Assembly: GCA_017474515.1 (NCBI GenBank)
Contig: JAFVHN010000096.1
Span: forward strand, 1-40,306
Length of the DNA: 40,306 bases
Direction of reading: 5' to 3'
From: Prevotella sp.
GTDB taxonomy: Bacteria; Bacteroidota; Bacteroidia; Bacteroidales; Bacteroidaceae
Positions 1-40,306 of this stretch are shown here, piece by piece. Position 1 is the stretch's first letter, and each line of letters starts with the position of its first letter. A model generated the notes under the pieces. That model did not search any database. It was not told the origin of the DNA and saw nothing but the letters and a program-made list of their open reading frames with translations. The position numbers and the translations under genes were made by a program.

Positions 1-156
1 CTCAACTTTCTCAAGTTGATGTAGTTCAGGAGTTACAGGAGTTCAGGAGTTCAGACAATACTTCCAACCTCTGCAAACTGACGAATAGGGAGCCTTCAGG
101 ACTAATGTCTGAACTCCTGTAACTCCCGAACTCCTGTAACTTCAAGAAGTTGAGCG
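1..156. repeat. Long imperfect inverted repeat built from GGAGTTCA-type octamers
   Basis: Left arm about 1-60 carries consecutive GGAGTTCA/GGAGTTAC octamers ending in GTTCAGACAATA. The right arm, about 113-156, is its reverse complement (TGTCTGAACTCCTGTAACTCC and onward to AAGTTGAG). The roughly 50-base loop starts CTTCCAACCTCTG and recurs almost unchanged at 1092-1136, so more than the stem is conserved. It could fold into a long hairpin in RNA or single-stranded DNA. No gene is seen before 199. Function unknown; a terminator role for a gene left of the window or a REP-like dispersed element are both possible. Confidence 0.75.
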
Positions 157-198
157 AATGCGAAACTTGAATTTTATTATCTTAATTGGAATAAATCT

Positions 199-1038
199 AT
201 GCGACGCTGTCCTACATGTGAAGAAGAAATTGACGAGCATCTGGAGATATGTCCATGGTGCGGCAGGCGCACCGGCTTTGAGCCGAAGAAGAGCGCCCCT
301 CAGTCACTGATAAAAAGGATTATAGAAAACGCCAAGGCGAACCGCCTGCTCCTCGTGGTGGGCTTCGGCATGGCCATGATAGGGCTGGCCGTAGGCCTCG
401 TGGTGGGCTGTCTGAGCAACAGGGCCGATGTCGGCATGTCGTCGCGGCTGGGAGTGAGCGAGGTCATCGACAGCTTCACCAACGTCATGCCGCCCGAAAG
501 CAAGGTGGTGGCGCGCTTCAACGACGACCGCCATTGCATCTATTACCTCAATAGCGGCCACCTCATGAAGTTCAACGCCGCGAGCAAGATGCTCGACGAG
601 GTGAACCCCAACAACATGATTGATGAACCCCACGTCTATTACAACGACCGCGACACCCTGTCGGGCATCACCGAGGCGGAGTTGTCGGCCGACGAGAAGT
701 TCATCATCATCCGCGCCATCAGCGAGCGCAACGAGAAGGAGCCGGAAAAGAACAAGATGGTGAGTTTCCAGCTCAACACCGAGAGCATGAACCTCATGCC
801 CTACAAGTATGTGCCGCCAAAGAAGAACTACGACGCCAATGCCGACAGCCTGCGCAAGGCGTGGGCAGCGCGCCAGAGATACCTGCAGCGCAACCAGGAA
901 CAGCATGCCGAGACCCAGGAGCCGGCGGCACCCGCACCGCAGCCGGTGGAAACGCCGCTCGAAGAGCAGCCGGTGGCCGCGCCGACACCCGCTCCCGCGC
1001 CGGCACCTGCCCCTGCGCCCGCCACTTCCGGCGAATAA
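199..1038 (+). CDS. Zinc-ribbon, single-pass membrane protein of unknown function
   Basis: A 279-residue protein opening with a compact zinc ribbon (CPTC at residues 4-7 and CPWC at about 18-21). A basic linker follows, then one hydrophobic membrane segment at about 50-71. The remainder, about 75-215, is polar and has no domain I recognise; it would lie on the far side of the membrane. The tail is a low-complexity run of Pro-Ala repeats (PAPAPAPAP) at about 250-276, likely a flexible spacer. Zinc-ribbon plus membrane-helix proteins are common in Bacteroidales and mostly uncharacterised. The ATG at 199 is the only sensible start because the ribbon begins at residue 4. It is a single gene, followed by a convergent operon. 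No enzymatic role is claimed. Confidence 0.8.
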   Translation: MRRCPTCEEEIDEHLEICPWCGRRTGFEPKKSAPQSLIKRIIENAKANRLLLVVGFGMAMIGLAVGLVVGCLSNRADVGMSSRLGVSEVIDSFTNVMPPESKVVARFNDDRHCIYYLNSGHLMKFNAASKMLDEVNPNNMIDEPHVYYNDRDTLSGITEAELSADEKFIIIRAISERNEKEPEKNKMVSFQLNTESMNLMPYKYVPPKKNYDANADSLRKAWAARQRYLQRNQEQHAETQEPAAPAPQPVETPLEEQPVAAPTPAPAPAPAPAPATSGE

Positions 1039-1055
1039 TCAAGTGAAGGGTTTGG

Positions 1056-1136
1056 TCTTTAGGAGTTCAGGAGTTTAGGAGTTCAGACAATACTTCCAAC
1101 CTCTGGAAACTAACGATAAGGGAGCCTACAGAACTA
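1056..1136. repeat. Second copy of the octamer element with the conserved core
   Basis: TTTAGGAGTTCAGGAGTTTAG leads into GTTCAGACAATACTTCCAAC at 1081. The stretch 1081-1136 matches 49-104 with only a handful of substitutions. Unlike the first copy, the right arm is degenerate (AACTCCAGAACTCC near 1225-1238). The stretch 1039-1262 lies between convergent genes and holds nothing else apart from AT-rich sequence (TTATGAGTTATGAG). A bidirectional terminator role would fit the position but is not shown. Confidence 0.65.
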
Positions 1137-1262
1137 TTAAGTTTGAGTTATGAGTTATGAGTTTTTGCTGCCGTGCATAATTCATAACTAAAAATTCACA
1201 ATTTAAAAGCATTTTATCTTCTGTAACTCCAGAACTCCATCAAGAGATAGTTGAGTAAAGGG

Positions 1263-1898
1263 TCAAGGGTTTCGTTGAACTTGAACAACATATTCAAATT
1301 CATCGAAGAGCTTTGCGCCCATCGTTTCAAGTTGCCGCCGACTGGTTTCCACGTCGGCGGCATTGTTATATTCGGGAATGAGCGGCAGGCGCACGGTGAT
1401 TTTCTCCGCCATGCCGGGCTTTCCGAGCAGCCATCTGAGGTTTTCCAGGGCGCGGCGGTTGTCATGGCCCGTATAGGCGCGGTAGGTGTCGGCGTTGGTG
1501 TCTTTGATGTCGATAATCCATTGGCTTGCAATATCTGCCAGCCGTTCCACATGATGGCGCTCCACGTTGAGGCTTGTTTCAATGGCGATGTTCCATTCTT
1601 CGGGCATCATTTCCGCAAATTCCTTGATGAAGAGGCTGCGCAGGCAGGGTTCGCCGCCGCCGAAGGTGATGCCGCCGCCGGTGGCCACGAAGTAAAGGTT
1701 GTCGATGCGCACCTCGTCGAGCAGCTCGCCGGTGGTCACCTCGCGCCACATCCCGTCGGGTTGCAGGCATAGCGCGTTGAGACAATAACGGCAATGAAGC
1801 GTGCAACCGTGGAAGGCCACCAGCGTGGTGACTCCCTCTCCGTCAACCGACAGGCGGTGGCGGCAGATGCCGATGAGCGGGGCTTTCTGCATGGTCAT
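1263..1898 (-). CDS. Radical SAM protein of the PflA/glycyl-radical-activase type
   Basis: A 211-residue protein with the radical SAM cluster motif CTLHCRYC (CxxxCxxC) at about residues 31-38. The motif binds the 4Fe-4S cluster that cleaves S-adenosylmethionine. GGGITFGGGEP at about 73-83 closely resembles the GGGxTFSGGEP signature of pyruvate formate-lyase activating enzymes. It lacks the extra ferredoxin-like cluster insert of longer activases. The start ATG overlaps the stop of the preceding gene (ATGA), so translation is probably coupled and it is the last gene of a four-gene operon. No glycyl-radical enzyme is visible nearby, so the substrate is unknown. It could activate a distant enzyme or modify a peptide; the family call is firmer than the function. 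Confidence 0.8.
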   Translation of the reverse strand: MTMQKAPLIGICRHRLSVDGEGVTTLVAFHGCTLHCRYCLNALCLQPDGMWREVTTGELLDEVRIDNLYFVATGGGITFGGGEPCLRSLFIKEFAEMMPEEWNIAIETSLNVERHHVERLADIASQWIIDIKDTNADTYRAYTGHDNRRALENLRWLLGKPGMAEKITVRLPLIPEYNNAADVETSRRQLETMGAKLFDEFEYVVQVQRNP

Positions 1899-2287
1899 GG
1901 CTGAGGGGGGAGCAGGTCGTCGGACTTCTTCGGTGCCGGCGGAAGGGCGGTGGTGTCGGGCTCCTCAACGGAAAGGGTGTCTATTTTAATGTGTTCGGCA
2001 GGCCTGTCCACCACGCCGGCCAGCATTTCGTATTTCTTGGTCGTGTGGCAGGCCGTGAGGGCGGCCAGGCTCACGCCGAGGCCCGCCAGCTGGATGGCCT
2101 TGCCCAGCCGCCGGTGCAGGGTGAGCTGGTGTTCCAGGTAGCGCACCTCGCGATCGCATTGCGGACAGGTGCCGCTACACTCGTTCTCGTTGTCGCACTT
2201 GGCCGGCCGGTAGTCAATGCCGTTGGCCAGCGCCACCTGTAGCCGTATCTCCTTGAGCGTCTTGCAAATAGCTTTTCCGTTTTTCAT
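1895..2287 (-). CDS. Small protein with shared cysteine module and membrane/lipobox segment
   Basis: A 130-residue protein whose first 55 residues match the next two genes upstream in the operon: basic start, a KTLKEIRLxVA helix, then a four-cysteine cluster (C-x5-C-x3-C-x2-C ending CPQC) and an EVRYLEHQL helix. A hydrophobic segment follows at about 64-82, ending LTAC, which looks like a lipobox. The remaining 50 residues are acidic and proline-rich without a known domain. The arrangement suggests a cytoplasmic metal-binding module joined to a periplasmic tail. Overlaps both operon neighbours by 4 bases. Function unknown; it resembles the paralogues with the effector domain removed. Confidence 0.75.
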   Translation of the reverse strand: MKNGKAICKTLKEIRLQVALANGIDYRPAKCDNENECSGTCPQCDREVRYLEHQLTLHRRLGKAIQLAGLGVSLAALTACHTTKKYEMLAGVVDRPAEHIKIDTLSVEEPDTTALPPAPKKSDDLLPPQP

Positions 2288-2979
2288 TTTTTCCTGGATT
2301 TTTTCTTGCTTGTCTTGTTTGTCTTGCGGCCGTAAACATCGTCGTACTTGTCTCTTTCACACACGAAACCGACGGTGACGACCTCGCCCATCAGGTTTTC
2401 ATCCTCCTCGAGGACAATGGTGAGCGGTTCTGTCTGTGCCTTGGCGGTGAAAAGAAAGTCTTTATAGCCTATGAATAGCGCCTTCATCTGGCTTCCCTCC
2501 GGCACTTCCACGGCAAACATGCCGTTGATGTCTGACGAGTGTGAGCGTATGGGCGACGTGTTGTCAACCACGATGGCGGCTCCGATTATCGGGTCTCCGC
2601 TTTTTTCAACCACTTGTCCGCGGATGACAACTCCCTTTTCGCCCTCCTTGAGCAGGCTTTTCACGGGAATTTGTTGCAGGGCCTGCCGTGTGATGCTGTC
2701 GATGGGTGGTAGAAAGGCCGACTGAGCCACGGCTTCCGTGGGCATGGCCGGGAGCGCAAGTCCTGCCGCCACTCCGGCAATGGTGGCCGCCTGGCCGCAA
2801 AGCGACCTCTTCCGCAATTCGTGCTCAATGTAGCGCACTTCCTGTTCGCATCGCGGGCAAGTGCCGTCACAAGGCCCTTGGTGGTAGCAATCGGCAGGCC
2901 GGTATTCAATGCCGTTGGACTCGGCCACGCGCAACCGTATCTCCTTGAGCGTCTTGCAAACGGTTTTTCCTTTCAACAT
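2284..2979 (-). CDS. Cysteine-module protein with carboxypeptidase-D-like domain
   Basis: A 231-residue protein. Residues 1-57 are the shared module (KTLKEIRLRVA, then CYHQGPCDGTCPRC, then EVRYIEHEL). A hydrophobic segment lies at about 62-82. The C-terminal part, from about 115 (IRGQVVEKSGDPIIGAAI) to 200, is a carboxypeptidase-regulatory-like beta-sandwich of the kind found at the N-terminus of TonB-dependent outer-membrane receptors. It ends in a MGEVVTVGF segment that resembles the start of a TonB-receptor plug, and then a lysine-rich tail. There is no receptor barrel. It overlaps the next gene by 4 bases and follows the TonB-like paralogue by 7. The pairing with a TonB C-terminal paralogue suggests an envelope role, but this is inference. 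Confidence 0.75.
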   Translation of the reverse strand: MLKGKTVCKTLKEIRLRVAESNGIEYRPADCYHQGPCDGTCPRCEQEVRYIEHELRKRSLCGQAATIAGVAAGLALPAMPTEAVAQSAFLPPIDSITRQALQQIPVKSLLKEGEKGVVIRGQVVEKSGDPIIGAAIVVDNTSPIRSHSSDINGMFAVEVPEGSQMKALFIGYKDFLFTAKAQTEPLTIVLEEDENLMGEVVTVGFVCERDKYDDVYGRKTNKTSKKKSRKK

Positions 2980-2986
2980 ATTGTTC

Positions 2987-3721
2987 TCAGAGTTTGAAGT
3001 TCACGGGTATGGTGTATTTCATCCGTCTGCGTTCTCCGTTCATCATGCCGGGTTGCCATTTAGGCATCAGGCCCACCACGCGCAAGGCCTCGGCGTCGAG
3101 CAGCGGATGAACGCTCTTCACTACTTTAGGCTCGGTGATGGTGCCGTCTTTTTCCACCACGAAGGAAATGACCACGCGGCCCCCGATGCTGTCTTTCACG
3201 CACTCAGGGGGATATTTCACGTTGTCGGAGAGGAATTGCATCAGCCCCTCGGTGCCTCCGGGGAATCTCGGTTGTTCCTCCACGACATCGCCCAGCAGCA
3301 CGGGCTCCTTGATGGTGTCGGTCTGTACGACACCGCTCTTTGGCTCGGCCTTGTCCCTGCTGACAACAGTGTCATCAGGCTCAGCCAAATAACCCTCTGT
3401 TTCATCAATATCCACGTTTTCAACGTCACCGCCTAAGGGCTTGGGAGGAGTCATTTTTCCCGCCATTACAAGACTGCATGACGACAGTGCAGCCACCGAT
3501 GCGCCGATGCCTGCCACAGCCACCTTGCGGCCAAAACGTCGGATGTGCGCCAGTTGTTGTTCAATATAGCGCACCTCTGCCTCGCACTTGGGGCAGGTGC
3601 CGGCGCAGTCTCCCTCGTGGTGGCATTCCGTCGGGGAATACTCGATGTTGTTTTCGCGGGCCACGCGCAAGCGGATTTCCTTCAGTGTGTTGCAGATATG
3701 TTTCCCTCTTTTCATGTTCAT
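2987..3721 (-). CDS. Cysteine-module protein with TonB C-terminal domain
   Basis: First gene of the leftward operon. The open frame extends to a TTG at 3745, but that codon lies inside the promoter -7 box, so the ATG at 3721 or 3715 is the likely start; 3715 matches the paralogues best (MKRGKHIC). The shared module carries CHHEGDCAGTCPKC, followed by a hydrophobic segment ending LSSC (lipobox-like). The last 100 residues form a TonB C-terminal domain with the usual FPGG, YP and G-R-V-V-I-S-F-V-V features, ending in YTIPVNFKL. Classic TonB links ExbB/ExbD to outer-membrane transporters; stand-alone versions of this domain are abundant in Bacteroidales and their partners are usually unknown. 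Confidence 0.8.
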   Translation of the reverse strand: MNMKRGKHICNTLKEIRLRVARENNIEYSPTECHHEGDCAGTCPKCEAEVRYIEQQLAHIRRFGRKVAVAGIGASVAALSSCSLVMAGKMTPPKPLGGDVENVDIDETEGYLAEPDDTVVSRDKAEPKSGVVQTDTIKEPVLLGDVVEEQPRFPGGTEGLMQFLSDNVKYPPECVKDSIGGRVVISFVVEKDGTITEPKVVKSVHPLLDAEALRVVGLMPKWQPGMMNGERRRMKYTIPVNFKL

Positions 3722-3742
3722 CTGTTTTTTTATCTGGTAGTG

Positions 3743-3750
3743 CAAATATA
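3743..3750 (-). promoter_or_regulatory. -7 promoter box of the cysteine-module operon
   Basis: On the minus strand the sequence reads TATATTTG, a match to the Bacteroidetes -7 consensus TAnnTTTG. It lies about 22 bases before the ATG at 3721 and would give a very short leader. No convincing -33 TTTG is seen at the right distance. It overlaps the TTG that otherwise extends the frame, which argues against that start. Confidence 0.55.
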
Positions 3751-3848
3751 TACATTTTCAACGTATGTATTTACAAGTAATTGCTCCAAAAAACCCCGTT
3801 TTAACATTTTTTTATGGAGCAGGTAGGAAATTATATCTCTTTTTTTAA

Positions 3849-3856
3849 TATATTTG
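3849..3856 (+). promoter_or_regulatory. -7 promoter box for the 947-residue secreted protein
   Basis: TATATTTG matches TAnnTTTG and lies 29 bases before the ATG at 3886. It forms a divergent pair with the box at 3743-3750; both share the AT-rich 3751-3848 spacer. Confidence 0.6.
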
Positions 3857-3885
3857 CAACGTAAATACATAAAAAGCAACATATT

Positions 3886-6729
3886 ATGAAAACAAAGACT
3901 TTTTTTCTCTGCCTGGCCATGATTGTCGTGGGCATGGCAGCACGTGCCGCCAGCCTTGAGGTACTGGGGCACACCTTGTCAACGGGAACGGCAACCTATG
4001 TCAGCGACGGCGCCATCACCAGCGGCCAGATTTACTATGACGGCAGCAGCAGTATTTTCTTGCGGAACGTGAAAATAAGCGGAACCAGCAAGCGACTTCT
4101 TTACAACTCGCGCTCAATGACTGTCTATGTTTATGTGGAGGGCACCTGCGAGGTCACCACCACGGGCAAAGCCTGTGTGCGCATCGATGACGGCACGGTC
4201 AATTTTATGAGCTATAACGAGGGAACCCTGGCCGTGACCAATACCGGCAGCGACGAAGCCTTCTACCTGGAGGGCGGAGCGCTGATTTTCAAGAACCTCA
4301 CCTATTGCTATGCCAAGTCCACCAACAACTATGGCATCAGGAGCAACGGGGGCAACGGCACGCTGACTTTCAGCAACTCGTTTCTTGAAATCGACGGCTC
4401 GGATGGAGCCGTTTACAACTTTAAGACCAACCCCGTGCTCACCAACTCCATGTTCGTGTCGCCCCACTTTGTGAAAGACGGCAGTGTCAAAGAATCACAT
4501 CAAGGCTACGACAAAAACGTCACCAAGGAAACGGTGTATATAGCCCCCACATCGCAGTTCCTCGGCTTCTATGTCGCCGGCTTCGCCTGCACAAGGAGAG
4601 ATACGAATTATAAGGGCGACAAAATCATTCCCGTTGTTTCTTATCATGAGGAAGGCTCGCAATGGATTGTCGGCGTTGCTAGTGACTTCGACATTGACCC
4701 GTTGAGGTTTCATCCCGAAGTGGAACGGAGAAGTCCTTTTTACATTACCAGCAACAAGAATATCGAATTGTATAGTCCAAACAACCACTTTGTTTCTGGC
4801 GGCGTCGGCACGGTTGAAGTGCCGGCCATGTTTGTCGGCACAGGGTCAACGGTTACCGTCCACGGCAACTTAGAGCTGAAAGGGACAGTGGGCGTGTATC
4901 TCTCAAGCAATGCAACATTGAATGTCAATAATAGCGCCGATTTCCATATTCATGCGGGCAAACTTGGCGTGGGCAGCGACAATTATACGGGAAATCTCAA
5001 TATTGACGGTGCTTACTTCTATGTCAACCGTTATAACACCAACGCCAATTTCTGCGCCATCAAGGTGAACCAATCGTCAGTAGATCATGCGAAGGTGTAT
5101 TCTCCCGAAAACAGCGTGATAGTAGGCCATGGCGTTTATCAAGACCCCACCACCACCGACTCGCCGCAATTTCTTACTAACGTTTCCGTGGTTGTTCAGT
5201 ATGACTTAATCAAGACTTTTCCTATTTATATTTTAGGCAAGCAGGTTAACAACTTCAACTACTACAAGCTTGGCAACCTGGTGGTAAGCAATACAACCTA
5301 TCAACCGCTGCCTTTCGACGCCATTACTTATAATGCCGCCACGAATACGTTGAAAATCAAGAATTACCAGTGCCCCCTTCCCCTCGACCCCACCACCTTG
5401 CAGGCGGTCGACAAGCCGTTGGTGAAAAGTTCCGTCGAAGACCTGAACGTCGTCATTGGCGACAATTCCCAAGTATTTTGTGGCTTGTCCACATCAGCAT
5501 ACGACAGCAATGAGTCGCTGCCCGTGAGCGTGTTCGACTTCTCGGCCAACACCACGCTGAAGGGTGCCACCACCAGCAGTCAGCTGAGAATAAGCGGCAA
5601 CCAGTGTATTCGCGTGCGCGACGGCAATAAGCTCACCATCGACGGGCTGACCATAGCGGCGACAGGCGTTGACAAAGCCATATCAGGATACTCCAGATAC
5701 TACAACGAAAACTATTTGCCCGAGCTGATTTTGAAGAACTGCACGGTGAGAGCCAATGTGACCAACAGCGGTGACGACTCCTACAGCATAGGCTTTTTCA
5801 AAAACATGAAAGGCTACCAAGCCATGGTCACCTCGCCGACGAATGTGATAAAGGAGAAAATAGGCAAGCTCTACTACCTTGCCGACGGCGAGAGCGGCGA
5901 GCTGCTTAGGAATGTCACCATCTCGCCCCATGAAATCTTCATGAAAGTGTTTGGGGAGACGGTGACTGCCGACAACAGCGACAACATTGTGGATGGTGCC
6001 AGCTACGACGAGCTGGTGAGTGTCCTTGACATAAGTGATGTGCAGATTTCAGACCACGACATAGACTATGTGGTGTATGCCATCCTCCAAGACGAACAGA
6101 AACTCACCATTAAAATCAACGGTATCAATGATGTGTATGTCAACGGCGACAGCTACAGCAACAATGCCTATTACGGTTCATTTTTCTTTGGCAGGGAAGG
6201 AACGGGAACAGCGAAAGTGGACATCTGCGGCGACGGCATCCTGAACGTCACCAGCAACAGCACCAAGAACAGGCAAACGGCAGGCTTCCTTCTTACCACA
6301 TCTACCGACGTCACCATCCGCGACTGCCAGTTGTGGCTGGCCGGAGGAACCTTCCTCGGGAATTATACGCCTGGAAAACTGACCATCGACAATGCCGACA
6401 TCTATATATGGTGCGACAAAAACCCCTGCGTCATGCAGGGCATCCGCAACTTCGAGATGATCAACTGCCACGTTGCCGAGCCGCGAGGCGCAGTGTTCAT
6501 GGGCAGTGAAGGCAACAACTTCTTCTATGGGGATGACCAGGCCTTGGTCAAGGAAATGCACATCGTGAGGGGAGACGTGGCCACGGGGCTGAACAACATG
6601 GAGGCCAAGGCCGACGACGGCGACGGACTGACCTACGACCTGGAGGGCCGCCGCGTGCGGACCATGCAGCCCGGACACGTCTATCTCGTCAGGAAGGGAG
6701 GAGCTATCCACAAGGTGGTGGCGCAATAA
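3886..6729 (+). CDS. Large secreted protein of unknown function with Prevotella-type C-terminal tail
   Basis: A 947-residue protein with a clear signal peptide (MKTKTFFLCLAMIVVGMAARA, cleavage near residue 21). The mature part contains repeated short beta-rich segments separated by Gly/Asn/Thr turns, such as GNLNIDGAYFYVN, GTGTAKVDICGDG and GNKLTIDGLTI. This suggests a right-handed beta-helix or similar solenoid, but no catalytic signature is recognised. Module-like openings recur (for example the start near SLEVLGHTL and later ISDVQISDHDIDYVVY). The last 35 residues have the form YDLEGRRVRTMQPGHVYLVR, the short tail seen on many Prevotella secreted proteins, which I take as a secretion or anchoring signal. 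It has its own promoter and is monocistronic. An adhesin or carbohydrate-binding role is plausible but unproven. Confidence 0.8.
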   Translation: MKTKTFFLCLAMIVVGMAARAASLEVLGHTLSTGTATYVSDGAITSGQIYYDGSSSIFLRNVKISGTSKRLLYNSRSMTVYVYVEGTCEVTTTGKACVRIDDGTVNFMSYNEGTLAVTNTGSDEAFYLEGGALIFKNLTYCYAKSTNNYGIRSNGGNGTLTFSNSFLEIDGSDGAVYNFKTNPVLTNSMFVSPHFVKDGSVKESHQGYDKNVTKETVYIAPTSQFLGFYVAGFACTRRDTNYKGDKIIPVVSYHEEGSQWIVGVASDFDIDPLRFHPEVERRSPFYITSNKNIELYSPNNHFVSGGVGTVEVPAMFVGTGSTVTVHGNLELKGTVGVYLSSNATLNVNNSADFHIHAGKLGVGSDNYTGNLNIDGAYFYVNRYNTNANFCAIKVNQSSVDHAKVYSPENSVIVGHGVYQDPTTTDSPQFLTNVSVVVQYDLIKTFPIYILGKQVNNFNYYKLGNLVVSNTTYQPLPFDAITYNAATNTLKIKNYQCPLPLDPTTLQAVDKPLVKSSVEDLNVVIGDNSQVFCGLSTSAYDSNESLPVSVFDFSANTTLKGATTSSQLRISGNQCIRVRDGNKLTIDGLTIAATGVDKAISGYSRYYNENYLPELILKNCTVRANVTNSGDDSYSIGFFKNMKGYQAMVTSPTNVIKEKIGKLYYLADGESGELLRNVTISPHEIFMKVFGETVTADNSDNIVDGASYDELVSVLDISDVQISDHDIDYVVYAILQDEQKLTIKINGINDVYVNGDSYSNNAYYGSFFFGREGTGTAKVDICGDGILNVTSNSTKNRQTAGFLLTTSTDVTIRDCQLWLAGGTFLGNYTPGKLTIDNADIYIWCDKNPCVMQGIRNFEMINCHVAEPRGAVFMGSEGNNFFYGDDQALVKEMHIVRGDVATGLNNMEAKADDGDGLTYDLEGRRVRTMQPGHVYLVRKGGAIHKVVAQ

Positions 6730-6734
6730 AAAGT

Positions 6735-6795
6735 TTCAGGAGTTCAGACAATACTACTAAAAAAGGAGTTCAGAACTATTGTCTGAACTCCTGAA
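6735..6795. repeat. Perfect 19-bp inverted repeat (GGAGTTCA family) between convergent genes
   Basis: TTCAGGAGTTCAGACAATA at 6735-6753 is perfectly complementary to 6777-6795, with a 23-base loop. It begins 6 bases after the stop of the secreted-protein gene and ends 9 bases before the 3' end of the leftward tRNA. It is therefore well placed to act as a bidirectional terminator. It belongs to the same octamer family as 1-156 but lacks the conserved loop. Confidence 0.75.
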
Positions 6796-6803
6796 TGATT
6801 TAG

Positions 6804-6885
6804 TACGCCTGACAGGACTCGAACCTGCACATCGAGAGATACCAGATCCTAAGTCTGGCGCGTCTACCAATTCCGCCACAGGCGC
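6804..6885 (-). tRNA. tRNA-Leu (anticodon UAG)
   Basis: Read on the minus strand, the acceptor GCGCCTG pairs with CAGGCGT (one G-U pair at the end). The D-arm GGAATTGGTAGAC is typical of leucine tRNA. The anticodon stem CCAGA/TCTGG encloses CTTAGGA, giving anticodon TAG. A short extra variable arm (ATC/GAT) marks a class II tRNA, and the T-arm contains GGTTCGAGTCC. CCA is not encoded, as is usual in Bacteroidetes. Confidence 0.95.
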
Positions 6886-7080
6886 AAATGTGCGTGCAAA
6901 GGTAAGGCTTTTTGTGCAATCCACCAAATTTGAGTTCTTTAAAGTTAAAAGTAAGAATTAAAAAGTTAAAAGTGAAGAATTTGCTGCTGCATCAGTATTG
7001 TCAGAGCTCCTGAACTTCTGAATTCCCGAACTCCCCAAAAAATTTATCAACAAAGTAAAGCATATAGATGATAAAACACC
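6886..7080. other. Intergenic, with a half copy of the octamer repeat
   Basis: No gene seen. AT-rich AAAGTTAAAAGT repeats at about 6940-6980 are followed at 6998-7036 by ATTGTCAGAGCTCCTGAAC and related octamers. This looks like the right arm of the octamer element without its left partner. No clear TAnnTTTG box was found for the following xylanase gene. Confidence 0.5.
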
Positions 7081-9612
7081 ATGCGTAAAACCCTGATTCT
7101 TCTTTTGCTGGCATTGTGCCAGTTATGTGCGCTGGCCGAGGAGCGCACCATCGACATCAGCGGCAACAACACCTCGTCGAATTATGTGAGCTACAACCAG
7201 TACATCTCGCTCTATTCCGCCGACATCCTCCATGTTAAAATGGCGCGCTATTGCTATTTCAGCTCCACCATCGTGGGCAGCGGCGTGCTCAACCTCTATG
7301 CCGGCGGCGAACGTTGCTACCTTGGCACGGAGAAGGGGAAGACGTGGCCCAATTGGTCGGGCTATACCGGCGACATACATATCTGGCCCTTCGAGGAGAA
7401 CTCGCCGTCGGCAGGCTTCTACGGCGTGGTGCTGGCCCACGGCGGCAAGACCTGCTCGCCCGAGGCCGTGGACGACGGCCTGAAGTCGGGGAAGGTGAAC
7501 ACGTCGATGGAGAACAACCGCGTGTGGTTGCACACCGGCGCCACCATTTGTTGCGAAGCCCACACCAGCGGCTCCATGTTCCGCATCGGCGAGTTGCAGA
7601 TGGAGTCCGGCTCCCGTTTGCAGGGCTATATGAAAAACTCGCGCGCCGCCTATTACCTTTTGGGCGGCATGAACACCGACGGCCTGCTGGCCGGCACGCT
7701 GGCACCGTCGGACTATCGCGACGACACCCTCTTGGGGCTTATCAAGGAAGGCACAGGCACCTATACCATTACCGGCAACAACAACTATCTGAACGGCGGA
7801 TTGCGCATTGCAGAGGGACGCGTGCTCGTGATGAACGACCGCCAGGCCGCCGAGAGCAACCACCTGCGTGGTGCTTTGGGGGCAAAGGCCGACAATGCCG
7901 ATGCCGTGGCCTATGTCTTTGAACAGGGTGTGCTGGGTGGCACGGGAAGCATCGGCGGCACTGTTGACAACTACGGAACGGTGGAGCCGGGCAACGAGGC
8001 CGCGGGCGTTTTGACGCTGAAAAACTATGCCGCCGACAAGGAAGCCCACCTCTATGTGCATCCCGCCTCGGTGCTCAGCTTCCGCGTGGCCGGGGGCAAT
8101 AGCAACCGCCTCGACGTTGACGGCCAGGTGAAATACTTCAATAGCCGGCAGGACTTCACCACCAGCGACAAAATGCCTCTCATCAGGGTGGCGGTGGCCA
8201 ACGGCGAGGACCTGCAGATAGGCAACGAGTTCCGCGTGCTCACCGCCCGTGGCAAGACCGGCGACTGGCATTTCGACGTGTTGGCCGACAAATACACATG
8301 GGAAGTGTTCGAGCGTCAGGAGGACGGCAACACGGTGTTCGTGGTCAGATTGGTGTCGTTCGACGACATGACCAACCCCGACAATCCCGACGACCCCGAC
8401 AATCCCGTGAGCACTATCGGCGCCTTCTATGACGACGGCATCGACGATGGCGCCGACCAGCACACCTTGCGCTACTATGCCGCCGAAAACGGCAAGCGCA
8501 TAGGCACCGCCATCTCAATGTGGAAAAACGACCTGAACAACGAAAACCTGGGTGAGACCAAGGAGGTGGGCCAGCAGTTCAACATGCTGGTGGCCGAGAA
8601 CGAAATGAAGTTCGACGCCCTGGAGCCCTCGCGCGGCAACTTCAATTTCGGTAGTGGCGACGCCCTGGTGGCTTTTGCCCAAAAGCACGACATGATGATG
8701 CGCGGCCATTGCCTGGCCTGGCACTCACAGTTGCCCGAATGGGTGAGCAGCGACGGCAAGAAGAACGACAAGAACTGGACACGCGCGGAGGCCCTTCAAA
8801 TATTGAAAAACCATATTGAAAAGGTAGTGCAGCACTATCGTGGAAAGGTGGCCGAGTGGGACGTGGTGAACGAATGTCTTGACGACGACCAGAGCATCGT
8901 GCGCACCCATCCCGAGAGCTACCAGTTGCGGCAAAGCGTGTGGACGCTGGCCATCGGCGAAGACTTCATCGACTCGGCATTCGTCTATGCCCACCGTGCC
9001 GACCCGCAGGCCCTGCTCTACCTCAATGACTACGACGTGGAAATGAAGGGCAAGGCCAAGACCATCGCCTTCTACAACCTGGCGCGGCGGCTTCTGGAGC
9101 GCGGCATTCCCATCCATGGCGTGGGGCTTCAATGCCATTTCTCCATCGGCGACGTGGATAGTGTGAAGTTGAACAACAACATCCGCCAGTTTGGCGAACT
9201 GGGCCTGAAGTGCATCATCACCGAGCTCGACATGGGCATTCCCGACACTTCGGCCCCCAACCTGGAGGAGCAAGCGCGTGGCTATCGCGTGGTCACCGAC
9301 ATCATGCTCAACAACGACAATTGCCCGCATGCGGTCATCTGGGGATTGAAGGACAACAATAGCTGGCGCGAGTCGTCGAGCCCCCTGCTCTATACGGCCG
9401 GGCTGGGCAAGAAACCCGCCTGGTATGCCGTGCGCTCCGCCCTCCGCCACAGGGTGCTGGTCAACACCGCCGTTGAGCGGCCTTCCGCCCACGTCCGCAT
9501 TTCTGACGATACCGTCTATGACCTTATGGGCCGGCGCATCACCTCTTCCAGCCTGCGCCCCGGCATCTATATCAAGGGCGGAAAGAAAATTCTTATAACT
9601 TCCAGCAAATGA
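7081..9612 (+). CDS. Secreted GH10 endo-1,4-beta-xylanase with autotransporter-like N-terminal region
   Basis: An 843-residue protein with a signal peptide (MRKTLILLLLALCQLCALA). Residues about 25-420 form a beta-rich region with autotransporter-associated beta-strand repeat features, such as LIKEGTGTYTITGNNNYLNG with GGLRIAEG and GTGSIGGTVDNYG. An acidic linker rich in DNPDDPD follows. The GH10 catalytic domain spans about 450-800 and shows the family signatures: HCLAWHSQLPEW, WDVVNE with the acid/base Glu at 598, and ITELDMG with the nucleophile Glu at 715. GH10 enzymes hydrolyse internal beta-1,4 bonds of xylan. The C-terminus (YDLMGRRITSSSLRPGIYIK) is the Prevotella secretion-type tail. 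Likely exported to the cell surface. The stop overlaps the start of the next gene by 4 bases, an odd pairing with a corrinoid-type methyltransferase. Confidence 0.92.
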   Translation: MRKTLILLLLALCQLCALAEERTIDISGNNTSSNYVSYNQYISLYSADILHVKMARYCYFSSTIVGSGVLNLYAGGERCYLGTEKGKTWPNWSGYTGDIHIWPFEENSPSAGFYGVVLAHGGKTCSPEAVDDGLKSGKVNTSMENNRVWLHTGATICCEAHTSGSMFRIGELQMESGSRLQGYMKNSRAAYYLLGGMNTDGLLAGTLAPSDYRDDTLLGLIKEGTGTYTITGNNNYLNGGLRIAEGRVLVMNDRQAAESNHLRGALGAKADNADAVAYVFEQGVLGGTGSIGGTVDNYGTVEPGNEAAGVLTLKNYAADKEAHLYVHPASVLSFRVAGGNSNRLDVDGQVKYFNSRQDFTTSDKMPLIRVAVANGEDLQIGNEFRVLTARGKTGDWHFDVLADKYTWEVFERQEDGNTVFVVRLVSFDDMTNPDNPDDPDNPVSTIGAFYDDGIDDGADQHTLRYYAAENGKRIGTAISMWKNDLNNENLGETKEVGQQFNMLVAENEMKFDALEPSRGNFNFGSGDALVAFAQKHDMMMRGHCLAWHSQLPEWVSSDGKKNDKNWTRAEALQILKNHIEKVVQHYRGKVAEWDVVNECLDDDQSIVRTHPESYQLRQSVWTLAIGEDFIDSAFVYAHRADPQALLYLNDYDVEMKGKAKTIAFYNLARRLLERGIPIHGVGLQCHFSIGDVDSVKLNNNIRQFGELGLKCIITELDMGIPDTSAPNLEEQARGYRVVTDIMLNNDNCPHAVIWGLKDNNSWRESSSPLLYTAGLGKKPAWYAVRSALRHRVLVNTAVERPSAHVRISDDTVYDLMGRRITSSSLRPGIYIKGGKKILITSSK

Positions 9613-10613
9613 ACAACATCAATATGAAAGAATGGTCGGCCCAGACGATGGCCGACCGCCGTGTGGCCGCCTTGCCTATTATGACCCATCCCGCCATAGA
9701 ATGGCTGGGACATACGGTGCGTGAAGCGGTGTGCGACGGGCGCATTCAGGCCCGTGCCGTCATGGCCACGGCGCAGCGCTATCCCGTTGCTGCCGCCACC
9801 ACCATCATGGACCTCACCGTGGAGGCGGAGGCCTTCGGCGCACGGGTTGACATGAGCGGCCCCGGGGTGCCCGCCGTGGTGGGGCGCCTGCTGACCGATG
9901 CCGACGACATCGGCGCGCTGGCGGTGCCGTCGCTCGACAAGGGGCGCGTGCCGCAATACGTCAAGGCGTGCCTTATTGCCGCCAGAAGCATTGCCGACCG
10001 CCCGCTATTGGCGGGTTGCATAGGGCCGTTTTCGTTGGCCGGAAGGCTTTTCGGCATGTCGGAAATGATGGTGTTGTTGTGTGAAGACGCACCGGCCGCC
10101 CACCGCCTTTTGGACAAGTGCACCGCCTTCATCACCAAATATTGCATGGCGTTGCGCACGGCGGGCGCCAACGGCGTGGTGATGGCCGAGCCGGCGGCTG
10201 GCCTGTTGTCGGCCGACGATTGCCGGCGGTTCTCGTCGGAATATGTAAGAAGGGTGGTGGAAAAGGTGCAGGACGACGGCTTCATGCTGGTGCTTCACAA
10301 CTGCGGAAACACCGGGCATTGCACCCGCGCCATGGTGGAAACGGGTGCCGCCGCCTACCATTTCGGCAACAAATGCCGCATGGGCGAGGTAATCAAAGAC
10401 GTGCCGGCGAACGCGCTGGTCATGGGCAACCTCGACCCCGTGAGCGTGTTCAAGGACGGCACGGCGGAGCATGTCAGGAAAGCCACGCGGCAATTACTCG
10501 ACGAGATGCGCGGCTTCCCCAATTTCGTCATCTCAAGCGGCTGCGACATTCCGCCCAACACTCCCCTTGAAAACATCGATGCCTTCTTCGAGGAAACGAC
10601 ATTTAAAAGTTGA
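9609..10613 (+). CDS. Uroporphyrinogen-decarboxylase-family (MtaA/CmuA-like) methyltransferase
   Basis: A 334-residue cytosolic protein of the URO-D fold. LHNCGNTGHC (about 226-235) supplies the His and Cys expected for the zinc-binding methyltransferase branch (MtaA/MtbA/CmuA). ISSGCDIPPNTP near the C-terminus supplies the third zinc ligand and matches the family motif. The start at 9609 overlaps the xylanase stop; an ATG at 9624 (MKEWSAQ) is an equally good start and fits the usual N-terminus of the family better. This branch moves methyl groups between a corrinoid protein and a thiol or another acceptor, whereas true HemE lacks the HxC...C zinc site. The MetH-activation-like protein that follows supports a corrinoid role. 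No corrinoid-binding protein is present in the window, so the methyl donor and acceptor are unknown. Confidence 0.82.
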   Translation: MNNINMKEWSAQTMADRRVAALPIMTHPAIEWLGHTVREAVCDGRIQARAVMATAQRYPVAAATTIMDLTVEAEAFGARVDMSGPGVPAVVGRLLTDADDIGALAVPSLDKGRVPQYVKACLIAARSIADRPLLAGCIGPFSLAGRLFGMSEMMVLLCEDAPAAHRLLDKCTAFITKYCMALRTAGANGVVMAEPAAGLLSADDCRRFSSEYVRRVVEKVQDDGFMLVLHNCGNTGHCTRAMVETGAAAYHFGNKCRMGEVIKDVPANALVMGNLDPVSVFKDGTAEHVRKATRQLLDEMRGFPNFVISSGCDIPPNTPLENIDAFFEETTFKS

Positions 10614-10641
10614 GAAAATTAAAAGTTGAAAAAACATCTTC

Positions 10642-10667
10642 CCCCCCTTGGGGGGATTAGAGGGGGG
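10642..10667. repeat. G/C-run hairpin between the two methyl-transfer genes
   Basis: CCCCCCTTGGGGGG at 10642-10655 is a perfect palindrome followed by a second run of six G at 10662-10667. No T-run follows on either strand, so it is not a standard intrinsic terminator. It sits in the 73-base gap between the two genes and could attenuate or stabilise the message. Confidence 0.5.
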
Positions 10668-10686
10668 CTCACTCTTCACTTAAATA

Positions 10687-11367
10687 ATGTTCCATCATCA
10701 GTTGACATACGCACAACTTGCCATTGAGCCGGAAGACGTTTTCCGGCAGATGGGCTATGGCGACGCACGGCCCGACGCTGCCGTCGCCCAGGAACTGCGC
10801 ATGCTGATGGACACGGTGGCCCCGCTGGCGCAGCCACGTTTCTGCTTTACGGTGAAACGCGGGACATTGACCGCCGACACCCTCACCATCGACGGCACCT
10901 GCTTCCATACGGGCCCCATCATATCGCGCCAGCTGCGCGGTGCCGAGGCCTTCGCCCTCTTTCTTTGCACGGCGGGCAGCGAAATCGAGGACTACAGCCG
11001 GAGGATGACCGCCGGCGGCGACATGCTGCGCGCCTTCATGGCCGATGCCCTGGGCAGCGTGATGGCCGAGCGGTGCGCCGACGCGATGGAACGGTCGTTG
11101 CAAGAAAGCATCGACAAACTGTCGTGGCACCGCACCAACCGTTTTTCGCCCGGTTATTGCCGGTGGCACGTCTCGGGCCAGCACGCCCTTTTCCCGTTCT
11201 TCGGCTCGCCCAATGCGTGCAATGTTACGCTCAACGACAGCGCATTGATGACTCCCATCAAGTCGGTGAGCGGAGTCATCGGGCTGGGCAGCCATGTGCG
11301 CCGCCTTGACTATTCCTGCGGCCTGTGCGACATGAAGGATTGCTTCAAACGGCGGGGGCGACGATAG
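10687..11367 (+). CDS. Stand-alone MetH activation-domain protein
   Basis: A 226-residue protein resembling the C-terminal activation (SAM-binding) domain of cobalamin-dependent methionine synthase. Diagnostic features are FSPGYCRWHVSGQHALFPFF (about 154-173), then N-x-L-N-D-S-x-LMTPIKSVSGVIGLG and a terminal cysteine cluster C-G-L-C-D-M-K-D-C. In MetH this domain supports reductive methylation of oxidised cob(II)alamin with SAM. Stand-alone versions occur beside corrinoid methyltransferases in many anaerobes, so coupling to the upstream URO-D-type gene is reasonable. It lies 73 bases downstream with a G/C hairpin between. The corrinoid-binding and methyl-donor modules are not in the window. 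A role in a split methionine synthase is the main alternative. Confidence 0.82.
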   Translation: MFHHQLTYAQLAIEPEDVFRQMGYGDARPDAAVAQELRMLMDTVAPLAQPRFCFTVKRGTLTADTLTIDGTCFHTGPIISRQLRGAEAFALFLCTAGSEIEDYSRRMTAGGDMLRAFMADALGSVMAERCADAMERSLQESIDKLSWHRTNRFSPGYCRWHVSGQHALFPFFGSPNACNVTLNDSALMTPIKSVSGVIGLGSHVRRLDYSCGLCDMKDCFKRRGRR

Positions 11368-11370
11368 GTT

Positions 11371-11636
11371 TTAAGGAGTTTAGGAGTTCAGGAGTTTAGG
11401 AGTTTAGACGATAGTTTTGAGCGTTGTCTATTTTTGGAGTTTAGGAGTTTAGAAGTTTAGGAGTTTAGACGTTAGTTTCGAGCATTGTTTTGTTACAATG
11501 AGCACGAAAAAAACTATTGTCTAAACTCCTAAACTCCCAAACTCCCAAACTCCTAAACTCCTCAAAAAATCTTGTTTCAATGAGCACGAAAAAACTATTG
11601 TCTAAACTCCTAAACTCCCAAACTCCTAAACTCCTA
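11371..11636. repeat. Compound octamer repeat block between convergent genes
   Basis: Two left-type blocks (GGAGTTTA runs at 11374-11407 and 11436-11468) face two right-type blocks (CTAAACTCC runs at 11520-11563 and 11602-11636). Both right blocks are preceded by a direct repeat, CAATGAGCACGAAAAAA-CTATTGT (near 11497-11520 and 11578-11601). The arms can form several alternative hairpins. The block fills the whole space between the MetH-activation-like gene and the convergent BNR gene, so it may terminate both. The short frame through it encodes only repeated SKLLNSQTPKLLNS and is not a gene. Confidence 0.7.
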
Positions 11637-11641
11637 CAAAA

Positions 11642-12979
11642 TCATTTCTCAACAAAAACCTTTTTCACGAAAGTCTTTCCCTGGGCAGACCTCATGCGCA
11701 CCAGGTTGAGGCCCGGCACCAGGTGGCTGCGGCGCGTGCCGTCGGGGGCATAGATGGCCTCTTGCGTGGCCTGGCCGTCACCACTTGCGTCGGCCTCTAC
11801 GTAATGGATGCCGGTGGTGAGCGACGACAGGGGGATGCGCGTATATTCCACGTCCTCCTTGTTGGTGGAGTAGGCCACATAGAGAAAACCGTTGTGAACC
11901 ATCGATTTGGGATAGCTGAACCCCAGGGTTTTCGACTTTCCGCTATAGCGCTGGGCGGGCAGGTCGTTGGCCGAACGCAACAGGAAAGCGCGGTCGAAGA
12001 GCGTGCCGTCGGCCGACAGAGCCACCACGAGGGGCGTGCGCGGCTTGGTCTGACCGATGGGGTTGTTCACCTGGAAGGCGGTGCCGTCGGGCAGGTTGCC
12101 GGCACTCTGCTTGGCGCGGCTGTCGGGGAAATTGGTCTGGCGGCTGGCCGACCACGAAAGGCCCTGGTCGGTGCTCACCGAGGCCAGTTTGTGCATGGAG
12201 TTCTTCTGGTCGCGGCACACCATGACGAGCGTGCCGTCGGCCTTTTGGTAGAAGCTGGGTTCCAGTTCGCGGCTCTGGTCGCCGTTGCTCTGGTAGGCGA
12301 ATTGTGCCCGTTGCCATCCCGTGGTGCCCGAGGCGTCGTCGGTGTAGATGGGTTGGAGCTTCAGGCCCGGCTGGAAATGTGCGGCGTTGAGAATGCGTCC
12401 CGACGGCAACACGTGGGGGTCTTGCTCAAAAATGCCGTTGAGGGTGGTGCCGTCGGACATGGTGACCGGTTGCGGTTCGGTCCACGTGAGGCCGTCGGCA
12501 GAGGTCATAAATTGCGTGTAGCCCCCTTTCGGCGACAGGCCCGAGGGCCAGGTGTTGATGTATGCCACCAGTCGGTCGGCCGTGACGAGCCATCCGCCCG
12601 AACTCACATAGCCGTTGTCGATGGTCGGGCACAGCACCATGGGCTCGGTCCACGTCAGCCCGTCGTCGGTGCTGCGGGCGTAGGCCACCCATGTGTCGGC
12701 GGCGTCTTCGTCGGTGCGCGAACTTTGCCACATGCAGTAGAGGGCATCTTTGAAATGGGCCAAGACGATGCCGTTGCTGAAGTGGTCGGTGCCGTCGGAG
12801 GGCGAGAAGACGGTGAACGTCTCGGTGCCCGGGGCGGGCGAGAGGCCCAGGGTGACGGCATTGCTCGCGTCGAGCAGCGTTTCGGAAATGTAGAAGATGT
12901 CGTCGTCGGCAGCAGCGAAGGCCGGAATCGACACCGCCGAAAGCAGTCCGGTCAGGAGCATTGTCAGTGTTTTTTTCAT
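11642..12979 (-). CDS. Secreted sialidase-fold (BNR/Asp-box) glycosidase-like protein
   Basis: Counting from the ATG at 12979, 445 residues with signal peptide MKKTLTMLLTGLLSAVSIPAFA. The frame continues upstream to 13024, but that part has no signal sequence. Asp-box motifs S-x-D-x-G-x-x-W occur three times (STDDGLTW, TSADGLTW, STDQGLSW), typical of the six-bladed sialidase propeller. The classical FRIP arginine motif of GH33 is not seen, so sialic acid as substrate is doubtful. Exo-arabinanase (GH93-like) or another pectin-sugar hydrolase of this fold is possible. The conserved block GFSYPKSMVHNGFLYVAY is near the C-terminus. The end (YAPDGTRRSHLVPGLNLVRM) is a tail like that of the xylanase. 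Likely transcribed alone; one of the ~200-bp palindromic elements lies just upstream. Confidence 0.72.
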   Translation of the reverse strand: MKKTLTMLLTGLLSAVSIPAFAAADDDIFYISETLLDASNAVTLGLSPAPGTETFTVFSPSDGTDHFSNGIVLAHFKDALYCMWQSSRTDEDAADTWVAYARSTDDGLTWTEPMVLCPTIDNGYVSSGGWLVTADRLVAYINTWPSGLSPKGGYTQFMTSADGLTWTEPQPVTMSDGTTLNGIFEQDPHVLPSGRILNAAHFQPGLKLQPIYTDDASGTTGWQRAQFAYQSNGDQSRELEPSFYQKADGTLVMVCRDQKNSMHKLASVSTDQGLSWSASRQTNFPDSRAKQSAGNLPDGTAFQVNNPIGQTKPRTPLVVALSADGTLFDRAFLLRSANDLPAQRYSGKSKTLGFSYPKSMVHNGFLYVAYSTNKEDVEYTRIPLSSLTTGIHYVEADASGDGQATQEAIYAPDGTRRSHLVPGLNLVRMRSAQGKTFVKKVFVEK

Positions 12980-13045
12980 TATTCTTTGGGTGTTAATATA
13001 TGTTAATATTTGTAAATACAACATGCTTTCCGGGGGCGATTTTTG

Positions 13046-13221
13046 TTGAAAAATCTTGACAAAACGCCGGTTTTCTAAAGTATTGATAATCAGAGCCTTA
13101 AAAATACGCCTGAAAAAACGCCAAATTTCGGGGAGTTTGACCGCAAATCTCTCCTCTCAAACTTCAAGATTTCCCCTTGAAATTTGCGGTCAAAGTCATG
13201 GGGATTTGAAAAATCTTGACA
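13046..13221. repeat. Palindromic element, copy 1 (upstream of the BNR gene)
   Basis: Bounded by direct repeats TTGAAAAATCTTGACA at 13046-13061 and 13206-13221, exactly 160 bases apart. Inside are TATTGATAATCA and a perfect inverted repeat: TTTGACCGCAAAT at 13136-13148 and its complement at 13182-13194. Related copies lie at 20498-20712 and, reversed, at 26254-26453. All three sit upstream of leftward glycan-degradation units. This copy fills the space between the GH2 stop and the BNR start. Whether it regulates or merely inhabits these spaces is not known. Confidence 0.75.
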
Positions 13222-13225
13222 TTTC

Positions 13226-20439
<7,214 letters not shown>

Positions 20440-20497
20440 TCGTTTACTTGCGAAAAATTTTGTCAAAATGTTTTACCAAAAACAGCTCTCTTTTTTA

Positions 20498-20712
20498 TGA
20501 AAAATCTTTACAAAATGGCGGTTTTCTAACTCGTTGATAATCAATGCTTTCAAATTTCGCCTGAAAAAACGCCAATTTTCGGGGAGAGATCTTCAAGATT
20601 TCTCCTCTCAATCTTCAAGATTTCTCCTTGAAATTTGCGGTCAAACCTTGTGCGATATGAAAAATCTTTACATTTTGTTTGATTTTTCTTTCCGAAATCT
20701 TTACATTTTTCC
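20498..20712. repeat. Palindromic element, copy 2 (upstream of the propeller-GH2 gene)
   Basis: TGAAAAATCTTTACA occurs at 20498-20512 and again at 20658-20672, exactly 160 bases apart as in copy 1. A third, looser match (GAAATCTTTACATTTTTCC) follows at 20697. Inside are GTTGATAATCAAT, GCCAATTTTCGGGGAGA, a direct duplication of ATCTTCAAGATTTCTCCT, and GAAATTTGCGGTCAAA. The left half of the inner inverted repeat (TTTGACCGC) has been lost in this copy. It occupies the whole space between the beta-helix stop and the propeller-GH2 start. Confidence 0.72.
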
Positions 20713-20717
20713 AGCCC

Positions 20718-22553
20718 TCAACGGCCGTTTGACGATGGTGGCCGCTGGGGTCCGGCCAGGGCCTTGATGGAGTCTGATACCTGCGGGCCGTTGTTTTCCC
20801 AGGTGTTGCCCGGCCCGTTGGCGTTTTTCAGGAATTTCTCCGCCGGCGTCCAGTTGTTCTTCACCGTGATGCCGCTCGACCCCTCGTCGGTGTAGAGGTA
20901 GAACCAGTGTTCGGGGTCGTGTACGTACGAGGGCGTGAAGATGTCGCTCACCACGTTGTCTTGTATGAAGGTATGTGGCTGACAGCCAAGGGTATAGATG
21001 CCGGCGGTGTCGTACATGTGGCGGGCGTAGTGGCGGATGATGTTGCGCTCCACGCGGTTGTCGGCCATGGCGCACGGTTGCTGGTTCCACCCCCATCCCA
21101 GGCTGATGCCGGTGTACGACACGCCGTCGATGAGGTTGTTTTGAATGCGGATGCCTTTCACGTAGCCGGCGCCGATGCCCACGCAGCCCCAGTCCTCGTT
21201 GGCCGCGTCGGTGATGGTGTTGTTCTTGATGCTCAGTCCGCGGCATATTTCGCGGCCGTCGGCCGGGTTATAAGGAAAATGCGCCTCGTGGGCCTCGCCG
21301 CCGAAGGAGCCGGCCAGGATGGCGGTGCCGCCGATGTCGTGGAAGGTGCAGCCCTCGATGGTGCCCCGCTCGGTGAAGGTGTCGTAGTCGAGGGCGGTGG
21401 AGCCCAGGTGGCGGAAGGTGCAATGGCGGAAACAGACGCTGGTGGCCCCATTGACGCTCACGGCGGCTGACGGGCGGCCCACCCAGCCCTGGTTGTCGAG
21501 GAGGTGGTCGCCGTCGGGACGATAGAGCGCCGGACTGATTTTGAAAGCCTCAATGAGGAACATGCCGGCCTGAAGGGGAGCATGGCCTTGTAGCGACGGG
21601 CGCAGCCAGGTGGCATGGCTGAAGGTGATGCCCTCAAAGGTGACAAACTCCACGGGGCGGTCGGCGGTGCCTTCCACGCGCACCAGGGTTTCCAGGGCCG
21701 GCGCCTCCACCATGGCGGTGCGCATGTCTTCACCCGGCCGGGGGTAGTAGTAGAGTTTGCGCCCCTGGGTGTCGAGATACCACTCGCCGGGCTGGTCGAG
21801 CAATTGTTTGTCGTTGGAAAGATAGAAGGGGGAGTTGTGCTCGCCGCCGGGCGTCACCATGGGCGACGGCCACGGGTGCATGAAGTGAACGTGGCTCTCG
21901 GGCTGGTGGAAGGTAACGGCGGCGGTGTCGCCCCACACTTTGATGCCCTTCATGCGCAAAATGGCCACGCACCACATCTCGTGGAGAACCAGTTCGGGCG
22001 AGGAAGAAAACTCGTAGTTTTTGGCGGCCTTATCGACTTTATAAGGCTTGCCGGCTATGAGGGGCTTCACGGCGGCGGCGGGAACATAAAGTATTTCGCG
22101 CGGCTTGTCAACCCCGAGAATCTTGTGCATCTGCTCAAAGTCGGCCACGTCGCGGGCACGCACCGCCTTCTCGCCGTTCACCCACAGTTGGCGGAACTCC
22201 AGCGGACGGCCGTTGAACAACGGAACATCGGCCACCCATAGCTTTCCCTGGCGCTGCCAGCCACGGATTTCCACGGCGCCGGAAATGGTGACGTCGCCGT
22301 CGGCAACAATCGTGGTGAAGCGGTCTTCGGGACGGAGCACCACGGGCTGCACCAGGCGGTAAACGCCGGCTTTCAAGTGGAGCACGGCATAGTCGCCCAT
22401 GTATTTCTTCTTCATGATGCGCGAGGATTGAAGGGCCTGCTCAATGGTGAACGGCCCGGGCTCCACGTCGATGCGTAATTCGCCCGAAGCGCCGGCATTC
22501 ATTACGAACCAGAGGCCGGCGAAAACGGCGGTCAGTAGGCGGCGGGCATCCAT
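20718..22553 (-). CDS. Secreted right-handed beta-helix glycosidase, GH141-like
   Basis: The ATG at 22553 gives 611 residues with a signal peptide (MDARRLLTAVFAGLWFVMNAGA); the longer frame to 22661 lies inside the upstream gene. The body has serial beta-helix rungs (CTFRHLGSTALDYDTF, IEGCTFHDIGGTAILAGS, LSIKNNTITDAANEDWGCVG, IRIQNNLIDGVSYTGISLGWG). The GISLGWGWNQQP stretch and the overall layout resemble GH141, a family including an alpha-L-fucosidase from the rhamnogalacturonan II system. A polysaccharide lyase or another beta-helix hydrolase cannot be excluded. It is the last gene of its operon; its start overlaps the GH127 stop by 22 bases. Likely periplasmic. Confidence 0.75.
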   Translation of the reverse strand: MDARRLLTAVFAGLWFVMNAGASGELRIDVEPGPFTIEQALQSSRIMKKKYMGDYAVLHLKAGVYRLVQPVVLRPEDRFTTIVADGDVTISGAVEIRGWQRQGKLWVADVPLFNGRPLEFRQLWVNGEKAVRARDVADFEQMHKILGVDKPREILYVPAAAVKPLIAGKPYKVDKAAKNYEFSSSPELVLHEMWCVAILRMKGIKVWGDTAAVTFHQPESHVHFMHPWPSPMVTPGGEHNSPFYLSNDKQLLDQPGEWYLDTQGRKLYYYPRPGEDMRTAMVEAPALETLVRVEGTADRPVEFVTFEGITFSHATWLRPSLQGHAPLQAGMFLIEAFKISPALYRPDGDHLLDNQGWVGRPSAAVSVNGATSVCFRHCTFRHLGSTALDYDTFTERGTIEGCTFHDIGGTAILAGSFGGEAHEAHFPYNPADGREICRGLSIKNNTITDAANEDWGCVGIGAGYVKGIRIQNNLIDGVSYTGISLGWGWNQQPCAMADNRVERNIIRHYARHMYDTAGIYTLGCQPHTFIQDNVVSDIFTPSYVHDPEHWFYLYTDEGSSGITVKNNWTPAEKFLKNANGPGNTWENNGPQVSDSIKALAGPQRPPSSNGR

Positions 22554-24565
22554 ACGGTCATCTCCGATTTTCCGCGGTTTCCCCAGGCGAAATAGGGGAT
22601 GAGGCGGATGGTTTTTTGTTTCTTCTCGGTGGACGCGTCGCGATAGAGGGTACCCGTCCACGAGGCTTGCGGGCGCACAACGGCGGTGGTCTCGAGGGCG
22701 GTCAGCGTCATGCCGTCAACTTGTTGGCTCACGGGGGTGAAGCGGGCGTCAACGGGCAGGGCGACGTGGTCGATGTCGGTGCCGCCAAGGTCTTGGCTTT
22801 CGGCGCAATAGACGATGGGCCCGCGCTGCACGGCCACTTGTCCGCGGCTTTCTTCCACCAGCGGGTTGGCCTCAATGATGCGGGTGGGCATGGCCATGTC
22901 GTAGGTGATGATGTCGCCCTTTTTCCATGTGCCGTTCACCACGGCATAGCCGTTCTTGCGCTCATAGGGCACCGGCCGGCCGTTCACGCTGAGGTTGACC
23001 TCGGGGCACCACTGGGGAATGCGCAATTTGATGGCCAGGGCAACGCTCTTGCGGGCTTGCGTAACCTCCATGACAACGTGGCCGTCCCAAGGGTAATCGG
23101 TGTGTTGAACAAGGGTGAAGGGGTGGCGGCCGTCGGGACGAAGGGTGACGGTGTTCTCGCCAAACAGGTTCACCCACAGGGCTTGGTCGCCCAGGGCGTA
23201 GGCATATTCCTGAGCCTGGCAAAGGGTGCGCAACGTGTTGGGCGGACAACAAAAGCAACTGATGAGCTTTGTGCGCTCCTTCGGCCACCGCAATTTATAG
23301 GGCAGGCTGTTGCTCAGACGGAGCGGGTTGGTGTAGAAATACTTCTCGCCGTCGGTGGAAATTCCGCACAAGATGCTGTTATAGAGGCAATTCTCCACAA
23401 TGTCGGCATATTTTCCGTCGCCCGTGGCTTCCAACATGCGCCAGTTGAAAAGCAAGTTGCCGATGTTGGCGCACGTTTCGTTGTGGGCCGTGCTTTGCGG
23501 AAGTTGATAGGGCCGGCCGTAACTCTGGTGAACCTTCTGGATGTTATCGGGCTTGTAGTCGGTGCCGTCGGGCGACGTGCCGTCGTAAAGGGCGCCGCAA
23601 CCGCCGTTGATATACATCTTGCGCGTCACGATGTCGTGCCAGATGCTGTCGAGGTTCGACATGAGCTGGGCCTCGCCGCTCTCCAGGTAGAGGTCGGCAA
23701 CGCCGGCGTAGAGGTAGTTGGCCCTGACGGCGTGGCCCATGGCCTTGTACTGCTGGCGGAAGGGAATGCGGTCCTGGTTGTCGTCGGTGCCGTTCTCCAC
23801 CATGCCGCGGATGTCGATGAATTTCCTGAGCAGGTCGAGGTATTTTTTGTCGCCCGTCTCGCGGTAGAGCTCGGCCACGGCCATGTAGTGCGAGGGACAG
23901 ATGGCGTTTCCGGCCAGTTCCTCGGGGGCGCGGCGGCAAAATTCATAGAGGAAATCGGCCGCCTTCACGCCGGCATCGAAAAGGGTGGACTTGCCGGTGG
24001 CGCGGCGATGCACGATGCCCGCCGTGATAAGGTGCCCGAGGTTGTAGGTTTCGAAGTTCAGGCGATTGCCAAATGCCTTGTCGTCTTTTCCACCCACGGC
24101 GGTGCCCACCACGGTGTTGTCGCCGCCGCTTTCACGGTTTTTGTTCATCTCGGCAATGATGACGGGCGTGTGGATGTAGCCGTCGTCGCGCTGGGCTTTC
24201 ACCACGCAACCAATGAAGCGGTCCATGATTTTTTCCAGCTCGGGGTCTTTGTTGATGGCATAGACCGATGCCACGGCCTCCAGCCATTTATACATGTCGC
24301 CGTCGTGGAACGGGGGCCCGTGGTGCTCGCCTTGCATCTCGCCCGAGGCGATAAGGAAATTGTTGAACCCCTTGCCCTCTTTCGATTGCCACGTTTCCCA
24401 CATGCTTTGAAGCGAGGTATGGCTGAACACGTCGAAGCGGTCGCCCCAGAAGCCGCCCGTCCAGCGCACGGAGCCTTGCGGCGTGGGCCAAAGCGTGCGC
24501 TGCCCTTTCGCGGGCGCTACGGCCAGCAGGCCCGCCGCCATCGCCGCCAATATTGTTTTTCTCAT
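22532..24565 (-). CDS. Secreted GH127-family glycosidase
   Basis: The start is placed at the ATG at 24565, where a signal peptide begins (MRKTILAAMAAGLLAVAPAKG); upstream codons overlap the TIM-barrel gene and look non-native. The product is 677 residues, usual for the family. GH127 features are SFCC-type CFCCPPNTLRT near the middle, providing the paired cysteines of the zinc/cysteine-nucleophile site, and HNETCANIGNLLFNWRML supplying the catalytic Glu and third Cys. An alpha/alpha barrel is followed by a beta-sandwich. Characterised members are beta-L-arabinofuranosidases, plus a branch acting on aceric acid in rhamnogalacturonan II. Pairing with a GH141-like gene hints at the latter, but substrate cannot be read from sequence. 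Second gene of the operon, 23 bases after the TIM-barrel stop. Confidence 0.9.
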   Translation of the reverse strand: MRKTILAAMAAGLLAVAPAKGQRTLWPTPQGSVRWTGGFWGDRFDVFSHTSLQSMWETWQSKEGKGFNNFLIASGEMQGEHHGPPFHDGDMYKWLEAVASVYAINKDPELEKIMDRFIGCVVKAQRDDGYIHTPVIIAEMNKNRESGGDNTVVGTAVGGKDDKAFGNRLNFETYNLGHLITAGIVHRRATGKSTLFDAGVKAADFLYEFCRRAPEELAGNAICPSHYMAVAELYRETGDKKYLDLLRKFIDIRGMVENGTDDNQDRIPFRQQYKAMGHAVRANYLYAGVADLYLESGEAQLMSNLDSIWHDIVTRKMYINGGCGALYDGTSPDGTDYKPDNIQKVHQSYGRPYQLPQSTAHNETCANIGNLLFNWRMLEATGDGKYADIVENCLYNSILCGISTDGEKYFYTNPLRLSNSLPYKLRWPKERTKLISCFCCPPNTLRTLCQAQEYAYALGDQALWVNLFGENTVTLRPDGRHPFTLVQHTDYPWDGHVVMEVTQARKSVALAIKLRIPQWCPEVNLSVNGRPVPYERKNGYAVVNGTWKKGDIITYDMAMPTRIIEANPLVEESRGQVAVQRGPIVYCAESQDLGGTDIDHVALPVDARFTPVSQQVDGMTLTALETTAVVRPQASWTGTLYRDASTEKKQKTIRLIPYFAWGNRGKSEMTVWMPAAY

Positions 24566-24588
24566 ATTTCCTTTTTTAAAGTTTACGT

Positions 24589-26037
24589 TTATTCCTCCTT
24601 CTTCATTCTTTCGTACCATCCTTCCCTTTCCTTGGTAAGGTCGTAGCCGCGCGCCGACAGGTAGTTGTTGATGCGCCCCTTGTATTTCCCGAACATCTCG
24701 TGCTTCTTCTTCGAGCTTTCGGCGTCGATGGCCTGCTCGCGCGCCTCTTTCAGCCAGGCCAGAATCTGCGCCTTTTCTTCCTCGGTGAGCGTGGGAATCA
24801 TGTCGCATTGCGCCTTGTAGGTGACGTTCACCACGTCGTAGGTCATCACGTCCTTCACTTGCTCAATCTGTTGTTCCGAGAGATACATCGAGAGGTCGCT
24901 GATGAAGCCGAAATGGCTGCGATACAGCTTCTGGTCGGCAATGGCCTCCGCCTTCTGGCGGTCCGTTTTCTTCAGCGAGTCGCGCTCGGCATAGATGTCG
25001 TTGAGGGCGAAATAGCGGTTGGCCACAATGTTCAGCACGTTGCGCCCCTGCCGCGTGTAGGTGATGCCCAGCTGGTCGGTGGCCTTCTGGGCCCGCGAGA
25101 GGATGGTGTTGACATAGTCCTCGGGCCGTCCCTCGGCCTTCAGCGCCACGTCGGGCACGATGGGCGTTGAGAACACCTCGCGCAGGTAGTCAACGTTGGC
25201 GCCGTAGTTCATTTTCACGTTGCGCACCATTTTCACGTCGCGGCTGCGTTCCACGAAGAGCCAGCCGCTCCACCCCATCTTGTCGAGCGTGCGGCGAATG
25301 GCGGGAAGGTCTATCAGCGAGTCGTTGCGAAGCCAGCGGCCGTCGGTGTTCGACGCATGGATGGCGCAGATGTTCCGCGCACCGAGCGTCTGAAGGTCGC
25401 GCGAAATGTCGGCACCGGCCTCCAGGGCATTTTGGAATTTGTAGAACACGGCAATGCCTGCGCTCTTCACCTCCTTTAGCAGGCGCAGGTTGCCCTTCGC
25501 GTCAAGCGGCGTGTCTATGCCCACCACCTTGCCGCGTGCACGGGCCCGCTCGCCGATGTCGTGAAGGCGTTTCACCACCTCGCGGCGCAGCGCCTTGTCG
25601 GTGCTCCATGTGTTGCCGCACCCGCCCAATGGCAGGAAGGCCACGCGCACGTTGCCCAGGCGGTCCATCGTGTCGAAGCAGTCGTCGGCCAGCGCCAGGT
25701 AGTTGTCGCGCTTTGTCAGGTCCTGGGCATAGAAGCCGCTCATGGCCACCGCGCCCACCTCCAGCCCGAGGCTGTCGGCCACATGGCGGAACCGCGCCGC
25801 CACGGCATCGTCGCGAAGCGCATTCTCAAACAGCGTGCGGGTGCCCAGCGGGCCCATGTCGAGTTCCACTCCGTCGCAACCCAGCTGGCGGGCCAACTCA
25901 AATTGCCCCAGCTTCTGGCGCTTCAGCACCATCCAGTCGCACACGCCGATTTTGTAACGTGCCTGCCCCTCCGCCACCTGCGGAAAGGCCATCAACAACA
26001 GGGCGCCCAGCACCCCCAGCAATCTCTTCTTCTTCAT
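24589..26037 (-). CDS. Secreted xylose-isomerase-like TIM barrel fused to DUF3826
   Basis: The ATG at 26037 gives 482 residues with signal peptide MKKKRLLGVLGALLLMAFPQVAEGQ. Residues about 28-290 form a sugar-phosphate isomerase/AP-endonuclease-2-like barrel (IGVCDWMV, LGCDGVELDMG, GKVVGIDTPLD, ICAIHASNTDG, GWLFVERSRD). From about 320 to the end is a helical domain that I recognise as DUF3826 (YDVVNVTYKAQCDMIPTLT, EEKAQILAWLKEAREQA, KKHEMFGKYKGRINNYLSA). The barrel keeps acidic and His residues suitable for a metal site, but isomerase activity is not proven; secreted members of this fold are mostly uncharacterised. It is the first gene of a three-gene operon with GH127 and the beta-helix enzyme, which ties it to the same glycan. 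Confidence 0.8.
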   Translation of the reverse strand: MKKKRLLGVLGALLLMAFPQVAEGQARYKIGVCDWMVLKRQKLGQFELARQLGCDGVELDMGPLGTRTLFENALRDDAVAARFRHVADSLGLEVGAVAMSGFYAQDLTKRDNYLALADDCFDTMDRLGNVRVAFLPLGGCGNTWSTDKALRREVVKRLHDIGERARARGKVVGIDTPLDAKGNLRLLKEVKSAGIAVFYKFQNALEAGADISRDLQTLGARNICAIHASNTDGRWLRNDSLIDLPAIRRTLDKMGWSGWLFVERSRDVKMVRNVKMNYGANVDYLREVFSTPIVPDVALKAEGRPEDYVNTILSRAQKATDQLGITYTRQGRNVLNIVANRYFALNDIYAERDSLKKTDRQKAEAIADQKLYRSHFGFISDLSMYLSEQQIEQVKDVMTYDVVNVTYKAQCDMIPTLTEEEKAQILAWLKEAREQAIDAESSKKKHEMFGKYKGRINNYLSARGYDLTKEREGWYERMKKEE

Positions 26038-26253
26038 TTCGTTTTTTGTTTTATATTTCAAGGCCCACCCTATGGGAAGGGAGTGCATACAGCCCCCTAC
26101 ATCTTCCCTACGGGAGGGCGTAGAGAGGTTTTCGACCTTTTTACTTTAAAGACGTTTTCCCGCTCCTTTTGTACCTATTTAACAGCCCTTTCGCAAGTTT
26201 TTCCGATTATTCGGCTTTTACGTTGTTCCAAGGGTCAAAGGAGTACTTCGTTT
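26038..26253. other. Leader region with an imperfect inverted repeat, no gene
   Basis: Between the TIM-barrel start and the palindromic element lies an imperfect inverted repeat (CCCTATGGGAAGGG near 26068 against CATCTTCCCTACGGGAGGG near 26100). The rest is AT-rich. No TAnnTTTG box was found on the minus strand. The open frames crossing this area are antisense shadows. Confidence 0.4.
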
Positions 26254-26453
26254 TGTCAAGATTTTTCAATGAATTTTGCTTCCCCCAAGAACTTTGACCG
26301 CAAATTTCGGGGAGAAATCTTCAAAATCTCTCTCCTCAAACTTCAAGATTTCTCCCCGAGATTTGCGGTCAAACCTCCGTTGATTTTCAACCTGTTGATT
26401 ATCAATATGTTACAAAACGCCCCGATTTTTCACGATTTTGTCAAATATTTTTA
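26254..26453. repeat. Palindromic element, copy 3, reversed (upstream of the TIM/GH127/beta-helix operon)
   Basis: Starts TGTCAAGATTTTTCAA (complement of the boundary repeat of copy 1) and ends near TGTCAAATATTTTTA at 26439. The inner inverted repeat is at its longest here: arms 26293-26321 and 26345-26373 are 29 bases each with one mismatch, around a 23-base loop, starting TTTGACCGCAAAT. TTGATTATCAA at 26395 matches the TTGATAATCA block of copies 1 and 2. It lies in the opposite orientation to them although all target genes run the same way. Confidence 0.75.
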
Positions 26454-26489
26454 CCAATTTTGACCTATGTTCCTACCCGCCTATTCCGT

Positions 26490-26970
26490 GGGAGCCGATG
26501 CCATAAAATCGCCGTTATAGAATCGCCGTTATAGAATCGCCGCCATAGAATCGTTGCCATAGGATTCGACCCTATAGGAGCCGACGCCTCCGAGCGTCGG
26601 ACTAACTAAAAATACTATACTCCGCCGCCATAGGAGCCGACGCCTCCGAGCGTCGGACTAACTTTTAAATATATATACTCCGACGCTTGGAAGCGTCGGC
26701 TCCTATTCCCGGACTAACTTTTAAATATATACTCCGCCGCCATAGGAGCCGACGCCTCCGAGCGTCGGACTAACTTTTAAATGTATATACTCCGACGCTT
26801 GGAAGCGTCGGCTCCTATCCCCGGACTAACTTTATAATATATATACTCCGACGCTTGGAAGCGTCGGCTCCTATATCGTCGGCTCTTTGGTGTCGGCTCT
26901 TTGGTGTCGGCTCCTATATCGTCGGCTCTTTGGTGTCAGCTCCTATAGTGTCGGCTTTTTGAGCTTCGGC
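26490..26970. repeat. Self-complementary array of six CCGACGC hairpins with tandem flanks
   Basis: Three F hairpins (CCGACGCCTCCGAGCGTCGG) at 26581, 26637 and 26749 and three R hairpins (CCGACGCTTGGAAGCGTCGG) at 26680, 26792 and 26848 are set in TAGGAG...ACTAACTTTTAAATATATA spacers. Start-to-start spacings are 56, 43, 69, 43 and 56, so order (F F R F R R) and spacing are unchanged by reverse complementing. The left flank is a tandem ATAGAATCGCCGTT-type repeat (26501-26565). The right flank is tandem GTCGGCTCTTTGGT (about 26878-26950). No gene is present. It lies downstream of the leftward helicase gene and may terminate it, but it is far larger than a terminator needs to be. Confidence 0.85.
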
Positions 26971-26973
26971 CAT

Positions 26974-29900
26974 TCATTCACTCTTCCCCTTCTTTGAAAG
27001 CACGATATTTGCCAGGCAGACGGCATGTTCCGTGTTGGAGTCTGGGGGTCGCCAGGCCAGGATGTAGCTCACTTTGGCCCGTGTCACCTCATATCCTTTC
27101 ATGGCCCACGCCTTCAGCCTGTCCTTGCCCGAGGCAGACAGGGCGGCGATGTTGAACCCCTGACTGTCGATTAGGTAACCGTCTTTGTATTGGAGGCTGT
27201 CGCCGCTCCTTAGTCGGAGCACGATTTTCTTCCGCCCCTTGAAGAAACCGAGCTGCACATCGTGCATGTTCAGCGCTATTGATACCGACGAGCAGAGGGC
27301 GGGGGGATTTGTCACGAGGAAGAGGTTTCGACGGGCTCGGGTGAGCCCCACGTAGTAGGCCCGCATGTCGCCCGCATCCCTTCCGTCGGGGATTGGCGAC
27401 AGCAGGTAAACGGTGTCGAACTCGCGCCCTTTGGCCTTGTGGATGGTGCTCACAAATACGGAGCGGTCGTCGGCGGCAATGAAGTCCTCGATGTTCGACT
27501 CGAAGATGTATTCGCGCAGGTCGCTACGGTAGATGGTCCTGTGGGTTACTTCAAAATCGGCGAAGAACCGCCGCATGACGTTCAGGCAGGTGCTTGTGGC
27601 GTAGGTGCTGAGGGTGCGTTGCTTGGCCTGTTGCCATTGTTCTTTCGCCACCGCCGCTTCGTCGTTGCTGCCGAGTTGCCGCAGGAAATAGCGCACTTCG
27701 GCGAGGTTGCCGAAATGGAATTCGCCCATGGACTGTGCAATGGTGGCATGTATTCCGCGCTGCTCCAATTCGTAGGCCACCAGCATTGTTTCTTCGTTGG
27801 TGCGGGTCAGCACGGCCGTGCTTCCCTGCACTTTGATTTCCGCATCAAACAGGTTTTTCAAGGTCTTCACCTGTCCTTCCTCGCCCGTTGCCGATTGGAT
27901 GAGGGTTTGCTTCATCCGGCCCGGAATGTGTTGCACAAAGCGGTTGGCGCAACCTACGACCGCCTTTGCCGAGCGGTAGTTGTCGGTCATTTCGTACAGC
28001 CGGGCGCCGTCCTGGCCGGCGAGCATCTGCATGTGGCGGGAATCGGAGCCGCGGAAGGCGAAGATGTTCTGGTCGTCGTCGCCCACCGCAATGACCCGCA
28101 TTTCCTCGTTTTGCCGCATCAGTGCCTGCACCAGCCGGAAATCATCGGGGCCCATGTCCTGTGCCTCGTCAATGACGAGCACGCTCTTGGCAATCTTCGA
28201 CGGCTCCACCTCGCCGCGCTCTATCATTCCGGAAGCCTGGCCCACCACGTCTTTCGCCTCGTCGAGCCGGCCCAGTTTGCCCAGGAGGTCGAAGCTGTAG
28301 GAGTGGAAGGTCTTGATTTCCACATAGTGGGCGGCGGTGCCCACAAGGTCGAGGAGGCGTTTCTTGAACTCGGTGGCGGCGGCCCTCGAGAAGGTGAGCA
28401 TCAGCAGTTGCTCGTGCTTCACGTCTTCCAAGAGCAGCAACGAGGCCAGCTTGTGTACCAGCACCCGCGTTTTGCCGCTTCCCGGCCCTGCCGCCACGAC
28501 GATGTATTTCGACCGGTTGTCGTCGATAATCTCGCGTTGTCGGTTGGAGAGGCCGCCAAAGAGCTTCTGATACCTGGCCGGTGTGATGTTGCGGCCTATC
28601 TGCTCGCGCCGCTCCTCCTTGAAATGCTGGTTGATGAACTTGCGGAAGTCGAGGGTGAAATAGTCGTTGACGAACTGCAGGGCGGCGTTGTAGTCGCGGA
28701 CCATCAGGTTGGCATATTCGCCCACGATATGAATTTGGCGGATGCGCTGCTTGTAGAATTCGTCCAGCAACCGGTATTGCTCCTTGCCATATCGCGTGCG
28801 GCGGTCGGCCGTCCGGCCTATCTGCATGGTGTTGTAGATGACGATGAAGCCGCCTTCTATCTTCACCAGCTCGGTCTTGGTGAGATAGAGCAGCGCTTCC
28901 TCTATGTCGGCAATGGCGGGCTCGCCGGCCGTCGGGCTTTCGCGGTCGGTGAACAACTGCTCTTGCCGGCTGGCAATGAACTTGCGGAGCATTTCCACGA
29001 TGGAGAAATCTACAAGCGTAAGGTCTTTGCCGGGGTCGCGCCGGGCATTCAGGGTGTCAACAATGAAGTGGCAAATGTCCATGCGCCGTTGGAAGCGGGC
29101 CGCCGTGACCTCTGCGGAACCTTGCAGGCGGACGCTCACACTGCCGGAGAATCCGTGTTCCTGTTTGTGAATATAACCTTTCAGGGACAGGAAGTGGAGC
29201 AACATTCTCAGGCGCTTGACGTTTGAATGGGGCAGGCCGGCCTTTTGCGCCTCTTCGTTCAGTTCCTTGTAGTTGATGCTCAGCGCTTCCTCGCCAAACC
29301 GGTTCAGGAGGAATTGTTCCAGCTTCAGAAGGAGGTTGAGGTTTTGTTGCGACGTGCTCTTGGAAATCCACGCCTGCATGTCGCGGGAGTCGGCCAGCAG
29401 ACCGTCCTGGCGCATGAGGTTGATGTTGCGGATGACGGTGGCCTTGCTCATGCCGAGGATGTCGGCCAGGTAGTCCACGCGGCTTTCGGCCTCGGCGCCA
29501 CGGCCCTCGGCGGTGGCCCGCGCGCTGATAAGCGACTTGATGATGCGTGCCGCCTCTTCGCGCGACTGCTCGTCAAAAAGTGGAGAGAGCATCAGCTTGC
29601 GGCGCGCCTCGTCCATGGTTTTTACGGCAATGCCCGTTGCAAAAACATGCGGCGAATTGCTGCCCCGTTGTATGAAGCCGGCATCCTCAAGAGCCGCGAT
29701 GGCCGCCTTAACGCGGGTTTCAATGTCTTCCACGCCGTCGCCCCATCCGGCCTGCCGGGCAATGTCCAATGGCGAGCAGCTCACCTGGCTCCGTTTTGCC
29801 GTAAGGTCCTTGACGGCCTTCCACACCTGTTGTATCTCGCTGATGCTGAGCTTGGTTTGGTTGAGCAGGATGAAATGCTTGTCGAGGTCGCTGTCGGTGT

Positions 29901-31668
29901 ATAACACGAAGCAGTCGGCCTCCATTTGCGGGTCGCGGCCGGCTCGGCCGGCCTCCTGAACGTAGTTCTCCAGGGAGTCGCTGATGTTGTAATGCACCAC
30001 CAGCCCCACATCTTTCTTGTCAACGCCCATGCCAAAGGCCGAGGTGGCCACAATGACCTGTGCCTGGCCGTTCATGAAGGCATTCTGGTTCTTCACCTTC
30101 TCGGCAGCCTCCATCTTGCCGTTGAAGGGCAGGGCGCGAATGCCGTCGCTGAGCAGGTGCTGGGCCAGTTCGCGGGTGCGCCGGGTTCGCGACACATAGA
30201 CAATGGCCGGACAGTCGTGGCCGAGTATCAGCGAGCGCAACAGGGTGTATTTCTCGTCGTCGGTGTCGGCATGGAGCACCGAATAGCGCAGGTTCTTTCT
30301 TTCGGCATTCGCCGCAAAAACCATCAGCTCTAACGACAGTTTCGACCGGAAATAGTCGCAAATGTCGCTGATGACCTTTTGTTTTGCCGTGGCCGTAAAA
30401 CACGAAACGGCGATAGGCTGCCCCAGGTGCTTCTTTTCCTGCAACTGACGGATGAAGTCGCCGATGTAAAGATAGTCCACGCGGAAATCGTGACCCCATG
30501 CCGAGAAACAATGGGCCTCGTCAATGACGAAGCGCACCACGTTACGGTTGATGAGCAGCCGCTCCACGGTCTTGCTGCGCAGCATTTCAGGGGCGATGTA
30601 GAGAAGGTTGGCGGTGCCCTCGGCCACCTGCTCAATGGCCGATGCCCGCTCGATGGGGTCGAGCAGCCCGTTGATGGTGACGGCATCGCTGATTCCACGG
30701 GCCGCAAGGTTGTCAACCTGGTCTTTCATCAATGATTGCAGGGGCGAGATGACCACCGTCAGCCCGTGGGTGTTGCGTCCGGCCATCAGTGCAGGCAGCT
30801 GGAAAGTAAGGCTCTTGCCGCCGCCCGTGGGGAAGATGGTCAGCAGGGAGTCGCCGCGGATGGCCGATTCCACCGCCTGTTGTTGCATGGGAACGCCGTC
30901 GAAGGTGCGGAACTCGTCGTAGCCGAAAAACTCCTTCAGGCCACTGTGCGCGTCAAGGTGCCCATGGCAATAGTCACAGTTCCCGCACGATGTGTTGCAC
31001 AGCAGGTGCATCACATTGACCACCTGGGGAAAATTGCGTATCACCCAGGAAGGAGTAATCGAAAAAATGTCGTCGGCACCAATCACGGCCAGGCAGTATG
31101 CCAGTTCCAAAGGGTAGCGCACGGCCAATGCGCTGAAGTCGGCATGGCCACACACCTTGCCATGATATTCTTGCAAGATGAGTTGGCACAGGTCTGGACT
31201 GAAAGAAGAATGGCCGGGGGAAAAGCGGATGTATTTGAAGAATCCTTCAAATTGGGAGGTGTGGTGAAGCAGGATGTAATAGATTTCCTTTCTGACGGGC
31301 GACAACTGGTTCCAGGCGGCAATCTCGTCGTTCAGCAAGTCGCGGGCTTTCATCGAGTCGTTCACGGGGTTGTTCAGCTCGTCAACCTGAAGCTTGTCGT
31401 CTTTCACCAAATGGTGATAAGGGCGCCTGGGGAACAAAAGGGGCGAGAGAAACAATGTATCGACAACCGTGGGCCGACCGCTCAGGGAGATGTATTTCAG
31501 GTCATGTTGGATGATGTTGTGACCACACACCGTGTCGCACATTGACACAAAAGCATCGAAATCGGCCTTGGAACGGGTGTGCAAGACGGCGCCGTCGCCC
31601 CTCACTGCTCCGTAATCGGCCACTTTCTTCGTCAGCGGGTGAACTTCTGTATCAATGAATACTATCAT
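26974..31668 (-). CDS. Giant DNA-repair-type fusion: DEDD exonuclease, RecQ helicase, UvrD-like helicase
   Basis: A 1564-residue protein. Residues 1-200 resemble a DEDDh 3'-5' exonuclease (FIDTEVHP with D6 and E8, GHNIIQHD near 49-56, and the YHHLVKDDKLQVDE block). A CNTSCGNCDYC cluster at 224-234 may bind zinc. RecQ-type helicase follows: FPTGGGKS near 279-286, DEAHCFSAWGHDFR near 383, and SAFGMGVDKKDV with YVQEAGRAGRD near 560-600. Winged-helix-like segments come next. A UvrD/Rep-type helicase follows with AAGPGSGKT near 1055, VIDEAQDMG near 1168, VGDDDQNIFAFRG near 1200, HKAKGREFDTVYLL, and YVGLTRARRNL near 1444. Similar fusions occur in Bacteroidetes and are catalogued simply as RecQ-family helicases. 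Two opposite-polarity motors plus a nuclease suggest fork or end processing; a role in defence is possible but not shown. No operon partner is intact. Confidence 0.88.
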   Translation of the reverse strand: MIVFIDTEVHPLTKKVADYGAVRGDGAVLHTRSKADFDAFVSMCDTVCGHNIIQHDLKYISLSGRPTVVDTLFLSPLLFPRRPYHHLVKDDKLQVDELNNPVNDSMKARDLLNDEIAAWNQLSPVRKEIYYILLHHTSQFEGFFKYIRFSPGHSSFSPDLCQLILQEYHGKVCGHADFSALAVRYPLELAYCLAVIGADDIFSITPSWVIRNFPQVVNVMHLLCNTSCGNCDYCHGHLDAHSGLKEFFGYDEFRTFDGVPMQQQAVESAIRGDSLLTIFPTGGGKSLTFQLPALMAGRNTHGLTVVISPLQSLMKDQVDNLAARGISDAVTINGLLDPIERASAIEQVAEGTANLLYIAPEMLRSKTVERLLINRNVVRFVIDEAHCFSAWGHDFRVDYLYIGDFIRQLQEKKHLGQPIAVSCFTATAKQKVISDICDYFRSKLSLELMVFAANAERKNLRYSVLHADTDDEKYTLLRSLILGHDCPAIVYVSRTRRTRELAQHLLSDGIRALPFNGKMEAAEKVKNQNAFMNGQAQVIVATSAFGMGVDKKDVGLVVHYNISDSLENYVQEAGRAGRDPQMEADCFVLYTDSDLDKHFILLNQTKLSISEIQQVWKAVKDLTAKRSQVSCSPLDIARQAGWGDGVEDIETRVKAAIAALEDAGFIQRGSNSPHVFATGIAVKTMDEARRKLMLSPLFDEQSREEAARIIKSLISARATAEGRGAEAESRVDYLADILGMSKATVIRNINLMRQDGLLADSRDMQAWISKSTSQQNLNLLLKLEQFLLNRFGEEALSINYKELNEEAQKAGLPHSNVKRLRMLLHFLSLKGYIHKQEHGFSGSVSVRLQGSAEVTAARFQRRMDICHFIVDTLNARRDPGKDLTLVDFSIVEMLRKFIASRQEQLFTDRESPTAGEPAIADIEEALLYLTKTELVKIEGGFIVIYNTMQIGRTADRRTRYGKEQYRLLDEFYKQRIRQIHIVGEYANLMVRDYNAALQFVNDYFTLDFRKFINQHFKEERREQIGRNITPARYQKLFGGLSNRQREIIDDNRSKYIVVAAGPGSGKTRVLVHKLASLLLLEDVKHEQLLMLTFSRAAATEFKKRLLDLVGTAAHYVEIKTFHSYSFDLLGKLGRLDEAKDVVGQASGMIERGEVEPSKIAKSVLVIDEAQDMGPDDFRLVQALMRQNEEMRVIAVGDDDQNIFAFRGSDSRHMQMLAGQDGARLYEMTDNYRSAKAVVGCANRFVQHIPGRMKQTLIQSATGEEGQVKTLKNLFDAEIKVQGSTAVLTRTNEETMLVAYELEQRGIHATIAQSMGEFHFGNLAEVRYFLRQLGSNDEAAVAKEQWQQAKQRTLSTYATSTCLNVMRRFFADFEVTHRTIYRSDLREYIFESNIEDFIAADDRSVFVSTIHKAKGREFDTVYLLSPIPDGRDAGDMRAYYVGLTRARRNLFLVTNPPALCSSVSIALNMHDVQLGFFKGRKKIVLRLRSGDSLQYKDGYLIDSQGFNIAALSASGKDRLKAWAMKGYEVTRAKVSYILAWRPPDSNTEHAVCLANIVLSKKGKSE

Positions 31669-31704
31669 TTTGGTGGTCGTGGTTCACAAAGTGTCTTGTC
31701 GATG

Positions 31705-32638
31705 CTATATCTCCCTGATGCCTATTGATTTCAGGTATTCATACGTTCCGTCGTAGAACTCCGGCAGTCGCGTGGGGTCTTCGGGGAAACCTTCTGGTGT
31801 GAGCCGGCTGTTTCCTTTGGGAATGCAGATGATGATTCCCTGGCGGGCGTGGGTCAGCAGCACGCGATAGGCGTTGGGCATGTACTTCTGGTTCTCCTTG
31901 TTGTTTTCGGGATTCCACTTGTTCTTTCCGTTGAACTTGTAGAAACTCCAAGCGCCGTCGGCATATCGCAGGTCGGCATCCCAGAGCACGCAGGCGAAAT
32001 CGAGCTCCAATCCCTGTACCTGTATGGTTTTCATAGAGTGCACGAGCAGCTTCTATAATAGTTGGAGTGGGGGTGTAGGGGCTGATAATCCAATTTTCTA
32101 TTGTTCCGGAAACAGTTGCCCCGGCATGGGTCAGAATGCTTGCAACCAGCTCTTGAAGATGCTCTGCACCTGAAATAAGAGGATTGTAAATTTGGTCGTC
32201 ATAGACCGACGGCTTGAACTCCGTAGTCGATGAAACGTGTCTGGTGGGAATAAGAATTGGCACTATGACCTTGTCGTGACTGAACCGATGGAAGTTTTTC
32301 AGGTCGAGGGCGTAATCCATTACCTGCTCAACATCGGCCTGGAGGGCATCCTTTTGGTTGACTTTAAATTCAAGGCAAAAGATGATGCCGCGAAGCAGTA
32401 GAACCACATCGATGCGCTTGCCCAAACGCGGTATCTCGTACTCAAAAATAATTTGTGCATCTTCCTCCTTCCAAGGTTGTAGCACATGTTGCAGAATCTC
32501 TATTTCACCCATCCATGCTTCATCGGTGGTGGTAAGTGTCTCGCCGTGATAGTTGTTATGGAGGGCGCCAAGAACCGCCAGGCGCTCCTGCTCCAGAAAC
32601 TCCTTGAAAGTAGCTATGTATAAACATCTGTTCACCAT
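31705..32638 (-). pseudogene. DUF2075-type nuclease/ATPase gene with central deletion and frameshift
   Basis: The first 200 residues from the ATG at 32638 (IATFKEFLEQ, FEYEIPRLGKRIDVVLL, FCLEFKV with an E-x-K pair) match the nuclease-like N-terminal part of DUF2075 helicase proteins. The part up to TPTIIEAARALYEN normally leads into a P-loop ATPase. Here it runs directly, in another frame at about 32040-32050, into the C-terminal end of the same protein (SMKTIQVQGLELDFACVLW, then VLLTHARQGIIICIPKGN). The Walker A and B region, about 300-400 residues by comparison with family length, is missing. The N-terminal frame continues as non-native sequence to 31739. This is a broken gene rather than two genes. 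Confidence 0.82.
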
Positions 32639-32734
32639 ACCGTTCACTTTTCCTTTGTGTCAAAAAGGCTCATCTTGATTATCCAACAAACGGGTTTGCT
32701 TTTGTTCCCTCACGAACAACAGGCTTTTATGAGA

Positions 32735-32764
32735 CAAAGGTAGTGATTTCTTTCCAATTTCAAG
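32735..32764 (-). promoter_or_regulatory. Promoter remaining upstream of the DUF2075 pseudogene
   Basis: On the minus strand TACCTTTG (32742-32735) matches TAnnTTTG, and CTTG (32764-32761) lies 18 bases before it, near the -33 TTTG consensus. It is about 97 bases before the ATG at 32638. The rest of 32639-33000 is AT-rich with no gene seen. Confidence 0.55.
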
Positions 32765-33000
32765 CAGAGCGAAGTAATAAAATAACAAATCGCAGTTCGC
32801 GAAATGCAATTTTTGTTCTCAAATGTATGATTTTGACCAGCTTTGACCCCGATGAACAATTTTTCGGTTTCATTTTCTCCTTGGGATTCCACTCAAATGA
32901 TAACGAGAAGTCATTCATTAGGTTGGAACCAAATGAGAACTTGGCCCCGAAATAGGGTCGAACTCAAACCAATTGTTTTCGCATTGTTTCCGCACAACAA

Positions 33001-33039
33001 AAAATCAGCAACTCGAATTTCTTCTAAGTTGCTGATTTT
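33001..33039 (-). terminator. Intrinsic terminator of the tRNA-Met gene
   Basis: AAAATCAGCAAC at 33001-33012 pairs perfectly with 33028-33039 around a 15-base loop. On the minus strand the stem is followed by a run of T (GATTTTTTGTTG). It lies 5 bases beyond the 3' end of the tRNA fragment at 33045, so it is the terminator of the original leftward tRNA gene. Confidence 0.8.
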
Positions 33040-33044
33040 CAATG

Positions 33045-33089
33045 TGGACCAGCCAGGGCTTGAACCTGGGACCTCCAGATTATGAGTCT
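33045..33089 (-). other. 3' half of tRNA-Met(CAU): attachment site (attL) of the integrated element
   Basis: The minus strand reads GACTCATAATCTGGAGGTCCC, then the T-arm CCAGG-TTCAAGC-CCTGG, then the acceptor half CTGGTCC and discriminator A. The anticodon loop CTCATAA gives CAU. Everything 5' of the anticodon stem is absent: past 33089 the sequence turns into AT-rich element DNA with no D-arm. This is the usual product of tyrosine-recombinase integration into a tRNA 3' half. The intact tRNA should be rebuilt at the far end of the element. The integrase gene starts 175 bases away. Confidence 0.85.
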
Positions 33090-33154
33090 TTTCCATGGTG
33101 ATTTTATGAAATTTCAAAAAATTCTAAATATCGGTAAATAAATAAGTTACAAAT

Positions 33155-33185
33155 TTTGTGGTTTGCAGAAAATGTAGTAAATTTG
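33155..33185 (+). promoter_or_regulatory. Consensus promoter of the integrase gene
   Basis: TTTG at 33155-33158, a 19-base spacer and TAAATTTG at 33178-33185 match the Bacteroidetes TTTG-N19-TAnnTTTG promoter exactly. The expected start of transcription is near 33192, about 70 bases before the ATG. Confidence 0.75.
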
Positions 33186-33263
33186 CACCGAATTTAGAGG
33201 TCTATGTTCACCTCATGTTCACCAAAATATAGTTGGAAACATTGATAAATAAAGGGTTTAGCT

Positions 33264-34748
33264 ATGCCAAAGAAGAAATTCATGTTCACCGAATCGGCTG
33301 ATTTAGCCAATTTCAACTACAAGGGAATCTATGTGTCCCTTACTATTGATATACGCAAGTGGGCCGTTACAAAGAGAGATGAAGCTGGCCATCCGTTGGA
33401 GCACGACCAACTTCAGGAGTTGCCAATTGTTCTAAGAATAACCAAGGATTCCAAGCGTCTTTATTTGCCAATAGGTGAAAAATGCAAATGGAATGATTGG
33501 TTGGAAATGTGCAAGCACGAGCAAAGTACAAGAGTGAGAAGTGATTCCGAGAAACGCGCACAACTAAAGAAGCATATCACCAATCTGAAGCCAATAGTGT
33601 ATGAGATGGCCGATGCTGGTACTTTTTCCCTTGCCCGGATCAAAGATAGGTACAATGGAATTTCAAATGACGATGTCACCATATACACTATTTGGGACGA
33701 GTATATTCAAGAGAAGAAGAATGAAGGAGAATTTGGGACGGCTGGTGTGGGCAAAGACACTCGGAATCGTTTTATTAGAGACAATGGTAGAGAGGTTAAG
33801 TTTTCTGAGATAAACTTTGATTTCGTACAAGATTGGGTGAGAAAGATGCAGAAGGCCAAATTGAGCACAACATATATCGGTATTAATCTACGCACTTTTC
33901 GTACTATGGTAAATAGAGCCATCAGAAAAGGTTATGTTAAAGGTAATACGGAGGAAATGTTCAAGGACTCTGGCTATAACCAAATGGAAAGCCGGAAGGA
34001 TTGCTTTATGGCGGTGACAGTCTTTCAGCAGCTATATGAGTTTTGGGAGAAGGGTGAAGCAAAAGATGAGAATGGTAAGGAACTCTTTATTCCAAGGGAT
34101 AAAAATGCGCTATTCCGCGACCTTGGCCTGTTTCTTTTTATGTATTTTGCCAATGGGCAGAATCTGGCGGACACACTTCGTTTGGAATATGATAACTGGT
34201 ATTTTTCTTCACAAGGAAAACAACTGAGATTCCAAAGGCATAAGACAAAAGGTCGTACTAAAGGTGGCAGTGAAGTCATCTTCCCTGTTACGCCAGAGAT
34301 ACAGAAGATTCTTGACAGGTATGGCAACAAACCAAAACTGGGTGAACGCGTTTTCCCCATTTTGGACAAGTCTAAAACTCCAGAACAAGAGTTGTGGGTG
34401 ATACAACGCTACAATAAATACATTCGCAAACATATGAAGAAAGTAGCCGCGCTATTGAAATTAGAGCAGACACCCACCTCAACTTGGGCGCGTCATAGTT
34501 TCGCAACAAATCTGAACAATTCTGGATGCGTTCCACGGGAATATATACAAAGTAGTATGGCACATAGCTCCAACAATGATATTACGTCAAAATATATTGG
34601 CTCATATCCGCTACCCAAGATGCAGGAGTATAATTCATATTTGCTAAAAATCCCACAAACCGTTAATAGCACGGAAGATTTGCTCAATATACTTAAAGCT
34701 ATGAGCGAGGAGGAGCGTGCGGCACTGATGGAAGAGGCTTCTAAATAG
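33264..34748 (+). CDS. Tyrosine recombinase (integrase)
   Basis: A 494-residue protein. The N-terminal arm region (1-120) is followed by a SAM-like core-binding domain (about 135-225: IWDEYIQEKKNEG, FSEINFDFVQDWVRKM). The catalytic domain follows, with the conserved Lys in RFQRHKTKGR. TSTWARHSFATNL supplies Arg410 and His411, MAHSS a His near 434, and SKYIGSYP the nucleophilic Tyr near 443. The first catalytic Arg region is GQNLADTLRL; lack of the classical G-x-R there is common in Bacteroidetes integrases. It would integrate and, with the downstream HTH protein, excise the element at the tRNA-Met site. Consensus promoter upstream; a small hairpin follows the stop. Confidence 0.93.
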   Translation: MPKKKFMFTESADLANFNYKGIYVSLTIDIRKWAVTKRDEAGHPLEHDQLQELPIVLRITKDSKRLYLPIGEKCKWNDWLEMCKHEQSTRVRSDSEKRAQLKKHITNLKPIVYEMADAGTFSLARIKDRYNGISNDDVTIYTIWDEYIQEKKNEGEFGTAGVGKDTRNRFIRDNGREVKFSEINFDFVQDWVRKMQKAKLSTTYIGINLRTFRTMVNRAIRKGYVKGNTEEMFKDSGYNQMESRKDCFMAVTVFQQLYEFWEKGEAKDENGKELFIPRDKNALFRDLGLFLFMYFANGQNLADTLRLEYDNWYFSSQGKQLRFQRHKTKGRTKGGSEVIFPVTPEIQKILDRYGNKPKLGERVFPILDKSKTPEQELWVIQRYNKYIRKHMKKVAALLKLEQTPTSTWARHSFATNLNNSGCVPREYIQSSMAHSSNNDITSKYIGSYPLPKMQEYNSYLLKIPQTVNSTEDLLNILKAMSEEERAALMEEASK

Positions 34749-34760
34749 GTTATAACTCGG

Positions 34761-34789
34761 CGCAATCTGGCAAAAAAGTCGAGATTGCG
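34761..34789. terminator. Stem-loop after the integrase gene
   Basis: CGCAATCT at 34761-34768 pairs perfectly with AGATTGCG at 34782-34789 around a 13-base loop, 12 bases after the integrase stop. No T-run follows on the plus strand, so termination is uncertain. Confidence 0.4.
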
Positions 34790-34810
34790 TCAACTTATAA
34801 AGCGTGGAAC

Positions 34811-34920
34811 GGAACAAGTGGACATATTTGTGATGTTAAAAATGGAATAAGTGGGTATGCTTGCGGTGGCAAAATCGGAATAAGTTGGCAAAATTATTGC
34901 TAAAACTACGGAATAAGTGG
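34811..34920 (+). repeat. Four 11-bp direct repeats with an exact 33-bp period (operator-like array)
   Basis: GGAACAAGTGG at 34811, GGAATAAGTGG at 34844, GGAATAAGTTGG at 34877 and GGAATAAGTGG at 34910 start exactly 33 bases apart. The 21-22 base sequences between them share no obvious similarity. A 33-bp period is about three helical turns, so proteins bound to the repeats would face the same side of the DNA. The last copy ends 7 bases before the -33 box of the next promoter. The layout suggests cooperative binding of a regulator, perhaps one of the downstream proteins. Confidence 0.9.
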
Positions 34921-34927
34921 ATTTTTC

Positions 34928-34958
34928 TTTGCTGAATAAAGATTTTATTGTAATTTTG
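34928..34958 (+). promoter_or_regulatory. Consensus promoter of the ATPase operon
   Basis: TTTG at 34928-34931, a 19-base spacer and TAATTTTG at 34951-34958 match TTTG-N19-TAnnTTTG. Transcription should begin near 34965, a few bases before the ATG at 34983. The upstream in-frame ATG at 34917 precedes the promoter and so cannot be used. Confidence 0.8.
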
Positions 34959-34982
34959 CAGCGGAATTTTAATGACATTGTT

Positions 34983-36350
34983 ATGCTTGAACGTAAATTC
35001 ACTTCATTCCTGGAAAGTTTCCTTTTGGAAGAGCCAAATAAGATTCTGCTCGTTAACGGTGCACGACAGATAGGTAAGTCTTACCTTATCCGTTATGTTG
35101 GTCAGAAGTTGTTTCGACATTTTGTTGAAATCAACCTCAAAGAAGACATCGAAGGCGATAAGGTTTTCGCTGATGTTCATACAACCACCGACCTCTATAT
35201 GCGGTTGAGCAACTTCTATTCCTCCCCCTTGGGCGACAAAACCGATACGCTGGTTTTTTTGGATGAGATACAAAGCTATCCTCACTTGATGACGATGCTG
35301 AAGTTCCTCAACGGGGAATCGCGCTATCGTTTTATAGCAAGTGGTTCCCAGTTAGGTGTTGCTTTGTCGGAAACACCTTCTGTGCCCCTTGGAAGTGTGA
35401 CTATTGAGCAGATGTATCCTCTTGACTTTGAGGAGTTCCTTTGGGCCACAGGTGTCGGCAAGGAATGGATAGAGAACATACGGGAACACTTCAGTCATGA
35501 AGAGCCCTTGGATGAGAGTACACATAACATTCTGTTGAAGCGTTTCCAATATTATCTGCTTGTAGGTGGGTTACCTGAAGCCATCAACAATTATCTGGCT
35601 GATCGGAATATGGTTCGCGTCAGGCAGACACATAGGGACATACACAATCTCTATCGCATTGACGCTTCACAATATGATGAGGAACATAAACTTAAGATTC
35701 GCAAGATTTACGACCTTATCCCCAGCATCTTGGAAAACAAGAAGAAGCGCGTTGTATATAAAAATATAGAAAACAAGAAAGGAAAAACTTTCTCCGATTA
35801 TGCAGATGAGTTTGAATATCTAACCAACTCTGGCGTTGCTTTGGAAGTGTCTGCTATCAGCAATCCTCGTTTTCCTCTTGCTGAGTCTGATCAAAAGAAG
35901 CTGGTTAAACTCTATCTCAATGACGTGGGACTGTTGACGAATCTTCTGTATGGATTGAATGTGAATGCTGTTCTGCAAGACATCAAGAGCATCAATCTTG
36001 GTACAGTGTATGAGTCTGTGGTTGCTCAGGAACTTGCTGCACATGGCTTCAAATTGCATTATTATGATAACAAGAAAAAGGGTGAAGTGGATTTTCTTGT
36101 AGATGACCACGATAATTTGACGGTGCTTCCCTTAGAGATAAAATCAGGAAAGGACTATACTGATCATAGTGCGCTTACCAAATTCCTAGAAACGCCCGAT
36201 TACGGTATAAATCATGCAATCGTCTTTTCTAATGAACGGGAGATTTTCAGAAAGAAAGGTGTCACTTACCTTCCTATATATTATATTATGTTTCTCCATA
36301 ACGAGCATCGCGAAGAACCTGTAATACTACCCGAATTGGAAGCCATCTAA
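34983..36350 (+). CDS. AAA+ ATPase with DUF4143 (AAA_14 family)
   Basis: 455 residues from the ATG at 34983, chosen because the longer frame starts before the promoter. Walker A is NGARQIGKSYL (about 26-36) and Walker B is VFLDEIQSYP (about 88-97), with the sensor-like FIASGSQLG near 120. The middle carries the MYPLDFEEFLWA motif usual in this family. The C-terminal DUF4143 region ends in a GEVDFLVDD...LPLEIKSG segment (about 365-395) that fits a PD-(D/E)xK nuclease-like fold. These ATPases are widespread in bacteria and archaea, often in mobile or defence contexts, and their activity is mostly unknown. The next gene begins 14 bases after the stop, forming a two-gene operon. The periodic repeats upstream suggest tight control. 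Confidence 0.88.
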   Translation: MLERKFTSFLESFLLEEPNKILLVNGARQIGKSYLIRYVGQKLFRHFVEINLKEDIEGDKVFADVHTTTDLYMRLSNFYSSPLGDKTDTLVFLDEIQSYPHLMTMLKFLNGESRYRFIASGSQLGVALSETPSVPLGSVTIEQMYPLDFEEFLWATGVGKEWIENIREHFSHEEPLDESTHNILLKRFQYYLLVGGLPEAINNYLADRNMVRVRQTHRDIHNLYRIDASQYDEEHKLKIRKIYDLIPSILENKKKRVVYKNIENKKGKTFSDYADEFEYLTNSGVALEVSAISNPRFPLAESDQKKLVKLYLNDVGLLTNLLYGLNVNAVLQDIKSINLGTVYESVVAQELAAHGFKLHYYDNKKKGEVDFLVDDHDNLTVLPLEIKSGKDYTDHSALTKFLETPDYGINHAIVFSNEREIFRKKGVTYLPIYYIMFLHNEHREEPVILPELEAI

Positions 36351-36364
36351 TATATTGCGGATTC

Positions 36365-37753
36365 ATGGAAGAGAAGATGCTATTAGAGTGGAAAGAAGCC
36401 CACGCAGAAGTCTATGCCAAGTTCAAGGAGGATTTGGAAGGACAGTTGCAGAAACCATACCATCAGAATATCTTAGACCTTGGCGATGGCAATGCAGAAT
36501 CGCTGCAATCAGTCATTGTCAATCTTGCTGCCATGTCGTCGAAGGATGGCTTTGATATAGACAAGTTGTACGCGAAGGCTGTCGAGTCTGGTGATGCTTC
36601 TGTATATTGCTTGTGCTATTATTTTCTATTTGACAATGGTGAAGGCCGATTGGCTGATGCCATAGCGGATAAAGTCGAGAAGCCAGACGCACAGGAAATC
36701 TTCGAAGCCATCCAAGATTACAAGCGGTTCTACAAGCAGAACCGTAAACAGGAGGTAGCCGAGATAACGACAGATGAGCTGAACATTCTAACTCTTCGGC
36801 GTTGGCACTATGACCATCCAGAAGAATATAAGGAGTTTACGAATACGTTCCAAAAAGCCTACGATGGCGACATGACTTTCATCCAGACCAACTTCTTCTT
36901 CCTGATGGAGATGTTTTCAACCAAGGGCGTGAAAGGCATGATGAAAATCGTGGCTTCTCTGTTCCCTGGCAATAAGCACTACCAACAAAGTCTGATGGGG
37001 AGCGATGAGAACCCTTTGAAAGGTCGTTTGTCTGAAATGCTCGACTCTTCCCTCAACAATAAAGCTATCCGTGAGCGACTGCTTCACAAGAATCCTTATC
37101 TGTTTAGCCTTTACTATTGGATAATTTTCGACAACGGTTTCCTTCATGCTGCCGACCTCATATCCCAGACTTTCTTGAAACCCGAAAGCCCTTATTGGGA
37201 AAAACTTATCGGTAGGCGATGTGTGGAAGCCCTCATCGGTGCAAGTATTGACAAGGCCCGCTATTCAAAGGCACAGTGGAAGGAAGTAACCCAAAAACTG
37301 AAGAAAGGAGAGGCCAGGCAGGTCATAGATGTCGCCCTGTTAGAAGTGCAAGGGCGCAGAGGAAGGAAGAGCACCTATGTTCTCCTGGAAGAGATGCTGT
37401 CTACGGAACATGTCTCAATCTTGACGGATGAAATTCAAAAGTTATTGCAGGATTGGAAACAACTCGAAGATACAGACTCCATCCTGGCATACATCTTCGC
37501 AGCCTTGGTCAAAGGCAACTTGCTCTGCGGTGAGTACAACTACCGCACCTTCCATGCTGCCGTTCAGGAGAAATTCCCCGATTTCCATATCAACAAGGGC
37601 TATGACTGGGCAGAGGCTCTTTGCAATGCTGTTCTGTCTGATGATCTGAATTACAACATCAACATTTCTGAGGACCAAGTTAAACGAGGGCGTAGGTATG
37701 CTACCGACATAAAACTTCGATTGCTTTCATTGGTCAATCCCAATTTCGTATAA
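36365..37753 (+). CDS. Unknown, mostly helical 462-residue protein partnered with the ATPase
   Basis: No domain is recognised with certainty. The protein is soluble, charged and predicted by eye to be almost entirely alpha-helical, with repeated helix pairs suggesting a TPR/HEAT-like or scaffold architecture (GDASVYCLCYYFLFDNGEG, then YLFSLYYWIIFDNGFLHAA, which resemble each other). A hydrophobic FFFLMEMFSTKG stretch is near 180. No signal peptide, membrane segment or nuclease motif is seen. It starts 14 bases after the ATPase stop and is followed by an intrinsic terminator, so the pair is a closed operon. The context, cargo between integrase and excisionase of an integrative element, points to a defence, toxin or stability role, but this is inference. 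It may belong to a Bacteroidales DUF family that I cannot name with confidence. Confidence 0.75.
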   Translation: MEEKMLLEWKEAHAEVYAKFKEDLEGQLQKPYHQNILDLGDGNAESLQSVIVNLAAMSSKDGFDIDKLYAKAVESGDASVYCLCYYFLFDNGEGRLADAIADKVEKPDAQEIFEAIQDYKRFYKQNRKQEVAEITTDELNILTLRRWHYDHPEEYKEFTNTFQKAYDGDMTFIQTNFFFLMEMFSTKGVKGMMKIVASLFPGNKHYQQSLMGSDENPLKGRLSEMLDSSLNNKAIRERLLHKNPYLFSLYYWIIFDNGFLHAADLISQTFLKPESPYWEKLIGRRCVEALIGASIDKARYSKAQWKEVTQKLKKGEARQVIDVALLEVQGRRGRKSTYVLLEEMLSTEHVSILTDEIQKLLQDWKQLEDTDSILAYIFAALVKGNLLCGEYNYRTFHAAVQEKFPDFHINKGYDWAEALCNAVLSDDLNYNINISEDQVKRGRRYATDIKLRLLSLVNPNFV

Positions 37754-37761
37754 ACTTTTAG

Positions 37762-37787
37762 AGATGTCCTGTTAGGGGCATCTTTTT
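37762..37787 (+). terminator. Intrinsic terminator of the ATPase operon
   Basis: AGATGTCC at 37762-37769 pairs with GGGCATCT at 37776-37783 (one G-U pair) and is followed by TTTTT. It begins 8 bases after the stop of the 462-residue gene. Confidence 0.8.
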
Positions 37788-37793
37788 CGTTGT

Positions 37794-37872
37794 AATCGGG
37801 GCCCGTTTGTTAAAAACAAGTCCCGATTTGTTAATTATACCTCGGCAGAAATCGTGCTGATTTTTGCCGAGG
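37794..37872. repeat. Two hairpins before the excisionase-like gene
   Basis: AATCGGG (37794-37800) pairs with CCCGATT (37822-37828), with inner TTTGTT/AACAA pairing. CCTCGGCAGAAATC (37840-37853) pairs along 14 bases (one G-U) with 37859-37872 around a 5-base loop, GTGCT. The second stem ends 21 bases before the -7 box of the next gene, a plausible operator position. Neither has a following T-run. Confidence 0.65.
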
Positions 37873-37893
37873 AAAGACCCCATGACATTACGA

Positions 37894-37901
37894 TACCTTT
37901 G
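37894..37901 (+). promoter_or_regulatory. -7 promoter box of the HTH/DUF3987 genes
   Basis: TACCTTTG matches TAnnTTTG and lies 27 bases before the ATG at 37929. No TTTG is present at the standard -33 spacing, so an activator may be needed. Confidence 0.55.
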
Positions 37902-37928
37902 CGGCATGAAACTATTAAACGCGAAGAT

Positions 37929-38243
37929 ATGACTGGAAATTTCGTAATGCTTCAGATGGATGACCTCAGGCAGGTTGTCACTGAGATTGTAGAAGAGGTC
38001 TGCGCAAAGCGCGGCTTTTATGAGAAACCTTCCGAAGAAGAAGGCGAGTGGTTAACCCGCGAAGAGGTGTGCGACATGCTGCGCATCACCTACACGACGC
38101 TATGGCGAAAGGAGAACGAAGGTGTCATCAAGAAACACAAGATGGGCCGACGCAACCTCTATTCCAAGAAAGAGGTGATGGACATTTTCTCTTCCGCTAT
38201 AGAAGGTGGTGATAACAAATGTAAGGAGGAGTGCCATGGATGA
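37929..38243 (+). CDS. Excisionase-type helix-turn-helix DNA-binding protein
   Basis: 104 residues from the ATG at 37929 (MTGNFVMLQMDDLRQVV); the frame runs back to 37854, but that part lies upstream of the -7 box. The C-terminal half is a winged HTH of the MerR/excisionase class: WLTREEVCDMLRITYTTLWRKENEGVI, then KMGRRNLYSKKEVMDIF. Proteins like this sit between integrase and replication genes in many Bacteroidales elements and serve as excision factors or regulators. The gene overlaps the next one by 8 bases. Confidence 0.85.
   Translation: MTGNFVMLQMDDLRQVVTEIVEEVCAKRGFYEKPSEEEGEWLTREEVCDMLRITYTTLWRKENEGVIKKHKMGRRNLYSKKEVMDIFSSAIEGGDNKCKEECHG
38223..38229 (+). promoter_or_regulatory. Strong Shine-Dalgarno sequence
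   Basis: AAGGAGG lies 6 bases before the ATG at 38236 and fixes the start of the DUF3987 gene against the earlier frame opening at 38206. Such strong sites are unusual in Bacteroidetes and here lie inside the end of the preceding gene. Confidence 0.75.
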
Positions 38244-39660
38244 CCCCATCATGTCTTTTGACGGAAATGGACAGCCAGATGTCCTTTCCCTCATTAACTC
38301 CGAGGCAGAGAAGGTGGAGCCTGCTAACAAGGTTTCACCCTCTCCTCCTGCCGTACAAGCACCAGCTCCTGAACTTCCAGAGTCTTTGCCGGCTCCTCCT
38401 GATCAACCCAAGGAAACGTCGCACCTGAAGGCATCGACCTTCGCGGAGCCAGTGCTACCTATTGATTGGTTGTCCGAACCTGTGCAGGAGTATATCCGTA
38501 CTGTCTCAGAATCCTACGGATGTCCGCAAGAGTATGTAGTGGTTAACAGTCTCTTCACTGCTGGCCTCGCGGCAGGGAAAAAGGCGCAGCTCGTCACCAA
38601 CCCTTATACGAATTACCCATGCGACTTTTTCTGCATGGTTGGTAAGCCCAGCCGAAACAAGACTGGTCCCCTCAAAGAAGTTACCCGTCCTTTACGCGAA
38701 CAGGATAAAGCCAACTTTGCCAAGTACCAGGAAGAAAAAGCCGCTTATGACCAATGCAAGCATGAAGACAAAAGCTACAGCGGTGAGCAACCTGTATTCC
38801 ACCAACGGATAGTCGGTGACAGTTCACCTGAATCCCGTAATGCCTTGCTTGCTCAGGGTGACATGATTGGAGTTGTGGCTGACGAACTGAAGTCGTTCAT
38901 CGATTCCTTGGGGCGTTATTCCAAAGGTGGAAATGGCTCAGGGGCGGAGCTGTCACAATTGCTTTCCATTTGGTCAAACGTCGGCTTTGCTATTAACCGA
39001 AAGTCAGAAGAGACCAAACTGATTGATGATCCTGCCATGTGCATCAATGGCGGCATACAGCCTGAACTGCTCGGCAAGACCTTTGGCACAGATGCCTTGA
39101 TGGATTCCGGCTTCACGCAACGATTCCTCTTTGCCTATCCCGACAAAGGCACATTTATTAGGCGGTGCGACCGCAAGTTCATGACACCAGAGATGCGCGA
39201 GAGCTGGACTGGTATCATTGGCAGACTATTCAACATGCAGCCGTTAACACTCCAATTGTCTCATGAGGCAGGACGACGTTACGCAGACTATGCCGATGCA
39301 AATGACATGAGGGCAGATGCGGAAGAGGATTGCTACATTGGCGGCATGATACAGAAGATGAACATCCATACGCTGCGCTTGGCTATCATGGCCCATCTGC
39401 TGTCCAACCATTGGAACGAGCCAGTTATCACGGCTGAAGGAATGGAACATGCCATCCGCATGGCCGACTACTTTACCCACATCCATATCGAGCGTATATA
39501 TCCTTTGTTACGAGGCTCGGCGACCACACAACGTCTGATGACCAACGGTGACTTGCTACGTGCCGTCAATCGACAGTTCACAATCAAGTCGCAGAATGCC
39601 CTTGCCGAAGCTCTCGGTGTTTCTCAACAATATGTCAACAAAATATTAAAAGAACAATGA
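38236..39660 (+). CDS. DUF3987 family protein (primase/helicase-associated, mobile element)
   Basis: 474 residues from the ATG at 38236. A proline-rich linker (about 30-70) is followed by the DUF3987 body: EYIRTVSESYGCPQEYVVVN, VGKPSRNKTGPLKEV (a Walker A-like GxxxxxKT loop), GDSSPESRNALLAQGD, VADELKSFIDSLGRYS, and MDSGFTQRFLFAYPD. The C-terminus has a small HTH-like end (ALAEALGVSQQYVNKILKEQ). The family is common on Bacteroides integrative elements next to BT4734/VirE-N proteins, where the two likely take part in element replication. The P-loop has Asn where Gly is usual before the Lys-Thr, so ATP binding may be altered. Confidence 0.85.
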   Translation: MDDPIMSFDGNGQPDVLSLINSEAEKVEPANKVSPSPPAVQAPAPELPESLPAPPDQPKETSHLKASTFAEPVLPIDWLSEPVQEYIRTVSESYGCPQEYVVVNSLFTAGLAAGKKAQLVTNPYTNYPCDFFCMVGKPSRNKTGPLKEVTRPLREQDKANFAKYQEEKAAYDQCKHEDKSYSGEQPVFHQRIVGDSSPESRNALLAQGDMIGVVADELKSFIDSLGRYSKGGNGSGAELSQLLSIWSNVGFAINRKSEETKLIDDPAMCINGGIQPELLGKTFGTDALMDSGFTQRFLFAYPDKGTFIRRCDRKFMTPEMRESWTGIIGRLFNMQPLTLQLSHEAGRRYADYADANDMRADAEEDCYIGGMIQKMNIHTLRLAIMAHLLSNHWNEPVITAEGMEHAIRMADYFTHIHIERIYPLLRGSATTQRLMTNGDLLRAVNRQFTIKSQNALAEALGVSQQYVNKILKEQ

Positions 39661-39858
39661 TGGTTGTAGTTGTAGATGTCTGTAATAGCCTATGGATAAA
39701 GGGCGTAAGACAACAACTACCCTACAACCAAGGTGCTCTTATCTCCATCATGGAATCACATCTATATGGTTGTACCCTTGTTGTAGCATTAAGCCCCGTA
39801 TTTACAAGACCTTAAGCCAAGCTACAACTACAACAACAAACTTAAATTTTGAATAACA
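39661..39858. repeat. Cluster of GTTGTAG/CTACAAC motifs in the gap before the BT4734-like gene
   Basis: The 198-base space begins GGTTGTAGTTGTAG just after the stop codon and ends CTACAACTACAACAAC (near 39821-39836), which is nearly its inverse complement. In between are CAACAACTACCCTACAACC and GGTTGTACCCTTGTTGTAGC. At least seven TTGTAG-type hexamers in both orientations make this a possible protein-binding or origin region. No gene and no exact TAnnTTTG box was found. Confidence 0.65.
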
Positions 39859-40306
39859 ATGAAAAGTATATTTGACACAAAGATTAGCTATTATAGAAAC
39901 GTGGAAGACAATGTCGGCACGGAAATTTCCCTGCGCGACTTCCTCTTCAACGACCAGTACAAGGAACAGATTGAGTATATCCGTTCCATATCGGATGAAG
40001 ATATACAAAAGCGCTTGAAGTTGCAACTGCCCGTGGCAACCATCTCAGGCACATTTGCTCCTACATGTAAAGCGGAAAACCTCGTAGCCCACTCGAACCT
40101 TCTCTGTATCGACATCGACAAGAAAGACAACATGGACGTTGGCTGGTTCGATGATCTGAAGCATGAGTGGCATAACATTCCCCAGATACTCTATGCGGGC
40201 CGCAGCATCCGTGGCAAAGGCTGGTTTTCCATCTTCCACATTGCCTATCCTGATAAGCATGAGGCTCAGTTCGAAGCGCTGAGACGTGACTTCGCCAACA
40301 GCGGAC
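39859..40306 (+). CDS. BT4734-like / VirE N-terminal domain protein, cut by the window edge
   Basis: Open from ATG 39859 to the end of the window (149 codons, no stop), so only the N-terminal part is seen. MKSIFDTKISYYRNVEDN, LQLPVATISGTFAP, NLLCIDIDKKDN and YAGRSIRGKGWFSIFHIAYP are the hallmarks of the BT4734/BF3469 domain. It is often fused to a VirE or primase-like C-terminal part on Bacteroides mobile elements. The LCIDID and RSIRGKG pieces resemble the metal-binding and nucleotide-binding elements of archaeo-eukaryotic-type primases. It follows the DUF3987 gene, its usual partner. Confidence 0.85.
   Translation, partial: MKSIFDTKISYYRNVEDNVGTEISLRDFLFNDQYKEQIEYIRSISDEDIQKRLKLQLPVATISGTFAPTCKAENLVAHSNLLCIDIDKKDNMDVGWFDDLKHEWHNIPQILYAGRSIRGKGWFSIFHIAYPDKHEAQFEALRRDFANSG

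What the first reader, a model, noticed from the sequence alone, without database searches (positions are those of the whole stretch)
34811..37787. Self-contained two-gene cargo (DUF4143 ATPase + unknown helical protein) in a tRNA-targeted element: candidate undescribed system
Between the integrase and the excisionase-like gene lies one closed operon: a periodic operator-like array, a consensus promoter, an AAA+/DUF4143 ATPase, an unrecognised 462-residue protein 14 bases later, and an intrinsic terminator. Cargo slots of integrative elements often hold anti-phage or stabilisation modules. DUF4143 ATPases carry a nuclease-like C-terminus and have no settled role. Seen: gene order, motifs, promoter, terminator. 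Inferred: that the two proteins act together, and that the role is defence or maintenance.
Basis: partly seen in the sequence, partly recalled or inferred. Interest (0 to 1): 0.78.

Follow-up and report, generated by a model that had tools for sequence, protein, structure and literature searches.

The report
Swappable ATPase-nuclease cassette with operator array
A mobile DNA element carries one interchangeable gene slot, here filled by a very common but uncharacterised ATPase-nuclease that sits behind its own evenly spaced row of repeated DNA sites, a layout that recurs in front of many of its relatives and suggests the gene is controlled by its own product.

Summary
In detail: four GGAAYAAGTKG repeats at exact 33-bp steps, a Bacteroidetes-type promoter, an AAA_14/DUF4143 ATPase (PADLOC candidate PDC-S01), a 462-aa gene 14 bp later, a terminator.

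The two-gene reading does not. The 462-aa protein (P462, divergent DUF6043) goes with the element. Upstream of it, 28 informative loci hold four DUF4143 lineages (20), a PDC-S27 ATPase (4), a YhcG nuclease (2), HipA (1) or nothing (1). In three lineages the cargo stays 95-100% identical between diverged backbones; leaders of earlier occupants remain as fossils.

The array is the stronger result. Of 138 non-redundant DUF4143 genes, 62 have a three-copy array upstream, only with periods 33/32 (50) or 23/22 (12), although 18-60 was allowed; other genes 6/408. Period follows ATPase clade. A two-copy test finds 78/100 in clade I and 12/18 in a phylum-wide sample, where the strict test found only 1/18. 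Promoter boxes lie inside or just after 40 of 49 arrays. Best reading: autorepression by the ATPase, untested. Its cellular role is unknown.

The parts
33044..33089 (-). 3' portion of tRNA-Met: left attachment site of the element
   Evidence: 46-47 bp identical to the tRNA-Met of L095 and L102, where the same stretch (94.6-96.7% over 56-61 bp) also stands before the integrase
33264..34748 (+). tyrosine integrase (494 aa), element backbone
   Evidence: Phage_int_SAM_5 and Phage_integrase over cut-off; found in 24 of 29 P462 loci
34749..34800 (+). inverted repeat after the integrase; left edge of the cargo slot
   Evidence: scored above shuffles in 13 of 15 slot leaders compared, not in the two lineage C ones
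34811..34921 (+). array of four GGAAYAAGTKG repeats, 33-bp period
   Evidence: 10 of 11 array sites in 151 family genomes are directly upstream of this ATPase lineage
34928..34958 (+). Bacteroidetes-type promoter TTTG-19-TAATTTTG (consensus recalled)
   Evidence: sequence; -7 boxes lie inside or within 45 bp after the array in 40 of 49 arrays
34983..36350 (+). AAA_14/DUF4143 ATPase with intact PD-(D/E)xK residues (455 aa), PDC-S01
   Evidence: Walker and D/E/K columns
36365..37753 (+). P462, divergent DUF6043 protein, element backbone
   Evidence: 29 homologous loci, integrase in 24, HTH gene in 24
37760..37785 (+). intrinsic terminator-like hairpin
37854..38243 (+). HTH_17 excisionase-like gene
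   Evidence: 33.2 bits; a match follows P462 in 24 of 29 loci
38236..39660 (+). DUF3987 primase-type gene
   Evidence: 155.6 bits; matched in 15 of 29 P462 loci, 8 of them at 71-94% and 7 at 24-30% identity

Best explanation
The interval is an exchangeable one-module cargo cassette plus one backbone gene, not a two-gene system. The cassette is array + promoter + DUF4143 ATPase-nuclease (PDC-S01). It sits in a slot between the integrase and P462 of a tRNA-Met element and has been replaced repeatedly by other single-module cargo (shown by comparison). The 33-bp array is the cis-site of the ATPase itself: copies bind on one face of the DNA about three helical turns apart, cooperatively cover the promoter and repress the gene (inferred). 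When the protein is drawn to another substrate, such as invading or damaged DNA, the promoter is released and the AAA+/PD-(D/E)xK protein acts on that DNA (inferred, weakest step). P462 is carried along by the promoter and probably serves the element (inferred).
For: Slot turnover: in 28 informative loci the gene upstream of P462 is one of four DUF4143 lineages, a PDC-S27 ATPase, YhcG, HipA or none; among 12 loci compared, slot genes of lineages A, A2 and B are 95-100% identical within a lineage across integrases down to 59% and P462 down to 64% identity; window and L094 keep 92-100% DNA identity per 50-bp block over the ATPase, with integrase blocks of about 62-74%; fossil leaders of earlier occupants. 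Array goes with the ATPase: 62 of 138 non-redundant DUF4143 genes against 6 of 408 other genes and 4 of 4140 shuffles, periods only 33/32 or 23/22, split by clade; replicated on 75 genes fetched after the pattern was seen (29 of 64 clade I, all 33/32; 8 of 11 clade C, all 23). Autorepression anatomy: -7 box inside (27) or just after (13) the array in 40 of 49; shuffle mean 4.7, largest of 20 shuffles 11. Enzyme intact: Walker A and B residues 100/100, E and K of the nuclease motif 100/100, D 95/100 with E in the other 5.
Against: No binding, repression or phage assay for this family in what I read. The strict three-copy test failed in the phylum-wide sample (1 of 18); only the two-copy test is positive there (12 of 18). 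In clade I 51 of 100 fail the strict test. The period is not strictly clade-bound: 9 of 24 DUF4143 genes outside both clades show two copies at 32/33. Motif and protein similarity correlate weakly (rho 0.16, 1 of 2000 permutations as high) and not below 40% identity, so 'the ATPase reads its own motif' rests on linkage. A host factor that reads spaced sites is not excluded. Lineage C slot genes are only 69-87% identical to their exemplar and the two ATPase_2 types 42%, so not all cargo shows recent transfer. P462 stays 11-26 bp behind the A, A2, C and D cargo genes measured, which could mean a functional tie. The gene after the HTH gene also varies.
Confidence: 0.55

Rival explanations
1. Two-gene system: the ATPase and P462 act together.
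For: 14-bp gap and shared terminator; a DUF4143 gene directly upstream of P462 in 20 of 28 informative loci.
Against: The neighbour changes to an ATPase_2 protein, HipA, YhcG or nothing; lineage A ATPase with array occurs in four genomes without any P462 match; P462 has a shortened frame in L093, L099 and L102 beside a full-length ATPase; in three genomes only a degenerate 5' remnant of P462 follows an 89-90% identical full-length ATPase.
Confidence: 0.07
2. The array is a binding site of the integrase or excisionase (arm or core sites) rather than an operator.
For: It lies between integrase and excisionase genes in the window.
Against: The A array precedes the ATPase in L046-L048, where no integrase match lies within the 4.7-7 kb fetched upstream; slot loci with other cargo have other leaders; DUF4143 genes in many other contexts show the same periodicity.
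Confidence: 0.03
3. The array is bound by a host regulator or nucleoid protein that reads sites three turns apart; the ATPase is merely its target gene.
For: About 21 of 49 units share a core like AAAARTG(T) (column shuffles mean 1.4, largest 6; the core was chosen after seeing the motifs), which one protein family could read.
Against: Four paralogues of genome G055 have four different motifs, although two of the three G081 motifs are alike; period differs between ATPase clades, 33 or 23; arrays occur in several phyla.
Confidence: 0.2
4. The array is a centromere or self-address: the ATPase binds it to keep, segregate or exclude the DNA that carries it, as partition loci combine a repeat array, an overlapping promoter and an ATPase (recalled).
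For: Array over the promoter, ATPase next to it, motifs that differ by lineage; mobile context.
Against: Several genomes carry ten or more DUF4143 matches, up to 20; no ParA-, ParM- or TubZ-type domain among the Pfam hits.
Confidence: 0.15

Closest known systems
PDC-S01 (PADLOC phage defence candidate; AAA_14 + DUF4143)
   Same: The window ATPase matches PDLC04792 over residues 1-449 with 600.6 bits. PMC12988326 (passages read) calls PDC-S01 the fourth most common defence across prokaryotes, an ATPase fused to a PD-(D/E)xK domain, with validation pending for most PDCs; PMC13356809 (abstract and passages read) finds it the most frequent individual locus in rumen genomes.
   Different: A search of the text of PMC12988326 for direct repeat, tandem repeat, promoter, operator and autoregulat found nothing; the 33- and 23-bp arrays are the addition here.
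RptR-controlled defence island (PMC12255303; outline, abstract and one results section read)
   Same: Direct repeats overlapping the promoter of a defence locus, bound cooperatively by a product of the locus, which represses it.
   Different: RptR is a separate small repressor and its three repeats are 9 bp long; here sites are 33 or 23 bp apart and no separate regulator gene is seen in the cassette.
DUF6043 (PF19509)
   Same: P462 matches profile positions 12-273 of 314 at 63.8 bits; 7 of 10 other DUF6043 loci also have a primase-type match nearby.
   Different: Divergent: nine of 14 DUF6043 matches in the order sample score 263-391 bits. None of ten DUF6043 loci checked had a DUF4143 gene within about 1.5 kb; of seven distant P462 loci one (L053) had one, on the other side of the integrase, and L055 a weak 26.6-bit match.
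Cargo slots of integrative elements and satellites (recalled)
   Same: Fixed position, exchangeable defence or toxin-antitoxin cargo.
   Different: Here one module at a time in the loci seen, with leader fossils of earlier occupants.

Membership tests
PDC-S01 / DUF4143 ATPase | AAA_14 and DUF4143 domains over cut-off | tested here: met
   81.0 and 87.0 bits against 27 and 28.1; PADLOC 600.6 bits
PDC-S01 / DUF4143 ATPase | Walker A/B and PD-(D/E)xK residues intact | tested here: met
   window has K32, D94, E95, E344, D370, E385, K387; these columns are 95-100% kept in 100 clade I proteins
PDC-S01 / DUF4143 ATPase | anti-phage activity | not testable with these tools
   needs plaque assays; none reported in the passages read
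DUF6043 | match over the curated cut-off | tested here: met
   63.8 bits against 23.2
two-gene ATPase-P462 system | constant partner across elements | tested here: not met
   upstream gene differs among 28 informative loci
two-gene ATPase-P462 system | ATPase usually accompanied by P462 | tested here: not met
   DUF4143 in 137 of 151 genomes, P462 matches in 17 of 151
tRNA-targeted integrative element | integrase and duplicated tRNA 3' end | tested here: met
   tRNA-Met end repeated at both sides in L095 and L102; left copy in the window; the window's right copy lies outside the contig
autorepressed operon | product binds sites over its promoter | not testable with these tools
   anatomy fits; binding not shown
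partition locus (ParABS, ParMRC, TubZRC) | ParA-, ParM- or TubZ-type ATPase | tested here: not met
   no such Pfam hit up to E 1

The most novel reading that the evidence does not exclude
DUF4143 (PDC-S01) genes are single-gene immune or maintenance modules in which one polypeptide is regulator, motor and nuclease, and the evenly spaced array with its own motif is its private address. Binding there keeps the protein harmless and repressed; titration or loss of the address (invading DNA, replication, displacement of the element) releases it to attack DNA. Paralogues in one genome stay separate by using different motifs at the same spacing.
Probability: 0.15. Interest if true: 0.85.

Novelty: new variant of a known kind. 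Interest (0 to 1): 0.64.

Why it matters
PDC-S01 is among the commonest candidate defence genes of prokaryotes and, in the papers read, has no shown mechanism. A cis-element with an exact period that differs between ATPase clades ties it to a testable biochemical act, cooperative binding next to its own start, and offers a reporter for what activates it. The slot shows cargo being swapped one module at a time in a tRNA-targeted element, with traceable fossils of earlier occupants.

Tried and rejected
Two-gene system: tested through P462 homologues in 151 family genomes (17 with a match), 393 order genomes (4 with a match) and 29 loci of genome contigs, and rejected. Array as integrase site: rejected. 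sigma-70 promoter scan: uninformative. P462 profile against solved structures: no hit up to E 10; ATPase: two hits, best E 0.093, not credible. P462 in viral contigs: none; ATPase: two loci. Motif-protein covariation: weak, absent below 40% identity. Fossil in L090: 28 against a shuffle maximum of 25, not counted.

Literature: DUF4143, one paper, listing only; DUF6043, none; PDC-S01, three papers, two read in passages; phage defence candidate with PADLOC, four papers, listing only; AAA_14 with Bacteroid or mobile, 11,519 papers holding two of three terms, none of the 15 listed holding AAA_14; guilt-by-embedding, four papers, of which one further paper read in part; PF13173/PF13635, one paper, listing only; operator-array terms, none; a last mixed search gave three papers that I judged unrelated from the listing. 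Subscription journals and preprints are not in this library, so 'not described' means not found by these searches.

Statistics: the score threshold (8) was set after a first run on 63 genes; 75 genes fetched later are the replication. The filters (under 90% identity to another, at least 330 aa, at least 200 bp upstream) reduced 182 hits to 138. Gene starts are the first ATG, and some motifs contain ATG, so distances to the start are uncertain. The 18 phylum-wide genes were not filtered for redundancy and some are near-copies. For plasmids and phages 16 of 73 matching records were fetched, picked for taxonomic spread: 10 had period 32/33, one had 42, five did not pass. PADLOC and Pfam were run on representatives of each slot lineage; the other slot genes were labelled by similarity to these.
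Full report
WHAT IS THERE. The integrase (33264-34748) starts 175 bases to the right of a 46-bp copy of a tRNA-Met 3' end (33044-33089). In two relatives, L095 and L102, the same stretch stands at both ends of the element, about 12 and 8 kb apart, so this is a tRNA-Met-targeted element; the window ends before its right border. After the integrase come a hairpin (34749-34800), four GGAAYAAGTKG repeats at exact 33-bp steps, a promoter of Bacteroidetes type (consensus recalled), the AAA_14/DUF4143 ATPase, P462, a terminator-like hairpin, an HTH_17 excisionase-like gene and a DUF3987 primase-type gene.

P462 GOES WITH THE ELEMENT. P462 is a divergent DUF6043 protein. A scan of genome contigs with an alignment of seven homologues gave 29 loci. 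An integrase match is found in 24 of the 29, the HTH gene after P462 in 24, a primase-type match in 15 (8 at 71-94%, 7 at 24-30% identity). Integrase is not seen in L080, L087, L088 and L105, where the contig starts near the cargo gene or P462, and in L091, where other genes lie upstream. The gene directly upstream of P462 (representatives named by Pfam and PADLOC) is: lineage A DUF4143, 2 loci; A2 (41% identical to A), 2; B, 7; C, 9; an ATPase_2 protein (PDC-S27), 4; a YhcG/DUF1016 nuclease (PDC-S02), 2, one of them (L105) a shortened frame; a HipA_C protein, 1; none, 1 (L100, integrase directly before P462); not visible because the contig starts at P462, 1 (L088). Some loci are near-duplicates (L095/L096, L081/L082/L091). 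So DUF4143 fills 20 of 28 informative places, in four distantly related lineages. In L093, L099 and L102 P462 has a shortened frame beside a full-length ATPase. In three genomes of one genus (L046-L048) an 89-90% identical ATPase with its array is followed only by a degenerate 5' piece of P462.

THE SLOT TURNS OVER. Among 12 loci compared, slot proteins of lineages A, A2 and B are 95-100% identical within a lineage and at most 41% between lineages, while integrases range from 52 to 100% and P462 from 61 to 95%. Not all cargo is so uniform: lineage C, left out of that comparison, is 69-87% identical to its exemplar, and the two ATPase_2 proteins compared are 42% identical. Window and L094 share the ATPase at 92-100% DNA identity per 50-bp block, beside integrase blocks of about 62-74% and P462 blocks of about 76-100%; L094 and L079 have almost identical integrase DNA yet slot genes of different lineages, 23% identical. 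Fossils lie in the left part of the slot: L079 (now B) keeps part of an A2 leader; L081 and L082 (now ATPase_2) keep an A leader with array, a B leader and a B trailer; L085 (now A2) keeps a B leader (scores 41-110 against shuffle maxima of 23-30). L090 was borderline and is not counted. L108 has an A array after an integrase-type hairpin (by eye) but no ATPase.

THE ARRAY GOES WITH THE ATPASE. The exact A motif pair occurs at 11 sites in 10 of 151 family genomes and never in the reversed control. Ten of the 11 are directly upstream of lineage A (87-100% identical; in L061 only 36 residues are visible before the contig ends); one is the ATPase-less L108 site. I then asked whether other DUF4143 genes have arrays of their own. 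Score: longest run of columns identical in three copies, mismatches subtracted, any period 18-60, 300 bp upstream of the first ATG. A first run on 63 genes suggested 33 bp. On 138 non-redundant genes 62 score 8 or more: period 33 in 43, 32 in 7, 23 in 11, 22 in 1, no other. Controls: 4 of 4140 shuffles; 6 of 408 other genes in the same loci, two of which by their coordinates share the intergenic stretch with a DUF4143 gene; 4 of 60 stretches downstream of DUF4143 genes. On the 75 genes fetched after the pattern was seen: 29 of 64 in clade I, all 33 or 32, and 8 of 11 in clade C, all 23. A quick maximum-likelihood tree puts 49 period-33/32 genes in a 100-row clade and 11 period-23 genes in a 14-row clade, with no mixing between these two; two exceptions lie among the other 24 rows. 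Two copies are enough to see the period in 78 of 100 clade I genes (other adjacent period pairs: mean 3.5, largest 9) and in 14 of 14 clade C genes; other genes in the same loci: 11 of 408 at 32/33, other pairs mean 7.7, largest 24. Against a strict clade rule, 9 of the other 24 DUF4143 genes also show two copies at 32/33 (other pairs mean 0.6, largest 3).

LIMITS OF THE ARRAY RESULT. In a phylum-wide sample the strict test found 1 of 18 clade-I-like genes and 2 of 10 others, one of these at 53 bp: a negative result. The two-copy test found 12 of the 18 at 32/33 against a mean of 0.2 and a largest value of 1 for other pairs; these 18 include near-copies. Of 16 plasmid and phage-collection records, picked for taxonomic spread from 73 matches, 10 had a period of 32 or 33 (Segatella, Prevotella, Collinsella, Agathobacter, Glaesserella, Vibrio, Criblamydia and three faecal phage clones); Vescimonas scored at 42; Fusobacterium (two), Acinetobacter and Parabacteroides (two) did not pass. 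Motif similarity follows protein similarity only above 40% identity. About 21 of 49 units share a core like AAAARTG(T), chosen after seeing the motifs.

HOW IT MAY WORK. In 27 of 49 arrays a TAnnTTTG -7 box lies inside the array and in 13 more within 45 bp after it (shuffle mean 4.7, largest of 20 shuffles 11; 9 have none). In 17 of 49 the third copy ends within 10 bp of the first ATG, though some motifs contain ATG, so the true start may differ. This is the anatomy of repression at the gene's own promoter. Spacings of 32-33 and 22-23 bp are close to three and two helical turns, so copies lie on one face (inference). Walker residues and the E and K of the PD-(D/E)xK motif are invariant in 100 clade I proteins, the D in 95, so an active ATPase-nuclease is likely; lineage B reads Q and S where E and K stand, by eye, so not every slot ATPase need be an active nuclease. 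Autorepression by the ATPase is the best reading; a host regulator or a centromere-like use remains possible. The role, anti-phage or element maintenance, is inferred from family labels and company only.

NOVELTY. The gene is a member of PDC-S01, a listed but, in the passages read, unvalidated candidate. I found no description of the arrays in the searches named under Tried and rejected. RptR is the nearest precedent met for direct-repeat control of a defence locus.

Noticed in passing
window 26974-31668 (-): A 1564-aa ORF whose N-terminal part reads like a RecQ-type helicase and whose C-terminal part reads like a UvrD-type helicase (by eye, not searched), with repeat-rich DNA at 26500-26961 just downstream of its stop.
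   Followed up: no
window 26574-26956: Tandem repeats of about 56 and 43 bp with GTCGGCTCC cores after the long helicase-like gene.
   Followed up: no
window 37854-38243: The excisionase-like HTH gene scores weakly to PADLOC mad1 (27 bits) and NCBIfam MADS1 (18.1 bits, below cut-off); probably only the shared HTH_17 fold.
   Followed up: no
L148 / L177 (G023:C54): Two divergent DUF4143 genes share one intergenic array with a 32-bp period.
   Followed up: partly
L261 4364-4903: In Fusobacterium animalis a DUF4143 gene overlaps a gene annotated as RNA 2'-phosphotransferase by 8 bp.
   Followed up: no
L046-L048: In three genomes of one genus lineage A ATPase plus array sits beside a conserved 714-aa protein gene and is followed by different DNA-methyltransferase-type genes that look like restriction-modification systems (by eye).
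   Followed up: partly
L083 1778-1847, L081 and L085 leaders: Lineage B leaders carry a palindrome-like ATTTTGTCTTTTATAAAAGATAAAA instead of a direct-repeat array.
   Followed up: partly
L079 5057-5177, L087 1378-1477: After lineage B and HipA cargo P462 has a 100-121 bp leader with a TTATTCCGCTAA...TTAGCGGAATAA hairpin, while after the A, A2, C and D genes measured it follows within 11-26 bp.
   Followed up: partly
L053 10676-12053 (-): A clade I DUF4143 gene lies on the far side of the integrase from a distant P462 homologue and has its own 33-bp array.
   Followed up: partly
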